Shown here piece by piece: positions 1 through 64,000 of a DNA stretch of 64,000 bases. Position 1 is the stretch's first letter. Every line of letters starts with the position of its first letter. Origin of the DNA: a virus; IMG/VR virus record IMGVR_UViG_3300021961_000085, positions 1 through 64,000 of that record; one strand, written 5' to 3'. Both the position numbers and the translations under genes were made by a program. The notes beneath the pieces were generated by a model, which saw only the letters and a list, made by a program, of their open reading frames with translations, did no database searches and had not been told where the DNA came from.

Positions 1-1
1 G

Positions 2-766
2 ACAAATGGATTACACGTTCAAGCAAGTGCCAATAGAGGTAAAATAGCAGTTTCTGATAACGATACTGCTGCCTATATGATTGCAGAAAATTCTTTAGCA
101 TCATTTGGTAGACAAGATGCGTTAAGTACTAATAACTTAAACATAACCTCAGGTGGCAACGTCCTCATCGGCACTACTACTGATGGAGGTCAAAAACTAC
201 AAGTAAGTGGTAATGCTAAAGTAACTGGAGTGTTTTACACTGATTATGTTCAGACTCTAAGTGGCACATCAATAGACTTTAGACATCAAGATGCATCTAC
301 AATTATGCGTGTTGATACTGCAAATGCGAGAGTAGGTATCGGTACTACTAGTCCGGCTTACCCTCTACACGTTGAAGGTTTTATAGCATCAAATAATTCT
401 TCTAACGCATCTGGTCTTCTTGTAAGAAAGGCTGGATCAACAATAGGTTTTGTTGGACAATCAGGAGGGTGGGTAGGTGATACTACTGATGATCTAACTG
501 TTTCGGGCGAAACAGGTAAAAACATTAGATTCTATACTAATGGTAGTATTACTGAAAGAATGCGCATAACCTCTAACGGCAACGTAGGTATTGGTACTGC
601 TAGCCCAGCGCAAGAACTTGACGTATCAGGTGACATAAATGCAAGTGGAGATTATTATGCTAATGGAACACAAGGTTACACAGGAACAGTGACAATACAG
701 CAGCCTTCACCAAACCCACCAATCAACATAGACATACAGGGTGGAATTATAACAAACGTATATTAA
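2..766 (+). CDS. Tail fibre, C-terminal fragment (5' end beyond window)
   Basis: The frame is open from base 2, so this is the 3' part of a longer gene. The first in-window ATG at 77 is internal. Three or more repeats of the GNVGIGTTSP / GNVLIGTTTD type are each followed by a K/P-L-x-V-x-G strand, a pattern of phage and bacterial beta-structured fibres. The last ~40 residues (PSPNPPINIDIQGG) are a different terminal segment, and no peptidase S74 auto-chaperone domain is visible. The same repeats and frame type occur in the gene running off the right edge, so the two may be ends of one gene on a circular map. Role inferred: receptor-binding fibre. Confidence 0.85.
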   Translation, partial: TNGLHVQASANRGKIAVSDNDTAAYMIAENSLASFGRQDALSTNNLNITSGGNVLIGTTTDGGQKLQVSGNAKVTGVFYTDYVQTLSGTSIDFRHQDASTIMRVDTANARVGIGTTSPAYPLHVEGFIASNNSSNASGLLVRKAGSTIGFVGQSGGWVGDTTDDLTVSGETGKNIRFYTNGSITERMRITSNGNVGIGTASPAQELDVSGDINASGDYYANGTQGYTGTVTIQQPSPNPPINIDIQGGIITNVY

Positions 767-778
767 CAAATAAAAAAA

Positions 779-1084
779 ATGATAAATATTAACGATGTAG
801 TAGTACCTACCAAAGGAACAGGTAAGTACTTGAGCGTAAAAGTATTAAGCTTTGACTTAACACCAGAAAATGGCATATCTCTCTATTGGGCCATACATGC
901 TGAGAAAGTAGTAACAGAAACAGTAGACGAGGTTGAAACGCAGACTATTACACCAGCAGAAATGCTTTTAGAGGGAAACTTAAACTATCCTCAGTCTGAA
1001 TATGACAATTGGGGTACTGATGATTCTGTGGTTACAACGTGGGTAATGAATGAACTTGGAGTTACCGAGTTAGTTGCAGAGTAA
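779..1084 (+). CDS. Hypothetical protein following tail fibre
   Basis: 101 aa, acidic, with no recognised domain. It starts 12 nt after the fibre stop behind an A-rich leader (AAATAAAAAAA), typical of translation starts in this genome. Position right behind a receptor-binding protein suggests a fibre-associated or assembly role, but this is inference from context only. Confidence 0.7.
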   Translation: MININDVVVPTKGTGKYLSVKVLSFDLTPENGISLYWAIHAEKVVTETVDEVETQTITPAEMLLEGNLNYPQSEYDNWGTDDSVVTTWVMNELGVTELVAE

Positions 1085-1138
1085 AAAAGAAGAGAACTAC
1101 GTAATAGTATATAAGTAAACTTAAATTAAAATTATATT

Positions 1139-1381
1139 ATGGATTTAAAAATTAAAGACGAGCAACTTGCGAAGTTGCAAGGGTTAGTTAATCAGATTAA
1201 CAATCTGCAAATGGAATTAGGTCAAGTTGAGGCTAGAAAATACGATATTATAGGTTTTCTACCGTCAGTAAGAAAAGACTTAAATGACTTTCAAGCAGAG
1301 TTAGAAAAAGAGTACGGTAAGGTTAGTATTAATATCCAAGACGGTACTATCAAGCAGCCTGAAGATGAAGCTAATTCGTAA
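1139..1381 (+). CDS. Small coiled-coil protein
   Basis: 80 aa, predicted almost wholly helical. Residues 1-45 show heptad-like spacing of L/I (EQLAKLQGLVNQINNLQ). Function unknown. It lies between the fibre gene and the terminase genes in a run of small, nearly abutting genes. Its 3' end overlaps the next gene by 17 nt. Confidence 0.75.
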   Translation: MDLKIKDEQLAKLQGLVNQINNLQMELGQVEARKYDIIGFLPSVRKDLNDFQAELEKEYGKVSINIQDGTIKQPEDEANS

Positions 1382-1583
1382 GATTAGTATCGGAAAAGAC
1401 TATAAGAATGACGCAATGCATTACTCCGTAGGCCAAGAGGTTTACGGAGGGCATGTCATTTGCGATATAGTTGAAGACGAAACCAAGTACAGCATATACA
1501 TAAAAAAAGACGAAGAGGTTTTACCTTGGAAAGATTTTAATAAAAATATGGCTGTATCAGTTGAGTACAATCTAGAATACTAA
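1365..1583 (+). CDS. Hypothetical protein, 72 aa
   Basis: Starts inside the preceding gene (17-nt overlap). Its TAA at 1581-1583 shares one base with the ATG of the next gene, so translation is probably coupled. The composition (KYSIYIKKDEEVLPWKDF) suggests a small beta-rich fold. No family recognised. Confidence 0.7.
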   Translation: MKLIRKISIGKDYKNDAMHYSVGQEVYGGHVICDIVEDETKYSIYIKKDEEVLPWKDFNKNMAVSVEYNLEY

Positions 1584-2128
1584 TGAGAAGTACGTTTTAT
1601 TATTTAATAAAACCTAAAGGCGAAAGATACAACAACACAAAGAAAATAGGTGATAAGGAGCTGATACTAAACACCGAGATATTTAATCATCAGTATATTA
1701 GTAGACAAGCTATAGTCGTTGGACTACCTACGGAATTTGATACACCAATAAAGAAAGGTGACGAAATAATCGTTCACCATAACCTATTTAGAAGATGGCA
1801 CAATGCTAGAGGCAAAGAGAAAAATAGCACTGGCTATATAAATGAAGATCTTTATAAAGCTAGTGACGATCAAGTTTATGCATACAAAAGAGATGGTGTA
1901 TGGAAATCTTTACCAGGTTATACATTTGTAAAGCCAGTAGGAGATTTAATAGGAGAAGTTGTTCACTCAGATATTTACAACGAAGGAGATATAGTAGGCT
2001 ATAGGCCTGTAGGTGAATACGAGTTTACCATAGACGAAGAAAAACTATATAGACTTAAAACAGAATTTATTACAATTAAATATGAATATCAAGGAGAAGA
2101 AAAGCAACATAATAGAAGCTGGATATAA
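1583..2128 (+). CDS. Putative GroES-like beta-barrel protein
   Basis: 181 aa. The middle reads AIVVGLP...PIKKGDEIIVHHNLFRR and the end EYEFTIDEEKLYRLKTEFI. This resembles the order of a co-chaperonin barrel: a start strand, a K-x-GD-x-V/I turn, and a closing strand after the loop. It is about twice the length of GroES, with an insertion where the mobile loop and roof would lie. A clearer GroES lies at 55.4 kb next to GroEL, so this would be a second, divergent member or an unrelated barrel. The last 47 nt overlap the putative terminase small subunit gene. The fold call is tentative. Confidence 0.45.
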   Translation: MRSTFYYLIKPKGERYNNTKKIGDKELILNTEIFNHQYISRQAIVVGLPTEFDTPIKKGDEIIVHHNLFRRWHNARGKEKNSTGYINEDLYKASDDQVYAYKRDGVWKSLPGYTFVKPVGDLIGEVVHSDIYNEGDIVGYRPVGEYEFTIDEEKLYRLKTEFITIKYEYQGEEKQHNRSWI

Positions 2129-2357
2129 AGCAGTTGAAGAATTAATTAAAGTTGCTGAAGAAAAGATTATAACTAACACAGAAGACGACGTATCTGCCGA
2201 TAGATTAAAGAATGCAGCCGCTACAAAGAAATTAGCAATTTTTGACGCATTTGAAATACTAACAAGGATTGAGGAAGAAAAAGCCTTATTAGAAAATAAA
2301 ACTGTTGAAAAAACTAAAACTGCTTTTACTGGCTTTGCAGAAAGAAAGAGTAGATAA
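2082..2357 (+). CDS. Putative terminase small subunit
   Basis: 91 aa, helical, with a central motif ADRLKNAAATKKLAIFDAF followed by EILTRIEEEK. It lies immediately upstream of the large terminase subunit, sharing one base (TAA/ATG overlap), which is the usual place for the DNA-recognition small subunit. I recognise the motif as one seen upstream of terminases in environmental phages. No helix-turn-helix is obvious, so the call rests mainly on position. Confidence 0.5.
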   Translation: MNIKEKKSNIIEAGYKAVEELIKVAEEKIITNTEDDVSADRLKNAAATKKLAIFDAFEILTRIEEEKALLENKTVEKTKTAFTGFAERKSR

Positions 2358-4570
2358 TGTACGAGCAAAGTTTAGTTAAAACCATAGAGCCAATACGTAT
2401 AAACACGCTCAAAAGACTTAATAAGTCTAAAAGTTGGGAGTATGGTTATAATAAAGAGCACGACATTGTTGTTATAAGTAAAACTGGTCAGATAGGTGAA
2501 GTAATAGAAATACAAAATCTAAAGATCGCATTGCCACCAGTGCCTAAGGAGGTTAAACGCTGGGATAATAACAAATGGAACGTAGAGGATCTTCCTAAAG
2601 ACTTAGCAAATATTAAGACTATATTTGACTGGAGAAACCTGCCTGATAATTTCAAAGAACAATGGGTTGATTATATTGAAGGCGAGTTTAGAAAAAGAGA
2701 GGAAGGCTTTTGGTTTTACAATAATAGCAAGCCAACGTATATAACAGGTAGCCACTATATGTATTTGCAGTGGTCCAAAATTGACGTAGGCAAGCCAGAT
2801 TATAGAGAAGCAAATAGATTGTTCTTTATCTTTTGGGAAGCATGTAAAGCTGATAACAGATCTTATGGTATGTGCTATCTTAAGAATCGACGCTCAGGAT
2901 TTTCGTTCATGGCTTCCAGTGAAACAGTTAGTTTAGCTACAATAACATCAGACTCTAGATATGGCATACTGTCTAAGTCTGGTAGTGACGCTAAAAAGAT
3001 GTTCACCGACAAGGTAGTTCCAATATCAATTAACTACCCTTTCTTCTTTAAACCGATACAAGATGGTATGGATAGGCCAAAGACAGAATTAGCTTATCGT
3101 GTGCCAGCAAGTAAAATAACTAGAAAAAGAATGTCATCATCTGAGCAGCTCGAAGAGATGCAAGGACTTGACACAACAATAGACTGGAAAAACACAGGTG
3201 ATAACTCGTATGACGGTGAAAAGCTTTCACTATTAATTCATGATGAGGCCGGTAAGTGGGAGAAACCAGAAAACATATTGAATAACTGGAGGGTAACAAA
3301 AACAACCCTCAGGCTTGGTAGCAGAGTAGTAGGTAAGTGCATGATGGGTTCAACATCAAACGCTTTAGATAAAGGAGGATCAAACTTCAAAAAGCTCTAC
3401 AACGAATCAGACGTTACCAAGAGAAATAAAAATGGACAAACAAGCTCAGGCTTGTATTCTTTGTTTATACCAATGGAGTGGAACTATGAAGGTTTCATGG
3501 ACGAATATGGTTATCCTGTATTTGACACTCCAGATAAACCAGTCAAAGCACCAGATGGTGGAGAGATAGAGGTTGGAGTTATTGAGCATTGGGTTAATGA
3601 GGCCGATGGTTTAAGAAATGATCCAGATTCATTAAATGAATTTTACAGACAGTTTCCTAGATCAGAAGAGCATGCATTTAGAGATGAAACAAAGAACAGT
3701 ATATTTAACTTAACTAAAATATACGAACAGATAGATTACAACGAGGAGATGGCAAGACCTATTAAAGGTAACTTTCAATGGGTTAATGGCGTAAAAGATA
3801 CAAAAGTATTATTTGTGCCTGATAATAGTAGTGGACGATTTAACGTATCATGGGTGCCGAGCGTGCACTTGCAAAACAAAATGATTACGAAAAATGGTTT
3901 AAAATATCCTAGCAACGAACATATAGGAGCTTTTGGATGTGACTCATACGATATATCAGGAACAGTAGATGGTAGAGGTTCTAAAGGCGCGTTGCACGGT
4001 CTTACTAAGTTTAGTATGGAAGATGCACCGCCAAATACATTCTTTTTAGAATATATAGCTAGACCTCAAACATCAGAGATATTCTTTGAAGACGTATTAA
4101 TGGCATTAGTGTTTTACGGCATGCCACTATTAGCAGAGAATAATAAACCAAGATTATTGTACTATTTAAAGAGAAGAGGATATAGAGGCTACTCAATGAA
4201 TAGGCCAGATAAGACTTGGAACAAACTTTCAGTTGCAGAAAAAGAAATTGGTGGTATACCAAACTCAAGTGAGGATATTAAGCAAGCTCACGCATCAGCA
4301 ATTGAAAGCTATATCACTAGCTACGTAGGTTTACAAGAAAATGGAGACTACGGCAATATAAGTTTTAATAGAACGCTAAATGATTGGGCTAGATTTGACA
4401 TAAACAAAAGAACGCAGTTTGACGCTACTATTAGCTCAGGACTTGCGATCATGGCTTGCAATAGGCACATGTATGAGCCGAAGGCACAAAAGACAACTAC
4501 AACTTTAAATTTTGGATTTACTAAATACAATAACAAAGGAACACTATCAAAAATAATTGACAATGATTAA
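2357..4570 (+). CDS. terL: Terminase large subunit
   Basis: 737 aa ATPase/nuclease that pumps DNA into the prohead and cuts it. An atypical Walker A (KNRRSGFSF) lies near residue 178. Walker B is LLIHDEAG near 291, with D-E as the catalytic pair. The C-terminal RNase H-like nuclease begins with GAFGCDSYDISG near 528, where the first metal-binding Asp sits. Length is at the long end for TerL. The stop overlaps the portal ATG region by 14 nt, so packaging motor and portal are translationally coupled. Confidence 0.92.
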   Translation: MYEQSLVKTIEPIRINTLKRLNKSKSWEYGYNKEHDIVVISKTGQIGEVIEIQNLKIALPPVPKEVKRWDNNKWNVEDLPKDLANIKTIFDWRNLPDNFKEQWVDYIEGEFRKREEGFWFYNNSKPTYITGSHYMYLQWSKIDVGKPDYREANRLFFIFWEACKADNRSYGMCYLKNRRSGFSFMASSETVSLATITSDSRYGILSKSGSDAKKMFTDKVVPISINYPFFFKPIQDGMDRPKTELAYRVPASKITRKRMSSSEQLEEMQGLDTTIDWKNTGDNSYDGEKLSLLIHDEAGKWEKPENILNNWRVTKTTLRLGSRVVGKCMMGSTSNALDKGGSNFKKLYNESDVTKRNKNGQTSSGLYSLFIPMEWNYEGFMDEYGYPVFDTPDKPVKAPDGGEIEVGVIEHWVNEADGLRNDPDSLNEFYRQFPRSEEHAFRDETKNSIFNLTKIYEQIDYNEEMARPIKGNFQWVNGVKDTKVLFVPDNSSGRFNVSWVPSVHLQNKMITKNGLKYPSNEHIGAFGCDSYDISGTVDGRGSKGALHGLTKFSMEDAPPNTFFLEYIARPQTSEIFFEDVLMALVFYGMPLLAENNKPRLLYYLKRRGYRGYSMNRPDKTWNKLSVAEKEIGGIPNSSEDIKQAHASAIESYITSYVGLQENGDYGNISFNRTLNDWARFDINKRTQFDATISSGLAIMACNRHMYEPKAQKTTTTLNFGFTKYNNKGTLSKIIDND

Positions 4571-6980
4571 AACTAAAACTAAATCCGTTTTTCCTAGTCA
4601 GGCAGTGCCTGATGAAGAGAAGTCAAGCTTAGACTACGGACTTCAGGTTGCTAAAGCAATCGAGGCGGAGTGGTTAAATAGAGATGGTGGTACTTCTAGA
4701 TATTACGACGCTAAGAATAGATTTCACGAGCTCAGGTTATATGCTAGGGGCGAACAATCTATACAAAAGTATAAAGATGAATTATCTATAAATGGTGACT
4801 TGTCTTATTTAAACTTAGACTGGAAACCAGTACCTATTATTCCTAAATTTGTAGATATTGTAGTTAATGGTATTTCAGAAAGACTATACAAAGTAAAAGC
4901 TTTTTCTCAAGATCCGGGTTCTATAAAGAAAAGAACAGACTACGTTGAGGCAATGCTTGAGGATATGCAGTTTAAGACATTTAAACAAACTGTACAACAA
5001 GAGGTTGGTGTTAATACATTTAATAACGATCCTGACAAACTGCCTCAAGATGAAGACGAGCTTTCTGTGCACATGCAACTAGAGTATAAGCAAGGTATAG
5101 AGATAGCTCAGGAAGAGGCATTAGATAATATATTTAACTTAAATAAATATAGTTTAATAAAGAAAAGATTAGATTATGACTTAACAGTCCTTGGTATTGC
5201 TTGCGTGAAAAACGGATTTAATACTGCTGAAGGAATTACAATCGAATATGTTGATCCTTCTAATATTGTATATTCGTATAGCGAATCTCCTTATTTTGAT
5301 GACATGTACTATGTAGGAGAAGTAAGAAGAATAACTGTTACACAGCTAAAGAAGCAATTTCCTGATTTGACGATAGAGCAAATAGAAGAAATAGAAAGCA
5401 AGTATGAGTCTTCCAATAATGATAGATTTAATTATTATCCAGAGCATCGCCAAGATAAAGATTACGTAAATGTTTTGTTTTTCGAATATAAAACGTTTAA
5501 CAATCAAGTATATAAAATTAAAGAAACTGCCACTGGAGCCGAGAAGGTTATACAAAAGGCAGATACGTTTAATCCACCAAAAGATCAAAGATCTAGATTC
5601 GATAGAGTATCAAGATCTATTGAAGTGTTATACAGTGGTGCTAAATTATTAGGGCACGACATAATGTTGGATTGGAGATTAAACGAGAATATGACTAGAC
5701 CAAAGTCTGACATTACTAAAGTAGCTATGAGCTACAGTATAGTAGCTCCGAGAATATATAAAGGAAGACCTGAGTCACTCGTTAGCAGAATGATGACATT
5801 TGCTGACATGATTCAATTAACGCATTTAAAGCTACAACAGGTAATGTCTCGCATGGTACCAGACGGAGTTTATTTAGACGCCGACGGTATTGCTGAAATA
5901 GATCTAGGTAATGGAACAAACTACAATCCGCAAGAAGCATTAAACATGTACTTCCAAACTGGTAGCATCATTGGTAGATCAATGACTCAGGACGGAGATT
6001 TTAACAATGCTCGTATACCTATTCAAGAGCTACAGACAAGCGGAGGTAATGCCAAAATCAGTGCGTTGATTAACTCTTATAACTACTATCTACAGATGAT
6101 AAGAGATGTGACAGGACTGAACGAAGCAAGAGATGGTAGCAAGCCAAATGAGACATCGTTGGTAGGACTACAAAAGCTAGCTGCTGCAAATTCAAACGTA
6201 GCTACAAAGCATATCCAAGATGGCGGCTTGTACTTGACATTGAAAACTGCAGAAGCTTGCTCGCTTAGAATATCTGACGTTTTAGAATTCTCAAACTCTC
6301 AAAATCAATTTATACAATCTTTAGGTAGATTTAACGTTGGAACGCTTACTGAAGTTGCACAACTACACCTACACGACTTTGGCATATTCTTAGAGATAGA
6401 ACCAGACGAAGAAGATAGAAGTAGATTAGAGAACAACATACAAATGGCGCTGCAACAGCAAGCAATAAATCTTGAAGACGCTATTGATATTAGGGAGGTT
6501 AGAAATACTAAGCTAGCTAATCAAGTACTTAAAGTGCGCAAAATCAAGAAGTTAGCGCTTGATCAGCAGATGAAAGAAAGAAACATTCAAATGCAAGCTC
6601 AAGCAAATCAACAGTCTTCAAGAGTAGCAGCAGAAGCAGAAATGCAGAAACAACAAGCACTAGCATCTACTGAAGTTCAGATTGAAGAAGCAAAAGCTCA
6701 GTTTGAAATAATGAAGATGGAAAGACAAGCAGCAATTAAGTTTGATTTGATGGAAAAAGAATTTGCATTAAACATGCAACTTAAAGATGCGGAAAGTCGA
6801 GTGATTAATGATAAAGAGAAATACAAAGAAGATCGCAAAGATGAAAGAACAAAAATTCAAGCATCTCAGCAGTCTGAATTAATAGAACAAAGAAAAAATA
6901 ATCTACCGCCAAAAAAGTTTGAGTCAGCAGGATTTGACAATTTAGGTGGATTTGACTTGGAACAATTTGAACCAAGATAA
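4557..6980 (+). CDS. Portal protein
   Basis: 807 aa, directly after TerL with a 14-nt overlap, which is the standard portal position. The N-terminal two thirds have the mixed helical/strand composition of podovirus portals (for example VPIIPKFVDIVVNGISERL, then PSNIVYSYSESPY). The last ~170 residues are a Q/K/E-rich helix (from about residue 640), which could form the long C-terminal barrel that projects into the capsid. Forms the dodecameric DNA channel. Confidence 0.85.
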   Translation: MTMIKTKTKSVFPSQAVPDEEKSSLDYGLQVAKAIEAEWLNRDGGTSRYYDAKNRFHELRLYARGEQSIQKYKDELSINGDLSYLNLDWKPVPIIPKFVDIVVNGISERLYKVKAFSQDPGSIKKRTDYVEAMLEDMQFKTFKQTVQQEVGVNTFNNDPDKLPQDEDELSVHMQLEYKQGIEIAQEEALDNIFNLNKYSLIKKRLDYDLTVLGIACVKNGFNTAEGITIEYVDPSNIVYSYSESPYFDDMYYVGEVRRITVTQLKKQFPDLTIEQIEEIESKYESSNNDRFNYYPEHRQDKDYVNVLFFEYKTFNNQVYKIKETATGAEKVIQKADTFNPPKDQRSRFDRVSRSIEVLYSGAKLLGHDIMLDWRLNENMTRPKSDITKVAMSYSIVAPRIYKGRPESLVSRMMTFADMIQLTHLKLQQVMSRMVPDGVYLDADGIAEIDLGNGTNYNPQEALNMYFQTGSIIGRSMTQDGDFNNARIPIQELQTSGGNAKISALINSYNYYLQMIRDVTGLNEARDGSKPNETSLVGLQKLAAANSNVATKHIQDGGLYLTLKTAEACSLRISDVLEFSNSQNQFIQSLGRFNVGTLTEVAQLHLHDFGIFLEIEPDEEDRSRLENNIQMALQQQAINLEDAIDIREVRNTKLANQVLKVRKIKKLALDQQMKERNIQMQAQANQQSSRVAAEAEMQKQQALASTEVQIEEAKAQFEIMKMERQAAIKFDLMEKEFALNMQLKDAESRVINDKEKYKEDRKDERTKIQASQQSELIEQRKNNLPPKKFESAGFDNLGGFDLEQFEPR

Positions 6981-7012
6981 TTTTTAAACAATCATTTTTA
7001 TAGTATTTTATT

Positions 7013-8158
7013 ATGGAAGAAAACATAGAAGAACAAGTTGTTGATAACCAAGAGTTAACAAACGAAGTTCAAGAAGAACAACCAAAAACAACGCAGGTTT
7101 TAGAAGATGGTACTTATAGAGTAGATCTATCTATAGCAAGCGAAGAGCCGACTGAGGCAGTACAACCAGAACCAGAAGTTGAAGCAGTTCAAGAGCAACC
7201 AGAAGAACAGGATGTTCCTGTCGTTGAGGAAGTTATTGACGAGCCTGAGACTGAAGTTCAAGTAGAGCAAACAATCGAAGAACCTCAACGTGAAGAGGTT
7301 ATTGAAACATCTAGCCAGCCACAATTAAGCGTGCCAGAGGGAATTCAAAAGTTAATTGACTTTATGGATGAGACTGGTGGAACTATTGAGGACTACGCTA
7401 GATTAAATGCTGATTACAGTGGAGTAGACGATAAAGCTTTACTAGCAGAGTACTACAAGTCGACTAAGCCTCACTTAACCCGTGACGAAATCGATTTTAT
7501 TATTGAAGATAAATTTCAATACGATGAAGACATGGATGACGAGAGGGATATAAGAAGAAAGCAACTCGCTTACAAAGAAGAAATCGCACACGCTAAAAGC
7601 CACTTAGAGGGCATGAAGTCTAAGTACTACCAGGAACTTAAGTTAGGTTCTAAGTTAACTAAAGACCAACAACAAGCTATCGAATTCTTTAATAGATATA
7701 ACGAGGAGCAAAAACAGGTAGAAGAACTAACTACCAAGCAGCAGCAACACTTCAACGAACAAACGAACAAAGTGTTTAACCAAGATTTCAAAGGTTTTGA
7801 TTTTAAAGTTGGTGACAGAAAATTTCGTTATAATGTTAAAGATGTAGCTGAGACAAAAGAAGCTCAAAGCAACGTATTCAACGCTTTTAGTAAGTATGTT
7901 GACAATAACAATTTGTTAAGCGATGCTAAAGGCTATCATAAGTCTCTATATGCTGCAAGAAACCCAGATGCTCTAGCGAATCATTTTTATGAGCAAGGCA
8001 AAGCCGATGCAATAAAAGAAATGACATCACAGGCCAAGAATATTAATGTCGACAATAGAAAAACAACTGACGGATTTATTCAAGCTGGTGGTGCTAAGGT
8101 TAGAGTAGTTAGTGGTGAAAATAGTTCAAGCACAAAATTAAGATTAAAAAACTATTAA
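7013..8158 (+). CDS. Capsid scaffolding protein
   Basis: 381 aa. The N-terminal ~110 residues are disordered and very acidic with E/Q/P/V repeats (EEQPEEQDVPVVEE). The rest is a charged helical region with coiled-coil character (residues 175-250). The order portal - acidic helical protein - major capsid protein is the classic scaffold position. A short basic C-terminus (TKLRLKNY) fits binding to the capsid shell. Starts 32 nt after the portal gene with an AT-rich leader. Confidence 0.75.
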   Translation: MEENIEEQVVDNQELTNEVQEEQPKTTQVLEDGTYRVDLSIASEEPTEAVQPEPEVEAVQEQPEEQDVPVVEEVIDEPETEVQVEQTIEEPQREEVIETSSQPQLSVPEGIQKLIDFMDETGGTIEDYARLNADYSGVDDKALLAEYYKSTKPHLTRDEIDFIIEDKFQYDEDMDDERDIRRKQLAYKEEIAHAKSHLEGMKSKYYQELKLGSKLTKDQQQAIEFFNRYNEEQKQVEELTTKQQQHFNEQTNKVFNQDFKGFDFKVGDRKFRYNVKDVAETKEAQSNVFNAFSKYVDNNNLLSDAKGYHKSLYAARNPDALANHFYEQGKADAIKEMTSQAKNINVDNRKTTDGFIQAGGAKVRVVSGENSSSTKLRLKNY

Positions 8159-8176
8159 AACTAAAAACAAAAAATT

Positions 8177-9640
8177 ATGGCAACTAATGTAAGTTTTGCA
8201 GGACCAGCAGCCGCTGGCGTAGTAAGCCCTGCATACAAAAAAATGACCCTAGCGTCTAACTATTTAGACTTTACTTCTAGTGATGTCTTTGGAGACAGCA
8301 CAAGCGTATCTGGCTGGGCGCAGCAATATCTACCAGATCTTTATGCTGAAGAGGTAGATCGTTACGGAAATAGAACCATCTCTGGGTTCTTGGCAATGTT
8401 AAGCGCAGAAATGCCTTTGCAGTCTGATCAAGTTATTTGGTCTGAGCAAGGCCGCTTGCACTTAGCTTATACTGCAACAGTAGCTACTGCTACCGGTGCG
8501 GTTAGTGCGTGTAAGAATATAGATACTGCAGCTTCTGAAACGCACGCAGTACGTGTTGGAGCAACAGTAGTATGTGAAGTTAGTGGAACAGCAGCTTCTA
8601 CACCAGTTGTATTTAAAGGTTTAGTAACTGTGGCTGACTCTTCAGCTAATACTCTTACTATTCGTCCTTATGGCGCTGAGCACATGGACGATCTTACTGG
8701 TGTTTCTGCCGTGACTGATGGTACTATTAAGTTCTTCGTATATGGTTCTGAATTTGGAAAAGGAACTGACACTATGGCTGAATCAATTGAGCCTAGCTTC
8801 AAGACTTTTACAAATCGCCCAATGATAATTAAAGATCACTTCCAAGTTAACGGTTCTGACACTGCTCAGATTGGATGGGTTGAAGTAGCTGGTGAGTCTG
8901 GTAACGGTGGTTACTTATGGTATTTGAAGGCTGCTGGCGATACTCGCACTCGCTTCAATGATTACTTAGAAATGACTATGGTTGAAGCTGAAGAAGCTGC
9001 TGCGTCTTCAGGAGTTGGAGTTGCAGGAACTGAAGGTTTATTCTCTGCAATTGAGAACCGTGGTATCGTGGCTACTAATTTATTAGATACTGCTACTCCT
9101 ATAGCAGATCAATTAGATGAATTTGATTCATTATTATCTGAATTAGATAAGCAAGGTGCTATTGAAGAAAATATGCTTTTCTTGAACAGAACAGCTAATC
9201 TTCAATTCGACGACATGCTTGCTGGTGTTTCTTTAGGATCTCAAGGTGGTACTGCTTATGGAGTATTTGAAAACTCTGAAGATATGGCCTTGAACTTAGG
9301 ATTCAGTGGTTTCCGTCGTGGTTCTTACGACTTCTACAAGACTGATTGGAAGTATTTGAACGATGCGTCTACTCGTGGACTTACTGGAGGTATTGATGGT
9401 GTATTAGTTCCTGCTGGTACTTCTTCAGTTTATGATCAAATGGTTGGAGCTAATGTTCGTCGTCCATTCTTGCACGTACGTTATAGAGCTTCTCAAGCTG
9501 ACGATCGCAAGCTTAAATCTTGGGTTACTGGTTCAGTTGGAGGTGCAATGTCATCTGGTATAGATAAAATGGAAATCCATTACTTATCTGAAAGATGTCT
9601 AGTAGTTCAAGCTGCTAATAACTTCGTATTACTTAAGTAA
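8177..9640 (+). CDS. Major capsid protein
   Basis: 487 aa. It follows the scaffold and has a visibly different, more GC-balanced codon pattern (GGT, CGT, GCT enriched), as expected for the most highly expressed virion protein. Features include WAQQYLPDLYAEEVDRYGNR near residue 40 and a region with E-loop-like composition. It ends in a beta-rich VVQAANNFVLLK. HK97-type fold is assumed for a tailed phage, not shown. A strong hairpin directly after the stop may set its expression level. Confidence 0.85.
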   Translation: MATNVSFAGPAAAGVVSPAYKKMTLASNYLDFTSSDVFGDSTSVSGWAQQYLPDLYAEEVDRYGNRTISGFLAMLSAEMPLQSDQVIWSEQGRLHLAYTATVATATGAVSACKNIDTAASETHAVRVGATVVCEVSGTAASTPVVFKGLVTVADSSANTLTIRPYGAEHMDDLTGVSAVTDGTIKFFVYGSEFGKGTDTMAESIEPSFKTFTNRPMIIKDHFQVNGSDTAQIGWVEVAGESGNGGYLWYLKAAGDTRTRFNDYLEMTMVEAEEAAASSGVGVAGTEGLFSAIENRGIVATNLLDTATPIADQLDEFDSLLSELDKQGAIEENMLFLNRTANLQFDDMLAGVSLGSQGGTAYGVFENSEDMALNLGFSGFRRGSYDFYKTDWKYLNDASTRGLTGGIDGVLVPAGTSSVYDQMVGANVRRPFLHVRYRASQADDRKLKSWVTGSVGGAMSSGIDKMEIHYLSERCLVVQAANNFVLLK

Positions 9641-9657
9641 TGCAATAGTAAAGATAA

Positions 9658-9675
9658 AGGCGCCTTCGGGCGCCT
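9658..9675 (+). terminator. Hairpin after major capsid gene
   Basis: AGGCGCC-TTCG-GGCGCCT is a perfect 7-bp stem with a UUCG-type tetraloop, 18 nt after the capsid stop. Flanking AAAGA/TCTTT can extend it. The downstream strand is T-rich rather than a pure T tract. Likely a partial terminator or mRNA 3'-end stabiliser that raises capsid transcript over downstream genes. Confidence 0.75.
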
Positions 9676-9712
9676 ACGTCTTTATAATTTTAAATTATTA
9701 TTATATATTATT

Positions 9713-10462
9713 ATGAAACAAACACAAAAAAAATCCACAAATACGTGGCAAGCAAAAGATAGATTGTATGAATTAGTTGGTAATAAAATACCACCTGTAT
9801 ACATATTGAAATCTAGAGGCCTGTACTGGTTTGACGAAGAACTAGGCATGGAAAGAGAAATAAAATATTGTAGAAACCAACAAACGGTATTCGTAGATGA
9901 AATGAAAGGCCCTCAAAGAATGGGGCACATAGTATTTAGAAATGGAAAATTGTTTGTTGGAAAAGAGCAAGCAATACTTCAAAGGTTTTTATCTATTTAT
10001 CATCCAAGCAATAACTCAGCATACAAAGAGCATAACGCTGAACAAATCGCGGAACAAGATATTGATATTTTAGAATTTAGACTAGACGCAATGAATGCTG
10101 CTAAGAACTTAGAAGTAGACAGAGCTGAAGCAATATTAAGAACAGAGCTTGGTAATGCTGTGTCTAAGATGACTTCTAAAGAACTTAAACGCGATGTATT
10201 ATTATTTGCTCAAAACAATCCTGTTTTATTCTTAGAGCTTGTTAATGACGAAAACATTAACATTAGAAATGTAGGAATCAAAGCAGTTGAAGCAGGCATT
10301 ATTAAATTGTCTGAAGATCAAAGAACATTTAAATGGGGAAGCACTGACAGAAAGTTAATGACAGTACCATTCGATGAAAACCCTTATTCGGCACTCGCCG
10401 CATATTTCAAAACTGATGACGGTATCGAAGTATACCAAACAGTTGAGAAAAAACTAAAATAA
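9713..10462 (+). CDS. Hypothetical virion-region protein
   Basis: 249 aa, between the capsid and neck genes. The N-terminal half is mixed strand/helix (IPPVYILKSRGLYWFDEE), then a helical region from residue 115 (AEQDIDILEFRLDAMNAAKN). I do not recognise a family. It is flanked by hairpins on both sides, so it may be expressed at a different level from its neighbours. A head-completion or decoration role is possible from position alone. Confidence 0.7.
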   Translation: MKQTQKKSTNTWQAKDRLYELVGNKIPPVYILKSRGLYWFDEELGMEREIKYCRNQQTVFVDEMKGPQRMGHIVFRNGKLFVGKEQAILQRFLSIYHPSNNSAYKEHNAEQIAEQDIDILEFRLDAMNAAKNLEVDRAEAILRTELGNAVSKMTSKELKRDVLLFAQNNPVLFLELVNDENINIRNVGIKAVEAGIIKLSEDQRTFKWGSTDRKLMTVPFDENPYSALAAYFKTDDGIEVYQTVEKKLK

Positions 10463-10466
10463 CAGA

Positions 10467-10503
10467 TATAGTCAAGGGCGGGGCAACCCGCTCTTAGGCT
10501 ATA
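10467..10503 (+). promoter_or_regulatory. Intercistronic hairpin with GCAA tetraloop
   Basis: AAGGGCGGG-GCAA-CCCGCTCTT forms a 9-bp stem (one G-T pair) with a GNRA tetraloop. An outer TATAG/CTATA helix surrounds it. It fills most of the 55-nt gap, and the next ATG is 14 nt downstream. No T tract follows, so an RNA-stability or translation-control element is more likely than a terminator. Confidence 0.65.
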
Positions 10504-10517
10504 ATTAAAAAGAAATT

Positions 10518-11558
10518 ATGGCTATCAACGTAAATAAAGTTTATAAATCAGTCCTATCTATACTTAATAAAGAACAGAGAGGTTATTTAACGCCTTATGA
10601 GTTTAACAACTTGGCTAGGCAAGCTCAATTAGAAATGCTTGATGGATTATTCTATCAGTATAATCAGTTTTTAAACATTGAAAATTTTAATAGAACAAAC
10701 GAAGGTTACGCTGATTTAGCCGAAAAAATCCACGAGCAAATTGACGTGCACTATAAAGATCACGCATTTGTTGTTTCAAGTGATTACAATACTACGACGG
10801 GAGTTGCTAACTTACCGTCTGATGTTTATAAAGTATTAGACATAACATCTAAGTCAAAGAGCATACAGTTAGAAAAGGTTAATAAAAATAGAATACCTTA
10901 TTTAACATCTTCAAAGCTAACTGCTCCAAGCTCTACATTTCCTATTTATTACGAAACTGGTGCATCAGGTTCTGTTGCTTCAACTATTGTTACTAATCCA
11001 GCGAATCTGAGTGGACTAGAAATATCTTATGTTGCTAAGCCTGAAGACCCAAGGTTTGGTTACACTGTAGACACTAACTATGGTGTAGAAATATATGACG
11101 CTAGTCCATATGTCGAAGGTGGTATCATACTAGGTTCTAAGAACATTAGTATAGTTAGCACTAATGTTACTAACCTAGAACATGGCACGTACAGTAGATC
11201 TTCTGGTGGAGCTACATTTAGTATAACCGTACAAGAGCTTAGTAGTGCCGCTGATCAAACAGTGTCTAGTGTATCGGTGACATCTGCAGGTAGTGGGTTT
11301 GAAGTGGGAGACACTATCGATTTTAACATACCTGATAATAGCGCCGTAGATCAAACAATAACTCTAACACTCAGAGTGCAAGATTTATATGCGTCTACAA
11401 ATCAAGGTTCAACCAACTTTACTCTACATCCTTCATTAGAACACGAATTGATATTGACTATACTAGGTTACGCTGGATTGATCATTAAAGATCCATCGGT
11501 TGTATCTGGAGTTACACAAATAGCATCAGCTAATGCAATGAATAAAAAACAACAATAA
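10518..11558 (+). CDS. Head-tail connector / neck protein
   Basis: 346 aa. The helical N-terminus (LTPYEFNNLARQAQLEMLD) is followed by beta-rich sequence with PSDVYKVLDIT and an S/T/V-rich stretch. This resembles neck or ring proteins that follow the capsid gene in podoviruses of Bacteroidota. An apparent inserted beta domain lies around residues 195-300. Precise role is inferred from order. Confidence 0.55.
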   Translation: MAINVNKVYKSVLSILNKEQRGYLTPYEFNNLARQAQLEMLDGLFYQYNQFLNIENFNRTNEGYADLAEKIHEQIDVHYKDHAFVVSSDYNTTTGVANLPSDVYKVLDITSKSKSIQLEKVNKNRIPYLTSSKLTAPSSTFPIYYETGASGSVASTIVTNPANLSGLEISYVAKPEDPRFGYTVDTNYGVEIYDASPYVEGGIILGSKNISIVSTNVTNLEHGTYSRSSGGATFSITVQELSSAADQTVSSVSVTSAGSGFEVGDTIDFNIPDNSAVDQTITLTLRVQDLYASTNQGSTNFTLHPSLEHELILTILGYAGLIIKDPSVVSGVTQIASANAMNKKQQ

Positions 11559-11564
11559 TAAAAC

Positions 11565-12686
11565 ATGGGACTATTAGGAACAACTACAGCGGAACAATAT
11601 TATAGCCTTGGACAAAGATTTGAAACCACAGCAGCGCAAGCTACTAGTGGAGAATACCAATTAACAGTTCAAGAGTTACCATTAAATATAGATAGTTTTA
11701 TTATTGAAGATGATGGACTTGAAGTAAATCAAAGTAATTACTCTTACAATACTGCTACGGGGTTAATAACTTTTAGCTCTAATCTACCTGCTGAAAATTC
11801 AGTCGTGCAGGTTAGTTTTATTGATAGATCTTTAGGTGACTATAGGTATATAAAGTTTGAAGATATTATAAATAACTTTGTATATGGATATACTGGTGAA
11901 GGCAAAGTAATAAACAAAATAAAAAGATCTGAAGTTATATTTCACGCTAAGCGCGGTATTCAAGAGTTTGCATATGATATTTCTAAGGTTGAAAAGATCC
12001 AAGAATTAGATGTACCACCAAACTTGACATTGCCAATGCCTCAAGACTACATTAAGTATACGTTGTTGTCTTGGGTTGATGAAGTTGGACTTGAGCATCC
12101 AATATTTCCAGCAAACACATTGACAAATAGACCATCTCAGTCTATTGCTCAAGATAATAACGGTAATTATTTATTCGACTCTGACGAAGCAGTGACAGAA
12201 ATATCACCATCAATAACTCAAGGTAGATTTGCCAATTTCAATTTAAACGTATTTTCAAACAATGTTAACAATGATGATTATTGGTTGTACACGCATTATA
12301 TAAGCGGCCAATCATTTAATAGTGGCACTAGATATGGACTTGATCCATCTAAGGCTAATTTCAATGGTTACTTCATTATCGACGAAGCCAACGGTCAATT
12401 TGGCTTTAGCAGTGACATGGCTGGAAGAACTATATTGTTAAAATATATATCTGATGGATTAGCTACTGATGCTGAAATGAAAGTATCTAAGCTAGCAGAA
12501 GAAGCATTGTATAAATATATTTATCATGCTATAGTTTCTACCAAGATAGGAATACCTGAATATCAAATAGCAAGAGCTAAAAAAGAAAGAAGAGCAGCAA
12601 TGCGAAACGCAAAATTAAGATTGTATAATCTTAGTACAAATGAAATGATAAACGCATTTAGAGGTAAAAGTAAAATTATAAAATAA
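11565..12686 (+). CDS. Head-tail adaptor / tail tubular-like protein
   Basis: 373 aa. Contains a conserved-looking helical core near residue 115-150 (INKIKRSEVIFHAKRGIQEF) and PPNLTLPMPQDYIKY, features I associate with adaptor proteins of marine podoviruses. Starts 6 nt after the previous gene and is followed after 6 nt by the large tail-hub gene, so the three connector/tail genes are expressed together. Confidence 0.6.
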   Translation: MGLLGTTTAEQYYSLGQRFETTAAQATSGEYQLTVQELPLNIDSFIIEDDGLEVNQSNYSYNTATGLITFSSNLPAENSVVQVSFIDRSLGDYRYIKFEDIINNFVYGYTGEGKVINKIKRSEVIFHAKRGIQEFAYDISKVEKIQELDVPPNLTLPMPQDYIKYTLLSWVDEVGLEHPIFPANTLTNRPSQSIAQDNNGNYLFDSDEAVTEISPSITQGRFANFNLNVFSNNVNNDDYWLYTHYISGQSFNSGTRYGLDPSKANFNGYFIIDEANGQFGFSSDMAGRTILLKYISDGLATDAEMKVSKLAEEALYKYIYHAIVSTKIGIPEYQIARAKKERRAAMRNAKLRLYNLSTNEMINAFRGKSKIIK

Positions 12687-12692
12687 AATTAA

Positions 12693-15600
12693 ATGCCTGA
12701 AATTAAACAAAACTTCATTCAAGGTAAAATGAACAAAGACCTCGATGAGAGGTTATTACCAAAAGGCGAGTATAGAGAAGCTCAGAATATACATATAACA
12801 GAATCAGAAGGATCTGATGTTGGTGCTATTGAAAATGTACTAGGTACACTAAGCTTGACAACAATAGTTAATTCACCAAGCAGTTCTGAAGCGTACGAAG
12901 TTATAGGGTATTGCAAAGATTTAAACAAGAAAAGAATAGTATATTTTGTAACTAACTTCAGAAGCGAATCTAACACTGATGATATAAGAAATATATCTAG
13001 AACGAATAAAATGGGATCACCTGATTATGGTGATTATCGGCATTGGTGTTATATAATTTTATACGATATAGAAAGTAATTCTCAAGACATTCTTGTTTCA
13101 GGTGCTTATTTAAACTTAAGTAAAAACCATCTAATAACAGGCGCTAAAATAATAGAAGACATGCTATTCTGGACTGATAATTTAAACCAGCCTAGAAAAA
13201 TAAATATAAACAAAGCTTTAGATAACTATATATCAAATAGCAATCAATATTACGATTGTGAAGAAACAATAAGTGTCGCAAAATATGCGCCATATAAAGC
13301 AATAATGCTACATAATGACGCAGCTAGTAGTGACTCATTGCCTACGTTAGATTCAACAATTAAGTCTAACTATATTAAAGAAAGGTTTGTAAGGTTTTCT
13401 TACAGATATAAATATGACGATGGAGAATACTCGTTGATAGCACCATTTACGCAATCTGTATTTGAACCGCTAAACTCAGGATTAATAACCAATAATGATA
13501 GCAGCATAAATCCAGATGACGAGAGAAACTCAGGAATAAACGGAGAGCCCGAAGTGTCAACGGGCAAAAAAGAAGTCTATAAAAAAGGTCTTGTAGACAT
13601 AATGCAGAACAGGATAAATAAAATTCAACTTAGAATACCTTTGCCAAATAAAAATGAATTCTCAAGTAATAATCCTGGTAGTGTTTACTCAAACCCTTAT
13701 CATATAAAAGAAATAGATATACTACTTAAAGAGTCAGACGGCGTAAGCTTTAAGCTTGTGAAAACAATAAAAGTAGACGAAATAGAAAGTTCCAATATAG
13801 AGTCCTATACTGTCCAGAACAGATCTGACGCCGGATGGCCAATATATTATAGACAAGCGTACAAATACACATATAGATCATCTGAACCATCAAGTGTCTT
13901 GCCAGAGTCAGAAGTAAGTAGGGTTTATGATCAAGTCCCATTGATGGCTAAAACCTTAGAAATAGTAGGCAATAGGGTTGTATTTGGAAATTACGTAGAA
14001 AATTATGCATATCCAGTAGATGCGAATAATAAAAAAGGCATGAATTTTGTCGTATCTAGTGCAACAAAAGGATCAATTGATCAATCCGGGGGCGTATTGC
14101 AAGATTCGCCATACCTTTACGGATTAAAGCAATGGATGCATAAGACTTACAAATATCACACATTAAAGCAGAGAAGAACATATCAAGTTGGAATAGTATT
14201 TGCTGATATATTTGGTAGACAGTCACCAGTTATATTGTCTTCTAATGAAGGTAATTCTGTCAATCAGAATCCAGACACACTTACTTTGCCAGAGGTCGTA
14301 AGCTCTTTTGGAGATAATACAGATGCGGTTTGGGACACAACAAACAATTCTTATGGTAAATCCTTGGTAATAGAATTTAGAGACAACTCAATAAGTATAG
14401 ATAGCAAATTTATTGCTAACATGGCTACATCAGCGGGCTATAACCCGCATGGATGGTACTCTTATAGAATAGTAGTAAAACAAAAAGAGCAAGAGTATTA
14501 CAACATATATGCGCCGCATACTTTCGATGGATGGGACAATATAGAAGAAATTGAAAACACGACACTGAGTGGAGGTAGAAGCTGGTTGTTTTTACATGGA
14601 GACAATATCAATAAGGTGCCAAGATCTCTTAATGATACAGACTTAAACAGAGACGGAACCATGGGATCTAACGTTAGATTATATCCAAAAGTTGTATTTG
14701 ACACGGATGGCGAGTCTAAAATGAATAACGCATATCACGAACTTGTTGATGTGATAAGTTTGGGTACTGCTTATGAGCAAAATTTGTTTATATCTGGAGA
14801 CGACAATAAGTCTGGGACAGGCGGTTTTAGTATTCTGAATTTTGTATATGGCAAAAACAAAAACCCACTAGTTGCAGAGCTACAAAACATGAAGGTGTAC
14901 ACTGGAGGTACGGGCAATAGCAAAGCTAAAGTTCACTATATACATACTAGTGGCTCTAGCGATACTATTAAGCTAGCAGAAGACGCTAGTGGCACTGCTG
15001 CAACTAATTTCTCAGATAACGCCTATGATGGATGGAGCGTAAACTTAAGTATTATTGAGCATGACGATGAAGTCAAAGTTGTAAGTACTGCTGGTACTGA
15101 CCCAAATGATCACGAAATAGTAGTAACTTCAACTCAGTCTCAATACGCCGTAGGTGATAAGATCATACTTTCAAACTATCATGAAGGCTTATCTGTTTTT
15201 GAAACAGAGCCTTTTGTCTCTAAAATAGACATATACTACGAAACCTCAACTAGTGGACTAGTCAAAGACTTATCAGAGGAAATTATTTCAGACCCTAATA
15301 CATTTCCTACCGCATTGAGAATAAAACAATCATACGATCCTTTAAGTAATCCAAATAATTATCCTGATTACGATTTCGGTGCTGATCAACCTGTTGTACC
15401 TTATTTTGAAGAAACTAATATTAATGGCACTGTAGCGTATCTATATGAAAATCTAAACACAAGTAGTGGTAGAGTGGCTATTGGCGATTTGTCTGCTACG
15501 CAATCTCAAGACTCAATAAACGCTTCATTAACTGAGGACTTATCGTTTTCGTTATCAAGAGTAATAAGAGTTGGAGACAACTCTGATGCAACAAGTCAGT

Positions 15601-16535
15601 TTGAGGTAGACGTTGAGGAATATGACGCAAATAATTATCCTGGAGTAGAGATTCCTAGGTTATTTGCAAATTCTTCTTTTGTATATAGAGGAAACAGCTA
15701 TGATGAATATATCGTATACATTAGAGTAATCGACGAAAACATAGGCGATACAAGTGCTGTAGATCTTACAGTAGGTGTTCATGTTAGAAATTCTAAACCT
15801 ACTATATCTACTATATTAAGCCCAATAGAAGTGATAGCTGCGGTAGGCGAAGGTAGTAGGGTGCTAACTAGCGACAACGACGTAACAAATGGCGGAATGC
15901 TTGCTGGCGGCGTTATTAATAAGTACTACGATATAAGAGTTACGCACACATTTTCTGCTAATCCTCAATTTGATAAATTGTTCGAGATAACTAGACCAAC
16001 AAAAGAGACTTATGAGCTCGAAACGACAAGCGAGTGGACCCAAGCTAATGCTGAAGATTTTTTTAATAGTAGCAACTCTGGCAGGCAAATAACAATAACA
16101 GCGACTGACTCTGGTGGTCTTTCAACTAGCACTACGGCAATTGTAGTGGAAAAACAAGTAACAGTGTTAACGTTGACTAATTTGGCTACTTCGCCAGCTA
16201 AAATACTAAGTAAAGGTGAGCTAGGTGATTTGTTTTATAATAACACATATGAACAAAGAGGATCTATAGGTGCGTATGTCACCGCTGGAGATTCTGGCGA
16301 TGATCCAATTAAACATGTATTTCCATCTAGCTACGAGCCAAGTTACAAAGTAGAAATAAAACAAGGTAATATATTATGGACGAAAAGCGATTTAAGCGAA
16401 AAAATGCCGCAAGGTTATTATGCAATAGAAACTAGGTACAATGGTGATACCTGGGACGGTTTAAGTTTTCACTTAGATGAGAATGGCGTCGTAGATGAGG
16501 CATATTTGTATACAGGTTATCCATGGCAAGCATAA
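12693..16535 (+). CDS. Tail hub / stabilization protein, N-terminal part
   Basis: 1280 aa. The start FIQGKMNKDLDERLLPKGEY followed by REAQNI is characteristic of the large podovirus tail-hub family (T7 gp12/P22 gp10-like in role). Residues ~930-1130 look like one or two cadherin/Ig-like domains (YIVYIRVIDENIGD, ITITATDSGGLS). The expected C-terminal half of the family appears to be encoded by the next gene instead, so this is either a split gene or a two-subunit hub. Forms the tail tube/nozzle. Confidence 0.7.
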   Translation: MPEIKQNFIQGKMNKDLDERLLPKGEYREAQNIHITESEGSDVGAIENVLGTLSLTTIVNSPSSSEAYEVIGYCKDLNKKRIVYFVTNFRSESNTDDIRNISRTNKMGSPDYGDYRHWCYIILYDIESNSQDILVSGAYLNLSKNHLITGAKIIEDMLFWTDNLNQPRKININKALDNYISNSNQYYDCEETISVAKYAPYKAIMLHNDAASSDSLPTLDSTIKSNYIKERFVRFSYRYKYDDGEYSLIAPFTQSVFEPLNSGLITNNDSSINPDDERNSGINGEPEVSTGKKEVYKKGLVDIMQNRINKIQLRIPLPNKNEFSSNNPGSVYSNPYHIKEIDILLKESDGVSFKLVKTIKVDEIESSNIESYTVQNRSDAGWPIYYRQAYKYTYRSSEPSSVLPESEVSRVYDQVPLMAKTLEIVGNRVVFGNYVENYAYPVDANNKKGMNFVVSSATKGSIDQSGGVLQDSPYLYGLKQWMHKTYKYHTLKQRRTYQVGIVFADIFGRQSPVILSSNEGNSVNQNPDTLTLPEVVSSFGDNTDAVWDTTNNSYGKSLVIEFRDNSISIDSKFIANMATSAGYNPHGWYSYRIVVKQKEQEYYNIYAPHTFDGWDNIEEIENTTLSGGRSWLFLHGDNINKVPRSLNDTDLNRDGTMGSNVRLYPKVVFDTDGESKMNNAYHELVDVISLGTAYEQNLFISGDDNKSGTGGFSILNFVYGKNKNPLVAELQNMKVYTGGTGNSKAKVHYIHTSGSSDTIKLAEDASGTAATNFSDNAYDGWSVNLSIIEHDDEVKVVSTAGTDPNDHEIVVTSTQSQYAVGDKIILSNYHEGLSVFETEPFVSKIDIYYETSTSGLVKDLSEEIISDPNTFPTALRIKQSYDPLSNPNNYPDYDFGADQPVVPYFEETNINGTVAYLYENLNTSSGRVAIGDLSATQSQDSINASLTEDLSFSLSRVIRVGDNSDATSQFEVDVEEYDANNYPGVEIPRLFANSSFVYRGNSYDEYIVYIRVIDENIGDTSAVDLTVGVHVRNSKPTISTILSPIEVIAAVGEGSRVLTSDNDVTNGGMLAGGVINKYYDIRVTHTFSANPQFDKLFEITRPTKETYELETTSEWTQANAEDFFNSSNSGRQITITATDSGGLSTSTTAIVVEKQVTVLTLTNLATSPAKILSKGELGDLFYNNTYEQRGSIGAYVTAGDSGDDPIKHVFPSSYEPSYKVEIKQGNILWTKSDLSEKMPQGYYAIETRYNGDTWDGLSFHLDENGVVDEAYLYTGYPWQA

Positions 16536-16555
16536 TAAAATAAATAAATAAACAA

Positions 16556-17947
16556 ATGTCATTACAATTAGAAATAAGTTACTATAACGCATTTATACTC
16601 ACCGGCGGGAGAGACATAGGAACACAGTCAGGGGTTAGTTGGCATGTTGAAGAATCTAGAATAAAAGGAGACTTTAACGGAGTCAGCACTGATTACGGCG
16701 CTAGAGCATATACAACAGATAATGAATATGGCATTAGACGTAGGCCTAATGCTATGATGTATTCAGGTGTTTACAACTCTAAAACAAAAACAAATAATAC
16801 TAATAAGTTTTCTATAGCGGAATCTATCACTAGAGCTACAGATATAGCTTATGGCAGCATACAGCATTTACACGCAGAAGATAGCAATTTAAATGTATTT
16901 CAGCAGCATAAAGTTAGCAAAGCGCTGATAGACAAAGACGCAGTATATACTGCTGAAGGAATTGGTATTACGACAACTGGTAACCAAGTGATAGGGCAAA
17001 TAGTGCCATACACAGGAAAATATGGAATATCAGATAATCCAGAAAGCTTTGCCTTTTTTGGTAATAGAAAATACTTTGTAGACAGAGATAGAGGCTCTGT
17101 TATGAGGTTGTCTCAGAATGGACTTGAAGAGATCTCAAAATATGGAATGAATGATTTTTTTAGAGATAACTTAAAGAAAATCAAAACATTAGAACTGTCT
17201 GGAGTGGCTGAAAAAGGCAGGGTATATGGAATGTATGACGAACGACATGGGGAGTACGTGGTATCATTGCAAAGAAGTGATATTGTAGGAGGCAAGAAAA
17301 CAACCGCCACGTCACCGACTACGATCGATAATAACGGATTTCTAACACTTGGATTTTCAGAAGCTTCTAACGGTTGGGTCAGCTTTTATTCTTTTAAACC
17401 AAGCTTTGGATTTAGTATGCTTAATAGCTTTTACACCTTTAACGGCAGCCAGCTGTATGCACATTATGAAGGATCTTCCTATAATAATTTCTATAATAGT
17501 ACATATAACGATCCATCGTATATAACCCTAATAATGAACGATGGCTCTAGCCAAATAAAAGCATTCACTACTATAAACTATGAAGGATCCGGCGGTTGGA
17601 GTATGGACAGAGCAGAAGCTGAAAATGTCTCTAGAGAAGGATATACGTATAGTTTGCAAAAAGAAGAAGCATATAAAATACCTAAGAAAGGTGTAACTAT
17701 AATAGATAATAGAGGCATATCAGTAGATGTAGGTTTCAAGCTTAGAGAGAGTAAATACTATGCCGAATTGAAGCAGAAAGTTCCTTACGCTTCTTCAGAT
17801 TACAATTCAACATTTAACGCTAACACATTCAATACTACTTTAGGAATAAAAGGTTATCACGCTGAGATAGATATGTTATATCATGAACCAACTGGTAACG
17901 GAAAAAGAGTAGAATTGTTTGCAGTATCAAACGAAATAAAAATATAA
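16556..17947 (+). CDS. Tail hub protein, C-terminal part (split partner)
   Basis: 463 aa. Motifs ESITRATDIAYGSIQHLHAE, KYGISDNPESFAFFGNRKYF and RDRGSVMRLSQNGLEEISKYG match what I remember as the C-terminal half of large podovirus hub proteins. It starts 20 nt after the preceding hub gene with its own A-rich leader. It is a complete frame and not a frameshift remnant, since it has a clear start and no overlap. Confidence 0.65.
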   Translation: MSLQLEISYYNAFILTGGRDIGTQSGVSWHVEESRIKGDFNGVSTDYGARAYTTDNEYGIRRRPNAMMYSGVYNSKTKTNNTNKFSIAESITRATDIAYGSIQHLHAEDSNLNVFQQHKVSKALIDKDAVYTAEGIGITTTGNQVIGQIVPYTGKYGISDNPESFAFFGNRKYFVDRDRGSVMRLSQNGLEEISKYGMNDFFRDNLKKIKTLELSGVAEKGRVYGMYDERHGEYVVSLQRSDIVGGKKTTATSPTTIDNNGFLTLGFSEASNGWVSFYSFKPSFGFSMLNSFYTFNGSQLYAHYEGSSYNNFYNSTYNDPSYITLIMNDGSSQIKAFTTINYEGSGGWSMDRAEAENVSREGYTYSLQKEEAYKIPKKGVTIIDNRGISVDVGFKLRESKYYAELKQKVPYASSDYNSTFNANTFNTTLGIKGYHAEIDMLYHEPTGNGKRVELFAVSNEIKI

Positions 17948-17952
17948 ATAAT

Positions 17953-19005
17953 ATGGCAGCATTTTTAGCAATGGCAGCAGCGCAAGTAGTCGGCGGTGCT
18001 ATTACGGCAATATCATCTGCTAGCGCAGCAAAACGCGCTAGAGAAGACGCGGCTAGAGCTCAAAAAGAGCTTGATGCACTCGAGGCTAATAGGCAGGCTA
18101 TACCTAACCTATCTGGTCAAATACAAAACCAATATGCGAATCTTCAAGTAGCAACGCAGGGAGCAAAGTTTCAAGCTGAAGAGTCTGATATATCGCTAGC
18201 TAACACATTAGATACATTGAGAGCCACTGGCATGGGCGCTGGTGGTGCGACCGCATTGGCTCAAGCGGCATTGAGAAGTAAGAGAGATATCGGTCAAAGC
18301 ATAGAAAAGCAAGAAGCTGCTAATGCACAGCTAAGAGCTAGCGGCGCTGCTAGTGCTCAACAGCAAAGAATAGCACAACAAAATTTTGAGTTTGGGGCTA
18401 GAGAAGCTAGAGAGGTTGCTAAACTAGATAGAGTAGCTAATCAATTAGATCAAGCTAGAGCAGCTGAAGCCGCCAACAAGCAAGCAATGTGGTCTGGTAT
18501 ATCTAGCGCAATTGGTGCAGCCGCTGGTACTGCAGCAGGTTTTGCATCTGGTGAAGTGAAGTTTGGCAATGAAGAAGAAACCGTGATAGACCCAAATGCG
18601 CCTACAAATCAACAAGTCATAGATAACCTAAAAACAAAATCACCGTTTAATAACAGCAATACTCAGTCTACCATGCCAGGAGGAAACGTTGGTCCAATTG
18701 ACTTTAAACAGCCAAGTCGATATACTGAATCTAGTCAGCCATTAGAATCAGGTATGATGAGCAATATAAACCAATCAAGCGGATTAGCAGATAGCTTAAA
18801 TCCAATGCCATCTGTTAATTACGGTTTTTCTGGCGCTGGACTTAGTCAGACGGCGACTCCAGGAATTGGTGGTATGCCAGCTTCATTGTTTACATCAGGA
18901 ATGACAAATTACGCGCCTTCTTTTCCTGGCGCATTAGGCGTTCAACCTGGCATGTACTTTACTAATGATTATTATCGATCGTCTCCAGTGATATTAAATA
19001 ATTAA
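17953..19005 (+). CDS. Internal virion / ejection protein (small)
   Basis: 350 aa. A/G-rich hydrophobic N-terminus (residues 1-25), long alanine-rich helix (25-180), second A/G-rich membrane-compatible segment (SGISSAIGAAAGTAAGF, ~182-198), then a flexible S/N/P/G-rich tail. This is the pattern of podovirus ejection proteins such as T7 gp14 that insert into the host envelope. It is the first of three consecutive genes in the internal-protein position. Confidence 0.65.
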   Translation: MAAFLAMAAAQVVGGAITAISSASAAKRAREDAARAQKELDALEANRQAIPNLSGQIQNQYANLQVATQGAKFQAEESDISLANTLDTLRATGMGAGGATALAQAALRSKRDIGQSIEKQEAANAQLRASGAASAQQQRIAQQNFEFGAREAREVAKLDRVANQLDQARAAEAANKQAMWSGISSAIGAAAGTAAGFASGEVKFGNEEETVIDPNAPTNQQVIDNLKTKSPFNNSNTQSTMPGGNVGPIDFKQPSRYTESSQPLESGMMSNINQSSGLADSLNPMPSVNYGFSGAGLSQTATPGIGGMPASLFTSGMTNYAPSFPGALGVQPGMYFTNDYYRSSPVILNN

Positions 19006-19010
19006 TAAAA

Positions 19011-20828
19011 ATGAGTTATAGTAATCCAACGTGGTATAATGTAGCTAACCCTTATAAAATTCAAGAGAGTTTTGAGAAAGCATTTACTACTACATATAGC
19101 ACGATTGAAGAGCATTTCAATCAGATAGATAAGCAATTAAAAGATTCACAAATAGAACTTCAAGAGCAAGCTAACGATCTTAGAAAGCAGCTAAACAGCA
19201 TGAAAGATGTTGTACCAGGCTTGAAGAATAGGATCGACGACATGGTTAGGCAGTTTTACAAAGATAATGAACCTTCTATATCTCGTGAAGGTTCTAATTT
19301 TATTTCTAGAGGTTTAAATACTAGAGTAGATGCAACATCAAAAGCAGCATTAGAAGAAGCAACTTCTAATTTTAAAACCATGTCTGGATATTTAAATGAT
19401 GCGTCTGCTAAATTTCTTGATCCAACTATTAAAGACAAAATAGATAAAGGTGATCCATTCTATTTAGATTTCATAACAATGCAGCAGGCGTTTATGAATG
19501 ATCCTGAGAGTGTTAAGTTCAAAAGAGATGGACTAAACTTTTCATTTAGCATGGAAATAGACGATCAAAAAAACGGTGGTAAAAAAACCATAGGTATGGA
19601 AGAGATGGCCATGAGTATGGCCAGCTTAAATGAAGATGTACTTAAAACAAAGAAAGAAACCTTTGACAGCAATCAAAAAACTATAAATACTTTTGTTAAA
19701 ACACAGTATGATAATGAGTACGCTAGATTAAAGCAGGCTGCGCAAGGCGGAGAAAGCGCTATAATAACAGCTACTGATATAGCAGATAAAGCTACAGAAG
19801 AATTTGTCAGAGGTAGAATGAGTGAAGAAAGCATAAGAGATGCTTACAATAATTTTATAGATGGGTCAACTATTAACTTTGGTACAAAGCAAAATATATT
19901 TTCAGACTCTTCTCTACTAGAAGGAAAAGGTCTTTCTGGTGCTATGATGATTGAAGCTATAAACAATGTAAAAAGCGACGAAGATAGATTAATCAAGCAA
20001 GATGCTTTGTCTAAGATTTTAGACATGCCTATCAATGACAAAAAAGCAATATCAAGACTATTAAGACAATCAAATATAATACCAGAAGGTCATACAGAAG
20101 ATCAGTTTTTTGATTTGTTAGAAGAATATCAAATCAAGGTGGTATCTAGAAACTTTGCAGACAACGCACTCGGTAGCGGTGTTAACAGTAAGTTTATACC
20201 TGGCAAAAAGCAAAGACAAGCAATGTCTAGGCAAAGGAGTATATCAACAAGCAAGCTAACCAAAGAAGAAAAATCAACAGATCAAATGGTTCGAGCTGGT
20301 AATGCTATGAGGTTCTTGTACGATAGTGTAGGTGGATTTGAAACAAAAGTTGGTGCTACTTTGAATCAGATAGGTAAGTACATAAGAGTTGATAGATATA
20401 AGAGAAATATAGCTCAAACTTCCTATAACAACGGAGTAGTTACTATGACTTATACTTACGGTAAGCCAGATAAAAATGGAGAATATGAAAACGCTGATAT
20501 ATCTTTCGATATGAAAGACCCTAATGCGGCATTCGACTTTTACGTAGCAACTGGTGGTCCATCAAATGGTAAAGGTTTCTCTAGAGAAATGATGAAACAG
20601 TTTGACAAACCTCAAGGCATGAGAATGCTAGACGATCCATCTATGTACGCATGGGTTGAATGGTTAGAAGGACAGCCAGGTGGAGTAGAAAAAATAGCTC
20701 AGCACATAGCCAATAGTGGATTAAGAGGCAAGTACGAGCAATACGTACAATTTGAAAAAAGAAATAGAAAAGCTTTAAACAAAGCAATGATTGAAGCAGC
20801 TCAAAACAAAAACAATAGCAAAAAATAA
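19011..20828 (+). CDS. Internal virion protein, coiled-coil
   Basis: 605 aa, mostly helical with a strong coiled coil at residues ~25-85 (QLKDSQIELQEQANDLRKQL). It lies between the alanine-rich ejection protein and the 2702-aa protein, and ends in K/N-rich residues. No catalytic motif seen. Probably a core or ejection protein by position. Confidence 0.6.
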   Translation: MSYSNPTWYNVANPYKIQESFEKAFTTTYSTIEEHFNQIDKQLKDSQIELQEQANDLRKQLNSMKDVVPGLKNRIDDMVRQFYKDNEPSISREGSNFISRGLNTRVDATSKAALEEATSNFKTMSGYLNDASAKFLDPTIKDKIDKGDPFYLDFITMQQAFMNDPESVKFKRDGLNFSFSMEIDDQKNGGKKTIGMEEMAMSMASLNEDVLKTKKETFDSNQKTINTFVKTQYDNEYARLKQAAQGGESAIITATDIADKATEEFVRGRMSEESIRDAYNNFIDGSTINFGTKQNIFSDSSLLEGKGLSGAMMIEAINNVKSDEDRLIKQDALSKILDMPINDKKAISRLLRQSNIIPEGHTEDQFFDLLEEYQIKVVSRNFADNALGSGVNSKFIPGKKQRQAMSRQRSISTSKLTKEEKSTDQMVRAGNAMRFLYDSVGGFETKVGATLNQIGKYIRVDRYKRNIAQTSYNNGVVTMTYTYGKPDKNGEYENADISFDMKDPNAAFDFYVATGGPSNGKGFSREMMKQFDKPQGMRMLDDPSMYAWVEWLEGQPGGVEKIAQHIANSGLRGKYEQYVQFEKRNRKALNKAMIEAAQNKNNSKK

Positions 20829-20839
20829 AATATAATAAA

Positions 20840-23800
20840 ATGGATAAAGAAGAATACATACAGTATTTAGTTGATAAAGGCCTTAGTTCCGATGAAATCA
20901 TGGCTATGCTGGACAAGGTTGAAGATCCAGATAATGCACCGAAAGAAAATACTACTGATCTGCCAAAAAAGAAACAAGATCCCGTGAAGTCGGAGACAAG
21001 CTCGGGATCGTTCTTAGATATGGTCTCCAAGTCGGAAAGTGGTTCTTCGGATTTACCAGATTGGTATAAAGAACCTAGCGATGAACAGCTACCTGATTTT
21101 GTTAAAGAGGATAAGAGAAGAAAATATCAAGCAAAGATAGAAGATATATTAGGTAGAAAAACAAAAGTAGATTATACTATAGAAGGCGCTGCTGCTAAAA
21201 AAATACAAGAAGACATAGACAATAGTGAAGCTCTTAGAGAGCAACAAGCTAGAAACGCAAAAATAGTATTTGATAGATTTACAGTTAAACCCAGAGAGGT
21301 AACAGAAATTTCAAGCTCTATAACAAACACGAGGTTAGGAACAAGCATTAAGACAAAGAAAAAACTAAAAAATAAAATGTCTGACGAGGCTATTGATATG
21401 CTAAAAGAAGCCAAGTTAGACTTAATGAAAGACAACAAAGGCAAACCTCCTAGTCAAGATGAAATAACTCAAAGAGCTAAAGAAATGATGCTTAATGAGC
21501 TTGATGAAAAGTCAAGAAATGAAGAGTTTAAAAAAATAGCTGAAAGCATGGAGGGTGATGAGGTTACTCAATTTGCAAATCTGTGGTTGAGTTCTGTGAC
21601 TCAAGGAGCTAGTGGTGTTGACGTTATAGAAAAATCAGGTGAAAGGGCTGACTTTGCAAAAAGCCTTGAAAGCGCAAATATAAAGCAAAAGCAAGTAGCA
21701 CAAGCCGCTAAAGACATTGAGCGAGCTATGCGCAATATAAGCAGTCAAGAAGTTGAAATAGAAAAAATACGCAAAAAAAACGGAAAAGACACGTCTAAGT
21801 GGAGTAAAGAGGATGTAGACATATATAATAATCTAGTAACAGGGTATAAAAAAAATATAAAATCACTACAACAAAACGCTTTTGAATGGCAAGCAGATAT
21901 AGAGAACTATAAAGATCTTACCGAAGAGATAGATATTTTTAAGAAAGAATATGGACTCATAGTTGAAGCTGCTACAAATCTAAGAGCATCTGTACTTGAT
22001 CTTGAAGGAGGGGCTTTGTATGCCTTAGAGATGGCTGGTGACATATTAACAGAAGCTGCCACTATTGGGTATGCCGATACTAGGGACAAGTCTTTATTTG
22101 CCTATGTTGGCGATTTAGCATTTGAGGAATCTAAAGCTATAAGATCTACAGTTGATGATCCAGTTAAGCTAGAAAATGTAAATACGTTTGACGATTTTAT
22201 AGATTTTGCTGCTAATGGTTTAGCCAATAACGCGCCGCAATTAGCAGTTACACTCGCTACAGGCGGTGGGTACGCTGGCCTAACTGCTGTGTCTTCAATA
22301 GCAGCTGGTAGTCAATATAAAGAAAGCCTAAAATTTAAAGACACAAATCAATTTAATAGATTCATAACTTCGATAGGTATAGGCGCTATAGAGTTTGCTT
22401 CAGAAAGAGTAACACAAAAAATATTTGCAGGCAATATGCCTGGGTCCAGAGTAGTTAGATCTGGTTTTAGTAGTTTAAAGCAAGAAGCAAAAAATGAAGC
22501 ACTCAATGTATTTACGCGTAGCCTTAACAATGCAATAAAGAAAACCCCAAAGTTTATAGCCGCAAATAGCGTAGCTACAATAGAAGAGTCATTATCAGAA
22601 GGACTGGCTCAAATTGGTGGCAATGCGATGAATAGATATGTTCTTGGAGACAAAAGCGTTTCTATCATGGATGGGGTTGCCGAGTCTGCTATAATGGGTG
22701 GTATAATAGGAGCTGGTATATCTTTAACACCTAGCATTGCACAGTACGCTGTGGCTCCTTTCGTTTCAAATAGTAATAATACTTTACAGAAAAATATAGA
22801 CTTAATAAATAAATTAAGATCACAATTAGTAGAAACTCAAGATATAAGAATAGCAGAGCAGATAGATAAAAAGATAAAGTCGCTAGAAGATGAAAACGCA
22901 AGCATAGTACTAGATGGTGTAAGAGCAACATATGGATTAACTGCGTCAGAGATAAATGAAGCACATCAAATACACGATGAAATGGCGGATGCTAGAACTA
23001 TGTTTAACGATATAACAAGCGACAATAGTATATCTAGCGATCAAAAGCAAATGCTTCTAGATCAATTAAGCGAGAACTACAAAGACTTACAAAAAAGAAA
23101 AAGCGATCTAATCCAAAAAGGAAATAGAGTGGTTGATTCTGTTACTGCGTATTCGAAAAAGATAAACGCTGTAAAAAATCTATTATCTCAGTTTGACAGT
23201 AAAATAGAATTTATTGTAGCAAAAGATGCTGCTGAAGCTAAACAGTATGCTGATAAGTACAGATCTGAAGATACAGAATCAGCACTAGAAGAAGATGGTT
23301 ATATAATTAGAAACTCTACAACAGGTGAACAAACTATAATAATAAACGAGCAAGTTGCATTGGCTAGAGAAGCTGTCAATGTTGCTGGTCACGAGTTATT
23401 GCATGGAATATTGTTTGCATCGGTGAGAAATAACTTAGGTGACGCTCAACTAAAAGGCTTGTCTGATGCACTACTAGGTGAATTAAAAAAGATAGATCCA
23501 AAATCTTTAGAAGAAGGCGAGTTTAAAGAAAGATTAGAGTTTTATCAAAAAGATGAGAATTTAAGATCTGGTATAAACGAAGAGACATTAACATTGTTTT
23601 TCGATGCTTATTCAAAAGGCTTAATAAACTTAAATGAAGGATCAATGCAAAATGTAAAAGATGGTTTCAGGAGAGTATTTCAAAGAGCTGGATTTGGTAA
23701 AATAGAATTTAACAGTGGGCAGGATGTAATAAACTTTATAAAAGACTTTGATAATAGCGTAAATAGAGGCAGGCTAACCAAAGCGCAAGAGAGACTAGCT

Positions 23801-26800
23801 AAAGAAGGCGCTAAAGGTGACTTAGCAAAAACTCAAGCTCAGATGACAGTAGAAAAAGGCACTGAAACTGAGACAGCAAGAGTCGCAGCTTCTACTGCAA
23901 AAGTTAGATCATCTAAGTCGACTGTATTAGAAGAGATAAACGATTTAATACCAGAAGGTATTGAAACTAAAGAGCAGTTCTTAAGCGATAGATCTTTTAC
24001 TGATGTTTACAATTCATTAATGATGCCTGGCGGTGCTATTAATAATTACGTCAAATCTAGGACCACTAGTGCGATGGAAGCTGAGCTAGCAATCGACTCA
24101 GTTTTAGATAGATTAATGAACTTCGACCCTCAAGCTAAGCGTAAAGACGGTTCAACAATCGGTAGAGAAGGTTTTGGCGAATTTATATTTGCTAACACTG
24201 CGTTTGGAAAACTTGATGCTAAAAAGAAGTTATACGAAGAGTCACAAAGAAAAGCAAAAGAAACTACAATAGATGAATCAACGAAACAAATCGCTGATGT
24301 TGAAACAGAGATAGAAGTTGATGAACAAACCGCAAAAGAAAAGCCATCTATAGATCCATTAAAGTTAATTGGAGTTCCAGAGGTTATATTATCTGATAAG
24401 CCTGGCGAAGGATTAACATTTAAAAAAGTTGGTAGTCAATATGCTGGTGAAGTTGGTGAACAAATATTAGGTATTCCAGCTAAAAAGATTACTGATGCAT
24501 CGGCAAATCTTGGATCTGTAAATGAAGCTAGAGCAATACAACAATTCTTTTTTAAAGGAGACAATCTAGAGAAGTTTGTAAAGATACTTCCTGGGTATAG
24601 CTTTGTGCCAACTGAAACTAAGATTGGTACAGAAAAGTTAGATGTACCTAAAGATGTATTTGGTACTGGACTCGGTATGCCAAAGCGAGTTATAGATTAT
24701 TTCTACGAACCATTTACAGATGTTACTGGTAAGCTAACAAGTCCAAAAGGTAGGACAAAAGGTTTAACAAGTCAGACACCAGCTAAAAGATTAAAGCCAG
24801 AGTTTAGAGGCGTTATTTCTACAGAAACTATCAACAAGTTAAAGCTTGATCTTGGTATAACTCCAAAAGGAGAATTAAATATACTTCCAAAAGGAGAACT
24901 ACGCAGTCCTATAGGGCAACTTCTTAAAGGTGTTGCCAAAACATATAGCACACTGGCTGCCAACAGAGCTGTTAGACTTGAGATGGAAAAAGCTGGAGCT
25001 CCTAAAGAAGCAATAACAAAGGTTGCATCTGGTAAGAGAGATGTTATGGCTTCTAAGGGCACATCCAAACCAAAGATAACAAATATAAAAAATATAGACG
25101 TAGATGCTATAATTGCTTTATCTGGAGTAGCTAGTGTTAACGACGCGGCTAAGTATTTAGGAATTAAAAATAAAATAACTGTAGACGAAAATAATAGAGA
25201 GCAAAAGCTAAAAGAGGCTAATGATTTAATAGAAAAAGGCAAAATAACAACAGCACAACTTGAGGCTGTTAAGCTCTTTAATTTTGGCAGATTATATGAA
25301 AGGCGTGACGGTATAAAATATTACAAAACAAAAGATGGTAGCTTTGTTAAAGCTGGTAGCAAAGAGTATACTAATGCAGAACGCCAAGGATTATTCGTTG
25401 CCGCAAGAGGCTCTTTATACTATGGTAAGTCAGACCCTGCTTATAGACTTGCATTCGAGCTAGCGCAGAAGAATGATAGCGATTTAAAAATACCAAAAGC
25501 AAAAAGAGTGTCAGCCAAAGACGCTTTTTCTGAAAAGGCAAATGATCAATTCTCTATAAACATGGATGTCTTAGAAGGACTTATAGAGTCATTAGCTAAT
25601 GCAGTTCATATTTATGGGCTACCTATAGAAACGGCGGCTTTATTTATAACGTCTTCATATCAGGCCACGACTGGATTAATCAAAATATCAGGTAAATTCA
25701 AATATGAAAGCAACAATGCAAAGTATGCTGGACCATTAGGTAAGCCTAACCAAAACTCAGGAGAAACATTTATAGAAGAACATTCAGTTCCAGCATCAAC
25801 AATCGGAGCCGTATTAATGTATGCTATAAGCGAAAACGCGTCTAAGCCAGTTATGCAGTTAGTTAGAAAATCTTTCATACAGGTCAAATTAGGTAAGCAA
25901 TATGACATGCTAGTAGATAAAGCTGGACTTGCTGCCAAGCTACCAGATGGTTTTTCTATAATTGATAATAATGCTTTAAGGTATATAATGGCAGGCATAA
26001 TAACTAAAGACATGCCAGGCATGCCATCTATGGACATGAACGCTCAAGTAGATCCTACGACTGGAAAAACATGGGCTCAAGAACTTGGAATAGATTTACC
26101 ACTAGAGTATAGAACTAAGGATAATTTAGATTTACAAAACGAACTGCTATTAGATCTGCTAACAAATGGTGGAAAATATAACAATCATCAGCAATATTTA
26201 AATGAAGCCATAAAGCTAGACAATACCAAGGCGGCTACGCCAAATAATAAAATAGCTACTAACGCTGGCGTAATGGCTAGCAAATCAAACAAGCAAGTAG
26301 TAAACAACTTAAATAACTACGATAAGGCCTTAAGAAATGCTAGAAATCCTAATGCTCCTACTAAAGGTATAACTGTATTCGACTTTGATGATACACTAGC
26401 TATTTCAAATAGCTTGGTTGGTGTAACAATGCCAGATGGTGATTCGTTTAAAATCGATGCAACCGAGTTTGCTCAACGCGGCGACGCGCTATTAGCACAA
26501 GGCGCAGAGTTTGACTTTAGTGACTTTAGCAAGGTGGTCGATGGCAAGCCTGGTCCACTGATTTCTAAACTAGAAAAAGCAATAGAAAAATTTGGAAACA
26601 AAGATATATATGTATTAACTGCTAGGCCAGTCAATTCTGCGTTAGCAATATATGAATTTTTAAAATCAATTGGCTACGAAATACCACTAGAAAACATCAC
26701 TGGCTTGCAAAATAGTTCTCCAGAAGCTAAAGCACAATGGATGGTGAATAAAGCAGCCGAGGGTTATAATGACTTTTATTTTGTAGACGATGCTTACAAG

Positions 26801-28948
26801 AATGTTAAAGCAGTTCAAGATGCTATGAGCGTATTAGATGTTAAATCTAAAGAGCGTATAGCGTATAAAGACAGATTTGAAAAGCTTGACAAAGAGTTTA
26901 ACGACATAATAGAAAATAAAACTGGTATTGCTTCTGAGAAGGAATACAGCGATGCTAAAGCAGAAGTTGTTGGAGTTGACAAAGGTAGGTTTAATTTCTT
27001 TATATCACCATCAGCTGAAGACTTTGTAGGGTTATTGTATTCTACATTAGGCAAAGGAAAGCTTGGCGAAAACCAAATGGCTTGGTATAAAAAGAATCTA
27101 CTTGATCCATATACTAGAGCGATGAACAATATAGCTAGTGAAAGAATGACGCTAGCTGCTGATTACAAAGCACTTAAAAAGCAATTAGGTGTTGTGCCAA
27201 ATAAGCTTAAAAATAAAATCAAAGGAGAAGGTTTTACGCAAGAGCAAGCTGTACGTATCTATATATGGAACAAGCAAGGAATGGACGTGCCTGGATTAAG
27301 TAAGACCGACTTAGCTGAAATGACTAAGTACGTTGAGAACAATCCAAAGTTAAATGTATTTGCTGATCAGTTAATCGAGATTACTAAAGGTGATGGCTAT
27401 GCAATGCCATTTGAAAATTGGATGACAGGTAGTATTACTACAGATCTATTAAGTACACTTCAAATAACTAAAAGGGCTAAGCACTTAGAAGAATGGCAAA
27501 GAAATGTAGACGTAATATTTTCTAATAAAAACTTAAACAAACTAGAAGCAGCATACGGATCTACTTATAGAAAAGCGATGGATAATATCCTCCAGAGAAT
27601 GAAGACGGGTAAAAATAGAGGCTATGACACTGATTCACTCACTGGTAGATTCCTTGATTGGATAAACGGTAGTACTGGTGCAATAATGTTCTTTAACACT
27701 AGATCTGCCATACTACAGACTATATCAGCTGTTAACTTTATAAACTGGTCAGATAATAACATATTTAAAGCATCGGCAGCTTTTGCCAATCAGCCTCAAT
27801 ACTGGAAAGACTTTAAAGAATTGTTTATGTCAGATTTCTTAAAAGAACGTAGAGATAATCTTACTATTAACATTAATGAGTCTGACATTGCAGAAATGGC
27901 TAACAAAGGCGGAGTAAGAGGCGCTATTGGTTACATACTGCAAAAAGGATTTTTACCGACGCAGTTTGCTGACGGATTTGCTATTGCTTCAGGTGGAGCG
28001 ACGTTCTATAGAAATAGAATCAACACATACATAAAAGAAGGTCTATCCGAGAAAGAAGCGAAAGAAAAAGCATTTAATGATTTCAGAGAACTCACAGAAG
28101 AATCTCAGCAGTCAAGTAGACCTGATAGAATATCTCAACAGCAAGCTGGACCACTAGGTAGAATAGTACTTGCGTTTGCTAACACGCCTTCGCAGTATGC
28201 TAGAATAATAAAGAAAGCTACCCTTGATCTTAAGAACAATAGAGGCGATTGGAAAACTAACTTGTCGAAAATAATGTACTACAGCGTAGTGCAGGGCTTT
28301 ATATTTAATGCGCTACAATCTGCGTTATTTGCGGCGGACTTTGACGATGAAGAGGAGATGGAGGAAAAGATGTTCAAGATGGGTAATAGTATCACTGATG
28401 GTATATTGAGAGGTATGGGCGTACAAGGTGCTATAACAAGTGTTGTTAAAAATACTACATTAAAAGCGTTAGAGGAATCAGAAAAAGATAGACCTAAATA
28501 CGACAAAGTAGTTAATGAAATATTAAGAATATCTCCACCAGTTTCGTCTAAAATTTCTAAGTTGCAACAAGCAGCTAGAGAGGTTGAATGGAATAAAAAA
28601 GAAATGAAGAGCATGGGCTGGAGTTTAGAAAATCCAGCGTGGATAGCTAGCGCTAATGTATTGTCCGCTACAACGAACATACCAGCTGATCGCGTTATAA
28701 AGAAAATAAACAACATAACGTATGCATCTACACAAGACATAGAATTGTATGAAAGACTAGCATTACTAGGAGGTTGGCAAAAATGGGAGCTTGGCTTAGC
28801 ACAAAAAGAAAAAACAAAAAAACAAGCTGAAGAGAAAGCTGCAAAAAAGAAAGCAGAAGAAGATAGAAAAAGAGGTATAATAAGATTAAAAAATAACAGC
28901 GATGATAGAATAAAGCTAAAGTCTAAATCTAAAATCAAATTAAAATAA
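20840..28948 (+). CDS. Giant polyvalent internal virion protein (2702 aa)
   Basis: The largest gene in the window, and its product is probably packaged and injected with the DNA. Visible modules: acidic/charged N-terminus (1-300); hydrophobic A/G segments near 460-490 and 620-635; a zincin motif in GHELLHG near residue 853 with acidic residues downstream; and a HAD-type phosphohydrolase module starting FDFDDTLA near 1847 with VLTARP and FVDDAYKN as later motifs. The long C-terminal helical part includes FANTPSQYARI near 2450 and a K-rich end. This resembles the 'large polyvalent proteins' of phages. No lytic transglycosylase motif was recognised. The next gene, an amidase, could complement it. 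Confidence 0.75.
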   Translation: MDKEEYIQYLVDKGLSSDEIMAMLDKVEDPDNAPKENTTDLPKKKQDPVKSETSSGSFLDMVSKSESGSSDLPDWYKEPSDEQLPDFVKEDKRRKYQAKIEDILGRKTKVDYTIEGAAAKKIQEDIDNSEALREQQARNAKIVFDRFTVKPREVTEISSSITNTRLGTSIKTKKKLKNKMSDEAIDMLKEAKLDLMKDNKGKPPSQDEITQRAKEMMLNELDEKSRNEEFKKIAESMEGDEVTQFANLWLSSVTQGASGVDVIEKSGERADFAKSLESANIKQKQVAQAAKDIERAMRNISSQEVEIEKIRKKNGKDTSKWSKEDVDIYNNLVTGYKKNIKSLQQNAFEWQADIENYKDLTEEIDIFKKEYGLIVEAATNLRASVLDLEGGALYALEMAGDILTEAATIGYADTRDKSLFAYVGDLAFEESKAIRSTVDDPVKLENVNTFDDFIDFAANGLANNAPQLAVTLATGGGYAGLTAVSSIAAGSQYKESLKFKDTNQFNRFITSIGIGAIEFASERVTQKIFAGNMPGSRVVRSGFSSLKQEAKNEALNVFTRSLNNAIKKTPKFIAANSVATIEESLSEGLAQIGGNAMNRYVLGDKSVSIMDGVAESAIMGGIIGAGISLTPSIAQYAVAPFVSNSNNTLQKNIDLINKLRSQLVETQDIRIAEQIDKKIKSLEDENASIVLDGVRATYGLTASEINEAHQIHDEMADARTMFNDITSDNSISSDQKQMLLDQLSENYKDLQKRKSDLIQKGNRVVDSVTAYSKKINAVKNLLSQFDSKIEFIVAKDAAEAKQYADKYRSEDTESALEEDGYIIRNSTTGEQTIIINEQVALAREAVNVAGHELLHGILFASVRNNLGDAQLKGLSDALLGELKKIDPKSLEEGEFKERLEFYQKDENLRSGINEETLTLFFDAYSKGLINLNEGSMQNVKDGFRRVFQRAGFGKIEFNSGQDVINFIKDFDNSVNRGRLTKAQERLAKEGAKGDLAKTQAQMTVEKGTETETARVAASTAKVRSSKSTVLEEINDLIPEGIETKEQFLSDRSFTDVYNSLMMPGGAINNYVKSRTTSAMEAELAIDSVLDRLMNFDPQAKRKDGSTIGREGFGEFIFANTAFGKLDAKKKLYEESQRKAKETTIDESTKQIADVETEIEVDEQTAKEKPSIDPLKLIGVPEVILSDKPGEGLTFKKVGSQYAGEVGEQILGIPAKKITDASANLGSVNEARAIQQFFFKGDNLEKFVKILPGYSFVPTETKIGTEKLDVPKDVFGTGLGMPKRVIDYFYEPFTDVTGKLTSPKGRTKGLTSQTPAKRLKPEFRGVISTETINKLKLDLGITPKGELNILPKGELRSPIGQLLKGVAKTYSTLAANRAVRLEMEKAGAPKEAITKVASGKRDVMASKGTSKPKITNIKNIDVDAIIALSGVASVNDAAKYLGIKNKITVDENNREQKLKEANDLIEKGKITTAQLEAVKLFNFGRLYERRDGIKYYKTKDGSFVKAGSKEYTNAERQGLFVAARGSLYYGKSDPAYRLAFELAQKNDSDLKIPKAKRVSAKDAFSEKANDQFSINMDVLEGLIESLANAVHIYGLPIETAALFITSSYQATTGLIKISGKFKYESNNAKYAGPLGKPNQNSGETFIEEHSVPASTIGAVLMYAISENASKPVMQLVRKSFIQVKLGKQYDMLVDKAGLAAKLPDGFSIIDNNALRYIMAGIITKDMPGMPSMDMNAQVDPTTGKTWAQELGIDLPLEYRTKDNLDLQNELLLDLLTNGGKYNNHQQYLNEAIKLDNTKAATPNNKIATNAGVMASKSNKQVVNNLNNYDKALRNARNPNAPTKGITVFDFDDTLAISNSLVGVTMPDGDSFKIDATEFAQRGDALLAQGAEFDFSDFSKVVDGKPGPLISKLEKAIEKFGNKDIYVLTARPVNSALAIYEFLKSIGYEIPLENITGLQNSSPEAKAQWMVNKAAEGYNDFYFVDDAYKNVKAVQDAMSVLDVKSKERIAYKDRFEKLDKEFNDIIENKTGIASEKEYSDAKAEVVGVDKGRFNFFISPSAEDFVGLLYSTLGKGKLGENQMAWYKKNLLDPYTRAMNNIASERMTLAADYKALKKQLGVVPNKLKNKIKGEGFTQEQAVRIYIWNKQGMDVPGLSKTDLAEMTKYVENNPKLNVFADQLIEITKGDGYAMPFENWMTGSITTDLLSTLQITKRAKHLEEWQRNVDVIFSNKNLNKLEAAYGSTYRKAMDNILQRMKTGKNRGYDTDSLTGRFLDWINGSTGAIMFFNTRSAILQTISAVNFINWSDNNIFKASAAFANQPQYWKDFKELFMSDFLKERRDNLTININESDIAEMANKGGVRGAIGYILQKGFLPTQFADGFAIASGGATFYRNRINTYIKEGLSEKEAKEKAFNDFRELTEESQQSSRPDRISQQQAGPLGRIVLAFANTPSQYARIIKKATLDLKNNRGDWKTNLSKIMYYSVVQGFIFNALQSALFAADFDDEEEMEEKMFKMGNSITDGILRGMGVQGAITSVVKNTTLKALEESEKDRPKYDKVVNEILRISPPVSSKISKLQQAAREVEWNKKEMKSMGWSLENPAWIASANVLSATTNIPADRVIKKINNITYASTQDIELYERLALLGGWQKWELGLAQKEKTKKQAEEKAAKKKAEEDRKRGIIRLKNNSDDRIKLKSKSKIKLK

Positions 28949-28975
28949 AACAAAAGCAAGTAATTAATATACTAT

Positions 28976-29638
28976 ATGAATCCTATCAAATTAGAAGACT
29001 TGAACTTAGTCCAACATCCACTAGACCAAAACCAATACATAGCTCAAGAGCATCCTAAAAAGCAAATATATCTTCACCACACAGTTGGTGGTGCTGATGG
29101 AAAACGTGATATTGATAATTGGAACGCTAATAAAGCAAGAGTAGGTACTGCAGTTTGTATATCAAGAGATGGTACAATTGTTCAAGCGTTTTCATCTAAG
29201 CATTGGGCGTATCACTTAGGATTAAAAGAGTCTGCATTTGATAGTAAAGGATTACCTTATGTGTCTTTAGACAAAGTTAGCATCGGAATTGAGCTTTGCT
29301 CTTACGGTCCGCTAAAGCTAGATAAAGACGGCATATTCAGAACTGTATATAACAATGTCATTGACGAGTCTGAAGTAGAGGTACTAGACAAGCCATTTAG
29401 AGGTTGGGATAAGTACTGGCACAGATATACAGACGCGCAGATAGAAAGCGTACGTAAACTTTTATTATTCTGGGGGCATAGATATAATATACCTTTGGAA
29501 TACAACGAAGATGTTTGGGACGTAACAATGCGAGCATTAATGGCAGAGCCTGGAGTTTATACTCACTGCTCAGTGCGCTATGATAAATCAGACATATATC
29601 CAGATCCACGACTAATAGAAATGTGGAAAAATTTATAA
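28976..29638 (+). CDS. N-acetylmuramoyl-L-alanine amidase (endolysin)
   Basis: 220 aa, Amidase_2 fold. Zinc ligands and catalytic motifs are visible: YLHHTVGG near residue 33, HWAYHLG near 77, IGIELCS near 104, and THCSVRYDKSD near 197. Cleaves the amide bond between muramic acid and stem peptide. No signal peptide, so release depends on a holin, consistent with holin-like genes ~0.5-1 kb downstream. Confidence 0.9.
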   Translation: MNPIKLEDLNLVQHPLDQNQYIAQEHPKKQIYLHHTVGGADGKRDIDNWNANKARVGTAVCISRDGTIVQAFSSKHWAYHLGLKESAFDSKGLPYVSLDKVSIGIELCSYGPLKLDKDGIFRTVYNNVIDESEVEVLDKPFRGWDKYWHRYTDAQIESVRKLLLFWGHRYNIPLEYNEDVWDVTMRALMAEPGVYTHCSVRYDKSDIYPDPRLIEMWKNL

Positions 29639-29642
29639 CAAT

Positions 29643-29933
29643 ATGCTAGATAAATCTAAAATGAAATGCAACGTGCCGCGTTCTTCTCCAAAAGCTGGTA
29701 AGAAGAAGGTAGTTAAAGCTTGCGCTAATGGAAAAGAAAAGATTATCCATTACGGAGCCGAAGGCTATGGCCACAACTATAGCACTGCTGCAAGAAAAAG
29801 TTTTAGAGCTAGACATAGATGTGACGCAGCCAAAGATAAACTAAGCGCAAGATATTGGGCTTGTAAAGATTTGTGGGCTGGTAAAGGTGGTAGCACTGAG
29901 TCATCGCCAAAAAATATTAAAGGAAAATATTAA
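29643..29933 (+). CDS. Small basic Cys-containing phage protein
   Basis: 96 aa, rich in K/R with several Cys. Motifs KCNVPRSSPKAGKKKVVKAC and SFRARHRCD followed by a YWACKDLW-type end. I recognise this type as a recurrent small basic protein in marine phages, function unknown, possibly DNA-binding or virion-associated. Confidence 0.7.
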   Translation: MLDKSKMKCNVPRSSPKAGKKKVVKACANGKEKIIHYGAEGYGHNYSTAARKSFRARHRCDAAKDKLSARYWACKDLWAGKGGSTESSPKNIKGKY

Positions 29934-29934
29934 A

Positions 29935-30117
29935 ATGAAATCTAAAGGATTAGGAGATACAATACAAAAATTCACCAAAGCCACAGGTATTGAGCAGACG
30001 GTTAAGTTTATTTCAGAAGGACTTAATATTCCATGTGGATGTCAAGGGAGACAAGAGGCTATGAATAAATTATTTCCTTATTCCCACGGAGGAAAACAAG
30101 ACAACAAAAAGAAATGA
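29935..30117 (+). CDS. Small protein with CGCQGRQE motif
   Basis: 60 aa from the ATG at 29935, 2 nt after the previous stop. An upstream in-frame start at 29887 lies inside the previous gene and is less likely. The motif IPCGCQGRQEAMNKLFPY has paired Cys and recurs in phage small proteins near lysis genes. Unknown function. Confidence 0.65.
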   Translation: MKSKGLGDTIQKFTKATGIEQTVKFISEGLNIPCGCQGRQEAMNKLFPYSHGGKQDNKKK

Positions 30118-30395
30118 AAACTTTTTTAGACGAGATTGGAATAAACATAATGCAAAGTATTGCAGGACTGTTTGGAAGCTTACTGCTGCTAGGTAAAGGT
30201 GCTGCTGTAAATTGGAAGCAGTCTTTCTTTTCCATAGTGGCTGGAGTAGCTAGTGCAAACTATATAACACCTGTTGTTTCTCATATGCTGAGTATTAACG
30301 AGGTTAAATATGAGAACGGTATTGCATTTGTGTTAGGCTTTTTAGGATTAAAAGGTGTAGAGGCTGTGTCTAAAAAATTCTTAAACAAAGTATAA
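30114..30395 (+). CDS. Holin-like membrane protein
   Basis: 93 aa with three hydrophobic segments (about 12-30, 38-55, 70-85) and a charged C-terminus (KKFLNKV). Overlaps the previous gene by 4 nt (ATGA) and the next by 1 nt. Size, topology and position after the amidase support a holin that permeabilises the inner membrane. Confidence 0.6.
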   Translation: MKTFLDEIGINIMQSIAGLFGSLLLLGKGAAVNWKQSFFSIVAGVASANYITPVVSHMLSINEVKYENGIAFVLGFLGLKGVEAVSKKFLNKV

Positions 30396-30688
30396 TGGAA
30401 TTACTACAAGCTATAAACGAGTTAGCAAACCTGTTAATCTTTATTAATGCGACTTTGTTTTACATATTCGTATTTGGCAGAGAGGTAAAAGCGTTAGCGA
30501 GATTAAATGTATTCGAAAGAATATTACTAAGAGTAGGACTAGCTGTACCGTCACTTGGCGCGCTATGGAATGTACTGTCTGCTCAATATCCACTAGACGT
30601 AGAAATAATAATAAACGTAGGATATGCTGCTCTATTCACTTGGGCTAGTATTTTCCATTATAAAACATTCGTAAGAAATAAATCATGA
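30395..30688 (+). CDS. Small integral membrane protein
   Basis: 97 aa, three predicted transmembrane stretches (about 10-27, 43-62, 70-88). It overlaps its neighbours on both sides by 1-4 nt. Possibly a second holin, antiholin or part of an outer-membrane disruption set. No family recognised. Confidence 0.65.
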   Translation: MELLQAINELANLLIFINATLFYIFVFGREVKALARLNVFERILLRVGLAVPSLGALWNVLSAQYPLDVEIIINVGYAALFTWASIFHYKTFVRNKS

Positions 30689-31143
30689 AAAAATTAACTA
30701 TATTATTAACCGTATTATTTGTATCTGTAGCTGCGATGGCACAGATGGCAATTCCAGGAGCTGCGTTTGCAGACAATCCATCACGTTTTAACGGGCGCAA
30801 AGTAACCGTAAAGGGCGTTTCGTTTGATTTTTCAAGCACTACGCTTGCTGTTAATGCTGCACCTTTGGTTGGTGTTAACACGGCATTGGCAGCACCAGTT
30901 GCTGCGCCAACTGCTAATGGAGCTAATACTCCTACAGTGCGCTGTAACCCACCAAGAGGATTTAAACAAGTAGATGTAAACTTTTATTCATCACCAAACT
31001 ATAAAGGATGTTTCTTTATGGCGGATCAAATGTTCACTCAACTTGAGCGTGAGGTTGGAGGACAATCAATCGAAGCTGAAATTACATTTCGTGGTGATGC
31101 ACGTACTGGTTATAACTTGACTTTCTACAGGCTTAAGTTCTAA
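30685..31143 (+). CDS. Exported protein with signal peptide
   Basis: 152 aa. A Sec signal peptide is clear: MKKLTILLTVLFVSVAAMA, with likely cleavage after AMA. The mature part has an A/P/T-rich linker (residues ~60-85) and two Cys (RCNPP, GCFF) that could form a disulphide, then a beta-rich end. Exported to the periplasm. Placement in the lysis block suggests a spanin-like or envelope-disrupting role, but no lipobox is present. Confidence 0.7.
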   Translation: MKKLTILLTVLFVSVAAMAQMAIPGAAFADNPSRFNGRKVTVKGVSFDFSSTTLAVNAAPLVGVNTALAAPVAAPTANGANTPTVRCNPPRGFKQVDVNFYSSPNYKGCFFMADQMFTQLEREVGGQSIEAEITFRGDARTGYNLTFYRLKF

Positions 31144-31145
31144 TC

Positions 31146-31289
31146 ATGGGCAAGATAAGTCCAGCTTGTAAAGCTGCCGCTAAAAAGAAGTTCAAAGTAT
31201 GGCCTAGCGCCTATGCCTCTGGATGGGGAGTACGTTGTACTAAAGCCGGCGGACCTGGCAATATAAATAAAAAGAAACCTAAAAAATAA
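31146..31289 (+). CDS. Small basic protein with WPSAYASGW motif (47 aa)
   Basis: 47 aa, starting 2 nt after the previous gene. The motif KFKVWPSAYASGWGVRCTKA is distinctive and I associate it with a small conserved phage/virus domain (I believe DUF5872, from memory). Basic and Cys-containing, function unknown. Ends 6 nt before phoH. Confidence 0.75.
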   Translation: MGKISPACKAAAKKKFKVWPSAYASGWGVRCTKAGGPGNINKKKPKK

Positions 31290-31295
31290 GGGTTT

Positions 31296-31979
31296 ATGAC
31301 AGATAGCAATGATGAAGTATTCAAAGCTAAGAGAAGACCTAAAAACCCTATAAAATACAAGATCCAGTTAAACGACGAACAAAAAGTAGCGAAGACCATT
31401 ATTTTGGACAATGCAGTTACTGTTGTTACTGGTGCAGCTGGATCTGGTAAAACACTACTAGCTACTGCAGTTGGTTTAGATTTGTTATTTAGAAAAGAAA
31501 TAGATAAAATAATAATTACTAGACCAGCGGTGTTAGCGGGTGAAGATCTTGGCTTTTTACCTGGAGATGTAGCAGAGAAAATGGATCCGTGGTTACAGCC
31601 GATCTATCAGAACTTTTATAGCTTATATGATAAAGGAAAGATAGACAAAGAGATGAAAGAGGGAAACATACAAATACTGCCATTGGGTTATGTAAGAGGT
31701 TTGACTTTTACTAATACGTTCTTAATAGCAGATGAGGTTCAGAATCTCACGCATGATCAAACCGAAGCGTTACTTGGTAGATTAGGCCATGGCTCTAAAA
31801 TGGTGTTATGCGGTGACATAGCACAAATCGATTTAAAAAATAAAAAGACTAGTGGTTTATCATTTCTTAGAAGAGTAGAAGAACAAGTTGATGGTTTTAA
31901 CTTTGTTACACTTCAAAAGAATCATAGGCATAGTATTGTTCAAGATATACTTGACGTGTATAAAATGTTTGCAGATTAA
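31296..31979 (+). CDS. phoH: PhoH-like ATPase
   Basis: 227 aa. Walker A GAAGSGKT near residue 46, Walker B-like FLIADEVQNLT near 140, and GDIAQIDL after it are the PhoH signature, shared with helicase superfamily 1-like folds. Common in marine phages. Proposed roles include RNA/phosphate stress metabolism, but the function in infection is not settled. Unusual here in sitting in the late, lysis-proximal operon rather than with the replication genes. Confidence 0.9.
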   Translation: MTDSNDEVFKAKRRPKNPIKYKIQLNDEQKVAKTIILDNAVTVVTGAAGSGKTLLATAVGLDLLFRKEIDKIIITRPAVLAGEDLGFLPGDVAEKMDPWLQPIYQNFYSLYDKGKIDKEMKEGNIQILPLGYVRGLTFTNTFLIADEVQNLTHDQTEALLGRLGHGSKMVLCGDIAQIDLKNKKTSGLSFLRRVEEQVDGFNFVTLQKNHRHSIVQDILDVYKMFAD

Positions 31980-31981
31980 TT

Positions 31982-32380
31982 ATGGCGTTTAAACTTAAAA
32001 CTAAAAACGAATTACTTGGTTTACATGAGACCTCTAATAGTCTCAATAATGTAATCAAAGAAGTTGAGATGCCGGAAAAAACTATGTGGGGTTTTATTGA
32101 TGAGCATAAGACTATACATATAAATAAAGATTTATCTGATAATGAAAAAGACTTAGTTATTGCTCACGAGACTGTTCATAAAAGACAGATGGAAGATGGC
32201 AAGTTAAAGTTTGATTCTATAAGTTATTCTTGGAAGAACAAACCTGGTATGGCTGAGAGAAGATACCCAACAATGAGTATTAATCCTAAGGACAAAAGTC
32301 TACCATGGGAAAATGAAGCTTACGCCAGTATGTATGAAATCAAAAGAGAAATAAAAAGAAAACGTAATGCCGAAAAGTAA
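31982..32380 (+). CDS. Zincin-like metallopeptidase
   Basis: 132 aa. VIAHETVHKRQ provides an HExxH zinc motif near residue 61, and a downstream E (NEAYASMYE) could be the third ligand, as in small DUF4157-type peptidases. Starts 2 nt after phoH. No signal peptide, so cytoplasmic. Substrate unknown. Processing of virion proteins is one possibility. Confidence 0.7.
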   Translation: MAFKLKTKNELLGLHETSNSLNNVIKEVEMPEKTMWGFIDEHKTIHINKDLSDNEKDLVIAHETVHKRQMEDGKLKFDSISYSWKNKPGMAERRYPTMSINPKDKSLPWENEAYASMYEIKREIKRKRNAEK

Positions 32381-32624
32381 AGTTAAAGGAGCAGGCACAA
32401 CTAAGAAAGTTTGTTTACCCTATAAAAAATATAAAGCATTATCACCAGAAGAGAGACAAAAGCTAATTAACGCTAAGCGCTCTGCTTCCTCAAAGGGTGA
32501 ATATAAAAGATCCAGTAGCACTAATGTTAAAGGAGCTCGCGAAAAAGGAGCTACATTAAGAGACTGGTTTCAAAAAGAAAAATGGGTTAACATCGCCAAC
32601 GGAAAACCTTGTGGCGAAGATTAA
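32367..32624 (+). CDS. Small basic protein at end of late operon
   Basis: 85 aa, 14-nt overlap with the previous gene. Lys/Ser-rich with LSPEERQKLINAKRSAS and DWFQKEKWVNI. Related in flavour to other small basic proteins in this operon. Last plus-strand gene before the convergent terminator. Function unknown. Confidence 0.7.
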   Translation: MPKSKVKGAGTTKKVCLPYKKYKALSPEERQKLINAKRSASSKGEYKRSSSTNVKGAREKGATLRDWFQKEKWVNIANGKPCGED

Positions 32625-32629
32625 TAAAA

Positions 32630-32651
32630 AAAGGGGCTTAATTGCCCCTTT
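32630..32651. terminator. Bidirectional intrinsic terminator
   Basis: AAAGGGGC-TTAATT-GCCCCTTT is a perfect 8-bp stem with a 6-nt loop, flanked by A-rich sequence on the left and T-rich on the right. It therefore works as a rho-independent terminator on both strands. It occupies the 31-nt gap between the ends of the convergent late (plus) and early (minus) units. Confidence 0.9.
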
Positions 32652-32655
32652 CTTT

Positions 32656-34353
32656 TTATCCGTCGCAGCTCATACAGGTTTCGTCTGTAGCACTTTTGGC
32701 TATGTCTCCTCGTAGTACTGATTCGGTTCGCATATAGTACAAAGTTTTTATTCCCTTCTTCCAGGCTTCCATATGAACTTTGTTGATCCATTTTGGAGAT
32801 GCCTCGTTTGGAAATGCTAGATTTAAACTAACGCTTTGGTCTATGTATTGCTGTCGTATACCAGCTTGATTGACTAACTCCAATTGATTAATCTCTTTAA
32901 AAGTTTTAAATACATCTTTCTCATCGCTAGTTAAAAAATCTAAGTCTTGAACTGAGCCACCATCGCGAAGTATTTTATCCCACGTTTCTTTGTTGTTTCT
33001 ACCTTTTTCGTCTAGTAGTTTCTCTAGCGTAGGGTTCTTTCTAATGAACGTACCTTTTGCAGATTGTTCTGTGAATACGTTAGCAGCCCAAGGCTCAATT
33101 CCAGGTGATACGTTACCTGATAATTTACTATTACTAACTGTTGGTGCGATAGATCTTAAATGCGTGTTACGCATACCGCTACCAGCGCACCATAATGGTT
33201 CGCCAAATATCTCGGCGAGATCCATACTAGCTCTTTCAGATTCAATCTTTATTTGAGAGAATATCTTACGCGTTTCATACTGTGCAAATAATCCTTCAAA
33301 TGGTATCATTTTTTCTTGAAGATACGTATGCCAGCCTAAAACTCCAAGTCCAAGCGCTCTGCCTTTCTCAGCAGATCTTACAGCATTGGCAAATCCAACT
33401 TTACCTTTTGCTTTCTGAATAAACTCTTCAAGCACACCATCTAGAAACCATATTGAATCATAGATAATGTTAGTGTCTTTCCATTCGTCGTATTTCGCTA
33501 GATTTAAAGATGATAAACAACAAACAAAACTATGAGACTCATCTGTGTGTAGTACAATCTCACTGCATATGTTTGTCATATGTACTTTTAATCCATTGTT
33601 TTTATACGCTGCTGGATTTGCTTTGTTAGTGTTTCCCTTAAATAATATATAAGGCTCTCCAGTTGCTTTTCGTTTTCTGATAAGCTTACTCCATTTAGAT
33701 CTTGCATGCTCATCTCCTTGTTCAAGCTTTCGCATAAACTTATCACCAACAACTGCGCATTGATGTAAGTTAAGGCTTTGTCTGTTAACATCTCCTTTAG
33801 GTTCTCGTATTTCAAGCCACTCTTCGAAATCATCGTGGTCAATGTTGATATTAACTGAAGCAGCTCCGCGTCGAACAGCTCCTTGGTTGGTTGCAAGGAT
33901 TGTTGAATCATAGATCTTGCAGAAGGGTACGACTCCGTCTGATGTTCCATTTTGTTTTATTTTACTGCCGGCGGGTCTGATCATGTTAACTCCGATACCA
34001 ACTCCACCGCCGTGCTTTGCGAGTAGCATCATCTCTAAATTTTTATTTCCTATCTCGTATATACTATCTCCGACATCTATGCCAAAGCAACTAATTGGTA
34101 AACCACGTTCTGTGCCTGTATTAGACAACACAGGGGACGCTAAACACAACCAACCTTTCCATATATACTCATAAAAAGTTTCGGTCAATTCTGGACGCCC
34201 TAGACGCATGGCTACAGTTTTACAGACGCGCATATACGCATCAGCTGGAGACTCACCTTCAAGTAAGTATTGCCCACCAATTGTTTTTTTGTATATTTCG
34301 TTGTCACCCCATTCAGGGTAATCAACACCTCTTATCCATTGTTCATTCCACAT
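32656..34353 (-). CDS. nrdA: Class I ribonucleotide reductase, alpha subunit
   Basis: 565 aa. Reduces ribonucleoside diphosphates to deoxy forms with the NrdB radical subunit. Visible motifs: SCFGID (redox Cys), NICSEI (N-x-C-x-E active site, thiyl-radical Cys and Glu), LYYMRTES (the Tyr pair of the radical path), and C-terminal ETCMSC for re-reduction. It is short and begins directly in the catalytic domain, lacking an ATP-cone, so allosteric activity control is probably absent, a common phage trait. Last gene of the minus unit, after a small membrane gene and nrdB. Confidence 0.95.
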   Translation of the reverse strand: MWNEQWIRGVDYPEWGDNEIYKKTIGGQYLLEGESPADAYMRVCKTVAMRLGRPELTETFYEYIWKGWLCLASPVLSNTGTERGLPISCFGIDVGDSIYEIGNKNLEMMLLAKHGGGVGIGVNMIRPAGSKIKQNGTSDGVVPFCKIYDSTILATNQGAVRRGAASVNINIDHDDFEEWLEIREPKGDVNRQSLNLHQCAVVGDKFMRKLEQGDEHARSKWSKLIRKRKATGEPYILFKGNTNKANPAAYKNNGLKVHMTNICSEIVLHTDESHSFVCCLSSLNLAKYDEWKDTNIIYDSIWFLDGVLEEFIQKAKGKVGFANAVRSAEKGRALGLGVLGWHTYLQEKMIPFEGLFAQYETRKIFSQIKIESERASMDLAEIFGEPLWCAGSGMRNTHLRSIAPTVSNSKLSGNVSPGIEPWAANVFTEQSAKGTFIRKNPTLEKLLDEKGRNNKETWDKILRDGGSVQDLDFLTSDEKDVFKTFKEINQLELVNQAGIRQQYIDQSVSLNLAFPNEASPKWINKVHMEAWKKGIKTLYYMRTESVLRGDIAKSATDETCMSCDG

Positions 34354-34356
34354 ATT

Positions 34357-34605
34357 TTAAAATAATAAATGATTAAGCCAAGCTAATAATCCGTTGATAT
34401 AAAGTGCTACTAAGTTCCATTGTCTACGCGCTACAACTTGAGTTATGACTAAGACAAATCCTATGACAAACATCGTTGGGTGTAGTGTCCACTGCCCTGC
34501 TATTAGAAAGCCAGTACCCATATATCCTAGTCGTCTTGCTAGTCTTTGAAATGGCGATAAGCCTTTTTCGTCTAGCAGTTTTTTAATCCATGTCTTCCCT
34601 ACCAT
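34357..34605 (-). CDS. Small membrane protein between nrdB and nrdA
   Basis: 82 aa with a basic N-terminus (KKLLDEKGLSPFQRLARRLG) and two hydrophobic segments (~28-58 and 66-80). Overlaps the end of nrdB by 7 nt. Inserted between the two reductase genes. Function unknown. Confidence 0.65.
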   Translation of the reverse strand: MVGKTWIKKLLDEKGLSPFQRLARRLGYMGTGFLIAGQWTLHPTMFVIGFVLVITQVVARRQWNLVALYINGLLAWLNHLLF

Positions 34606-35558
34606 ATATCCTCAAAATCCTCTCCTTCGTTAGCTTTCGAATAATCTGTCGGCCGCATTGCGAAAAAATCAGTATGAGTGTGCCCGCCGGTAAGATGATA
34701 GAACCAATCAAGATTATTTGCTGCCTCCTCGTCAAATCCGAAAACCTCAATATAACCGAGTTCATTAATTTTTTCATTTGCTCTTTTTCTTATAAACTGT
34801 TTTAAATCGTAAGACTTTAAGTTCTCGATGTCACCCATCTCAAACATTTTATCAATATACTTCTCCTCTAGATCAACCATAGTTCTTGCTGCTTCAATTA
34901 CATCTTCCCTACATTGATCTTTAAGTCCTGGTATTTCAGCGCACATGTGATTAAATAGTCTGCAACCCATTTTACTATGTAATGATTCGTCGCGTACAGA
35001 CCATTTCATTTGTTGCCCAATACCTTTTAGTTTATTTCGCAGTTGAAAGCTGTACAAAACTGCAAACGCAGAATATAGTGAAACTCCTTCTGCAAATGCA
35101 CTAAATATAGCCAATGATCTACCAATACCAATTGGGTCATTGCCATTATATGCAACTAGGTTTTCAAATCGTTCTGCAGTTGCTGGTTCATGTAAAAAAG
35201 CTTCAAAGTTTTCAAGACCTAGAGTTTCATTTAAGTAACTATATGCTACTGCATGTATTGTCTCTTGACTACCAAACATCATGGCCATTTGTTGTATCTC
35301 GTGTTTTGGAAACCACTTGACAACCTTCTGAGTCCAATAGTCTGATACTGCGCACTCTGTCTGAGCAAAACCTAGCAGGATGTTTCCTACTAGGTTCTTT
35401 TCATTTTGAGTTAAGTTTTCATTCCAGTCTTTGACATCGCCTTGCATTGGTATTTCTGTATGCAACCAAAATGCTTGTGCTTGTTTTAACCAGCCTTCAG
35501 TATAGTACTCTGGATATTCAAATGGTTTATATGGCAACCTTTGTTTAAATAAACTCAT
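34599..35558 (-). CDS. nrdB: Class I ribonucleotide reductase, beta subunit
   Basis: 319 aa diiron/radical subunit. Helical ferritin-like core with metal-site motifs QTECAVSDYW, SQETIHAVAYSYL and SVRDESLHSKMG. C-terminal DFEDIW is the conserved tail that docks on NrdA. Supplies dNTPs for phage replication. Its ATG overlaps the stop of a 44-aa basic gene upstream. Confidence 0.95.
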   Translation of the reverse strand: MSLFKQRLPYKPFEYPEYYTEGWLKQAQAFWLHTEIPMQGDVKDWNENLTQNEKNLVGNILLGFAQTECAVSDYWTQKVVKWFPKHEIQQMAMMFGSQETIHAVAYSYLNETLGLENFEAFLHEPATAERFENLVAYNGNDPIGIGRSLAIFSAFAEGVSLYSAFAVLYSFQLRNKLKGIGQQMKWSVRDESLHSKMGCRLFNHMCAEIPGLKDQCREDVIEAARTMVDLEEKYIDKMFEMGDIENLKSYDLKQFIRKRANEKINELGYIEVFGFDEEAANNLDWFYHLTGGHTHTDFFAMRPTDYSKANEGEDFEDIW

Positions 35559-35689
35559 CGTCCTTGTCCTTTGTATTTTTTAATATAGTTTGTACTTCCT
35601 TTTATCCTTGATGTTTTTGTTTTAGCGTGGACACCAGGTCTTTTTATTTTTACACGCTTGTGATTAGAATTTAAACTTAATCCTTTCAT
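35555..35689 (-). CDS. Tiny basic protein (44 aa)
   Basis: 44 aa, extremely basic. The middle IKRPGVHAKTKTSR and the end KKYKGQGR are features I recognise from conserved tiny phage ORFs. The stop TGA overlaps the nrdB ATG (ATGA), and its ATG overlaps the previous gene's stop, so it is in a translationally coupled chain. Function unknown. Confidence 0.7.
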   Translation of the reverse strand: MKGLSLNSNHKRVKIKRPGVHAKTKTSRIKGSTNYIKKYKGQGR

Positions 35690-35838
35690 TATTCTTCTTC
35701 TAAATCTTTTTCGATTTCAAAAGCAAAGTCTACAAAAGGCAAGTATAAAACTGTTACTGATCTTTGATCTTCACTGTATGTTCTAATTCCCAATAATATT
35801 CCTGGGTAAAACCCAATACTAATACTCCATTTTTTCAT
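35689..35838 (-). CDS. Small protein with ISIGFYPGILLGIRTY motif (49 aa)
   Basis: 49 aa. Starts MKKWSISIGFYPGILLGIRT and ends in an acidic tail, a recurring type of small phage protein near nucleotide genes. It has a hydrophobic middle (VLYLPFVDFAF) but no clear transmembrane helix. One-base overlap with the 44-aa gene downstream. Confidence 0.7.
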   Translation of the reverse strand: MKKWSISIGFYPGILLGIRTYSEDQRSVTVLYLPFVDFAFEIEKDLEEE

Positions 35839-35996
35839 AATTTATATTTTTTACATTGTTCTAATAATTCTTTAAATGGTATATGCCCGAAGTTTTCCCA
35901 GCGCCATTTAATCCATTTGTCTAATCGCCTTTCAGCGTACTTTTGTCGAGCTAACTGTTTCTGTTGCTCAATATTAAGCTTACTACTTGATCGCAT
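35835..35996 (-). CDS. Small basic helical protein (53 aa)
   Basis: 53 aa, rich in K/R/W/Q (ERRLDKWIKWRWENFG). Its 5' third overlaps the 3' end of the nuclease gene in another frame, and its stop overlaps the next ATG (ATGA). Coupled overlaps on both sides support it being real. Function unknown. Confidence 0.55.
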   Translation of the reverse strand: MRSSSKLNIEQQKQLARQKYAERRLDKWIKWRWENFGHIPFKELLEQCKKYKL

Positions 35997-36403
35997 TCCT
36001 TTTGATTTTGAGGTTTATACAACGTGTAAGGACCTAACTTTCTTTCTTTGATTAATCGTTTGAAGAGTTTCCATCTCAGTGGGAAGGACTCGTTTGCCCT
36101 ACCTTTGCATTCAATTACAAAGCCTTTACCAATAAAATCCGGCGTGTACTTTATATTTAATACTTTAGTTTTACCTCTGTCTTTAAATTCTCCTTTACCA
36201 TTGCCACATCTTTCATAGCATTCAAATGGAAAATAAAATCCTTCAGACAATTCAAACGTTTCTCCTTCATACAAGGCATCAATGCCTGCGTCTTTCAGAG
36301 CAGTATACATATACTTCTCAAGGCCAGACGCAAACTGAATGCCATCATGTATTACTTTTTTAGATATTACAGGTCCTTTTGTTTTCCTACTACGAGTCTT
36401 CAT
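35951..36403 (-). CDS. PD-(D/E)XK phage endonuclease
   Basis: 150 aa. Catalytic pattern: ASGLEKYM (Glu), YTPDFIGK (Asp), FVIECKG (E-x-K), then FPLRWKLFKRL. This matches small phage endonucleases of the DUF1064 / T7 gp3-like group that resolve branched DNA or degrade DNA. Located among the nucleotide metabolism and replication genes. Confidence 0.75.
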   Translation of the reverse strand: MKTRSRKTKGPVISKKVIHDGIQFASGLEKYMYTALKDAGIDALYEGETFELSEGFYFPFECYERCGNGKGEFKDRGKTKVLNIKYTPDFIGKGFVIECKGRANESFPLRWKLFKRLIKERKLGPYTLYKPQNQKECDQVVSLILSNRNS

Positions 36404-36686
36404 ACTCAGAGTATTGTTGATCTGCGAATGGATCCATGCGTTTTAACATGGCTTCTTCTATCTCTATCTGTAAGCACCTCTTTGCAGACTCAAGATACAA
36501 TAAAGCATCCATTAGTTCTTCTTGTACGTCAACGATAAAAGCATTTAAATCTTTTTCTCCATTCATTACTTCTTCAATCATTGCCTTGCCGTACTTTTTC
36601 ATGCCAACTTCACTGCGTGCATCGATCTTCTTGATTACATCTTGAACGATCGTGTCTGTTGTTTTAATTCTATAATCACTTTTCAT
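36390..36686 (-). CDS. MazG-like NTP pyrophosphohydrolase (short)
   Basis: 98 aa, all-helical. Motifs DARSEVGMKKYGKAM and DVQEELMDALLYLESAKR match the all-alpha NTP-PPase superfamily, with an E-E-x-x-D metal site. Probably hydrolyses a nucleoside triphosphate. Overlaps neighbours by 11-14 nt. A second MazG-type domain is encoded in the next gene. Confidence 0.7.
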   Translation of the reverse strand: MKSDYRIKTTDTIVQDVIKKIDARSEVGMKKYGKAMIEEVMNGEKDLNAFIVDVQEELMDALLYLESAKRCLQIEIEEAMLKRMDPFADQQYSEYEDS

Positions 36687-37455
36687 CTTTCACAAATGTT
36701 CCGTTAATCATTTTACCTGTACGTTGCTTTATCACGTTGTAAGCTGCTTCAATACAGTTTTCTATAGTCGTGTCTTCTAAGTGTGCTAGGTTTGTTAATA
36801 CTACTATCATATCTCCAATAGCATCTATTGTTTCAATACGATCTTTATTTAGCAATGCTTTGCCTAACTCTCCAAACTCTTCAGATAGTTTTAAATACTG
36901 CGTTTTTGAGTCTCCTTTTTCGTATATACCACGCTCTTGAGCCCAATCTCTTATGGCAGGAAACAATGTACCATACTTAAAGTCTTCAATTTCTTTTACT
37001 GGTTTTTCATCGTTTAAGAACTCCTCGGCATATGCTTTGTTGTATATGTAACAACGCTCGTTTGTATACGATGAAGCTCTTGCATTTTCTAATATCCATT
37101 GAATCGTATTTGCTGTTACTTCAAACTGTCCTAGAGGTGTTTGCCATTTATGATTGGTATTATCCATTAACTGACCTTTTAGTTTGTTTAATGGACATGG
37201 GAATGTGGATGTTTGGTCTGTTACGTTTATTCTCATTATTCTTTTTACTAGTTGTTTATAGGTTATTATGTCTTTTTCGTAGCCGTATGCTTGTTGATAT
37301 TCTGCTTCTAGCTCAGATATAGAATTAAGACTATTTGATTGCGCTAGTATTTCATACTCGCCTTCTCTATAGCCTTGTCTTTTTATCAATCTATGCTGTA
37401 TATCTTTTGTCACACCGATCTTTTTTCCTGGTATATGATATAAGTAGTACGTCAT
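36676..37455 (-). CDS. GIY-YIG-like / MazG fusion protein
   Basis: 259 aa. N-terminal ~95 residues: YYLYHIPGKKIGVTKDIQHR resembles the start of a GIY-YIG endonuclease domain, with YEILAQ and ELEAEYQQAYG as later elements. C-terminal ~100 residues carry a MazG signature (LSEEFGELGKALL, then DAIGDMIVVLTNLA). The middle is a linker. The combination links a putative nuclease module to nucleotide pyrophosphohydrolysis. N-terminal catalytic residues are not all obvious, so it may only bind DNA. Confidence 0.65.
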   Translation of the reverse strand: MTYYLYHIPGKKIGVTKDIQHRLIKRQGYREGEYEILAQSNSLNSISELEAEYQQAYGYEKDIITYKQLVKRIMRINVTDQTSTFPCPLNKLKGQLMDNTNHKWQTPLGQFEVTANTIQWILENARASSYTNERCYIYNKAYAEEFLNDEKPVKEIEDFKYGTLFPAIRDWAQERGIYEKGDSKTQYLKLSEEFGELGKALLNKDRIETIDAIGDMIVVLTNLAHLEDTTIENCIEAAYNVIKQRTGKMINGTFVKDEK

Positions 37456-38093
37456 ATCTTGTCTTTATACAAATGCATGTTATGTGCATGATGATAATAC
37501 CAACCTGTTTCAAGATGTATCTCATCAGCGACTAGTTTTTGCAAATTACTAAACTGATATTGGTCATTACAAAAGCCGTACCATAAGTCATTAGATCTCA
37601 TATATACAGACATGTTTAATTTTTTGTCTAAAATAGTAAACTGAACTGCATACGTGCATGGCGTATCGTGTTTATATTGATCTATTTCTTTACCGTCATA
37701 TATACTGATTGCCGCATGCCTAGTATTAGGATTTGCCTTCAGCTTTTTAATGACTTCGTATAGTTGATGGTTGCGTTTCCATTGCCAACCATAGTTAGAA
37801 TTTACTTCGCGGTCATGGTTTGCCATACGTTCCCATATTTCAGGTATCTTGCCGTATATCTTTCCTAACTTGTCGATACTTTTATCTCCTGTTAGATACC
37901 ATTTCCATTCTGCTTCTGCATACTCTTTGCTCCATTTCCTAAAGCCTGATTTTATATTGTTAGATTTTGGATCACTAATATAAAAACCTACATTGAATAA
38001 AGCTTTAGTATTATCAAACTCCTGGCCTTTGTCTTTGATTGTAATGTAGAAATAATCAAAGGCTTCACTGGCGTTTTTAAATCTTGTCCGCAT
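37452..38093 (-). CDS. ThyA-family dNMP (hydroxy)methyltransferase
   Basis: 213 aa. Counting from this start, the residues fall on E. coli ThyA numbering: catalytic C146 in DTPCTYAVQF, R166, D169, H207 and Y209. The position of Asn177, which selects dUMP, is Asp (RSNDLWYGFCNDQ, D177). T4 dCMP hydroxymethylase also has Asp there, so the substrate may be dCMP rather than dUMP. The protein lacks the last ~50 residues of ThyA. Thymidylate synthase remains possible, and a symbol is therefore not assigned. Overlaps genes on both sides. Confidence 0.8.
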   Translation of the reverse strand: MRTRFKNASEAFDYFYITIKDKGQEFDNTKALFNVGFYISDPKSNNIKSGFRKWSKEYAEAEWKWYLTGDKSIDKLGKIYGKIPEIWERMANHDREVNSNYGWQWKRNHQLYEVIKKLKANPNTRHAAISIYDGKEIDQYKHDTPCTYAVQFTILDKKLNMSVYMRSNDLWYGFCNDQYQFSNLQKLVADEIHLETGWYYHHAHNMHLYKDKI

Positions 38094-38346
38094 ATTTTTT
38101 ATAATAATACATTCTGTATTCTGCTAATTTCTTTTGATACTCTGGATGAGGATATGAATCTGGAGATACGCCTAGTAATTTGCGTGGATGCTTATGACCT
38201 TTTTCAATATCAATAAACCATCTTGGCACACCATATTCAGCTTGCCTTGCTGTAATACATATTCCATTTATAACACACCATTCAGAAGCTTTTAGTTCTT
38301 CAGCCGTCATTGTGTAGTCTGGCTTTTTGTTCTTTTTTACTCCCAT
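38077..38346 (-). CDS. Hypothetical protein, 89 aa
   Basis: Basic, aromatic-rich (PRWFIDIEKGHKHPRKLLG, YRMYYYKKY). Overlaps both the helicase gene (10 nt) and the ThyA-family gene (17 nt). No family recognised. Confidence 0.65.
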   Translation of the reverse strand: MGVKKNKKPDYTMTAEELKASEWCVINGICITARQAEYGVPRWFIDIEKGHKHPRKLLGVSPDSYPHPEYQKKLAEYRMYYYKKYADKI

Positions 38347-40052
38347 GGTAGAGCCTCCTCATTTTTAATGGTATCAACGCTTGGCACAAATCTTCCAGAC
38401 TTAGGCTCCCATGTGAAGTAAGCTTCAGCTCCATTCTCACCTAAGTTTTGGAATTTAACTTTTAATACTTTAACTTTTGTAGTCTTAGCTTCGTAGTCCC
38501 TATGCACTAACAAGCCGTGATAACTAGCGTCATACCATTCACCACCGCCTTTAATATTATACATTGTAGGTTCTTCGATTTTACCATCTCTATCTTTTAA
38601 CATCTTAGTTGGATGAGCCACGATAAATACTAGTGCATCGTATTTCTTTGCAAACGTTTCGATCTTCATTAAGTAATCCATAGTATAACGGTTCACATCA
38701 TCAGATGCTGCGTTGATGTCTCTTACTTTATTGTAAGGATCTATAACTAAGCATTTAATACCCTTGCGTTTAACTAATTCAGCACCTTTTCTAAGGACTG
38801 AGTCAAGGTCATATTTATCCATATCAATGAAAAAGAAATTATCATTGACGTGCTCTGCAACCTGTGTCCATTTGCTACCGCCAATGTCATTTGGACTTGG
38901 CATATCTCCCCATACTTTTCGCATTAACTTATGTGCGTGCAAATATGTAGGCTGATTTTCTGGTGATGCAAATGCTGCTTTCCATCCATACTTTTGGTTG
39001 TAACCAACCACCATCTGATCAACAAAATCTGACTTACCTGAAGAAGGTATGCCTGTGACTGTTATAAATTGACCTGTGTATGTTGAGAATATATTGTCGA
39101 AGTTATGCAATCCTACTTGAAAGCCAGGCTTGAAGCCGTGCCTAACAAAGTCTGTGACTTCTGATTCTATATCTTTAAACGTTGTTACATTCTCTAATGG
39201 ATATGGTCGAGCTTTTAATATACAATCGTTAAGTTTTTTAGTGCCATACTTAAGCAAGTATTCGTTTGCGTCTTTGCAATCATCAAAGTCAACTAAGAAA
39301 CAAGTCTCAGCTCCAAGCCTACGTACAAACTCTTGTTGCAGCATTTGGCCTGGCTCGTCCTTGTCTAATGCTAGGATTATTCTTTCTTTATCTTCAAAAT
39401 AATCGATGCAATTGTCTAGATAATCTAGGTTGTTATTTGTCAGTGTTGCACCATTAGGTACGGATATAGCGTTCTTGATTCCTGCTTCATGTAACGCCAA
39501 TACATCCATTTCGCCTTCGGTTATAATGCAATTGTCATACCCGATTATACTGTTGATATTGTAAAATACTTTTTCAGCTCCTTTGTATAGCTTGAAATTT
39601 TTACGACCATCTCTATACTTAACATTTATGAGTTGATCGCCCATCCAATAATTAAAATTGATGGTATTCTCGGTTTTGCCGGTTTGCGGCATGAACTCAG
39701 AACTCTCAGTGACTTTTAAATCATTGAGAGTTTTCTGAGATATGCCTCTTGTTTCAAACCATTCAACTACTTTGGTACTAGCTTGCTTGATTAACTGTTC
39801 GTTTATTTGAGGACGAACATATACTCTTTCGCTAGAACCTTTACGTTGATACGTGTGTAGTTGAAACGTGGTGTTACAGTTGTGACAAGTTCCGAGACCC
39901 CGTTCCCAATCATAAGACGCGCATTGTGCATTCTTATTTTTAGGTTGCCTATCGTGTGAACAAAGCGGGCAAATGCCCTGGTTTTTCTTTGTGTCTAGGC
40001 CGTACTGATTGAATTCATCAATCAAAAATCCATTGATCTCTGTTGCCTGCAT
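38337..40052 (-). CDS. DnaB-type primase-helicase
   Basis: 571 aa, T7 gp4/Twinkle-like order. N-terminal zinc ribbon (CPLCSHDR ... CHNC, residues ~24-60), TOPRIM motifs (IITEGEMDVLALHEAG near 175 and LALDKDEPG near 225), then a RecA-like helicase with Walker A GIPSSGKSD near 335 and Walker B CLVIDPYN near 432. Unwinds DNA and primes the lagging strand. The SSB gene is directly upstream. Confidence 0.93.
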   Translation of the reverse strand: MQATEINGFLIDEFNQYGLDTKKNQGICPLCSHDRQPKNKNAQCASYDWERGLGTCHNCNTTFQLHTYQRKGSSERVYVRPQINEQLIKQASTKVVEWFETRGISQKTLNDLKVTESSEFMPQTGKTENTINFNYWMGDQLINVKYRDGRKNFKLYKGAEKVFYNINSIIGYDNCIITEGEMDVLALHEAGIKNAISVPNGATLTNNNLDYLDNCIDYFEDKERIILALDKDEPGQMLQQEFVRRLGAETCFLVDFDDCKDANEYLLKYGTKKLNDCILKARPYPLENVTTFKDIESEVTDFVRHGFKPGFQVGLHNFDNIFSTYTGQFITVTGIPSSGKSDFVDQMVVGYNQKYGWKAAFASPENQPTYLHAHKLMRKVWGDMPSPNDIGGSKWTQVAEHVNDNFFFIDMDKYDLDSVLRKGAELVKRKGIKCLVIDPYNKVRDINAASDDVNRYTMDYLMKIETFAKKYDALVFIVAHPTKMLKDRDGKIEEPTMYNIKGGGEWYDASYHGLLVHRDYEAKTTKVKVLKVKFQNLGENGAEAYFTWEPKSGRFVPSVDTIKNEEALPWE

Positions 40053-40066
40053 TTAATTTAACTGTA

Positions 40067-40387
40067 TTAAAATGGTAGATCATCGTCCACCATCGAGACT
40101 GCTTGAGGAGGCGCCGTCATCATTGCGTCTCCAGCGTCACGTGGTGCTGCATCTACATTGTTTCCATTGGTCCACACAACCTTAACGTTGCCAAGGTAAA
40201 TCTTGTCTGATTTAGCTTCGCGTTCTTCTTTAGATTGTTGAACTGTTACTGGTCCGTTGTTTCCAAAGTTGTCTAACTCATCATTGATTGTAATCGTGAT
40301 GGGTAGATACTTACCCTTTTTTCCATTAATGACCTTGTCTTTTGGGATTTTAGTAAGGTCAATACTTGTTGCAATAATACTAGCCAT
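40067..40387 (-). CDS. ssb: Single-stranded DNA-binding protein
   Basis: 106 aa, beta-rich OB-like body (KYLPITITINDEL, YLGNVKVVWTN), a flexible A/P/D linker and an acidic tip DDDLPF. This is the SSB C-terminal signature for recruiting replication partners. Next to the primase-helicase. Shorter than bacterial SSB. Confidence 0.75.
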   Translation of the reverse strand: MASIIATSIDLTKIPKDKVINGKKGKYLPITITINDELDNFGNNGPVTVQQSKEEREAKSDKIYLGNVKVVWTNGNNVDAAPRDAGDAMMTAPPQAVSMVDDDLPF

Positions 40388-40574
40388 TTGTTACTTGTTC
40401 TAATTGATTAAACATTCGAATAAGCTGTTTTTTAGTAGCGCCTGTGTTGCGCCGCAGATTGTCTACAGCTTTCAAATGATTTTGATTTTTGTAAAACTCT
40501 GTAGCTGGTGCTTTAATACCTGTTACTGAGCATGTTCTTGTTACTGGTTTTTTGGTTCTTTTAAATTTAATCAT
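40380..40574 (-). CDS. Small basic protein, 64 aa
   Basis: K/R-rich with RTKKPVTRTCSVTGIKAPA and a helical C-terminal half (GATKKQLIRMFNQLEQV). Overlaps ssb by 8 nt. May bind nucleic acid. Family not recognised. Confidence 0.6.
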   Translation of the reverse strand: MIKFKRTKKPVTRTCSVTGIKAPATEFYKNQNHLKAVDNLRRNTGATKKQLIRMFNQLEQVTNG

Positions 40575-40611
40575 ACTGTTTTAATATCAAATTGGTTTTG
40601 TAGTTTGTTTG

Positions 40612-41343
40612 TCAAAGAGTTTTGTTTATAAAGTATTGAGATGGATCAAAGTTTTCTGTTTTGTAAAATAAATCATAAACCTCTGATGCTCTTTTAACTT
40701 TCTTTGCCCCTCTTTCGTAAAAATCTGTCGAACAATCGAACAGTCCTAACTGATGGGTATTTTTGTCTATAACTATAAATATCATTTCATAACCAAATAG
40801 CTTGCTATATATGTATGCTTGACTGTCATAGTTATATTTCCAAGCAGAATTTTTAAAGGCGTCAATATCACTTGTTGTTTTAAGATCTATTATAAGACCT
40901 TCACTGTGGTTTATTATATCTGCTTTGCCTTTCCAAAGATTGCCTTCAATCTCTTTAACGCCAGGTTCTTCGTATGTTACATCTCCATTTTTTATGAGAT
41001 CACTACATATTTTATTGCTCAATATTCTATCTGTTAGCAATTCTATGTTATCGACCTCTTGCTGCAGTAGACATAACTCTCCACCTGACATCTCTTTATA
41101 AGCCTTCGTGTTTCTAGAGGTAGACTGTATCACTTTGTATTTCTTAAGCTTGTGCGGCTCAAGTATTGCAGTGTGAAAATATCCACCAACTAGAAACGCT
41201 GATGTTGGCTTGCTAGACTCACCTAGCGCTAAAGGATTACTGAGTAATGTTTTGATGTCACTATTACTTAGATATTGTTTTCCATATTCTCCATAGTAGT
41301 TTTCATCATCACGTAGCTTGTTTATTACTTCTTGTTTATCCAT
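40612..41343 (-). CDS. RecB-like exonuclease (PD-(D/E)XK)
   Basis: 243 aa. Motifs: GGYFHTAILEPHK (His/Glu of motif I), KGKADIIN (Asp), LIIDLKTT (D-x-K) and YDSQAYIYSKL (Q-x-x-x-Y). This is the RecB/exonuclease VIII type nuclease family. It overlaps the ERF annealing gene by 8 nt, so the two form a two-component recombination pair like RecE/RecT or lambda Exo/Beta. Confidence 0.85.
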   Translation of the reverse strand: MDKQEVINKLRDDENYYGEYGKQYLSNSDIKTLLSNPLALGESSKPTSAFLVGGYFHTAILEPHKLKKYKVIQSTSRNTKAYKEMSGGELCLLQQEVDNIELLTDRILSNKICSDLIKNGDVTYEEPGVKEIEGNLWKGKADIINHSEGLIIDLKTTSDIDAFKNSAWKYNYDSQAYIYSKLFGYEMIFIVIDKNTHQLGLFDCSTDFYERGAKKVKRASEVYDLFYKTENFDPSQYFINKTL

Positions 41344-41890
41344 TTAATTTTTTGAGAGCAAGTTCTTGACCACTAGTCAATTTGTACTTTGCTCTAATTG
41401 AATCCATAGATCCTCCAGAACTGATATACTTTTTTGCTTTTTCAAGCGCAGCATCTGTCATTTCAAGCTTATCCTCACTGGATTTTCCATGATTGTTTGT
41501 TGCGTCAGAGTCTTGCGTGTCATCTATTAGAAATAAATTACCTAATGCATATTTCTTTCCATAGCTAGACGCAGCTCCGTATTGTTGAGGAACTTGCATT
41601 CCTTTTTGATTCAAGTCTACTCCAACTATAGCTTGAGCTGTTATGCTAAAGTCTCCATCATTTAAAGAGGCCACTGTCTTTATTATTGGTTGATTACTAT
41701 CACTGATTAACTCTTCGTTTATTGTGACTGTTACTCCAAGCTCTTTTAAAAAGGGTTTAACTGCTTCAAGGATGTCTTCGGCCGCTCTGAAATAATACTT
41801 GCCGAATGAATTGAATCTAGATTTTTTAGACTTAAACCTAGTTTGAATCTCTATTAATTTTTGGTTTAAATTTAGGTCTGTTGGTTTCAT
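41336..41890 (-). CDS. ERF-family single-strand annealing protein
   Basis: 184 aa. N-terminal helix LNQKLIEIQTRFKS, then FGKYYFRAAEDILEAVKPFL, and the ERF core QQYGAASSYGKKYALGNLFLI. Anneals complementary single strands during recombination-dependent replication. Coupled to the exonuclease gene downstream. Confidence 0.85.
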   Translation of the reverse strand: MKPTDLNLNQKLIEIQTRFKSKKSRFNSFGKYYFRAAEDILEAVKPFLKELGVTVTINEELISDSNQPIIKTVASLNDGDFSITAQAIVGVDLNQKGMQVPQQYGAASSYGKKYALGNLFLIDDTQDSDATNNHGKSSEDKLEMTDAALEKAKKYISSGGSMDSIRAKYKLTSGQELALKKLNG

Positions 41891-41940
41891 GGTTGGTTAT
41901 ATATATAATTACACATAATTTAATTTATTTAATGTTCAAC

Positions 41941-42699
41941 TTAAAGAAAGTCAAGCACTTGATCATGATCGACGTTCTCAATTAATTTATTTACTGCCTG
42001 TCTTTTTAGCTGCGATACACGCACGTATGCCGAGTCTCCTTTTATACCTATTTTTTCTGCAATCTTTATCGCTGGCAATTTATCACAATCAAGGCCGTAG
42101 GACAGTCGAAGAACTTCATACTCTTTTTCGTCTAGATGTTTCTTCAATAAGCTCTTCAGGTATATGTTTAGTATTTCCTGATTATATTCATCTGAATCAT
42201 CTGGTATGTCAAACACAGGATCATCTGGTTCTCTATCATCTATGCTAAGGAATATAGAGTTAAAGAACATTGCCACCATCTTTTCATCTTTGCCAAACGA
42301 TTTTCGTATATCGTTTAATTTGTGCTCTGGTATGCGTATATCTCCTCTGTTTATATCGATTGCCCTACGTATAGCGCCTTTGATGCGTTTAGTTAGAAAC
42401 GATTTCATCGTCTGCTCTTTGTTTTCTGACTTGTTGAATACATCCCAATTAAGTCTATCAACAGCACTAACTAAACCTATGTGCCCGAACTGAATCAAAT
42501 CAAGCACGCTCAATGTGCCCACGGCTTGCTGAGATGTCGGGAATTTCTTTGCTATATTTTCTACTAGTGGTAAGAACTTAATGATCAACTCGTCGCGTGT
42601 GTATTTGGAATAGTTGTCGTCATAGTCTGGAAGTCTAGCCACAGAGCTGATCACGTCGTTCTTATATCTATTGTAGTTTTGTAAGTTATACTTCTTCAT
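41941..42699 (-). CDS. Phage RNA polymerase sigma factor
   Basis: 252 aa. Region 2 core: LPLVENIAKKFP, LDLIQFGHIGLVSAVDRLNWD, and KSFLTKRIKGAIRRAI (residues ~33-120). Region 4 HTH near 195-245: LRLSYGLDCDKLPAIKIAEK ... QLKRQAVNKL. A separate region 3 is reduced. Redirects host core polymerase, presumably to phage promoters such as the CGA/GATA motifs found in this window or to late promoters. ATG overlaps the preceding HTH gene by 14 nt. Confidence 0.9.
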   Translation of the reverse strand: MKKYNLQNYNRYKNDVISSVARLPDYDDNYSKYTRDELIIKFLPLVENIAKKFPTSQQAVGTLSVLDLIQFGHIGLVSAVDRLNWDVFNKSENKEQTMKSFLTKRIKGAIRRAIDINRGDIRIPEHKLNDIRKSFGKDEKMVAMFFNSIFLSIDDREPDDPVFDIPDDSDEYNQEILNIYLKSLLKKHLDEKEYEVLRLSYGLDCDKLPAIKIAEKIGIKGDSAYVRVSQLKRQAVNKLIENVDHDQVLDFL

Positions 42700-43339
42700 T
42701 TAATCTTTCTTTTTCTTGTTTTAGTTGACTAGACATGTTGCGATGCAATGTCCTGACTGTACAATGCAAGGCGCTAGCTAGTTTATCCATAGTTATTTTT
42801 TCTCCTTCATGATTTATTTCTAACATACTAGTATAAATTAGATCTTCTGTTATTTTGCTACGACCTATTAATTTACCTACAATTCTAAGCTTTTCGCTGA
42901 TCGTAAGAATAATACCTGGTTTAAAAATAACTTTCCTGATTTTATTAACTGGTGGTTCGATGCTACCTGTTATAACTTCATCGATCATTTCGTTTAATAC
43001 TTTCTGTTTTATAAAGAATGTAACAAATCCGTTTTCTTTATTTGCTATAAATCTAAACACATGTTCCATAACTTCTGGTGTTTCATTTTCATTTAGAAAC
43101 TGCAGTACTAGTAAATGCCATTTGAGAGATTTATAGGTTGTGATCTTTGCCTTACTCGTAAACAATGTGTAGCATTGGTGTGTACCATTTTCATAGTACA
43201 TGTACACATCGGTCTCAGACGTAGGCTGATCACTCCAAGGCAAACACCTTGTTACGATTCTTCTATCATGCAACCATTTTATTTTTCTGTTATGTGACAT
43301 TTGCCCCTTACTTGTTATAGTCTTATAGGCTATTGTCAT
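42686..43339 (-). CDS. HTH-containing regulator, 217 aa
   Basis: C-terminal ~50 residues contain a likely helix-turn-helix: KITMDKLASALHCTVRTLHR. The N-terminal part is mixed with many aromatic residues. No family recognised. The 14-nt overlap with the sigma gene suggests a regulatory partner (activator or anti-sigma-like). A second in-frame Met (MSHNRK, residue 14) could be the true start. Confidence 0.65.
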   Translation of the reverse strand: MTIAYKTITSKGQMSHNRKIKWLHDRRIVTRCLPWSDQPTSETDVYMYYENGTHQCYTLFTSKAKITTYKSLKWHLLVLQFLNENETPEVMEHVFRFIANKENGFVTFFIKQKVLNEMIDEVITGSIEPPVNKIRKVIFKPGIILTISEKLRIVGKLIGRSKITEDLIYTSMLEINHEGEKITMDKLASALHCTVRTLHRNMSSQLKQEKERLNEEV

Positions 43340-43349
43340 AGCCCTGTGT

Positions 43350-43697
43350 TTAATCTTCTAAAAATTCTGTTGTTATTACTCTATCAACAAAAAACTCTTG
43401 CTTTTTATATATAGTTTCATTTTTCATAAAAACAATTAAATCTGCTCCTTCATAATTACAAAAATATATTGCTTCGTTTTTCGATGGTTTATTCACTCGT
43501 CCTCTTAGTAATACCCCGTAGTCCTCTTGGCCTCTTAAATTATGCATCATGAATGAATCTATGTCTGATAACTTAAACTTAGAATCGATAGTCATTTGTA
43601 CTTTACCAGTGGTATCACCATTGTAAAGCTCTTCGTCTTGTGCGTGCAATACAGATACAATTGGTATTGCTAACGCGATTAATAATAATTTCTTCAT
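43350..43697 (-). CDS. Exported protein, 115 aa
   Basis: Signal peptide MKKLLLIALAIPIVSVLHA with likely cleavage before QDEEL. The mature part is ~95 aa, acidic, without recognised domain. An early gene exporting a protein to the periplasm is unusual. Candidate for superinfection exclusion or envelope remodelling, by inference only. Confidence 0.7.
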   Translation of the reverse strand: MKKLLLIALAIPIVSVLHAQDEELYNGDTTGKVQMTIDSKFKLSDIDSFMMHNLRGQEDYGVLLRGRVNKPSKNEAIYFCNYEGADLIVFMKNETIYKKQEFFVDRVITTEFLED

Positions 43698-43698
43698 T

Positions 43699-44154
43699 TT
43701 ATTTATATATATATTCTGTTTTGTTTGCTACTGTGTGTTTTTCTCCAATATAATAGTTCCAATAAGCTATAACACTGTCACTATGTTTGTATTGATCAGG
43801 CATAGCTTGTGGTGGCTGTTTAAAACCACGCTTAGGTATTCTTGGTGGTAGTTTGTGTAATACATCTTTGCACTTCTGAATAACTAAATGATCTTTGCCA
43901 TACCTATTTTTATATTCCTGTCCTAATGCTAGCATGTGGATGTATAACCATTCGTAATGCTCATTGCTTTCTCTAACCCACTTACTTGATGGGTGGTTTA
44001 CATGCGTCATTTTGTATGGCACATCGTCATTTCCAAAGTAATGATGCGCTGTGCATAGCATTTGTGCTGATTCGAGCACCATCTTAACAACGTGCTTGTT
44101 GTACTGCTTTTCTGCTGCCTTAACTGGGCATTCGTCTAGATAAAATATATTCAT
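43699..44154 (-). CDS. Conserved phage protein of unknown function
   Basis: 151 aa with distinctive patterns: MNIFYLDECPVKAAEKQYNK, KMVLESAQMLCTAHH, HVNHPSSKWVRES and NRYGKDHLVIQK. I recognise these as a family common in environmental phage genomes, function unknown. The many His/Cys residues could bind metal. Overlaps the next gene by 4 nt. Confidence 0.75.
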   Translation of the reverse strand: MNIFYLDECPVKAAEKQYNKHVVKMVLESAQMLCTAHHYFGNDDVPYKMTHVNHPSSKWVRESNEHYEWLYIHMLALGQEYKNRYGKDHLVIQKCKDVLHKLPPRIPKRGFKQPPQAMPDQYKHSDSVIAYWNYYIGEKHTVANKTEYIYK

Positions 44155-44660
44155 TTAATTTTCTTTATTTGTTTTATATAACCCTTTGCCTCGGCATACT
44201 TACCATCTATGTTTTTAAGATACTTATTCTGTACCCTTACGTAGTCTTTAAGACAGTTTTTATACGTCGCATATACATTATGCCCACGATTTTTTCCTAT
44301 GCTCAGAGGGGACCTAGAATTGCGTATACCTGCTAAGTTTTTATTCTCACGGCATATCGCAGACTTATAGTGTCCTGTTTCTATTTTAAACTGTGCAATA
44401 GCCACATTTGGTAGTACGCACCCAAGCTTTACAAGCTCTGCGGTTATTGCTGAGTCTGTTAGCTTTATGTCTGTTTCTTTGATCATGATAGTATCAGTTG
44501 TAGTTATAGTTTTAACTTTTCTAATAATTTCAGGATCGCGCGATAGTAGAACAGCTATTGTCACCGTACTTACTACTAGCAACGCAAAGAATGGTATTCG
44601 ATAATCTACGCATTCTTCTGGTTCTAATGTCTCTTTATCTACTTTGTATATTCTTTTCAT
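44151..44660 (-). CDS. Membrane-anchored glucosaminidase-like protein
   Basis: 169 aa. Single N-terminal transmembrane helix (~24-40), a T/I/K-rich stalk, then a domain with QFKIETGHYKSAICRENKNL followed by AGIRNSR and YATYKNCLKDYVRVQ. These match the beta-N-acetylglucosaminidase/lysozyme fold, with Glu of IETG as candidate catalytic acid. Hydrolyses the glycan of peptidoglycan. Located with early genes, not with the amidase and holins. Confidence 0.75.
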   Translation of the reverse strand: MKRIYKVDKETLEPEECVDYRIPFFALLVVSTVTIAVLLSRDPEIIRKVKTITTTDTIMIKETDIKLTDSAITAELVKLGCVLPNVAIAQFKIETGHYKSAICRENKNLAGIRNSRSPLSIGKNRGHNVYATYKNCLKDYVRVQNKYLKNIDGKYAEAKGYIKQIKKIK

Positions 44661-44671
44661 GACTTAGTTAT

Positions 44672-45514
44672 TCATTCGTAATCTCGTATTGCTTTAAACT
44701 GTGGATGCCTGTAACTGCCTGCATTTGTGCGCTGAAAGTATGTAAACGTAGCGCTTTTACCAATGAAAAGGTCTACATTAGCTAACATCCATGCCAAATG
44801 TTTGTGTTTAAAGCCTTTGCCTGGAGGACAGCCGAACTTGACACCTTTAGAATCTATCATTATGAACTTACCTATAGTGCCTTCGCGCTTTCCTTTACCT
44901 GGCACGTAGTCGATAATTGTTGCTTCGTCGTCAGAAAAGTCTTTGAATTTCATTAAGTGAAAAGATCTTCTGTTAACATATGGTCTGTTTAGACGCAATA
45001 TTGAGCCTTCGTAGCCGCGTTTTAAGAACTTTTTATGTAAATCTACAGATACGTCATGACTTTCAGTTATATGTGTCTCTATGAGCTTTATGTGGCTGTT
45101 GAATATGTCTAAGCCAGACAACATAGCCATGCGTTTGTCGTAGTCTATTGACAATGGACCCATGAAGTCATAGATATGATATTGCACTAGCTGTTTTGCT
45201 TCAGCCTTGTGCTCTTTAGTTGGTTTAGTTTTGCGCACTAAAGATATTATCTTTTCGAAGTCGTGCTTTAAATCGTGGTTGTACAACTCGCCATCAAGAG
45301 TAATAAACGGATAGTCTTTGAAGAAATTTTTAAGATCTTTTTCAATGTGATCTACATTCATAAATCTTTTACCTGTTCTAGAAAACGCACCGTCTTTAGT
45401 GAACAAGCAACGTACGCCGTCAAGTTTTGGTTGCATAAATACTACGTCATCTGTGTAATCTACACGGCTATTGTCATATTTTTGCGCGAGCATTGGTTTT
45501 AATTGTTTATTCAT
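44672..45514 (-). CDS. ATP-dependent DNA ligase
   Basis: 280 aa. Adenylation motif MQPKLDGVRCLF puts the active-site Lys at residue 30 (K-x-D-G-x-R). Others: LDGELYNH, YEGSILRLNRPY, LMKFKDFSDDEATIID (motif V). A small OB domain ends the protein. Seals nicks during replication and recombination. Minimal two-domain phage form. Has its own promoter-like motif directly upstream. Confidence 0.92.
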   Translation of the reverse strand: MNKQLKPMLAQKYDNSRVDYTDDVVFMQPKLDGVRCLFTKDGAFSRTGKRFMNVDHIEKDLKNFFKDYPFITLDGELYNHDLKHDFEKIISLVRKTKPTKEHKAEAKQLVQYHIYDFMGPLSIDYDKRMAMLSGLDIFNSHIKLIETHITESHDVSVDLHKKFLKRGYEGSILRLNRPYVNRRSFHLMKFKDFSDDEATIIDYVPGKGKREGTIGKFIMIDSKGVKFGCPPGKGFKHKHLAWMLANVDLFIGKSATFTYFQRTNAGSYRHPQFKAIRDYE

Positions 45515-45519
45515 ATATT

Positions 45520-45540
45520 ATTATTATCGTGTGGTGTTCG
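45520..45540 (-). promoter_or_regulatory. Promoter motif P1 (CGA-N8-CGATAATAAT)
   Basis: Minus strand: CGAACAC, four bases, CGATAATAAT, 6 bp before the ligase ATG. One of seven copies with identical internal spacing. A tract of AACAAACAA precedes it, shared with P2. Confidence 0.6.
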
Positions 45541-45551
45541 TTGTTTGTTTG

Positions 45552-45746
45552 TTATAATATTACATTTGTGACTGCGTCCATTATTATTTTCTCTTGAAGC
45601 TTTATGAAGTCTTCATCATTTAATGTGTCCACCCATACAAACTCATCACCTTCTAAAACCTCTTGTGCAGCAACTATAATTCTCACTGCTAATTCTTTTT
45701 CAGCATTTTTCAACTGATCTTTTTCTTCTTGACTTAATTTTAACAT
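45552..45746 (-). CDS. Hypothetical protein, 64 aa
   Basis: Acidic, helical (SQEEKDQLKNAEKELAVRII). No family recognised. Sits between ligase and dCMP deaminase, starting 4 nt after the latter's stop. Confidence 0.65.
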   Translation of the reverse strand: MLKLSQEEKDQLKNAEKELAVRIIVAAQEVLEGDEFVWVDTLNDEDFIKLQEKIIMDAVTNVIL

Positions 45747-45749
45747 TTT

Positions 45750-46163
45750 TTATTTTTTTATTTGTTCTACTTGTATTTTATTCATTTTTAATAAGTTAAG
45801 ACCTTTTGTAGATCCTTCATAAATCTCATCAAACACAACTCGTTTAATTCCTGCTTGTACTATTAGTTTCGAGCACTCGTCACATGGAGATAGCGTAGTA
45901 TACATTGTTGCACCGTCTGACGATGACGTACTTTTTGCCACCTTAACTATAGCGTTTGATTCAGCATGAAGCACTATCCATCTAGTTTTGCCGCTAAACT
46001 CACATTTATTCGACATTCCAGATGGCGTACCATTATAACCGAAAGATAATATGTTGTTATCTTTCACTATAATAGCACCAACCTGCTTGCGTTGGCAATA
46101 GCTTAACGAGCTAATTTCATGCGCTATGCTCATATATATTGCATCAATCCGATCCGACTTCAT
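45750..46163 (-). CDS. dCMP deaminase
   Basis: 137 aa zinc cytidine-deaminase fold. Metal-site motifs LHAESNAI (H-A-E) and LSPCDECSKLI (P-C-x-x-C). Converts dCMP to dUMP for thymidylate synthesis. N-terminal CQRKQVGAIIVKD is typical for the family. Partner of the ThyA-family enzyme at 37.5-38.1 kb. Overlaps the previous gene by 20 nt. Confidence 0.92.
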   Translation of the reverse strand: MKSDRIDAIYMSIAHEISSLSYCQRKQVGAIIVKDNNILSFGYNGTPSGMSNKCEFSGKTRWIVLHAESNAIVKVAKSTSSSDGATMYTTLSPCDECSKLIVQAGIKRVVFDEIYEGSTKGLNLLKMNKIQVEQIKK

Positions 46164-46563
46164 CTATTAATTCATTTAGCTTTGTGTTGTACATTTCTTC
46201 ATATAATCTTTCTACTGCTTCAGCTATGTTCCAATTACCCATTTCGTATTCATCTATGTATATGTATAAACCAGACTTCATAGCGTCTATTAATTTGTCA
46301 AATCTATCTGACTCGTAGTAATAAACATTCTCTCCAATATTTATGCGATTTGGATCTTCTGTTGTTATATACACTGAATAACCATCAACTGTTGTTTCTT
46401 CATAGAAAAATATGTCTGCTACTGCCGAAAATGTATGCACAAATTCAAAATTATACTCTAATTGTACCCAGTGCAGCATTTCGTCTGTATCTAGATCATC
46501 TATACTTTTGAGACCTCGAGATTCCAACTTTTCTGTAAGTTCTTTCATTTTATCCTCTGTCAT
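46144..46563 (-). CDS. Acidic hypothetical protein, 139 aa
   Basis: Strongly acidic and Tyr-rich (NVYYYESDRFDKLIDA, YIYIDEYEMGNW). Such small acidic proteins can mimic DNA, but that is speculation. ATG overlaps the upstream stop by 4 nt. Confidence 0.65.
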   Translation of the reverse strand: MTEDKMKELTEKLESRGLKSIDDLDTDEMLHWVQLEYNFEFVHTFSAVADIFFYEETTVDGYSVYITTEDPNRINIGENVYYYESDRFDKLIDAMKSGLYIYIDEYEMGNWNIAEAVERLYEEMYNTKLNELIDEVGSD

Positions 46564-46799
46564 AGTTCCTCCTTATCAAAAAAGCAATCACCAAATTTAA
46601 TGTCCATCACTGAAATATCAGACGTTAAAACTTCTGAAAATACTTGCAATGCTGTTACTTGTGCGATAGTAAGATCACTATAAACGTACTTGTCTTTTAG
46701 TGATTCATAAATAAGATCAACAGAAAACTTCCATCGATCACGGTTTCGCTCTAGATTTAACTTGAGCTCTGGCTTTAGTCTTTCTAATAATGTTTTCAT
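46560..46799 (-). CDS. Hypothetical protein, 79 aa
   Basis: Helical N-terminus LLERLKPELKLNLERNRDRW, then YSDLTIAQVTALQVFSEVL and a short DIKFGDCFF end. I have seen this general pattern in small phage proteins but know no function. Confidence 0.65.
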   Translation of the reverse strand: MKTLLERLKPELKLNLERNRDRWKFSVDLIYESLKDKYVYSDLTIAQVTALQVFSEVLTSDISVMDIKFGDCFFDKEEL

Positions 46800-46830
46800 A
46801 TAATTTAATTTTTTATTTAATATCCTATTG

Positions 46831-47055
46831 TCATCGTAAATGCTTTGAAACGTCTTTAACAGCCATATTAAATTGCCTTATAAACATTAATTTTACTGTT
46901 TCATCCATGATAGCGTTGCCAACTTCGTCCAATGGTAAGCCTTCAAATATGTGCGAATAGTCTTTAATTACTCTATCTATTATATCGTAACGCATGATTT
47001 CAAACATATCCTCAGCTAGATTGCTAGCTATATTATCTACAATTTCTTTATTCAT
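46831..47055 (-). CDS. Hypothetical protein, 74 aa
   Basis: Helical, acidic N-terminus, C-terminal RQFNMAVKDVSKHLR. One base before the previous gene's stop. Unknown function. Confidence 0.6.
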   Translation of the reverse strand: MNKEIVDNIASNLAEDMFEIMRYDIIDRVIKDYSHIFEGLPLDEVGNAIMDETVKLMFIRQFNMAVKDVSKHLR

Positions 47056-47056
47056 A

Positions 47057-47326
47057 TCAATTTCCTTTTTCTATTGTGCCTTCTTTTGTGACCATAAAAG
47101 CTATTTGATCTAATTTATGACCTGCCGTGGCAAGAAATACCCGAACTTGAAAAGTTATGTCGCGATCGGTGCCATTGAGCTTTAGCGAAGAAACATCGTA
47201 TTTGTACACTTTGCCATCGCTCTGATCAAGAACCCAAACGTATTGTCTAGTTTTCTTGACTTTAGCATTAAACAACATATCTTCTATGTTTTCTAAGAAA
47301 TCTTGCCAGTCTTTGTCATTTTTCAT
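47057..47326 (-). CDS. Hypothetical protein, 89 aa
   Basis: Beta-rich middle (QYVWVLDQSDGKVYKYDV) and FQVRVFLATAGHKLDQI. Unknown. First gene behind promoter motif P2, 4 bp upstream, implying a leader of only a few nucleotides or none. Confidence 0.65.
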   Translation of the reverse strand: MKNDKDWQDFLENIEDMLFNAKVKKTRQYVWVLDQSDGKVYKYDVSSLKLNGTDRDITFQVRVFLATAGHKLDQIAFMVTKEGTIEKGN

Positions 47327-47330
47327 TTGT

Positions 47331-47351
47331 TATATTATCGTTAAGTGTTCG
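47331..47351 (-). promoter_or_regulatory. Promoter motif P2 (CGA-N8-CGATAATATA)
   Basis: Minus strand: CGAACAC, TTAA, CGATAATATA. It overlaps the last codons of the upstream gene and lies 4 bp before the next ATG. Preceded by an A-rich tract (ACAAACAAAAAA), as at P1. Confidence 0.65.
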
Positions 47352-47811
47352 TTTTTTGTTTGTATTGCTCTGGTTGCGTAAGATATTTTCTTACTTCGTG
47401 CCAATCTTCAAATGGTTTTTGACCAAAATGTATGTGCTTGCCCTTGAATTCACCTGCACCATTAGCTGTTCTATCGTCAATTAAGAAATCACCGATCATA
47501 AGATCTTTACGATGCGATAAGATTAGACGTTTATAAGCTAACTTACGCAAGTTTGTAGCACACCAAATACGCTTATCCGTCCAAGCATTTACGTTATTCC
47601 ATGGAGCGGTTGATAAAAAATATACTTCATAATAAGTTTGAAGTACTGCTATAGATGATAAAGCATTTTCCATCATTGGTGGATCAAGGAATAGTTCCTT
47701 GTCAAATGATGTTGCTGCACCTATATTTACGTTTTCACCGTGTCTTTTCTTTGCGTGTGATTCAAGATCAACTACAACACCGTCAAGATCTATATATAGT
47801 ATTTTTTTCAT
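47341..47811 (-). CDS. 5'(3')-deoxyribonucleotidase-like HAD phosphatase
   Basis: 156 aa. HAD motif I YIDLDGVVVD at residues 4-13 and motif FLSTAPWNN near 90. LIDDRTANG near 118 is the acidic motif. Matches the NT5C family that dephosphorylates dNMPs. Works with the other nucleotide enzymes, perhaps to recycle or to remove an unwanted dNMP. Confidence 0.8.
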   Translation of the reverse strand: MKKILYIDLDGVVVDLESHAKKRHGENVNIGAATSFDKELFLDPPMMENALSSIAVLQTYYEVYFLSTAPWNNVNAWTDKRIWCATNLRKLAYKRLILSHRKDLMIGDFLIDDRTANGAGEFKGKHIHFGQKPFEDWHEVRKYLTQPEQYKQKTNT

Positions 47812-48233
47812 AATTTTATAAGTTTGTAAACCTCTTTTGCTTCTTCTTCTGCCCAGGTTATTATTTCTTCTTCTTTGTTTATGTCGTAGTTATGTCTTGA
47901 AAATGATTGATGTGTTAACTCGTGCATTACTAATGCAAAAAGCTCTATGTCATCATTAGCTCTTGACATATTTATAAAAACAAACTCATGAGTTTTATCA
48001 GGCGCGATATTAGACCACCCTGCTATATAAGCTTGTTTGCTGGAATTTACATGACACTTACAGTCTTTTTTGCTTAATCCATGCATACTGTCTACTTTGT
48101 AGTAGTCAAATATTTCGCATGGATTATTACTTAGCAGTAAAGTATAGCCATTTCTTTGTATTGTTTTCATCTGAGAGAATAAAAAGGTATTAAAACTTAT
48201 CAAACCTAAAGCGGTTAACATTATTTTCTTCAT
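47808..48233 (-). CDS. Exported zincin-like metallopeptidase
   Basis: 141 aa. Signal peptide (MKKIMLTALGLISFNTFLFS). HELTHQSF near residue 104 is an HExxH zinc motif, with EEEIITWAEEEA downstream offering the third ligand. Two Cys upstream (CKCHV) may be bridged. A secreted peptidase expressed with early genes. Overlaps the nucleotidase by 4 nt. Confidence 0.75.
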   Translation of the reverse strand: MKKIMLTALGLISFNTFLFSQMKTIQRNGYTLLLSNNPCEIFDYYKVDSMHGLSKKDCKCHVNSSKQAYIAGWSNIAPDKTHEFVFINMSRANDDIELFALVMHELTHQSFSRHNYDINKEEEIITWAEEEAKEVYKLIKL

Positions 48234-48237
48234 AATG

Positions 48238-48438
48238 CTAATCCTCTTCGCCTTCTTCGTACCATTCTGTCATTCTTTCTAAGACTTCCTCGTTGTCTAC
48301 TATTTGCTGCGCTATAGCAAACACTCTTTTAAATCCTGCTAATTCATAAGGGGTGAAGTCATACAGATCTCCATCTTCGATTGCATTTAAGCAATCCATC
48401 ATTGCTTTGGCCGTATTTTCAAAACGGCAATAACTCAT
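48238..48438 (-). CDS. MSYCRFENT-type small phage protein
   Basis: 66 aa, acidic. Start chosen at MSYCRFENT because this N-terminus recurs in small phage proteins. Two extra in-frame ATGs lie 6 and 9 nt upstream (48444, 48447). Acidic C-terminus EWYEEGEED. Unknown function. Confidence 0.7.
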   Translation of the reverse strand: MSYCRFENTAKAMMDCLNAIEDGDLYDFTPYELAGFKRVFAIAQQIVDNEEVLERMTEWYEEGEED

Positions 48439-48461
48439 ATTCATCATATTTCTTTTAATTA

Positions 48462-48728
48462 TTAATAAAAACTGTTAACCCAATTTGTAAATTCTGTAGC
48501 TGAAGTAATGCCATCTACATCATCTCCTAAAGGAAAAGGATGTGTTAAGTCTTCGAAGTAAGCTCGACATTCAACAAGATCCCATGTGTAAACTGCTGCA
48601 AAACTGTGATCTTCTTCAAAATCATGTATAGAAATAGAATAATTCTTTTCATTTATTTCTATCTTGTCAAAAGATCTTAACAATTTCATTGCTTCAAGCT
48701 TTGTTTTTGTTGCTTTAATATCTATCAT
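48462..48728 (-). CDS. Hypothetical protein, 88 aa
   Basis: Acidic, beta-rich centre (YSISIHDFEEDHSFAAVYTW). One-base overlap with the next gene upstream. Unknown. Confidence 0.65.
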   Translation of the reverse strand: MIDIKATKTKLEAMKLLRSFDKIEINEKNYSISIHDFEEDHSFAAVYTWDLVECRAYFEDLTHPFPLGDDVDGITSATEFTNWVNSFY

Positions 48729-49045
48729 TATTTTTTTAAATTTAATATATTAAAAAATTGAACTCCTTTCTCGATTAAACTCTCGGCTCGAGCCAATCGT
48801 CTATTACTATCATGTATGTAACTGCTCTTGTTAGGTGTTACTCCTAAATCTATCATTGAGAAGTTAAATTCCCACTTACCACCCACGAATCGTTCACCCG
48901 TAAATCGCTCAACAGCATTGTAGCATTCATAAGTCATTTTTAACTTGCATCCACTTGCTTCTATCGTGTCTTGGATGATCACTACATCGTGAGATCTTTC
49001 TTGATCATGCAGTTTACTTCGATAAAGTTCTTTTATTTTTTTCAT
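48728..49045 (-). CDS. Hypothetical protein, 105 aa
   Basis: Mixed composition (VVIIQDTIEASGCKLKMTYE; ERFTGERFVGGKWEF). No family recognised. Within a tightly spaced early operon. Confidence 0.65.
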   Translation of the reverse strand: MKKIKELYRSKLHDQERSHDVVIIQDTIEASGCKLKMTYECYNAVERFTGERFVGGKWEFNFSMIDLGVTPNKSSYIHDSNRRLARAESLIEKGVQFFNILNLKK

Positions 49046-49050
49046 TAGAT

Positions 49051-49242
49051 TTATTTTTTATCGGTTAATTTAATTCTTCTTGTCCTTGGAAATCCTTTTG
49101 CCTTTCCCGTTGGAGTAGCAAACGTTGGTTCTAACGTATAGTAAACATTCCAACCATAAAAATTTACATAAAAAACCTTCGTCTTATTTCCTTTTTTTCT
49201 GATGTAATTTTGTGCCTCTTTAAGTGAATATTCTTTTACCAT
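49051..49242 (-). CDS. Small basic protein, 63 aa
   Basis: Basic, with NFYGWNVYYTLEPTFATPTG and RTRRIKLTDKK at the end. One-base overlap with the previous gene's stop. Unknown. Confidence 0.6.
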   Translation of the reverse strand: MVKEYSLKEAQNYIRKKGNKTKVFYVNFYGWNVYYTLEPTFATPTGKAKGFPRTRRIKLTDKK

Positions 49243-49691
49243 TATATGTTTTTATATCTTTTTTCTAATCTTACTTGCAATAATTCACTGTGTTGACGTA
49301 TCATTGTGTCTCTAGTCCACTTACTAATTGTCATTTTTGGCTTTTGTACGTGGTTTTTAAGTATAAACTTAGCTAAAAACTCTTCACGCTGTTCTTGCAA
49401 TTTGATGAGAACACGCTGGTAAGCTTTGTTTATTACTACTTTCTTTTGCAAATGACTCCACTCTGCTGTTTCAACAAGTCTCACTGGATTTATTTGATAG
49501 ATCTGGCGAGGAGATATTTTCCTCACATAGCCTGTCGCATAAGTTGCAAACATCATTGGTCTTGTCTTACCGCTTGCTAGCACATCACGCTCTGGTAGAG
49601 CAAATACTTTAGTGCCGTTAGCTTTTTGCCTTGCTGTAGTTACTTCTTTCACTCCAAGCAAATCAAGTATTTCTAATGGTTTTAAATTCAT
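49242..49691 (-). CDS. Basic protein behind tRNA-like element A
   Basis: 149 aa from the ATG at 49691. A longer frame to 49742 would read through the 3' half of the tRNA-like element and is rejected. N-terminal MNLKPLEILDLLGVKEVTTA looks like a short HTH, followed by YRKISPRQ-type beta sequence, a helical basic C-terminal half and a K-rich end. Possible DNA/RNA-binding protein. Its start codon is 2 nt after the element's acceptor-like 3' end. Confidence 0.7.
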   Translation of the reverse strand: MNLKPLEILDLLGVKEVTTARQKANGTKVFALPERDVLASGKTRPMMFATYATGYVRKISPRQIYQINPVRLVETAEWSHLQKKVVINKAYQRVLIKLQEQREEFLAKFILKNHVQKPKMTISKWTRDTMIRQHSELLQVRLEKRYKNI

Positions 49692-49693
49692 AG

Positions 49694-49778
49694 TGGACGT
49701 GGCAGGAATCGAACCTGCGTCTGAGATACTGTCTTGCCGCAATTGGCGAAGATACTGTCTCGCTCACCTTTCACGCCC
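49694..49778 (-). ncRNA. tRNA-like element A (85 nt, intercistronic)
   Basis: Minus strand: 5' GGGCGTG pairs over 7 bp with 3' CACGTCC (one G-T), followed by discriminator-like A and then CT-ATG. Next to it is a canonical T-arm, GCAGG-TTCGATT-CCTGC. The middle (54 nt) does not fold into a normal D-arm and anticodon arm. AGACAGTATCT occurs twice there as a direct repeat, and a 7-nt anticodon loop with a stable 5-bp stem is not found. The element fills the gap between two genes with 7 nt on its 5' side and 2 nt on its 3' side. Not confidently a functional tRNA. Confidence 0.65.
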
Positions 49779-49785
49779 ATATTAG

Positions 49786-50004
49786 TTATAATGGATATAT
49801 ATCTTCCCACCCATCTACGGCATTATTATTATAATACCTAGCCTTTTTAGGTTCTACATACTCATCAGGCCAAATTGAATATTGCTCATTTGGAAACATC
49901 TCCTCTAAACTACTTAACAACTCATTAGCTTCCTCTAGTGAAAGTTGAGTTGTATGTTCTTCAGGATAATTTGTTTCATTCATTATCTTATATAATTCTT
50001 TCAT
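49786..50004 (-). CDS. Acidic small protein between tRNA-like elements
   Basis: 72 aa from the ATG at 50004, 2 nt after element B. The longer frame to 50043 again runs through the element. Acidic, with LSLEEANELLSSLEEMF and the end DGWEDIYPL. The stop is 7 nt before element A. Function unknown. Confidence 0.7.
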   Translation of the reverse strand: MKELYKIMNETNYPEEHTTQLSLEEANELLSSLEEMFPNEQYSIWPDEYVEPKKARYYNNNAVDGWEDIYPL

Positions 50005-50006
50005 AG

Positions 50007-50109
50007 TGGACGTGGCAGGAGTCGAACCTGCGTTACAACACACTCGTACGTTTTTCGGTCGAATTACAGCATCACACTCATGCCTGTGTTGTCTGAACCT
50101 TTCACGCCC
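50007..50109 (-). ncRNA. tRNA-like element B (103 nt, intercistronic)
   Basis: Same acceptor (GGGCGTG/CACGTCC-A), same following AAAGGT, and near-identical T-arm (GCAGG-TTCGACT-CCTGC) as element A. The interior is different: an 8-bp stem ACAACACA/TGTGTTGT encloses a CAGGCAT/ATGCTG hairpin with a 7-nt loop. Acceptor plus T-arm plus a long interior helix in place of D and anticodon arms recalls tmRNA architecture, but no tag frame was recognised. Gap to flanking genes is 7 nt and 2 nt, as in element A. Confidence 0.65.
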
Positions 50110-50116
50110 ATGTAGG

Positions 50117-50329
50117 TTATCTTAGGCAAGTGCCATAACCTTTGCGTTTTGCAGATTTATTTATCTCGTCTGCGAGAGATTTTGGTAAGAATTGTACTTC
50201 ATTACCTGTTTTATGGTTTACAATTTGCACTGCGCCATATTTTTCTGTCTTAGAGCAATCTACGCATGTAGTATAACTATACTTTATACGCACAGGGTGG
50301 ATCGCATTACCGCATCTACATATTTTCAT
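50117..50329 (-). CDS. Zinc-ribbon protein (DksA/TraR-like)
   Basis: 70 aa from the ATG at 50329. A TTG 6 nt upstream is a less likely start. Four Cys: MKICRCGN and TTCVDCSK, in a CxC...CxxC arrangement close to the C4 zinc finger of DksA/TraR proteins, which bind RNA polymerase. The coiled coil of full DksA is absent. Starts within a few nt of promoter motif P3. Confidence 0.6.
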   Translation of the reverse strand: MKICRCGNAIHPVRIKYSYTTCVDCSKTEKYGAVQIVNHKTGNEVQFLPKSLADEINKSAKRKGYGTCLR

Positions 50330-50336
50330 AATCAAA

Positions 50337-50357
50337 CATATTATCGATCACTATCCG
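50337..50357 (-). promoter_or_regulatory. Promoter motif P3 (CGG-N8-CGATAATATG)
   Basis: Minus strand: CGGATAG, TGAT, CGATAATATG. Fits the shared spacing with one change (CGG for CGA). Overlaps the stop of the upstream gene and lies 7 bp before the zinc-ribbon gene. Would drive the operon containing elements B and A. Confidence 0.55.
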
Positions 50358-50547
50358 TTTTTCGATTGTCATCTATTAATCCATTTTCTATCAAGTCTCT
50401 TGCAGTTCTACCGAACCACCCTTGTAGTTGATACGCTAATCCAGTATCATGAAGATACTGCCATGCTTCAATGATTTGATCTTCTGACTCGGCCTCTATG
50501 AAGCCTTCCGCCAGTCCTACTGCTGTGTAATTATCCATTTTATTCAT
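50341..50547 (-). CDS. AWQYLHDTGLAYQLQGWFG-type phage protein
   Basis: 68 aa. The central motif EAWQYLHDTGLAYQLQGWFG plus RTARDLIE is strongly conserved in my memory of small phage proteins, function unknown. An alternative start is the third codon Met region (MDNYT). The following gene upstream lies 82 nt away. Confidence 0.75.
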   Translation of the reverse strand: MNKMDNYTAVGLAEGFIEAESEDQIIEAWQYLHDTGLAYQLQGWFGRTARDLIENGLIDDNRKTDSDR

Positions 50548-50629
50548 TTTTCTATTTCTTTTGGTACAAAAAAACCATCCTCAACTATGTTTTCTTTTCT
50601 TCATTACTAAATTTCATAGGTACTCTAGC

Positions 50630-50776
50630 TTATCCATTTGCCGCATGTTGTTTATTCACTGATACGTCAGATCTTCTACCACCGACTGAAGTTAATTTCT
50701 TTTTGTACGCTAAGAAAAGATCATTCTCTTTCAAGATCTCGTCTAATTTCTTTGGATTTCTCTTGTTATTTTTCAT
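50630..50776 (-). CDS. Small basic protein, 48 aa
   Basis: 48 aa, K/N/R-rich (MKNNKRNPKKLDEILKEND, then LTSVGGRRSDVSVN). Its ATG overlaps the stop of the gene upstream (ATGA), supporting translation. The 82-nt stretch between its stop and the next gene contains only 7-10 codon frames. Confidence 0.6.
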   Translation of the reverse strand: MKNNKRNPKKLDEILKENDLFLAYKKKLTSVGGRRSDVSVNKQHAANG

Positions 50777-51042
50777 CGCTTTGGATTATTAAAACTGTTC
50801 CACTTATTGATTAACTCTTGATTCCAACCACCTAGCTTGGCAACTTTGTCTTTGATGATCGCTAATTCACGCTCACCCTTTAACCATACTCTGTGATCGT
50901 CACTCATTTCGTACCACCCGTCATGCTTTTCGAACATTTCTTCGATCGAAAGATCTTCAAAACGATCTTCATACTCGTAAAAGTAAACACTCGCTGCTGG
51001 GCACTGTGGCACACGTCTTCTGTATTTTTTCATGTAACTCAT
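50773..51042 (-). CDS. Hypothetical protein behind tRNA-like element C
   Basis: 89 aa from ATG at 51042, 2 nt after element C. A GTG start at 51069 would translate the element's T-arm and is rejected. Basic N-terminus YMKKYRRRVPQ, then acidic SIEEMFEKHDGWYEM and a helical end. Unknown function. Confidence 0.7.
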   Translation of the reverse strand: MSYMKKYRRRVPQCPAASVYFYEYEDRFEDLSIEEMFEKHDGWYEMSDDHRVWLKGERELAIIKDKVAKLGGWNQELINKWNSFNNPKR

Positions 51043-51044
51043 AG

Positions 51045-51091
51045 AACCTTGAGTGAGGATCGCACTCACACACGCAAACTATTGCAAGGTT
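51045..51091 (-). ncRNA. tRNA-like minihelix C (47 nt, 5' leader)
   Basis: Minus strand: AACCTTG pairs perfectly with CAAGGTT (7 bp). Between them lie a 15-nt linker and a T-arm-like hairpin GTGAG-TGCGATC-CTCAC with one unpaired base before the closing strand. Then CT-ATG. No D or anticodon arm. Its 5' base is 6 nt downstream of promoter motif P4, so the leader RNA would consist almost only of this structure. Confidence 0.6.
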
Positions 51092-51097
51092 GTTATA

Positions 51098-51118
51098 TAT
51101 ATTATCGAGCACTGTTCG
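51098..51118 (-). promoter_or_regulatory. Promoter motif P4 (CGA-N8-CGATAATATA)
   Basis: Minus strand: CGAACAG, TGCT, CGATAATATA. Lies between the 34-aa membrane gene and element C. Six bases separate it from the 5' base of element C. Confidence 0.65.
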
Positions 51119-51129
51119 TGCTTCATTTG

Positions 51130-51234
51130 CTAGCTTCCACCAAACACATAGTATATGAAGTTAACAAAGAATAGGATCGCTATTATTGCAATAACTGTTC
51201 CGATTGCATCGATTATTTCTTCTTTTTTGTTCAT
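51130..51234 (-). CDS. Single-span membrane micropeptide (34 aa)
   Basis: 34 aa: charged N-terminus MNKKEEIIDA, then one hydrophobic helix (IGTVIAIIAILFFVNFIYY) and a short end. ATG overlaps the stop of the upstream gene (ATGA). Likely inner-membrane, early expressed, function unknown. Confidence 0.6.
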   Translation of the reverse strand: MNKKEEIIDAIGTVIAIIAILFFVNFIYYVFGGS

Positions 51235-51413
51235 ATTCCGCCTCCTAACGCTATGTCTAACTTGTACACCAACTTAGGCGCTACATTTAATGCTACTATG
51301 ATAGCGAAACCGATCGCACCTACAAGTGCTGTTACTGCCGCGCCTGCTAGTGCTTTTACTGTTACACTTGATATTGTAACAATTGCTTTGTGTTGAAATT
51401 TTACTTTGTTCAT
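51231..51413 (-). CDS. Small membrane protein behind tRNA-like element D
   Basis: 60 aa from ATG at 51413, 2 nt after element D. Basic N-terminus (MNKVKFQHKAIV) and a long hydrophobic A/V/I/G stretch (residues ~15-46, VKALAGAAVTALVGAIGF) forming one or two transmembrane helices. Together with the 34-aa gene it forms a two-gene membrane-peptide unit under P5. Confidence 0.65.
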   Translation of the reverse strand: MNKVKFQHKAIVTISSVTVKALAGAAVTALVGAIGFAIIVALNVAPKLVYKLDIALGGGI

Positions 51414-51415
51414 AG

Positions 51416-51457
51416 AAGTCACCGTAAGAATCGAACTTACACTAACCATTGTGACTT
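51416..51457 (-). ncRNA. tRNA-like minihelix D (42 nt, 5' leader)
   Basis: Minus strand: AAGTCAC pairs perfectly with GTGACTT (7 bp). Inside are a 10-nt linker AATGGTTAGT (D-loop-like GGTTAG) and a canonical T-arm GTAAG-TTCGATT-CTTAC plus one base. Then CT-ATG. Same layout as element C with unrelated stem sequences, so base-pairing is conserved while sequence is not. The 5' base is 6 nt after promoter motif P5, as in C. Confidence 0.65.
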
Positions 51458-51463
51458 GGTATA

Positions 51464-51484
51464 TATACTATCCAGACACCATCG
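51464..51484 (-). promoter_or_regulatory. Promoter motif P5 (CGA-N8-GGATAGTATA)
   Basis: Minus strand: CGATGGT, GTCT, GGATAGTATA. Distance of 6 nt to element D equals the P4-element C distance. Confidence 0.6.
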
Positions 51485-51523
51485 CAATAGCGTTGTAAAG
51501 TATATTGTTTGTTTGAGTGATCA

Positions 51524-51553
51524 GAAATGGTGAGAGATGTAGTTCACCACTTC
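51524..51553 (-). terminator. Hairpin downstream of 76-aa gene
   Basis: GAAGTGGTGA pairs with TCACCATTTC over 10 bp (one G-T), loop of 10 nt. It begins 18 nt after the stop of the upstream gene (51572). No clear U tract follows on the minus strand, so termination or mRNA 3' stabilisation are both possible. Confidence 0.6.
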
Positions 51554-51571
51554 TGTGCAAGAATTTAAATA

Positions 51572-51802
51572 TTATTTCAAATTTTCTTGTAACACTCGTG
51601 GAATTGAAGTACTTGAAGTATAACTTTTGTACTTTTGGAAACACTCCATTGCTTCTAATTTTTCTTTCATTAGAGCAAATGCATCGTCGTGATTGTACTC
51701 GAAAGTTTTACCACTTTTGAAAGTAACTTTGATAATTGCATTTTTACCAACAAGTGATTGACGAATAACGAATCTTTTCATTTCTAATTTTTCTTTTGAC
51801 AT
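51572..51802 (-). CDS. Hypothetical early protein, 76 aa
   Basis: Basic N-terminal half (MKRFVIRQSLVGKNAIIKVT), helical middle, S/T-rich end. Monocistronic: own promoter motif P6 upstream and a hairpin downstream. Very early position suggests a host-takeover protein, by inference. Confidence 0.65.
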   Translation of the reverse strand: MSKEKLEMKRFVIRQSLVGKNAIIKVTFKSGKTFEYNHDDAFALMKEKLEAMECFQKYKSYTSSTSIPRVLQENLK

Positions 51803-51838
51803 AACTTTTTTTATATTTAATTGTTTAACTTAATTTAC

Positions 51839-51859
51839 TATATTATCGATCGTGCATCG
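51839..51859 (-). promoter_or_regulatory. Promoter motif P6 (CGA-N8-CGATAATATA)
   Basis: Minus strand: CGATGCA, CGAT, CGATAATATA, 36 bp before the ATG of the 76-aa gene. Confidence 0.65.
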
Positions 51860-51878
51860 TAATTTATTTGTGAGTGAA

Positions 51879-51989
51879 TTACCAAACTTGCAAACAAATG
51901 TATATTAACAAGAATGGCGAGAGGATCATGGCAAGCACAAGCGCAAGATCGATCAATCTGCTTACTTGTATGTTCTTATTGTTTTTCAT
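51879..51989 (-). CDS. Single-span membrane micropeptide (36 aa)
   Basis: 36 aa from ATG at 51989: MKNNKNIQVSRLIDLALVLA continuing into a strongly hydrophobic helix. The frame extends upstream to 52190, but promoter motif P7 lies 7 bp before this ATG, and the extension has no plausible leader. First gene of the minus unit. Confidence 0.6.
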   Translation of the reverse strand: MKNNKNIQVSRLIDLALVLAMILSPFLLIYICLQVW

Positions 51990-51996
51990 ATTCGTA

Positions 51997-52017
51997 TATA
52001 CTATCGAAAGGATCTCG
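51997..52017 (-). promoter_or_regulatory. Promoter motif P7 (CGA-N8-CGATAGTATA)
   Basis: Minus strand: CGAGATC, CTTT, CGATAGTATA, 7 bp before the 36-aa gene. It is the outermost copy, next to the divergent control region, and would transcribe the whole early unit if no terminator stops it. Confidence 0.6.
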
Positions 52018-52113
52018 TAAAAGTGTTGCGCCAAAATGTAAAATGTAAATAGAAAATAACAAATAAGTATTAGTGTTAGTGTAAAAACAAAAAGGTGAAA
52101 TGTTTTAAAGAAA

Positions 52114-52212
52114 ATGGCAAAAATAGGGGCCGGTGGGTTTTTAAAATTGACTTTTAATTTACAAAGCGAAGACGAGAGAGGCGGGGGCAATACCTTACTT
52201 CTATATATCTAA
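52114..52212 (+). CDS. Possible micropeptide (32 aa)
   Basis: A 32-codon frame starting MAKIGAGGFLKLTFNLQSED with an A-rich leader (AAAGAAA). It is the only frame of note on the plus strand in the control region. No homology recognised and no promoter evident. Weak candidate. Confidence 0.25.
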   Translation: MAKIGAGGFLKLTFNLQSEDERGGGNTLLLYI

Positions 52213-52220
52213 TCACAAAT

Positions 52221-52268
52221 AGTGACATTAGCCTTATAAGTTATAATAAGTAAGTACCTATTGTCACC
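52221..52268. repeat. Inverted half-sites GTGACAWTAG (operator candidate)
   Basis: Left site AGTGACATTAGCC at 52221-52233. Right site, on the opposite strand, GGTGACAATAGG at 52257-52268. Core GTGACA-W-TAG is identical apart from one base, with centres ~35-40 bp apart. It brackets the TATAAT-like sequences, a layout expected of a repressor or activator binding pair. The HTH protein at 42.7-43.3 kb is a candidate binder. Confidence 0.5.
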
Positions 52269-52311
52269 CTATAATTAAATACACTTTTTTACCTGTAATT
52301 ATATGGTGGAG

Positions 52312-53478
52312 ATGCCAAAGATACATACTATAGCAACAGACAATACAATTACTGGTACCGATAAGTTATTAGGATCAGATGGAGCAGTTGGCTCAGCTAA
52401 CGCTACTAAGAACTATACCATGTCTGGTATTAGCAGTTACGTGTTGAGTCAAACAGACACAAACACGTTTAAGACTATAGAAGTAGCTGGGCAGGCAGAT
52501 ATTGTTGCTGACGTGAATGCAGATACGCTTACTTTGGTGGCGGGTGATTATATCAGTATAGCAACAGACGCATCGACAGACACTATCACTATAACAGGTA
52601 CTAACACTCCATATACAGCAGGTGCTGGTTTGGACCTGACTGGTACTACGTTGTCAGTTGATTCAACGGTGGTTGTTACATCTGGTGCTCAAACAATAGC
52701 TGGTGTTAAGACATTCAGCGACACTATAACTGGTAGCATAGATGGAAATGCAGCTACAGTAACGAACGGAGTTTACACTATAGGTGATCAAACAATTTAC
52801 GGGGTTAAAACTTTCGACGATGTTATATCTGGAGATATTGACGGTAATGCTGTTACTGTTACTAATGGTGTTTATACTACGGGGAATCAAACGATAGGAG
52901 GCACCAAGACATTTAGTGATACTATTATTGGTAGTATTGATGGAAACGCTGGAACAGTTACCAATGGTGTATATACCACTGGCAATCAAAGCATATACGG
53001 TGTTAAGTCTTTTCCAGACGGCATAGCTGTACCTGGTTTTGATTTTACGACATCATTTGGCTCTATAAAAGAAGCTAAAGTGATAGTTACTACCGCTAAT
53101 TTGATTTCATTAAACGGTGGTGGAGATTATACGTTAATATCTTCTCCTGGATCAAACAAAATGATCGTACCTATATCTATTATAGCATTCTTGGATTACA
53201 ATTCTACTACGTACAACTTTAGCGAGGATTTGTATATTGGACTAGAGGGACTGGTTGGTTCAAATCCAGAAGAGTATTTTACGAAGATTAGATCACAGCT
53301 AGTAAACAGTACTGTTAATAAATTTGAGTATGCGCCACAGGTATTTGCCACTGATCACATAGAAGTAGGCACTGATACGGCATTAGTGTTGCATGCGACA
53401 ACTGGAAACAGTGTAAATACAGGTAATTCTGATTTAGTACTTAATATACTATACAGGGTAGTAGACCTTACAACATAA
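52312..53478 (+). CDS. Fibre-like repeat protein
   Basis: 388 aa from ATG at 52312 (MPKIHTIATDNT). An upstream ATG at 52303 is possible, but the start chosen aligns with the gene at 57340 (MPRISNIAVDQS). Residues ~125-240 contain three imperfect ~28-residue repeats around DGNAxTVTNGVYTxGxQ followed by IxGVKTF. A distinct C-terminal domain follows. Likely a tail fibre or virion appendage with beta-structured repeats. First gene of the plus unit. Confidence 0.7.
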   Translation: MPKIHTIATDNTITGTDKLLGSDGAVGSANATKNYTMSGISSYVLSQTDTNTFKTIEVAGQADIVADVNADTLTLVAGDYISIATDASTDTITITGTNTPYTAGAGLDLTGTTLSVDSTVVVTSGAQTIAGVKTFSDTITGSIDGNAATVTNGVYTIGDQTIYGVKTFDDVISGDIDGNAVTVTNGVYTTGNQTIGGTKTFSDTIIGSIDGNAGTVTNGVYTTGNQSIYGVKSFPDGIAVPGFDFTTSFGSIKEAKVIVTTANLISLNGGGDYTLISSPGSNKMIVPISIIAFLDYNSTTYNFSEDLYIGLEGLVGSNPEEYFTKIRSQLVNSTVNKFEYAPQVFATDHIEVGTDTALVLHATTGNSVNTGNSDLVLNILYRVVDLTT

Positions 53479-53484
53479 AACCAT

Positions 53485-53499
53485 AGCTCTAACCGAGCT
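53485..53499 (+). promoter_or_regulatory. Small intercistronic hairpin
   Basis: AGCTC-TAACC-GAGCT, a 5-bp stem with 5-nt loop, 7 nt after the stop of the fibre-like gene. Too weak for a terminator on its own. It could shape mRNA processing. Confidence 0.35.
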
Positions 53500-53513
53500 T
53501 AAATAATAAAACC

Positions 53514-53828
53514 ATGACATATTATTATTACAAAACCAACACTTGGTCTGGCAGTTCTAGACCAACGGAGGAAATCATCGAAGCTATGAAATTCCTTTCG
53601 GAAAAAAAGAACTGGAGAATTGTTAAGCTACCAAACGGGTATTACCAAACAGAGCATAAGCACGTAGGTTGCGGATGCAAGCCAGATGGAAATTGTGACA
53701 GATGGCAAGACATTACTCGTAGAGAAACCATTGAAGCCGCAGAAGAAGCTATTGACAGTAGCATCGACTACTACAAGAAGAGGTTAAACTTAGTAGAAGG
53801 CCCTAAAGTAGTTAAAACTTTCGAATAA
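53514..53828 (+). CDS. Hypothetical protein with GCGCKPDGNC motif
   Basis: 104 aa. Contains HVGCGCKPDGNCDRWQDI, three Cys in a metal-binding-like cluster, and a helical charged C-terminus. No known family. Directly upstream of groEL. Confidence 0.65.
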   Translation: MTYYYYKTNTWSGSSRPTEEIIEAMKFLSEKKNWRIVKLPNGYYQTEHKHVGCGCKPDGNCDRWQDITRRETIEAAEEAIDSSIDYYKKRLNLVEGPKVVKTFE

Positions 53829-53852
53829 CCAAAAAGCAAGTAATTTAATTAA

Positions 53853-55421
53853 ATGGAATATAATCAACCAAGTCAAATCGTCAAGCATTTAAACTTCGGC
53901 GGTGAGGCAAGAGAACAAATCATGGCAGGGGTTAATAAATTAACCAATGCAGTAAAATCGACACTTGGCGCTTCAGGTAGATGTGTAATCTACGAAGACG
54001 CTTTGGGTAAGCCGGTGATTACAAAAGATGGTGTAACCGTTGCGGAAAGCGTAGTCTTATATGATCCGGTTGAAAACATAGGTGCAACACTCATCAAAGA
54101 GGCTGCAAAAAATACAGTGAAGGAAGCAGGTGACGGTACCACCACGGCAACCGTCCTTGCTCAATCACTATTAGAACAAGTAACAAATGCGCAAAACAGT
54201 GGAGCAAATGTTAGAGAAATTAAAAACGGAATCAAAACGGGTCTTGAAAAAGTCAATAAATATCTTGAAGAAAAAACTATCAAGGTTGATGAGGCTATGC
54301 TTAGACACGTTGCTGCTATCAGTTGCAATAACGATAGCGAGCTTGGAGGCATTATATCAGAAGCTTACATCAAAGTAGGATCTGATGGCGTGGTACTAAT
54401 GGAGGAAAGCGCAACTAATGAAACATACGTTGACATTGTTGATGGTGTACAAATAGATTGCGGACTCAAGTCGAACTACTTAATAACTGATAAAGATAGA
54501 AATGTAGCTGAACTAGAGAACCCTTATATACTGATCAGCAAGTCTCCAATACCCAATATACGCAAAATACAAAACATATTAGAGTTTGTTATTAAGAAGA
54601 ACAGGGCGTTACTTATTGTTGGTAACCTAGAGCAACAACCAACTGCAGCATTACTCACAAACAAAGTAAAAGGTAATATTAAAGTGAACTTCATTGATCT
54701 TCCTGGTTTTGGTCCTACCAAAGACGATGCTATTGAAGATCTGGCAATTATCACAGGAGCTAAAGTTATATCAGAGGAACTAGGCGATGACTTTGACTTG
54801 ATCGACACTAATTGCTTGGGCGAAGCTAATAAAGTTGTAACTGATAATAAATACACTGTGTTTACAGTAGATAAATCAGGCAAAGACTTAAAAGAGCGCA
54901 TAAAGCAGGTGAAAGATCTTATAGGCAAAGAAGATAAAAATCCTTATCTAAAGAAAAAGCTAGAAGAAAGATTAGCAATACTAGCGGGTAGCGTTGGAGT
55001 TGTTCGCGTTGGTGCTGATTCTAAAATCGAACTTAAAGAAAAGAAAGATAGAGTTGAAGATGCTATATATGCAACTAAAGCCGCACTAAGAGAAGGTATT
55101 GTACCTGGCGGAGGCGTAGCATTAATGAACGCATCGACAGACTTGATCGCAGATAATATTGGAGAAGAATTATTACTAGAAGCAATTAGAAGACCATTTG
55201 AGACTATATTATTAAACGCTGACATGTCTGCAGAAGATGATCCGTTGGAAGGTCAAGGTATTAATGTAGTGGATGGCTCTGTTGTTAACATGGTAGAAGC
55301 TGGAATAATAGATCCAGTATTAGTAACTAAGGCAGCTTTGAAAAATGCAGCATCTGTAGTTACTACTATTATGTCTGCTGATTGTGTAATCAATAATATG
55401 AGGACAAATGAAGGCAGTTAG
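53853..55421 (+). CDS. groEL: Chaperonin GroEL
   Basis: 522 aa. ATP-site motifs are intact: DGVTVAES and [11 protein letters not shown], and the catalytic Asp of [12 protein letters not shown] before [11 protein letters not shown]. The apical segment reads [21 protein letters not shown] where bacterial GroEL has SPYF, so substrate-binding residues differ, and the C-terminal GGM tail is absent (ends NEGS). Folds virion or other phage proteins, probably with the overlapping groES. Slightly shorter than the usual ~545 aa. Confidence 0.95.
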
Positions 55422-55665
55422 TTACTATTTGGTTATAGCCAAGATAAAAGAAAAACCTAAATCAACAAGTGGCTTTATTTTATCCGAGACGCAAAGTGAG
55501 GACATTAGGTACTTAAAGGGAGAAGTTATTAGCGTAGGAGAGGCTATAGGTAATATAAAAGAAGGAGACATAGTCTGGTATGATAAGCATGCTGGGCACG
55601 GCATAGAGTTCAATGATAAATACTACTATGTCATAAAATATAGTGATGTTGTTATTTTAGAATGA
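55408..55665 (+). CDS. groES: Co-chaperonin GroES
   Basis: 85 aa beta-barrel. YYLVIAKIKEKPKSTSGFIL is the first strand and mobile loop (KSTSGFIL corresponds to the GroEL-contacting hydrophobic tripeptide). Then GEVISVGE, IKEGDIVWYDKHAG and the closing YVIKYSDVVILE. Starts 14 nt inside groEL, so it is made with it. The usual cellular order is groES-groEL, here reversed. Confidence 0.85.
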   Translation: MKAVSYYLVIAKIKEKPKSTSGFILSETQSEDIRYLKGEVISVGEAIGNIKEGDIVWYDKHAGHGIEFNDKYYYVIKYSDVVILE

Positions 55666-56102
55666 GGGTAAGTGCATCTGATCTTAGAGAAATGCAGTTG
55701 TTCAGGTACTACAGGCTCGTTAGAAAATGGGCCTGTAAAACCTATGGATTAACTGATGCAGATCTTGAGCTACTCATAAGCCTTGATTGTATTGGACGCT
55801 TCACTAGAAAAGAGTTTCAAGACGGTGAATACATAATGTCTTGGGATAAACTAAGGTGGGATAGATTAAGAAGAGAGGGCTGGATAGAGGTGTGGAGGCA
55901 GAGGAATAGAACAACTATCAAGTACACTATATACAAAACATCGTTCAAGTGCTCTCAACTAATCAGTCGCATGTACCGAATACTGCTAGGGGAAGAAGAT
56001 GTACCAACGGGCGAAAGAAACGTATTCTATAAAAACAAAACATATACGGACAAAGTATTTAATAAAGCCGTAGATGATATGATAAAAGATAACAACAGAT
56101 AA
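55662..56102 (+). CDS. Winged-helix-like protein, 146 aa
   Basis: YYRLVRKWACKTYGLTDADLELL, then FTRKEF and WDRLRREGWIEVWRQR, and TIKYTIYKTSFKCSQLI resemble a MarR-like winged helix with a wing hairpin. Possibly a DNA-binding regulator, or a virion component with that fold. Overlaps groES by 4 nt. Recurrent in marine phages as far as I recall. Confidence 0.55.
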   Translation: MRVSASDLREMQLFRYYRLVRKWACKTYGLTDADLELLISLDCIGRFTRKEFQDGEYIMSWDKLRWDRLRREGWIEVWRQRNRTTIKYTIYKTSFKCSQLISRMYRILLGEEDVPTGERNVFYKNKTYTDKVFNKAVDDMIKDNNR

Positions 56103-56106
56103 CACT

Positions 56107-56322
56107 ATGAAAGACAGAACTAAAACTTCAGCAAAGTTTAATTTAGAACCTAAGCCGTCTAAAAACACAGATACGTGCTTTTCAGAAAAAACAAAAGCAG
56201 CAATGTACGCTAAGCCCGCAATGTGCGGACCAAAACATGGACCTAAAATGATGATCAACACTAATGATCTACCAACAGGGGCTAAGAAGTTGGTAGAAGG
56301 TGTAGCTAACAAATATAAATAA
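56107..56322 (+). CDS. Small basic protein, 71 aa
   Basis: K/P/M-rich with two Cys (DTCFSEKTKAAMYAKPAMCGP). Shares the K-AAMYA-K-MYGKP-type motif with the next gene (TNAAMYASKTSMYGKPMMNG), so the two are related. Function unknown, virion-associated is plausible. Confidence 0.65.
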   Translation: MKDRTKTSAKFNLEPKPSKNTDTCFSEKTKAAMYAKPAMCGPKHGPKMMINTNDLPTGAKKLVEGVANKYK

Positions 56323-56355
56323 ACATAACAACAAACTATATAAAACAAAAAAATT

Positions 56356-56874
56356 ATGGCTTACAAAGTAGGTGGCAAAAAGCCACAAATGAACAACGCT
56401 AGTAGCATAAAGACTAATGCTGCTATGTATGCAAGTAAAACATCTATGTATGGAAAACCGATGATGAATGGTGGCCCTGGAGATGACGAAAAGAAGAAAG
56501 CGCAAGAAGCACAAAGAGCTGCTCAACAACGAGCAAAAGAAGCAACCGCATTTAGACAATCAATGTATAGTTCTGACTTCGGGAATTTATCTAAAGACGT
56601 AGCTAAAGACCAAGGAAAGCAAGATTTTTACTACGGAGACAACTCAGATAAAGGTAAAAGTCTTAAATCTTTGTATGCTTCAAAGGAGTACTCAAAATTT
56701 GCTCAATCTCAAGGTGGAGATAGTGAAGAATTACGCAAGAAAGTTGCAGGCGAATTTGCGTTTGCTACGAAACTTGGTAAAAGCCAGTTTGCAAAGTCTT
56801 CCGAGGGTAGAGAGGCTAAGCTTCGCGAAGGCATAGCTATTGCTGAGTCTCTTGGTAGAAAAAGAAAAAACTAA
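56356..56874 (+). CDS. Basic protein related to preceding gene, 172 aa
   Basis: N-terminal ~45 residues repeat the AAMYA/MYGKP motif of the previous gene, then an A/K/E/Q-rich helix (56-75) and a charged C-terminal half. Gene-neighbour pair of likely common origin. Unknown function. Confidence 0.65.
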   Translation: MAYKVGGKKPQMNNASSIKTNAAMYASKTSMYGKPMMNGGPGDDEKKKAQEAQRAAQQRAKEATAFRQSMYSSDFGNLSKDVAKDQGKQDFYYGDNSDKGKSLKSLYASKEYSKFAQSQGGDSEELRKKVAGEFAFATKLGKSQFAKSSEGREAKLREGIAIAESLGRKRKN

Positions 56875-56877
56875 ATA

Positions 56878-57336
56878 ATGCAAGAAGGCAATAAAAAGTT
56901 CAAAGACACAAAAGTCGGTAAATTCTTATCTGAGAAGGCACCAGGTATTCTAGAGTCTGTGGGTGACGTATTGCCGGACAAAGGTATATTAGGTATTGTA
57001 AAAAACCTAATAGAAAAAGATAAGAGCTTGCCGCCTCAAGATAAAGAGACGGCTTTAGCTCTATTAAATCAAGATACAATTGAGATGCAAGAGGTAACCG
57101 AAAGATGGTCTAGTGATATGACGTCAGATTCGTGGCTGTCAAAAAACACTAGGCCTCTTGCTCTTATCTATCTAACAATTATAACTACGCTAATGATAAT
57201 AGTAGATAGCACGGCTATAGACTTTGACGTTAAACCTAGTTGGGTTACTTTATTAGAAACATTATTAGTAACAGTTTACATAGCTTACTTCGGCTCACGA
57301 GGTGTAGAAAAATACAAATCAATATCAAACAAATAA
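56878..57336 (+). CDS. Phage holin (3TM-type family)
   Basis: 152 aa. RWSSDMTSDSWLSKNTRPLAL is the hallmark of the 'holin of 3TMs' family. Two clear transmembrane segments follow (residues ~97-116 and ~125-142), with a soluble acidic N-terminal part. Three nt after the previous gene. Gives the phage a second holin locus besides 30.1-30.7 kb. Confidence 0.75.
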   Translation: MQEGNKKFKDTKVGKFLSEKAPGILESVGDVLPDKGILGIVKNLIEKDKSLPPQDKETALALLNQDTIEMQEVTERWSSDMTSDSWLSKNTRPLALIYLTIITTLMIIVDSTAIDFDVKPSWVTLLETLLVTVYIAYFGSRGVEKYKSISNK

Positions 57337-57339
57337 AAT

Positions 57340-58047
57340 ATGCCAAGAATAAGTAACATAGCAGTAGATCAATCGGTAGACAAAAATGACAAGCTGCTTG
57401 GGACAAACTCTGGCGGTGGAACTAAAAATTATCGATTAGAAGATATAACTAGTTTCATTAGAGACACTGGAGCTGCCGGAGTAATCGGGCAGTTTTCTTA
57501 TATATTTTATAATTCTAGTTTTGGCGGATCTAGTACTAGACCTGCTGGATCTATGACTATTAGTACTTATTATAAGAGTGTACTTTTCAGCGATGTTACC
57601 ACTATAAAAGTGAGTGACAAGATGTATCAATCAAGTGGTGTTGTACCTAATGCCATAGATTCATTTACTGATAAACAAGTGATAATAGCAAAGAACACGG
57701 ATCAAAACGTGTTTGGTGTATTTACTTGCACCGCTGTAACGCAAGATCCAGTAGAGACTAATTTCTACGATTTGACATTGCGTTACGAAAAAGGCAATGG
57801 AAGCCTTGAAGTAGAACAATTTTATTCAATTATGTTATATGCTGGTGCCCAAGACAAAGAATATAGGCACGATCAAAACTCTGCTAGTTCAACATGGACT
57901 ATTAACCACAATTTAAACAAGTTTCCTGCGGTTATCGTATTTGATTCTGCTGGTAGCCAGGCTGTTGGTGCAATAACTCATGATAGCAAAAATCAATTAA
58001 CAATAACATTTTCTGCTTCATTTAGCGGAATAGCATACCTAAACTAA
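57340..58047 (+). CDS. Fibre-associated protein, 235 aa
   Basis: N-terminal MPRISNIAVDQSVDKNDKLL aligns with the N-terminus of the 52.3-kb fibre-like protein, probably a shared virion-anchoring module. The C-terminal STWTINHNLNKFPAVIVF and SFSGIAYLN match a beta-domain found at the ends of phage tail fibres. Short tail-fibre or adaptor. Confidence 0.65.
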   Translation: MPRISNIAVDQSVDKNDKLLGTNSGGGTKNYRLEDITSFIRDTGAAGVIGQFSYIFYNSSFGGSSTRPAGSMTISTYYKSVLFSDVTTIKVSDKMYQSSGVVPNAIDSFTDKQVIIAKNTDQNVFGVFTCTAVTQDPVETNFYDLTLRYEKGNGSLEVEQFYSIMLYAGAQDKEYRHDQNSASSTWTINHNLNKFPAVIVFDSAGSQAVGAITHDSKNQLTITFSASFSGIAYLN

Positions 58048-58067
58048 AAGAATAAAAACTATAAATT

Positions 58068-59870
58068 ATGGCATTAGAATACTACGCTAGTATTGATCTT
58101 AACAAGAACGAACTACAAAATGCGGTTATCCACCCATTGGGGTCGGCACCAAGCTCACCAACAGAGGGACAAATCTATTACGACAGCACTAGTGGTGATA
58201 AACAAATCTATTTGTACAATGGAAGTGCTTGGACTTCTCTAGGCGGTAGTAATTTTACTACTATAGCGGTATCTGGTCAAACAGACGTAGTAGCTGACAC
58301 CAACAGCGATACGTTGACTCTTGCTGCGGGTTCTAATGTTACTATAACGACCAACGCTACAACAGATACAATTACTATTGCTTCTACTAATACAACTTAT
58401 AGTGCTGCTACTTCTAGTACACTTGGTTTAATTAAGCTTGGATCTGATACTGTTCAATCTACTGCAGCGAACGGCGTAACATCAACTGCTAGTAAGACAT
58501 ACGCAATACAAGTAGACTCAAGTGGAAGAGCTGTAGTAAACGTTCCATGGACGGATCAATTAACGCAAGAGCAAATTGAAGACTACGTTGGAGCGATGGT
58601 TTCTACTAATACAGAAACTGGAATTACAGTCACTTATGACGATATAAATGGTAAGTTAGACTTTGTAGTATCTGACACAACGGTAGCTGGCGACACTGGC
58701 TCATCTGCTATTACGCCTGGTGATACTTTAACTATTGCCGGTGGCGAAGGTATTGATACCTCAATGACTGGTGGTACGGTGACAATTTCTGGAGAAGACG
58801 CAAGCTCTACAAACAAAGGTATTGCTTCGTTTAGCTCTTCAGACTTCTCTGTGTCATCTGGAGCTGTTTCTATTGCATCTGGCGGAGTTTCTAACTCTCA
58901 GTTAGCAAATAGCAGCATTACGATTGGTGATAGCACTATCGCGCTTGGAGGAACCGATACAACATTAACAGGTTTAACCGACATTGATTTGACGGCTGGT
59001 GCTAAAACAATCTTTGATGGAGTTGGTGCTAATAACCTTACGATCGGTGCTAGTGGAACAACGATTATAATTCCTGGTGATCTTCAGGTTACTGGTACTG
59101 TTACTACAAATAACGTAGAAACAATATCAACATCTAACGGTGTAGTATTTGAAGGTAATGCAGCTGACGCTAATGAGGTTACTTTATTAGCTGCCACTGT
59201 TACTGCAGATAGAACTGCTACTTTACCAGACTTGTCTGGTTATATTGCGCTATTCTCTGCGACACCAACAACAACAATAACAGCTACACCAACAGAACTT
59301 AATTATGTTGACGGTGTAACTTCTAATATTCAAACTCAGTTAGACAACAAAGCTGGAAGTTTATCAGACCTTGGTATCACTGCTACAGCCGCTGAAATAA
59401 ATACATTAGATGGTATAACGTCTACTACTACTGAGTTAAACTTATTAAGTGGTATCACCACTCTCAGCGGTTCAAATACTGGTGATGAGCCTGATGCAAG
59501 TACAACTACAAAAGGTATTATTGAAATAGCAACCAATACCGAAACTCAAACTGGTACTGATACATCTAGAGCAGTAACCCCTGCTGGTATTGGTAGCAGA
59601 TCTGTAACCGCAACTATTACTCCAACTTCTATGACTAATGGATATGCAGAGATTACTCATAACCTAGGAACAGAGGACGTTATAGTTGAGGTATTTGACG
59701 CAACCACAAAACAAACAATATTTGTAGACATAGCTAGAACAGATAAACTAGGCGTTGCATCTACTAGTAAGATAAAGCTTACTATAGGAGCGGTGGTTCC
59801 ACCAAACGACATAGAAGTTATAATTACTTCTGCTAAAGGCGCTAGCTCTGGAACAGTGGCTTATTCTTAA
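58068..59870 (+). CDS. Tail fibre, 600 aa
   Basis: N-terminal GQIYYDSTSGDKQIYLYNGS resembles the attachment module of phage fibres. Residues ~65-100 (VVADTNSDTLTLAAGSNVTI) repeat a sequence of the 52.3-kb protein. The middle has ELNYVDGVTSNIQTQLDNK and INTLDGIT repeats typical of fibre shafts. The C-terminal beta domain starts ITHNLGTEDVIVEVFD. Receptor-binding or structural fibre. Confidence 0.8.
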   Translation: MALEYYASIDLNKNELQNAVIHPLGSAPSSPTEGQIYYDSTSGDKQIYLYNGSAWTSLGGSNFTTIAVSGQTDVVADTNSDTLTLAAGSNVTITTNATTDTITIASTNTTYSAATSSTLGLIKLGSDTVQSTAANGVTSTASKTYAIQVDSSGRAVVNVPWTDQLTQEQIEDYVGAMVSTNTETGITVTYDDINGKLDFVVSDTTVAGDTGSSAITPGDTLTIAGGEGIDTSMTGGTVTISGEDASSTNKGIASFSSSDFSVSSGAVSIASGGVSNSQLANSSITIGDSTIALGGTDTTLTGLTDIDLTAGAKTIFDGVGANNLTIGASGTTIIIPGDLQVTGTVTTNNVETISTSNGVVFEGNAADANEVTLLAATVTADRTATLPDLSGYIALFSATPTTTITATPTELNYVDGVTSNIQTQLDNKAGSLSDLGITATAAEINTLDGITSTTTELNLLSGITTLSGSNTGDEPDASTTTKGIIEIATNTETQTGTDTSRAVTPAGIGSRSVTATITPTSMTNGYAEITHNLGTEDVIVEVFDATTKQTIFVDIARTDKLGVASTSKIKLTIGAVVPPNDIEVIITSAKGASSGTVAYS

Positions 59871-59893
59871 TAATAAAATCAAATTAAATGTAA

Positions 59894-62800
59894 ATGTCAA
59901 TTAAAATTTACGCACCCTTAGAGCTCGCCGATACCTCGGCAGGATTGACAGTTAATGGAGATCTTACAATAGATGGTAGTTCTAGCAATTATTTAAACTT
60001 AGATATTTCTGGTGCGACTAAAGGCTATTTATACTCAACCGCTTCTGAAGTACAATTGTACGGCGGAGGCAGTTATTTAAGGCTTACAGCTAACGACTTT
60101 ATTAGGTTTGATAAAAACTCTGCTAATTCGTTCGCTGAAGCAATGAGGTTAGATGGAGAAGGAAGACTAGGTATTGGAACTAGTAGTCCGTATGGAAAGT
60201 TACACGTAACATCAAACAGTTCTGGAGCTACACCTATAAGCCAACAGCAGTTAATTCTAGAAAACAATACAGCTACTGGAATAGCTATACTAACGCCAAG
60301 TACAACATCTGGATATTTATTTTTTGGAGATAATAACGATGCTCAAAGAGGGTACATAGCTTATAATCATGCCGCTGATGAGATGAAATTTAAAGTGGCT
60401 GGTTCTGAAAGAGTATTTATTAATAGTTCCGGCAACGTAGGTATAGGTACAACGAGCCCATCTCAGAAATTATCCGTTAGTGGTAATGTTGAGATAGAAG
60501 GTGGTGACTATAATGGGTTATATTTTACAAACTCTGCTAACACTACAAAAAGTCTTTTATATCAACATGCAAACTATGATGCTCTTGTAATTAAAGACAT
60601 TGTAAACAATTCCGATAGGTTTGTGTTTAAAAACAACGGCAACTTGTTAATTGGCACAACGACTGATAGTGGTTATAAGTTGGATGTTGGCGGTGCGGCT
60701 CAAGTAAGTCACACGTTAAATGAAATCGTTAATTTAAATACCACTCAAGCAAACGGAGGATATACTACATATCGGTCTTCGGGTTCTGCAAAAGGTTATG
60801 TAGGGTTTGGTTCTACATTATTTACTGGCTTAGATATTAATAACTTTGGTATTAGATCACAAGGTGGATTAGCTCTTGCTAGTGGCGGTGGTAGTACTCG
60901 GATGTATATCAACTCCTCCGGCAACGTAGGCATTGGAACTAGCAGTCCAAATCATAGGGTTGACATTTACTCTAGTGAGAATGTACCGTTAAGAATACAC
61001 AGACCTAGTAATGCTAATCTGAATTCATCAGGTGCCTGGGGTATTGGGTTCTCTACAAGAGGTGATGCGAATACAAGCACTACAGACACTAGAGCGGGTA
61101 TATTTAGTTATTACAATGGTAACTTATTTATAGCCACTAGTACGTCAGACGTTGTAGCAGATCCAGATGCATCTGCTAGATTAACAATTCTTAGTGGTGG
61201 CAACGTAGGTATAGGAACGATGAGTCCGGAAACACACTTGCATATACACGGCATCGGCTCATCAGTATCAGGATACCAGTACCACTTAATACTTCGAGAT
61301 GATAGCGCATACGGTATTAATAAAGGATCAGGGTTAGTGTTTAGAGGAAACTACAACTCTTCAGGATCACAAGCTAACTTCGGTGCTATTAGAACCGGCA
61401 AAGCAAACGCTAACGATGGTAATGCAAATGCTTACTTAGCATTTTTATACGGAGCATCAGGTACCTTAACTGAAGGTATGCGCTTAGATTATAACGGCAA
61501 CGTAGGTATTGGTACTGCTAGTCCTGGTGATAAGCTAACTGTAAATGGTGATATTAGCGTATTTGGAAATAAGATATATAATGGATCAGCATCTAATTCT
61601 GCTGGAATAGACTTCAGTGACTCTCAAGTAGACTTACATGGATATTACGGAATTAGATTTTTTGCTAGCACTGCTGGTATAGGATCTATGACCGAGAGAA
61701 TGCGTATTGCCAATACTGGCAACGTCCTAATCGGTACTACAACCGATAATGGCAGTGAACTGCAAGTTAATGGATATGCAAGATCAAGTAACAGTATTTC
61801 TGAAGGTATTGCTTATGCTGGTACTGGGTTTGAACATTGGGGAGACGGTGGAACAGGTGTTAACTTTCCAAGCGATGATGTTGTTAGTTTAAAGACAGCC
61901 AGCACTGATAGGTTATATATAAACTCCTCTGGCAACGTAGGTATAGGTACTGCCGATTTTGGATTAAGCTCTTTTTCTAATTGGAACAACTTAAGATTAG
62001 GGAAAACGGCAAATTTATTTTTTCATACGTCTACAAATACTTTTGGATTTAACATTGGAAGAAACTTTTATTTTGCAAGTGACGCATCTTACAAATATTT
62101 GACTAGTGATGAGGCAGAAACAATAATTTTTTCAGGAGGGAATATAGACTTTAATAACGCTACTTCTGGAACAGAGGATGCTTCATTGACTTGGAACACA
62201 AGAATGCGCATTACCAGTAGTGGCAACGTAGGTATTGGTACGACTAGTCCTACAGCCAAATTGGACGTTAAAGGAGATGGAGCGGATTTCTTTTTACAGT
62301 CTAATGATTTTAAAATAGCTCGTATTCAACCAAGGGGTACTGGGGCTGATTTAGACAAGGGCCTATTATCACTATTTAACGGCATTACGGAAGACGTAAG
62401 AATAGATACATCTGGTAGTTCTTGGTTTAATGGTGGCAACGTAGGTATAGGTATTACTAACCCATTGGCAAACCTTCACATAAATGGAACTTATTTTCAA
62501 AATGCTCCAAATCCAGGCGTTGGTACAAACATAGTGTCTTCCATAAGACACGGTTCAGATACAAACTATCGTTTAGACTACAAACAAATTGTTACTAGCG
62601 GTTTGATAAAGCATTCATATACCGTTGTTAATGATGGAACTGCATATGCTGATAACCTCGTGTTAGATAGAGGCAACGTAGGTATTGGAGAAACTTCTAT
62701 TGATGCTCGTCTTCATATAACTTCATCAGGTGCCGTAGTGAACCAAAAGTTTGAATCAAATGGTGTAGCTGCTTGGAGATTGGGTATACCAAATGGTCAA

Positions 62801-64000
62801 ACATATTTTGCTTTTGATAATACTGCCGATGCTCTTACCTCTCCAAAAGTGGCAATAGCGTCTACTGGCAACGTCCTAATAGGTACTACTACTGACAACG
62901 GTTATAAACTACAAGTCAACGGAGATGCTACTATTAATGGGCATTGGGTTGGCTTAGGTGGAGGAAGTGTAAGTACAAATGTAGTATTAGGTCAATATAA
63001 CTTAAACAACAACGTTAGCGGAGGTTCAAACACTGCAATAGGATATTCTGCTTTAAGTTATAATACTGCTTCAAACAATACCGCTGTAGGTAGACAAGCA
63101 GCATACAATAATACTACCGGATCAATTGTAGCGGTAGGCTATCAGGCTGGGTATGGTAATACTACTGGAGGTAGCAATACATTTATAGGACATCAAGCTT
63201 TTCAAAACAATACAACCGCATCAGGTAATACTGCACTTGGTCTTCAAGCTGGTAGAAATATAATAGGAAGTAACAATACGGTTTTAGGTGCTGGGGCTGT
63301 TTTGGTGGGTAGTGGTGGTAATAATCTTACGGTTGTCGGTAGGGAGGCATTGTATAACAATACACAAAGTAATAATACTGCTATTGGTTACAAGGCTGCT
63401 CGTAGTAATACAAGTGGATCAATTGTGGCGGTAGGGTACGAGGCTGGGTTTTCAAATACTACTTCTGTAGGTGTTACTGCAATAGGGTATAGTGCATTAA
63501 GGAGCAGTACTGGTTCTGATAATACATCAGTAGGATATGCATCATTGTTTAACAACACCACCGGAATAAGAAACACAGCTGTTGGTAAGGATGCATTAGT
63601 AACAAATTCTACTGGTCAAGACAATGTAGCAATTGGTGAGAGTGCTTTAAGGAACAATACATCTTCATTTAATACGGCTATTGGTCATAATGCTGGTGAT
63701 GCCAATACAAGTGGTTCAAACAACATATTTATAGGTAAAGATTCTGACGGAGTAGCAGCAACAGATAGCAATAGGACATTTATAGGTAATGCATCTACTA
63801 CATCTACTTGGGTGGGTGGTAATCTATTGGTGGGAACTACTACTGATAGTGGGGATAAGTTAAGAGTCAACGGAACTGTTTTGTTTGAGAATAGCTCTAT
63901 GGAGCTTAAATTAACAGATAACAACTCAACAGGTAATACAGCTAATACCAAGATACTATTTACTGACAATGGAACATTTGGTACTATTGGTACAATAGGA
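59894..64000 (+). CDS. Giant tail fibre / adhesin, 5' part (runs off window)
   Basis: Open for 1369 codons without a stop seen to the last base. Starts MSIKIYAPLELADTSAGLTV at the ATG at 59894; an ATG-TAA pair directly precedes it. Two zones are visible. Up to ~62.9 kb there are GNVGIGTxSP repeats spaced 55-120 residues apart. From ~62.98 to 63.79 kb there are tandem NTAIGYxAL / GSNNTFIG beta-roll motifs like the heads of trimeric adhesins. A third, GNLLVGTTTD-type element then begins. The C-terminus is probably the fragment at base 2 if the genome closes. Receptor recognition inferred. Confidence 0.85.
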   Translation, partial: MSIKIYAPLELADTSAGLTVNGDLTIDGSSSNYLNLDISGATKGYLYSTASEVQLYGGGSYLRLTANDFIRFDKNSANSFAEAMRLDGEGRLGIGTSSPYGKLHVTSNSSGATPISQQQLILENNTATGIAILTPSTTSGYLFFGDNNDAQRGYIAYNHAADEMKFKVAGSERVFINSSGNVGIGTTSPSQKLSVSGNVEIEGGDYNGLYFTNSANTTKSLLYQHANYDALVIKDIVNNSDRFVFKNNGNLLIGTTTDSGYKLDVGGAAQVSHTLNEIVNLNTTQANGGYTTYRSSGSAKGYVGFGSTLFTGLDINNFGIRSQGGLALASGGGSTRMYINSSGNVGIGTSSPNHRVDIYSSENVPLRIHRPSNANLNSSGAWGIGFSTRGDANTSTTDTRAGIFSYYNGNLFIATSTSDVVADPDASARLTILSGGNVGIGTMSPETHLHIHGIGSSVSGYQYHLILRDDSAYGINKGSGLVFRGNYNSSGSQANFGAIRTGKANANDGNANAYLAFLYGASGTLTEGMRLDYNGNVGIGTASPGDKLTVNGDISVFGNKIYNGSASNSAGIDFSDSQVDLHGYYGIRFFASTAGIGSMTERMRIANTGNVLIGTTTDNGSELQVNGYARSSNSISEGIAYAGTGFEHWGDGGTGVNFPSDDVVSLKTASTDRLYINSSGNVGIGTADFGLSSFSNWNNLRLGKTANLFFHTSTNTFGFNIGRNFYFASDASYKYLTSDEAETIIFSGGNIDFNNATSGTEDASLTWNTRMRITSSGNVGIGTTSPTAKLDVKGDGADFFLQSNDFKIARIQPRGTGADLDKGLLSLFNGITEDVRIDTSGSSWFNGGNVGIGITNPLANLHINGTYFQNAPNPGVGTNIVSSIRHGSDTNYRLDYKQIVTSGLIKHSYTVVNDGTAYADNLVLDRGNVGIGETSIDARLHITSSGAVVNQKFESNGVAAWRLGIPNGQTYFAFDNTADALTSPKVAIASTGNVLIGTTTDNGYKLQVNGDATINGHWVGLGGGSVSTNVVLGQYNLNNNVSGGSNTAIGYSALSYNTASNNTAVGRQAAYNNTTGSIVAVGYQAGYGNTTGGSNTFIGHQAFQNNTTASGNTALGLQAGRNIIGSNNTVLGAGAVLVGSGGNNLTVVGREALYNNTQSNNTAIGYKAARSNTSGSIVAVGYEAGFSNTTSVGVTAIGYSALRSSTGSDNTSVGYASLFNNTTGIRNTAVGKDALVTNSTGQDNVAIGESALRNNTSSFNTAIGHNAGDANTSGSNNIFIGKDSDGVAATDSNRTFIGNASTTSTWVGGNLLVGTTTDSGDKLRVNGTVLFENSSMELKLTDNNSTGNTANTKILFTDNGTFGTIGTIG
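60160..62890 (+). repeat. GGCAACGTAGGTATTGGTAC coding repeats
   Basis: At least ten copies of a near-identical 20-bp coding motif (for example 60431, 60922, 61201, 61497, 61931, 62221, 62671), and variants with GGCAACGTCCTAATCGG. Unique sequence between them is 130-270 bp. Related copies lie at ~154 and ~580 near the left edge. Confidence 0.8.
62977..63790 (+). repeat. YadA-head-like NTAIG/AVG tandem repeats
   Basis: About a dozen 12-16-residue units around N-T-A-x-G-Y/x-x-A (for example GSNTAIGYSALSYNT, NTAVGRQAAYNNTTG, IVAVGYQAGY). Similar units occur in trimeric adhesin heads as stacked left-handed beta-roll turns. Some units pair in longer repeats of ~45 residues. Confidence 0.75.

Follow-up and report, generated by a model that had tools for sequence, protein, structure and literature searches.

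Phage-encoded sigma factors that serve a promoter class of their own are known from SPO1 (gp28 and gp34) and from T4 (gp55), and at T4 middle promoters, which pair a MotA box with a -10 element, the phage protein MotA works together with the host sigma70. Two further promoter types lend themselves to comparison: the T7 promoter, AATACGA-N8-AG, which covers the 17 bp immediately ahead of +1 and is read by a cognate single-subunit polymerase, and the FliA/sigma28 promoter, TAAA-N15-GCCGATAA. The locus described here comes from a 65,415-base (65.4 kb) IMG/VR virus record, of which the 64 kb analysed (hereafter the window) represent most of the phage genome. What it has in common with SPO1 and T4 gp55 is a phage protein of the sigma70 family and a promoter class, distinct from the host's, that serves one temporal block; unlike in those systems, the early block carries the motif, ahead of the sigma gene, the spacer contains ACGA as an additional element, and a conserved partner protein without a family is present. 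The likeness to T4 middle promoters consists of a conserved upstream element beyond an ordinary -35 and a phage cofactor predicted to bind DNA, but here a regular -35 at 17-bp spacing and the phage's own sigma are present, and the searches run revealed no similarity of the partner to MotA. The elements CTAAA and GATAA recall FliA/sigma28 promoters, and FliA is the best PDB profile match of the phage sigma (2e-11; SigA and RpoD match as well); a FliA/sigma28 promoter was nevertheless rejected, as TAAA and GATAA are 18 nt apart here instead of 22 and GCC is absent. The string AATACGA is common to our element and the T7 promoter, whereas the -35 box upstream of it and the lack of a conserved block from CGA to the start set the two apart. 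The sigmaA promoters of Bacteroidota (TTG / TAnnTTTG) belong to the same host group; they appear to be used by the sigma-less phages elemo and MW202828 but are unenriched in sigma-carrying phages.

Terminase and portal of the window match phage families, and the terminase matches phages of Flavobacterium, Cellulophaga, Maribacter and Tenacibaculum, some of them classed as Pachyviridae or Pervagoviridae; in the phage collection searched, no close DNA relative of the window was found. The window phage belongs to a Bacteroidota-infecting group, and the motif is the promoter type of a large, mostly uncultured marine group. Our comparisons are based on 70 IMG/VR loci, 69 of which were obtained via the sigma gene (about 53-86% identical) and one via the ligase. 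The relaxed pattern CGR-N8-SGATARTA matches 133 times in these loci, 132 times on the strand of the sigma gene, while the reversed pattern and resampled sequence yield one match each; an equal frequency in shuffled sequence, which would have counted against the original prediction, was not seen. A matrix built from the relatives' sites matches almost solely on the sigma-gene strand; out of 2.4 million reversed positions, none scores above 8 with the first matrix and eight do so with the final one, and these same loci also served to tune the matrix and a number of thresholds, the leave-window-out test and the cross-validated late motif excepted. About 340 sites are present in the relatives, essentially all on the early-gene strand, and at least 118 IMG/VR stretches match when the pattern is generalized. 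No earlier description of the motif was found in the open-access literature searched; subscription papers lay outside that search.

The consensus of the relatives reads TTACAAACTAAAYACGA-N8-nGATAATATAAnT[G/A], and the alignment of sites gives TTACAAACTAAATACGA-N8-GGATAATATAAnTG. Numbered such that index 0 is the C of CGA, a -35 region YACRRACTWA occupies index -13 to -4 (hexamer CAAACT at -11 to -6), ACGA lies within the spacer at -1 to 2 and is present in most phages, the -10 GATAAT spans 12-17, and a YR step follows at 23-24. CAAACT and GATAAT are separated by 17 bp, in fixed register in the scored sites and inside the 16-18 bp typical of sigma70-type bipartite promoters; judged by its sequence, the element is a promoter of this type with ACGA added in the spacer. 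The original prediction had held that GATAAT can act as a -10 and that CGA is too close to it for a -35, and both views are supported; a conserved -35 (TACAAACT) lies 17 bp upstream of GATAAT. It had seen only part of the motif, however: the element reaches about 13 bp further upstream, to the -35 box that was missed, and ACGA is an additional spacer element. Likewise, C or G before GATA is true of the sites first reported; C predominates in the window, and G, T or A take this place in other clades. The clade of L041, L058, L061, L062 and L069 shows CACGGACTTA and GATAATAT at the same spacing without ACGA, which indicates that the -35/-10 pair is the core and ACGA the added element; further variants are found in L033, L015 and L070.

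Index 24, the putative +1, is a purine in 334 of 334 distinct sites and index 23 a pyrimidine in 295; the purine is also invariant in a set selected by a regular expression that does not cover this column. In 39 sites a start codon coincides exactly with index 24, in 90 sites one follows at a distance of 19-22 nt, and these peaks argue for initiation at or just before index 24 and for some leaderless messages. Transcription would then begin 7 nt past the -10, at the purine, with ACGA at -25 to -22, and distances to start codons, previously counted from the motif, are better counted from this position. In many sites, an in-frame ATG at index 9 arises from the motif itself. The fixed -35/-10 spacing, the early strand and the preferred start-codon distances favor the promoter identity proposed originally. 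A repeated and strand-biased motif might also be a protein-binding or packaging site with no part in transcription, yet this is hardly credible for an element with such spacing and start-codon preferences that occurs on the early strand only, upstream of many unrelated genes. Nor is recognition by a single-subunit or virion RNA polymerase of the phage at all probable. The resemblance of AAATACGA-N8-nG to the T7 promoter suggests it, and a start at index 12 would suit the few related sites with an ATG at index 18, upstream of the putative +1; however, conserved sequence would then reach 26 bp beyond the start on its upstream side, the 8 bases that follow CGA show little conservation, and among the window proteins scanned no polymerase, T7-like or other, was found, although one protein of 2702 aa belongs to no family.

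In the window, the exact pattern CGA-N8-SGATARTATA occurs five times, always on the minus strand, and never in the reversed control; with up to two mismatches allowed there are 13 matches against 4.8 expected, and 100 shuffles reach a maximum of 11. More discriminating is an independent matrix trained on other phages only, from which the window and its three closest relatives were left out: seven window matches score above 3, all on the minus strand, compared with an average of 0.1 in 40 dinucleotide-resampled windows. Five of them (CGA at 47351, 51859, 45540, 51118 and 50357) are sites reported before, and two (CGA at 40600 and 46836) are new; the new ones are weaker yet have counterparts in close relatives. 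P5 (CGA 51484) and P7 (CGA 52017) score low because both carry GATAGTAT, and sites resembling each of them are present in the close relative L008. All seven sites P1-P7 of the original prediction are therefore real, at the positions and on the minus strand given for them, although the total rises from seven to nine.

Along the minus strand, the first early-strand promoter is P7 (51993-52030; -35-like CGCAACACTT, ACGA, -10 GATAGT, putative +1 51993, score -1.9), with a small ORF starting downstream at 51989 and a similar first site in L008. P6 (51835-51872; -35 CACAAATAAA, ACGA, GATAAT, putative +1 51835, score 19.9) lies 33 nt upstream of the ORF 51572-51802. The putative +1 of P5 (51460-51497; -35 TACAACGCTA, GCGA, GATAGT, putative +1 51460) is situated 3 nt upstream of a tRNA-like leader, a combination of site and leader that L008 shows too, and a tRNA-like leader also follows 3 nt downstream of the putative +1 of P4 (51094-51131; -35 AGCAAATGAA, ACGA, GATAAT, putative +1 51094, score 18.9). 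P3 (50333-50370; -35 GACAATCGAA, ACGG, GATAAT, putative +1 50333, score 16.1) precedes the gene of a small Cys-rich protein (start 50326), and relatives likewise have Cys-rich genes of this kind behind such sites. At P2 (47327-47364; -35 TACAAACAAA, ACGA, GATAAT, score 23.0), the putative +1 at 47327 is one nucleotide ahead of the ATG of the ORF 47057-47326. The new site P8 (46812-46849; -35-like TTCAAAGCAT, ACGA, -10-like GATATT, score 9.0) is upstream of the ORF 46560-46799 and has a similar site in L008; P1 (45516-45553; -35 AACAAACAAA, ACGA, GATAAT, putative +1 45516, score 19.4) precedes the DNA ligase gene (start 45514). Finally, the second new site P9 (40576-40613; -35 GACAAACAAA, ACAA, -10-like GATATT, putative +1 40576, score 12.8) precedes the ORF 40380-40574, with similar sites in L007, L008 and L009.

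The same strand encodes a phage sigma factor of 252 aa (41941-42699; PHROG 351, E=7.9e-21) with sigma70 regions 2 and 4. Pfam predicts Sigma70_r2 in 67 of 67 sigma relatives and r4 in 60 of them (E<=0.1), and the predicted structure of the window protein has a SigA-like fold (Foldseek probability 1.00). A partner gene for 217 aa (42686-43339, minus strand), which overlaps the start of the sigma gene by 14 nt, belongs to no known family; the structure predicted for it (mean pLDDT 85) consists largely of helices, those at the C-terminus being HTH-like, and the structure search returned one unnamed viral match and none in PDB. Of the 100 loci with a match to sigma or partner, 98 have a partner match, and all three terminase-selected contigs longer than 60 kb contain sigma and motif. 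Motif and sigma co-occur, and are jointly absent, in the phages examined, an association only, whose counts are not independent events because the genomes are related. Residues of sigma or partner covarying with the motif sub-class could not be pinned down; the sub-classes follow the phage tree.

The suggestion that an alternative sigma and/or an activator reads the motif points to the best candidates. Most likely, the motif is the early or delayed-early promoter of sigma-carrying Bacteroidota podoviruses. We give about even credence to a reading in which the host core RNA polymerase, equipped with the phage sigma and helped by the partner, recognizes the element: sigma would contact -35 and -10, and the partner, DNA-binding-like as it is, would assist, possibly via the ACGA/-35 region. 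Because the sigma-partner pair is located downstream of these promoters, their firing would yield more sigma in a self-amplifying loop; with sigma encoded behind the very promoters it is supposed to serve, such a loop would have to be set going by a little sigma or by basal transcription. Sigma and partner would form a two-protein module taking the place of the host's recognition of promoters, in a phylum where these are unusual. The weakest point of this reading is how the loop would start; against it also stand the failure to assign specificity residues to the motif sub-classes, a second non-host motif on the late genes, which sigma could serve instead, the sites in Bacteroidota chromosomes without sigma and partner, and the ATGs at index 18.

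A different division of labor has host sigmaA polymerase on TA-N4-TG and the partner, or sigma acting as an activator, on TACAAACTAAATACGA, in the manner of T4 MotA. Conservation of the upstream region and spacer does exceed that of an ordinary -35/-10, the C-terminal helices of the partner would fit, and one clade shows GATAATATnTTTG, which contains TAnnTTTG. We regard such a compound site as improbable, though, as the sigmaA register puts the start near index 29, but the ATG is exactly at index 24 in 39 sites, and TTTG is missing from most sites.

Mapping of transcription start sites in F. psychrophilum has defined flavobacterial motifs for sigmaA (TAnnTTTG, at -12 to -5), sigma54, TAnnTTGY and an ECF CGT box (PMC9723704). 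Identity with the sigmaA promoter was rejected, its box being absent from the consensus, and so was the flavobacterial ECF promoter SM6, whose CGT box lies in the -10 region, a region that reads GATAATAT here. In sigma phages, TAnnTTTG shows no excess on either strand (14 against 12.9 early, 10 against 10.2 late), in line with the original statement that the motif is not the Bacteroidota housekeeping pattern. By contrast, the box is enriched in the sigma-less phages elemo (early 6 against 0.6 expected, late 10 against 1.5 expected) and MW202828 (late 10 against 0.7 expected). To judge from these counts, the sigma-less relatives, where tested, use host TAnnTTTG promoters, while the missing excess implies that the sigma phages have apparently abandoned them on both strands; the head of their early block yielded no consistent promoter of host type. 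Seven cultured or complete relatives without sigma and partner lack the motif; six of these have single loose matches, all isolated, three of which share a coding-like string. The element is of use as a 35-bp early-gene signature: it provides a transcription map of an abundant, almost uncultured phage group, and tells phages with a sigma from those that lack one.

The sites, of which 16 near-full genomes contain 3-15 each, lie almost exclusively in the promoter-rich upstream portion of the early-strand block, and off-block matches are few and weak. The late strand carries a different motif, TTAAAA-N14-ATGTRATWATA, identified by expectation maximisation; in cross-validation, a score above 12 was reached by 45 of 169 held-out late upstream regions, compared with 2 shuffled and 4 reversed. 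One example, TAAAA-N-CGTAATAGTA, is located at 1078-1114 (plus strand) upstream of the late gene at 1139. The main rival of the phage-sigma reading is a classical cascade, in which a host factor (an undescribed sigma, or sigmaA with a host activator) would read the early promoters and the phage sigma would act late only. The existence of this late motif speaks for the cascade, as do the position of the sigma gene itself behind early promoters, near-perfect sites ahead of some Bacteroidota chromosomal genes, and TA-N4-TG (index 17-24), the skeleton of the host TAnnTTTG box. Nevertheless, we consider the cascade the less likely of the two: the mapped flavobacterial sigma motifs resemble neither the early nor the late phage motif (PMC9723704), sigma-less relatives infecting Flavobacteriia are without the motif, and its distribution in host genomes is sparse.

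This distribution was determined by scanning a strict pattern through 84,980 species genomes, where 41 stretches matched. Clusters of sites resembling phage contigs occur in the Bacteroidota bins JAGVEE010000375, QQUU01000066 and PANU01000065 and on a 5.5 kb contig in an Aliivibrio bin, so that the signature also picks phage contigs out of bacterial genome bins. Single matches outside Bacteroidota lie mostly inside long reading frames and look like chance. Within Bacteroidota, a dozen or so intergenic single sites, mostly 24-45 nt upstream of a gene, fit the consensus at positions the pattern leaves free and recur before similar genes. A general host regulon was rejected: in one host family, 4 of 149 genomes have a match (about two look real; control 1), and site-holding genomes contain one or two strong copies each. 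In these genomes, no sigma was found apart from one weak partial match, nor a partner in the eight tested; an ECF sigma as reader was likewise dismissed, an ECF gene being beside one site with no homologue near the other ten. The single near-perfect copies ahead of a few Bacteroidota chromosomal genes lend some plausibility to recognition of the motif by a host factor. It is also conceivable, if somewhat doubtful, that the genes concerned are infection-sensing and are switched on by the phage transcription machinery, solely upon infection by such a phage; with the chromosomal sites at hand, the idea that host genes obey a phage promoter can be put to a direct test. The genes behind these sites, in genomes devoid of sigma and partner, encode TerB-domain proteins, members of a 459-461-aa family and small secreted proteins.

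The phage early promoter (a -35 box, ACGA within a 17-bp spacer and a -10 GATAAT) is also found in bacterial chromosomes. In Bacteroidota genomes, and in two further genomes that are probably misbinned, chromosomal genes each carry one near-perfect copy upstream (loci L360, L344, L347, L345, L352, L358, L362, L351, L357, L349, L365, L372 and L339). The genes preceded by such a copy include those for TerB-domain proteins, and MoxR-like ATPase, trypsin-like or WYL genes lie near some of the copies. A strong site for the motif is also present in the contig QCKH01000009.1 from a Prochlorococcus single cell, which, at 63,985 bp, has the size of a phage genome; by eye, a protein encoded downstream of this site looks similar to that of window positions 46144-46563. 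The contig probably represents a Bacteroidota phage that was co-sorted with the Prochlorococcus cell. At many of the relatives' sites, e.g. in L024 and L075, the inferred +1 is spanned by ATGTAAC, i.e. a start codon immediately followed by a stop.

The tRNA-like leaders of the window, all on the minus strand (49691-49778, 50004-50109, 51045-51091 and 51416-51457), possess an acceptor stem and a T-arm, while the ordinary tRNA body is absent; start codons follow 2-3 nt past their 3' ends. According to Rfam, two of them match tmRNA ends with scores below the gathering cutoff. A simple structure search predicted 18 leader-type or tRNA-like elements across 16 genomes, part of which are probably ordinary tRNAs, versus none in reversed sequence. 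Between the window and its close relative L008, a paired change is observed in the leader at early promoter copy P5.

A single match to TTG-N22-TAnnTTTG (52316-52348, minus strand), heading the early block, could serve as a host-type seed promoter, but it is situated inside a late gene, at its 5' end, and no consistent counterpart was seen in relatives.

Upstream of late genes, phages with the phage sigma factor carry a second promoter-like motif of non-host type, TTAAAA-N14-ATGTRATWATA, with plus-strand examples at 1078-1114 and 52295. In the sigma-less relatives NC_055853 and MW202828, host-type TAnnTTTG promoters are in use for late genes. MW202828 (L194-L195) furthermore contains the palindrome GTGTCGTTAACGACAC, repeated upstream of early genes; this palindrome may serve the annotated repressor as its operator.

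Follow-up and report, generated by a model that had tools for sequence, protein, structure and literature searches.

The window analyzed here is 64,000 nt long and corresponds to positions 1 to 64,000 of IMG/VR record IMGVR_UViG_3300021961_000085, from a marine Bacteroidota phage. Between positions 49242 and 51457, it contains four genes on the minus strand, each preceded on that strand by an element (A to D) that had been predicted to mimic tRNA. In elements A and B, the acceptor stem has 7 bp, the D-loop lacks a D-stem, and a variable helix is followed by a perfect T-arm and then A-CT-ATG. In element A (49694 to 49778), the acceptor strands (49778-49772 and 49701-49695) read GGGCGTG at the 5' end and CACGTCC at the 3' end, and a variable helix domain lies between the D-loop (AAAGGTGAGC) and the T-arm (49718-49702). 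Its discriminator A (49694) is followed by the CT-ATG junction (49689 to 49693), and the ATG at 49691 starts gene A (49242 to 49691; 149 aa). Element B (50007 to 50109) has the same acceptor (50109-50103 with 50014-50008), a D-loop of AAAGGTTCAG, an 8-bp helix (ACAACACA/TGTGTTGT), a T-arm at 50031-50015, and a discriminator A at 50007; its junction (50002 to 50006) provides the ATG (50004) of gene B (49786 to 50004), which encodes an acidic protein of 72 aa. The variable helix, the D-loop, and a G3-U70 alanine identity pair in A and B were absent from the original prediction. That prediction also counted four independent cases, but the first two, A and B, are copies of a single type, here referred to as type I.

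Element D (51416 to 51456) is a 41-nt miniature of a second type (type II). It has a 6-bp acceptor (AGTCAC/GTGACT) with position 7-66 unpaired and a D-loop (AATGGTTAGT) joined directly to the T-arm (51440-51424), with no anticodon-side domain. The discriminator T (51416), CT, and ATG (51413; junction at 51411 to 51415) lead into gene D (51231 to 51413), which encodes a hydrophobic, membrane-like protein of 60 aa. Element C (51045 to 51090; acceptor ACCTTG/CAAGGT, T-arm 51069-51053) is a doubtful type II element followed by T, CT, and the ATG (51042) of gene C (50773 to 51042; 89 aa), whose product weakly matches phrog_16661. We consider element C weak because its T-loop is TGCGATC, its D-loop lacks GG, and its fold is no better than that of shuffled sequences (z = -0.85, compared with -2.41 for A and -2.00 for B); no relative of it was found. 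The predicted tRNA-like structure is thus real for A, B, and D and weak for C. The N-CT-ATG junction is exact at all four elements, and the proteins of genes A to D show no similarity to one another, as had been noted.

To ask whether such structures arise by chance, we ran a structure finder on 1.6 Mb of viral DNA. It returned 149 matches, 63 of them ordinary tRNAs, and none in the same DNA after shuffling, which rejects pure chance. The bare pattern GGTTCGANTCC, allowing up to 2 mismatches, was not enriched in the window (18 occurrences versus 19.6 expected), and exact matches among the elements are limited to A and B. ARAGORN and Rfam at curated cutoffs made no detections in the window. Canonical tRNAs were rejected as an identity for the elements, which have no D-stem or anticodon arm and are detected by neither ARAGORN nor RF00005.

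Covariation in relatives shows that type I and type II elements are folded RNAs. Across 12 Microbacterium phages, 97.6% of type I cells were paired and both sides had changed in 14 of 28 pairs, a result matched by 0 of 500 shuffles. In eight type II sequences, pairing was 100%, and 8 of the 11 pairs showed compensatory changes. When type II copies were collected without requiring an acceptor (n = 22), all six pairs were present in 20 copies and five pairs in the other two, and the tail N-CT was found in 20. The central helix of 29 type I elements averaged 5.07 Watson-Crick pairs, compared with 2.86 (standard deviation of the mean, 0.28) in shuffles. Modules of the variable domain recur between loci and between element classes, that of element A being shared with contig L012, and phages carry several differing copies, all on one strand.

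Dozens of viral contigs carry type I elements, as do 29 records of cultured Microbacterium phages, and approximately 30 contigs carry type II elements. The T-arm and 3' acceptor strand of element A together with CTATG are present in 13 other viral contigs; the outcome that the original prediction had named as its refutation, a junction missing from every relative, thus did not arise. A BLAST search of a phage collection with a constructed type I consensus retrieved mostly ordinary tRNA T-arms and led to Microbacterium phage Gack; in Microbacterium phages, the type I element lies among clustered tRNAs and not where a gene begins. No element was seen in the examined genome parts of the cultured Bacteroidota relatives phi18:3, Gundel_1, and elemoF, and in the relative MW202828 the only candidate is an odd, Leu-like element. 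The plasmids searched yielded no convincing element. Among prokaryote genomes, a search for the type I pattern recovered complete elements from just two contigs, L178 and L198; L198 is very probably phage sequence that was binned with an Aliivibrio metagenome-assembled genome (MAG). Annotation overlooks these elements, although one cultured phage has one labeled tRNA-Pro, and a literature search with sparse coverage of subscription journals returned no description of such phage RNAs.

We next examined how the elements are placed relative to gene starts, using a sample of type I and II elements for which no ATG had been required. An immediate ATG followed only about 2 of 32 elements; in most relatives, it lies 10 to 27 nt beyond the element. 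The proposed rule that CT is always followed by ATG is therefore exact in A to D and unsupported in the family, whose conserved tail is N73-CTA. Genuine tRNAs of these phages share this tail: of 14, 12 are followed by it or by a near match. An open reading frame of at least 40 codons on the same strand started within 30 nt of 18 of 30 elements, more than 3-fold above the null value of 17.5%. Genuine tRNAs can take the place of the elements: the MEHPNAKK gene lies behind a tRNA-like element in five contigs (L004, L006, L007, L009, and L012) and behind a tRNA-Met (..CGCA-A-CTA-ATG) in L138, while the MEINKYIK gene lies behind an element in six contigs and behind tRNA-Gln in L161, and both genes retain the same Met start in either context. 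Homologues of gene A (in L016, L170, L260, L279, L141, L165, and others) have no element directly upstream. Because homologous genes keep their start codon behind an element, a real tRNA, or neither, while the upstream DNA differs completely, the short starts favored in the original prediction are correct. Several unrelated acceptor classes occupy this same site before genes, and their common property is therefore the top half of a tRNA. A regulon marked by a tRNA mimic, as had been suggested, is unnecessary, given that the elements fall into several classes of tRNA-like RNA, some within tRNA clusters.

Every type I element combines a tRNA-like T-arm with an alanine-type acceptor, which no type II element has. 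The nucleotides that give tRNA-Ala and tmRNA their alanine identity, G1-C72, G2-C71, G3·U70, and A73, are invariant, and positions 4 to 7 covary (GGGCGTG, GGGTGCG, GGGGTGC, GGGTAAC, GGGCCTG, GGGCCAG, GGGCCGG, GGGGGTG, and GGGCTAG). Since this identity is kept, type I resembles a tmRNA without its mRNA domain. Further likenesses to tmRNA are the GA after the acceptor, the stemless D-loop, a helix at the place of P2, and GAC(GC) before the T-arm. In contrast to tmRNA, the elements lack an mRNA-like domain, a tag frame, and pseudoknots; the span from acceptor to T-arm is approximately 37 to 71 nt (rarely about 150), and alignment to the tmRNA model skips some 300 positions. Matches to the Rfam tmRNA family (RF00023) reached 33.2 bits for A (E = 9.8e-12), 22 bits for B, 37.5 bits for L010, and 30.9 bits for L016; A and B fall below the 47-bit cutoff, and canonical tmRNA was rejected on this basis. 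Type I shares G3-U70 and A73 with tRNA-Ala but differs from it in having neither D-stem nor anticodon arm and in escaping ARAGORN. The alanine pair is missing from type II, type III, and an AGGCGTG class, all of which nonetheless occupy the same kind of location.

The best explanation, with about an even chance of being correct, is that host tRNA-processing enzymes mature the elements and, in doing so, cleave operon transcripts where genes begin, so that CU-AUG remains. The elements would retain only the parts read by these enzymes, namely, the acceptor stem, the T-arm, and the D-loop/T-loop contact; type I would be a domain of the tmRNA/tRNA-Ala type with a variable hairpin for its anticodon side, and type II would lack that side. 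Operon transcription would pass through the element, host RNase P would generate the 5' end of the element, and cleavage after the discriminator base would fall to RNase Z (or exonucleases). The downstream mRNA would then begin with 5'-CU-AUG here and with a leader of 10 to 27 nt in most relatives, and we infer that the released type I RNA probably gains CCA and, via G3-U70 and A73, alanine. Such punctuation would be useful in Bacteroidota, which PMC6847099 describes as initiating translation without Shine-Dalgarno sequences. Plant mitochondrial t-elements offer a parallel: these tRNA-like structures keep the tRNA top half, lie at the ends of mRNAs, and are cleaved there by RNase P and RNase Z (PMC11658184). 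Sites for both enzymes are likewise expected in the phage elements, whose tRNA-like folds precede genes at putative mRNA ends. Besides residing in phage records and not in plant mitochondrial genomes, the phage elements differ in that their anticodon side is absent or hypervariable, a gene start follows directly after the 3' end, and type I keeps its alanine identity, whereas t-elements were found not to be aminoacylated.

Several findings count against punctuation. It does not by itself need the strict alanine identity of type I and leaves the recurring variable-domain modules unexplained; the Microbacterium copies sit in tRNA clusters, an immediate CT-ATG is a minority outside the window, and element D, folded alone, prefers a different hairpin. 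Type I could instead be a stable trans-acting RNA, an alanine-charged phage tmRNA that has lost its mRNA-like domain and would act at stalled ribosomes or as a decoy for AlaRS, EF-Tu, or SmpB, with its position before genes reflecting tight packing. The constancy of G1-C72, G2-C71, G3-U70, and A73 while acceptor positions 4 to 7 change together, the tmRNA match of element A with its GA and GACGC, and the copies in tRNA clusters all point this way. We regard this reading as possible but doubtful, considering that classes without the alanine pair lie at the same kind of place and that nearby ORF starts are so strongly enriched. Because the same modules recur at different loci and in different element classes, an alanine-chargeable, tmRNA-like scaffold might also serve as an exchangeable carrier, with its top half ensuring maturation and the operon cut and its central domain as swappable RNA cargo; this is rather unlikely. 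That the cargo has its own function, for example as a decoy against host factors or defenses, is just as speculative.

The thrS operator is a model for translation control in cis through a tRNA-like fold. A comparable role, in which the folded element acts on the ribosome at the adjacent start codon, either blocking or recruiting it, perhaps via a bound tRNA enzyme, would suit A to D, where the acceptor stem adjoins the start codon, but it is improbable given the 10- to 27-nt distance in most relatives, the genuine tRNAs at the same place, and the unrelated downstream genes. That the elements are functionless remnants of tRNA or tmRNA genes in decay might be suspected from the missing anticodon arm and the degenerate element C; compensatory changes in types I and II and conservation over many contigs and 29 cultured phage records make this very unlikely. 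It is barely credible that the genes begin upstream and conserve the T-arm as a protein N-terminus: longer frames are open for A and B and read AGSIPATST and AGSTPATST, as predicted, but those of D and C read VSSILTVTS and SAILTQGS, homologues without an element start at the same Met with no such N-terminus and wholly different upstream DNA, and the T-stems covary. Integrases often use tRNA 3' ends, but attachment sites of integrating elements are an equally remote explanation for entire RNAs, conserved with covariation up to the 5' acceptor strand, of which each phage has several nonidentical copies on a single strand.

Viral tRNA mimics recognized by tRNA enzymes are known from the 3' tRNA-like structures of plant viruses and the tRNA-like RNAs of herpesviruses, which, as generally described, differ from the phage elements in host, position, and details of fold. 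Cultured Microbacterium phages, among them Dismas, Gack, and Armstrong of Microbacterium foliorum, carry type I, making it readily testable. If our interpretation is correct, tRNA punctuation, known from mitochondria, would also work in bacteriophages and would explain short-leader mRNAs in phages of Shine-Dalgarno-free hosts. It would also mean that phages possess an overlooked family of small RNAs, comprising a 41-nt tRNA mimic made only of acceptor, D-loop, and T-arm and a message-less, tmRNA-like alanine acceptor.

Four small open reading frames (ORFs) on the minus strand are directly preceded by tRNA-like 3′ halves. Elements A (positions 49778 to 49694) and B (50109 to 50007), both on the minus strand, consist of a GGGCGTG/CACGTCC acceptor, a D-loop with AAAGG, a central helix, a perfect T-arm (GCAGG TTCGANT CCTGC), and the junction A-CT-ATG. 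Element D (51456 to 51416, minus strand) combines AGTCAC/GTGACT, AATGGTTAGT, the T-arm GTAAG TTCGATT CTTAC, and T-CT-ATG. Element C (51090 to 51045, minus strand) has the register of D, with the loop TGCGATC and no GG, and its fold was not better than those of shuffled sequences. ARAGORN found no tRNA in the window, and nothing there reached Rfam cut-offs. The 65,415-base record represents a podovirus-like phage whose terminase, portal, and GroEL are named by PHROGs; the terminase is 64% identical to that of uncultured phage MW202828 and about 39 to 47% identical to those of Flavobacterium and Cellulophaga phages, and the host is predicted from relatives. MW202828, the closest annotated relative, carries an unannotated Leu-like element (L286:492-629) with an extended anticodon-side helix and the acceptor AGTGCAG/CTGCACT-ACA.

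We compared these tRNA-like elements (TLS) with those on other viral contigs, which are fragments, after removing redundancy by simple similarity cut-offs. Eight distinct copies of type II, the D kind, showed 100% pairing and compensatory changes at 8/11 pairs (three alignment rows carry an N where base 66 is absent). A wider search using only the D-loop and T-arm yielded 22 distinct copies with widely differing acceptors (AGTCAC, TGACAT, AGACAT, GAGATA, TGAGTA, AAAGCA, and others). All six acceptor pairs form in 20 of them and five form in the other two; the tail N-CT is present in 20. The 41-nt RNA of acceptor, D-loop, and T-arm is thus selected as such.

For type I, the A/B kind, 13 other viral contigs matched the 3′ half plus CTATG, in the order GGGCGTG, GG-bearing D-loop, variable stretch, AAC or GAC, T-arm, CACGTCC, ACT. 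Along with ordinary tRNAs and a handful of atypical fragments, a second pattern specifying neither acceptor nor ATG again recovered elements whose acceptor is a complete 7-bp stem, among them ones with the new acceptors GGGTGCG/CGCATCC and GGGGTGC/GCACTCC. The central domain is wholly variable in sequence, yet its closing helix lies at a fixed place, with a mean of 5.07 Watson-Crick pairs in 29 nonredundant elements versus 2.86 in shuffles (standard deviation of the mean, 0.28). The structure finder's own shuffled control preserves base composition only. One blastn match led to Microbacterium phage Gack, and the element is present in 29 Microbacterium phage records, mostly unannotated (in one case labelled tRNA-Pro), adjoining tRNA-Asn and/or tRNA-Gln. 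Across 12 of these phages, 97.6% of cells were paired with compensatory changes in 14/28 pairs, a level reached by 0/500 shuffles, and the third acceptor pair was G-U in all 12. A typical Bacteroidota-phage type I element also occurs on a contig assigned to an Aliivibrio MAG (L198, JAAGZR010000125.1); this contig is probably misbinned phage DNA. Immediately 5′ of the element in L011/L014 is a conserved multi-hairpin stretch (CCCTCGC..GTGAGGG around GTGCT-ACAC-AGCAC) that may be another RNA.

Across type I, with nine different acceptor sequences, acceptor positions 4 to 7 covary, and G1-C72, G2-C71, G3-U70, and A73 are constant, a constancy partly imposed by the search (GGGCGTG in one pattern; GGG and TCC-A in one finder). 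The acceptor-free pattern and a T-arm scan of whole records carried no such imposition, and in them GGGTAA(C)/(C)TTATCC-A also turned up. In tRNA-Ala and tmRNA, G3-U70 together with A73 is the established identity. Element A can be aligned from end to end with the Rfam tmRNA model at 33.2 bits (cut-off, 47), skipping the mRNA-like domain, which A lacks. Two features, the strictness of the alanine identity and, in Microbacterium phages, the location in a tRNA cluster, argue for a trans-acting role of type I as a message-free charged RNA, in addition to operon punctuation (below) or in its place. Xanthomonas phage XacN1 (L225:914-1333) encodes an unannotated tmRNA (beta_tmRNA, 107.8 bits; permuted model, 123 bits).

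A third class, type III (L150, L158, L242, and L364-L381), has the acceptor AACTAGG/NCTAGTT with covarying variants AACCAGG and AATCAGG, a conserved CTACTGACGAGTA hairpin just 5′ of the T-arm, and a very variable centre; another class has AGGCGTG/CACGCCT-T. In 20 relative records, nearly all intact GTTCGANTC T-arms, one to a few each and usually grouped on one strand, belong to a tRNA or TLS. Central hairpin modules (e.g., GGTGAGGGATCGTTATGAACTC and GCGGCGNAAGCAAAGGT) recur across acceptor classes, in L253:4594-4686 and type III L378 and in type I L005/L158 and type III L366, as if cargo domains were swapped. L041:1843-2236, L052, L085, and L351 hold tandem TLS with AAAG acceptors, differing centres, and ACCA or ACTATG tails, and viral contigs L024, L026, and L110 share the acceptor AGTCAGG/CCTGACT and T-arm ACAGG..CCTGT around differing interiors. 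Drexlerviridae phages of E. coli/Klebsiella have an odd long tRNA-like gene (L223:1433-1531, L226:933-1031, and L227:933-1034; Rfam tRNA, 41 to 43 bits) adjoining tRNA-Arg, unannotated or labelled tRNA-Ile.

The conserved TLS tail is N73-CTA (N73, the discriminator base), which also follows 12/14 genuine tRNAs of these phages; CT-ATG is the case where the A of CTA doubles as that of ATG. Among 30 CT-tailed elements sampled without an ATG requirement, 18 had an ORF of at least 40 codons starting within 30 nt, versus 17.5% of random same-strand positions, but an ATG followed immediately in only ~2/32 (counting back in the two types omitted from the 30). TLS placement at gene starts is therefore general, and direct abutment is a minority mode that happens to occur four times here; the original prediction of an acceptor-CT-ATG rule stands as to placement and not as to the immediate ATG. 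Its claim that longer upstream frames are miscalled holds for A and B. The MEINKYIK and MEHPNAKK families (named by N-terminal residues) start at the same Met behind a TLS, a genuine tRNA (L138, tRNA-Met-A-CTA-ATG; L161, tRNA-Gln), or neither (L153, L170, and L254). Structure, placement before genes, and start codons are shown by these comparisons.

Since TLS keep only the parts recognised by tRNA-maturation enzymes, and tRNA and TLS interchange at the same gene start with a common tail, tRNA punctuation of the operon would be the simplest mechanism. Plant mitochondrial t-elements are a precedent for such punctuation (PMC11658184); in the phage we infer the processing, including cleavage, CCA addition, and charging. 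Hosts of this kind lack Shine-Dalgarno leaders (PMC6847099). Under punctuation, tRNA-type processing would divide the operon at each TLS, leaving, in this phage, mRNAs that begin CU-AUG.

Follow-up and report, generated by a model that had tools for sequence, protein, structure and literature searches.

The 64,000-nucleotide stretch of DNA analyzed here (the window), taken from an IMG/VR virus record that spans 65,415 bases, contains four tRNA-like elements that appear to belong to a family of phage RNAs resembling tRNAs without an anticodon arm. The family plan consists of an acceptor stem, a D-loop-like TGGTTAG, an optional internal hairpin, a T-arm and an encoded tail N73-C-T-A. The source is a marine bacterial virus, and dozens of its relatives likewise have such RNAs ahead of early genes. 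Matched mutations in relatives point to an undescribed family of tRNA mimics, and sequence comparison supports the elements as structured RNAs kept by compensatory change. We tentatively favor the explanation that these mimics, trimmed at their 3' ends by host enzymes, cut early transcripts beside start codons in the manner of tRNA punctuation.

Four tRNA-like elements in the window

The terminase encoded in the window is 64% identical to that of the uncultured phage MW202828 and 46% identical to those of Flavobacterium elemo phages; closer relatives are found on many IMG/VR contigs. A minus-strand block before position 52,000 carries replication genes (ribonucleotide reductase, thymidylate synthase, primase/helicase, ERF and DNA ligase), with small unknown genes at its promoter-proximal end. 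The genes that follow the elements are presumably early, judging by their position in this layout and by a promoter-like motif. The features are as follows.

51464..51473, minus strand: promoter-like motif GGATAGTATA, 6 nt before element D, a spacing kept in the related locus L170
51416-51457 (51413..51457 with tail), minus strand: element D, minimal tRNA-like minihelix with acceptor -1 to 6, T-arm and tail C-T-A
51231..51413, minus strand: gene after D, 60-aa hydrophobic protein
51098..51107, minus strand: promoter-like motif CGATAATATA, 6 nt before element C
51045-51091 (51042..51091 with tail), minus strand: element C, minimal tRNA-like minihelix, AACCTTG/CAAGGTT, tail C-T-A(TG)
50773..51042, minus strand: gene after C, 89-aa protein with no assigned function
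50008-50109 (50004..50109 with tail), minus strand: element B, GGGCGTG...CACGTCC-A-CTA(TG), with internal hairpin ACAACAC...GTGTTGT
49786..50004, minus strand: gene after B, 72-aa protein with no assigned function
49695-49778 (49691..49778 with tail), minus strand: element A, GGGCGTG...CACGTCC-A-CTA(TG)
49242..49691, minus strand: gene after A, 149-aa protein with no assigned function

The first-pass annotation had described C and D as a pair. Both were correctly located, but the window holds four elements, the longer A and B included. The anatomy proposed for C and D was borne out: each has seven Watson-Crick acceptor pairs, a linker of 10-15 nt and a 5-bp/7-nt T-arm, begins 6 nt past GATA(A/G)TATA and stops 2 nt short of ATG (CT-ATG). 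Read 5' to 3' on the minus strand (51457-51416), D consists of AAGTCAC, the 10-nt D-loop-like linker aatggttagt, the T-arm GTAAG ttcgatt CTTAC, a single g, GTGACTT and CT-ATG, the final A of its C-T-A being the A of ATG. C (51091-51045) reads AACCTTG, caatagtttgcgtgt, GTGAG tgcgatc CTCAC, t, CAAGGTT and CT-ATG; its T-loop, TGCGATC, is less canonical, and its plan is common to AACTCTT/AAGAGTT elements in loci L170, L251, L252 and L232. In tRNA numbering, both acceptors run from -1:73 to 6:67, with a mismatch at 7:66 and the canonical 8 nt from T-stem to tail.

The acceptor stem, the T-arm and the residues of the D-loop/T-loop elbow of a canonical tRNA are present in the elements; a cloverleaf with an anticodon arm is not, and in C and D just the short linker lies between acceptor and T-arm. 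ARAGORN found no tRNA within the window, and at the gathering score Rfam found nothing in the window and nothing or only true tRNAs elsewhere. Folding energies proved uninformative as support for the minihelices, since RNAfold favors other folds: the intended folds have -8.0 (D) and -8.9 (C) kcal/mol against minima of -10.8 and -11.6, and the z-scores relative to shuffled sequences were only -1.8 and -1.1. The support for these minihelices comes from comparison instead. A terminator or attenuator was rejected as an identity for the elements, there being no U-run and an ATG immediately downstream.

The motif (G/C)GATA(A/G)TATA stands before several genes. If the last T of TARTAT is taken as -7, transcription would start within about one base of the 5' ends of D and C, and for some other genes the same reckoning puts +1 close to the ATG, so that their mRNAs would be leaderless. 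Another promoter-like motif, AAATACGA-N10-12-GGATAATATA, precedes early genes in loci L088-L099 and at window positions 47340, 51848 and 52006; it often lies about 14 nt from the ATG, again suggestive of leaderless mRNAs.

Related elements in other phages

A descriptor for a minihelix with a T-loop core just before an ATG matched four places in the window and nothing else among 80 terminase-region loci (956 kb scanned in all), as opposed to two in the reversed-sequence control. The four window elements exceed chance. A looser descriptor (acceptor, GG in a D-loop-like linker, T-arm) found 202 unique elements in 2.65 Mb versus 2 in reversed sequence; since it also picks up some canonical tRNAs, 202 is an upper count. 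Protein searches of IMG/VR with the products of the C and D genes returned no relatives. The zinc-ribbon protein encoded just upstream of B did have relatives there, which defined 80 homologous regions. The looser descriptor had 52 unique matches in these regions versus 0 in reversed sequence, with the tails CTA (30), CAA (13) and CCA (2). The 5' motif GGG(C/T)GTGAAATGGTTAG alone located 35 places at which the partner strand, the T-arm and a discriminator A follow.

D has family members in related marine Bacteroidota phages. With a covariance model of this family, D-type elements were found in many of the 80 loci, and all 48 matches, weak ones included, lie on the gene strand, the loci having been oriented by an early gene. 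D itself scores 67 bits against this model (R1), having been among its training rows. The ortholog in L170 has the T-stem GTAGG/CCTAC instead of GTAAG/CTTAC and is followed by CC-ATG; the same locus has AACTCTT/AAGAGTT and TAGCGAG/CTCGCTA elements before CT-ATG, plus a B-type element. The genes downstream of the elements vary from phage to phage, and a good part of the D-family elements stand before a small protein similar to the 60-aa product of the D gene.

The descriptor found no minimal elements in the cultured relatives covered, namely Cellulophaga phages phi38:1 and phi13:2 (the latter in part), Flavobacterium elemo phages, Tenacibaculum phage Gundel (in part) and MW202828, in which true tRNAs or tRNA-like genes are present. 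Two of these records contain unannotated tRNA-like genes. The one in phi38:1 (NC_021796; L338:20679-20817) is 139 nt long, has a large insert, adjoins an RtcB-type tRNA ligase gene and may be an intron-bearing tRNA; the other, in the annotated record of MW202828 (L083:523-629), has a long variable arm. Among bacterial genomes the 5' motif had seven matches, and the element occurred only on two contigs of one Aliivibrio MAG (L331 and L332), which are probably misbinned phage contigs.

Compensatory changes in the acceptor stem

Members of the D family were gathered by linker and T-loop only, without use of acceptor pairing. Across 21 unique members, 125 of the 126 possible pairings at acceptor positions 1-6 are formed; with shuffled partners the share averaged 67% and never exceeded 84%. 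Since MAFFT shifted the 5' arms when minimal elements of different kinds were mixed, covariation was counted on the D family alone. In 16 aligned members of equal spacing, 99.4% of cells were paired, and both sides had changed in 8 of 11 pairs. The covariation score over acceptor and T-stem was 0.701, compared with 0.231 ± 0.034 for shuffles, which ignore sequence relatedness, and at most 0.095 for slid controls, which retain it. The GG of the D-loop and the TTCGA of the T-loop, both elbow features, are conserved. Matched acceptor changes also occur in a second family, with the fixed linker CTACGGTACTAARGY, of six members only.

The suggestion that pairing is kept while the stem sequence differs, drawn originally from C and D, therefore extends to homologous phages, where compensatory changes maintain the stems. 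Homologs without such changes had been named as one of the observations that would speak against the first-pass reading.

Long elements and their likeness to tmRNA

A and B start with GGGCGTGAAAGGT and finish with GCAGGTTCGAYTCCTGCCACGTCC-A-CT-ATG, sharing a 3' end and having a long middle. Each begins 7 nt past the stop codon of the preceding gene and ends directly before CT-ATG, so that a tRNA-shaped element fills the gap at a gene border. Given this position inside an operon, they are not transcript 5' ends. RNAfold forms the acceptor, P2 and T-arm of B.

At permissive thresholds, the Rfam tmRNA model (RF00023) detected A (E=3.7e-11) and B (E=2e-6), both below the gathering score. Their 5' GGGCGTGA and 3' GACGCAGGTTCGAYTCCTGCCACGTCCAC can each be aligned with one end of tmRNA, and they have A73 and the alanine mark G3.U70. 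Unlike tmRNA, they lack almost the entire middle: 53-71 nt rather than about 300 separate the domain halves, there is no mRNA-like domain, tag or pseudoknot, and CTA takes the place of CCA. C and D contain no tmRNA-like sequence, and neither they nor their families have G3.U70 or the arm.

Of 92 long members, 89 have G.U at pair 3:70, whereas 4:69 varies among CG, AT, GC and TA; the script that selected them demanded all seven acceptor pairs, and one earlier collection pattern fixed U70. The helix that closes the interior varies freely in sequence and averages 5.47 bp, versus 2.89 bp in shuffles (maximum, 3.55 bp; 62 unique ends). An element in L332 links the minimal and long forms, combining a D-type acceptor and T-arm with an internal hairpin of the long-member kind.

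Several further structures were noticed. Modules such as GGTGCCGACTATCGACGGATATAAGCGAGCG and the hairpin CTCGAYCGAAAAACRTACGAG recur in or beside the long elements (L131, L169, L180, L184, L085 and window positions 50040-50070), seemingly shuffled between elements. Noncoding stretches of about 270-430 nt with a tRNA-like element at the end (L092:17747-18150 and L085:1500-1773, both minus strand) are possibly larger structured RNAs. Shortened tmRNA tRNA-like domains without the message part, with a GGTTTCGAC or GGTTCGAC motif and a short hairpin, are found in other phages, at L130:2403 and in L200, L227 and L244.

The CTA tail and the distance to the start codon

The first collection pattern contained CTA and was biased toward this tail. 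With the 5' motif alone, the next three bases were CTA in 33 of 35 members. These phages also have true tRNA genes, mostly a lone tRNA-Met (CAT) but also Arg and Gln, and C-T-A likewise follows the discriminator in most of them. CTA is therefore how tRNA genes of this phage group normally end, and it does not belong to the start-codon signal. The lone tRNA-Met (CAT) is initiator-like (e.g., TGCGGGATAGAGCAG..) and stands beside tRNA-like elements at L087:1249-1322 and in L132, L140, L154, L234, L262, L271, L278 and L284; a phage-encoded initiator-like tRNA adjoining putative leaderless genes is unusual.

In the clade of the window, the A of CTA is the A of ATG. Most relatives have, after C-T-A, an A/T-rich leader of 12-28 nt, or else a promoter-like motif, another noncoding RNA or a tRNA gene. 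The description of the minihelix as the entire 5' leader consequently fails as a general design. The tail A coincides with the A of ATG in 19 of the 202 elements, and the CT-ATG fusion is a recurring special case rather than a defining feature. Within the D family an ATG lies no more than 30 nt downstream of every member, at a spacing from the element of 0 to 28 nt. One and the same AGTTATG/CATAACT element is followed by CTAACAATT in L254 and by CTATG in L256. These variable surroundings make ribosome recruitment through a fixed geometry unlikely.

Possible roles of the elements

A stem that ends 2 nt before an AUG would stand in the way of the normal initiation complex. The explanation that we tentatively prefer is that host tRNA-maturation enzymes would take the elements for pre-tRNAs. 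Behind position 73, RNase Z would cleave or exonucleases would trim. The operon-internal A and B would be cleaved at their 5' side by RNase P, for which C and D, apparently beginning at a promoter, would have no need. The early transcript would then be punctuated as by mitochondrial tRNAs, releasing a tRNA-like RNA and mRNAs that either start at CU-AUG, with almost no leader, or carry a short A/U-rich one. As the uncut stem should block initiation, cleavage may double as an activation step. RNase P, RNase Z and the CCA enzyme read the tRNA elbow, and RNase Z clamps that of CCA-less precursors (PMC4810234). Model substrates consisting of acceptor, T-stem and T-loop are cut by RNase P, and the T4 tRNA-Pro-tRNA-Ser precursor has UAA where CCA would stand (PMC11143913). 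Trimming of the elements by a tRNA 3' enzyme is plausible, and we infer that the 3' trimming is probably done by host tRNA-maturation enzymes. We favor punctuation because all members share the acceptor, the elbow and a CCA-like but non-CCA tail, the features that end-processing enzymes read. Against it, the 7:66 mismatch and the 73:-1 pair of D and C could hinder exact cleavage, and several relatives have a promoter-like motif after the element, where punctuation would be pointless. The true tRNA genes of these phages lie equally close to genes, so position alone is no proof of a role for the downstream mRNA.

The main rival, possible although rather doubtful, makes the free tRNA-like RNA itself the product, serving in trans as a decoy or a competitor that engages AlaRS, EF-Tu, the SmpB/tmRNA pathway or tRNA-cleaving defenses, its nearness to genes reflecting compact genomes. 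We retain it because the long members keep the alanine mark and elements also occur away from genes, before promoters, tRNA genes and other noncoding RNAs. In the long members G3.U70 and A73 persist while 4:69 changes, and the helix of freely varying sequence closes their middle. Phage tRNAs are known to evade tRNA-targeting and retron defenses (PMC10264068, PMC11555353), in keeping with such a role. However, no single binding partner fits all elements, as C, D and their families lack G3.U70 and the arm, and the constant presence of a nearby ATG in the D family also argues against it. The original proposal, an uncut minihelix that remains part of the mRNA and regulates how it is translated or how stable it is, is improbable. 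The layout of promoter, minihelix and CY-ATG is kept between the window and L170, and the fusions of tail and ATG agree with it; but the tail is independent of ATG and A and B are operon-internal. A ribosome-recruiting leader in particular is less likely because the spacing to ATG is not kept and the stem would obstruct initiation.

That the elements are functionless, decaying tRNA or tmRNA genes is very unlikely. True tRNA genes do occur in the same clusters, and A and B resemble tmRNA ends, but many compensatory changes keep the stems of the minimal forms, and covariation already disfavors this reading. The 3' ends of tRNA or tmRNA genes are often carried by phages at attachment sites, and C and D adjoin promoter-like motifs. 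A DNA-level feature, whether an attachment site derived from the 3' end of a tRNA or hairpins that serve a phage polymerase as promoter elements, is nevertheless hardly credible, as both acceptor strands and the D-loop motif are kept, every model match falls on the same strand and each genome has four copies that differ from one another. The retained G3.U70 wobble argues for an RNA rather than a DNA function.

Comparison with known systems

In mitochondrial tRNA punctuation, too, tRNA-shaped elements occupy intergenic gaps and abut start codons; the phage elements differ in having no anticodon arm and in belonging to a phage, not an organelle, and their cleavage is putative. The CCA-less precursors of T4 likewise encode a non-CCA triplet at 74-76 (UAA in T4, CTA here) but are true tRNAs. 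The RNase P model substrate AT1 (acceptor plus T-stem-loop) has nearly the anatomy of C and D; it is artificial, and in C and D there is also a D-loop-like linker, with one additional nucleotide separating the stems. The tRNA-like structures of plant viruses are also viral tRNA mimics, but they lie at genome 3' ends, whereas the phage elements precede coding sequences in a DNA phage. We found no description of such elements in literature on phage tRNA-like elements, minihelices, truncated tRNAs and tRNA punctuation, whose incomplete coverage makes this weak evidence of absence. It is a speculative idea, and on balance unlikely, that all parts hold together in one undescribed class of phage RNAs: mimics of acceptor and elbow with an optional exchangeable hairpin, excised by host tRNA enzymes to leave leaderless or nearly leaderless mRNAs and, once released, acting on the translation machinery.

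If the mimics are processed, the phage would make mRNA 5' ends with tRNA-maturation enzymes, an arrangement so far known from organelles, and would do so in Bacteroidota, hosts in which Shine-Dalgarno sequences are little used. Action in trans would make them naturally occurring minimal mimics of tRNA, with a conserved scaffold of their own and a site open to insertions. In both cases they form an RNA family that tRNA finders and Rfam miss and that is present in many uncultured marine phages.
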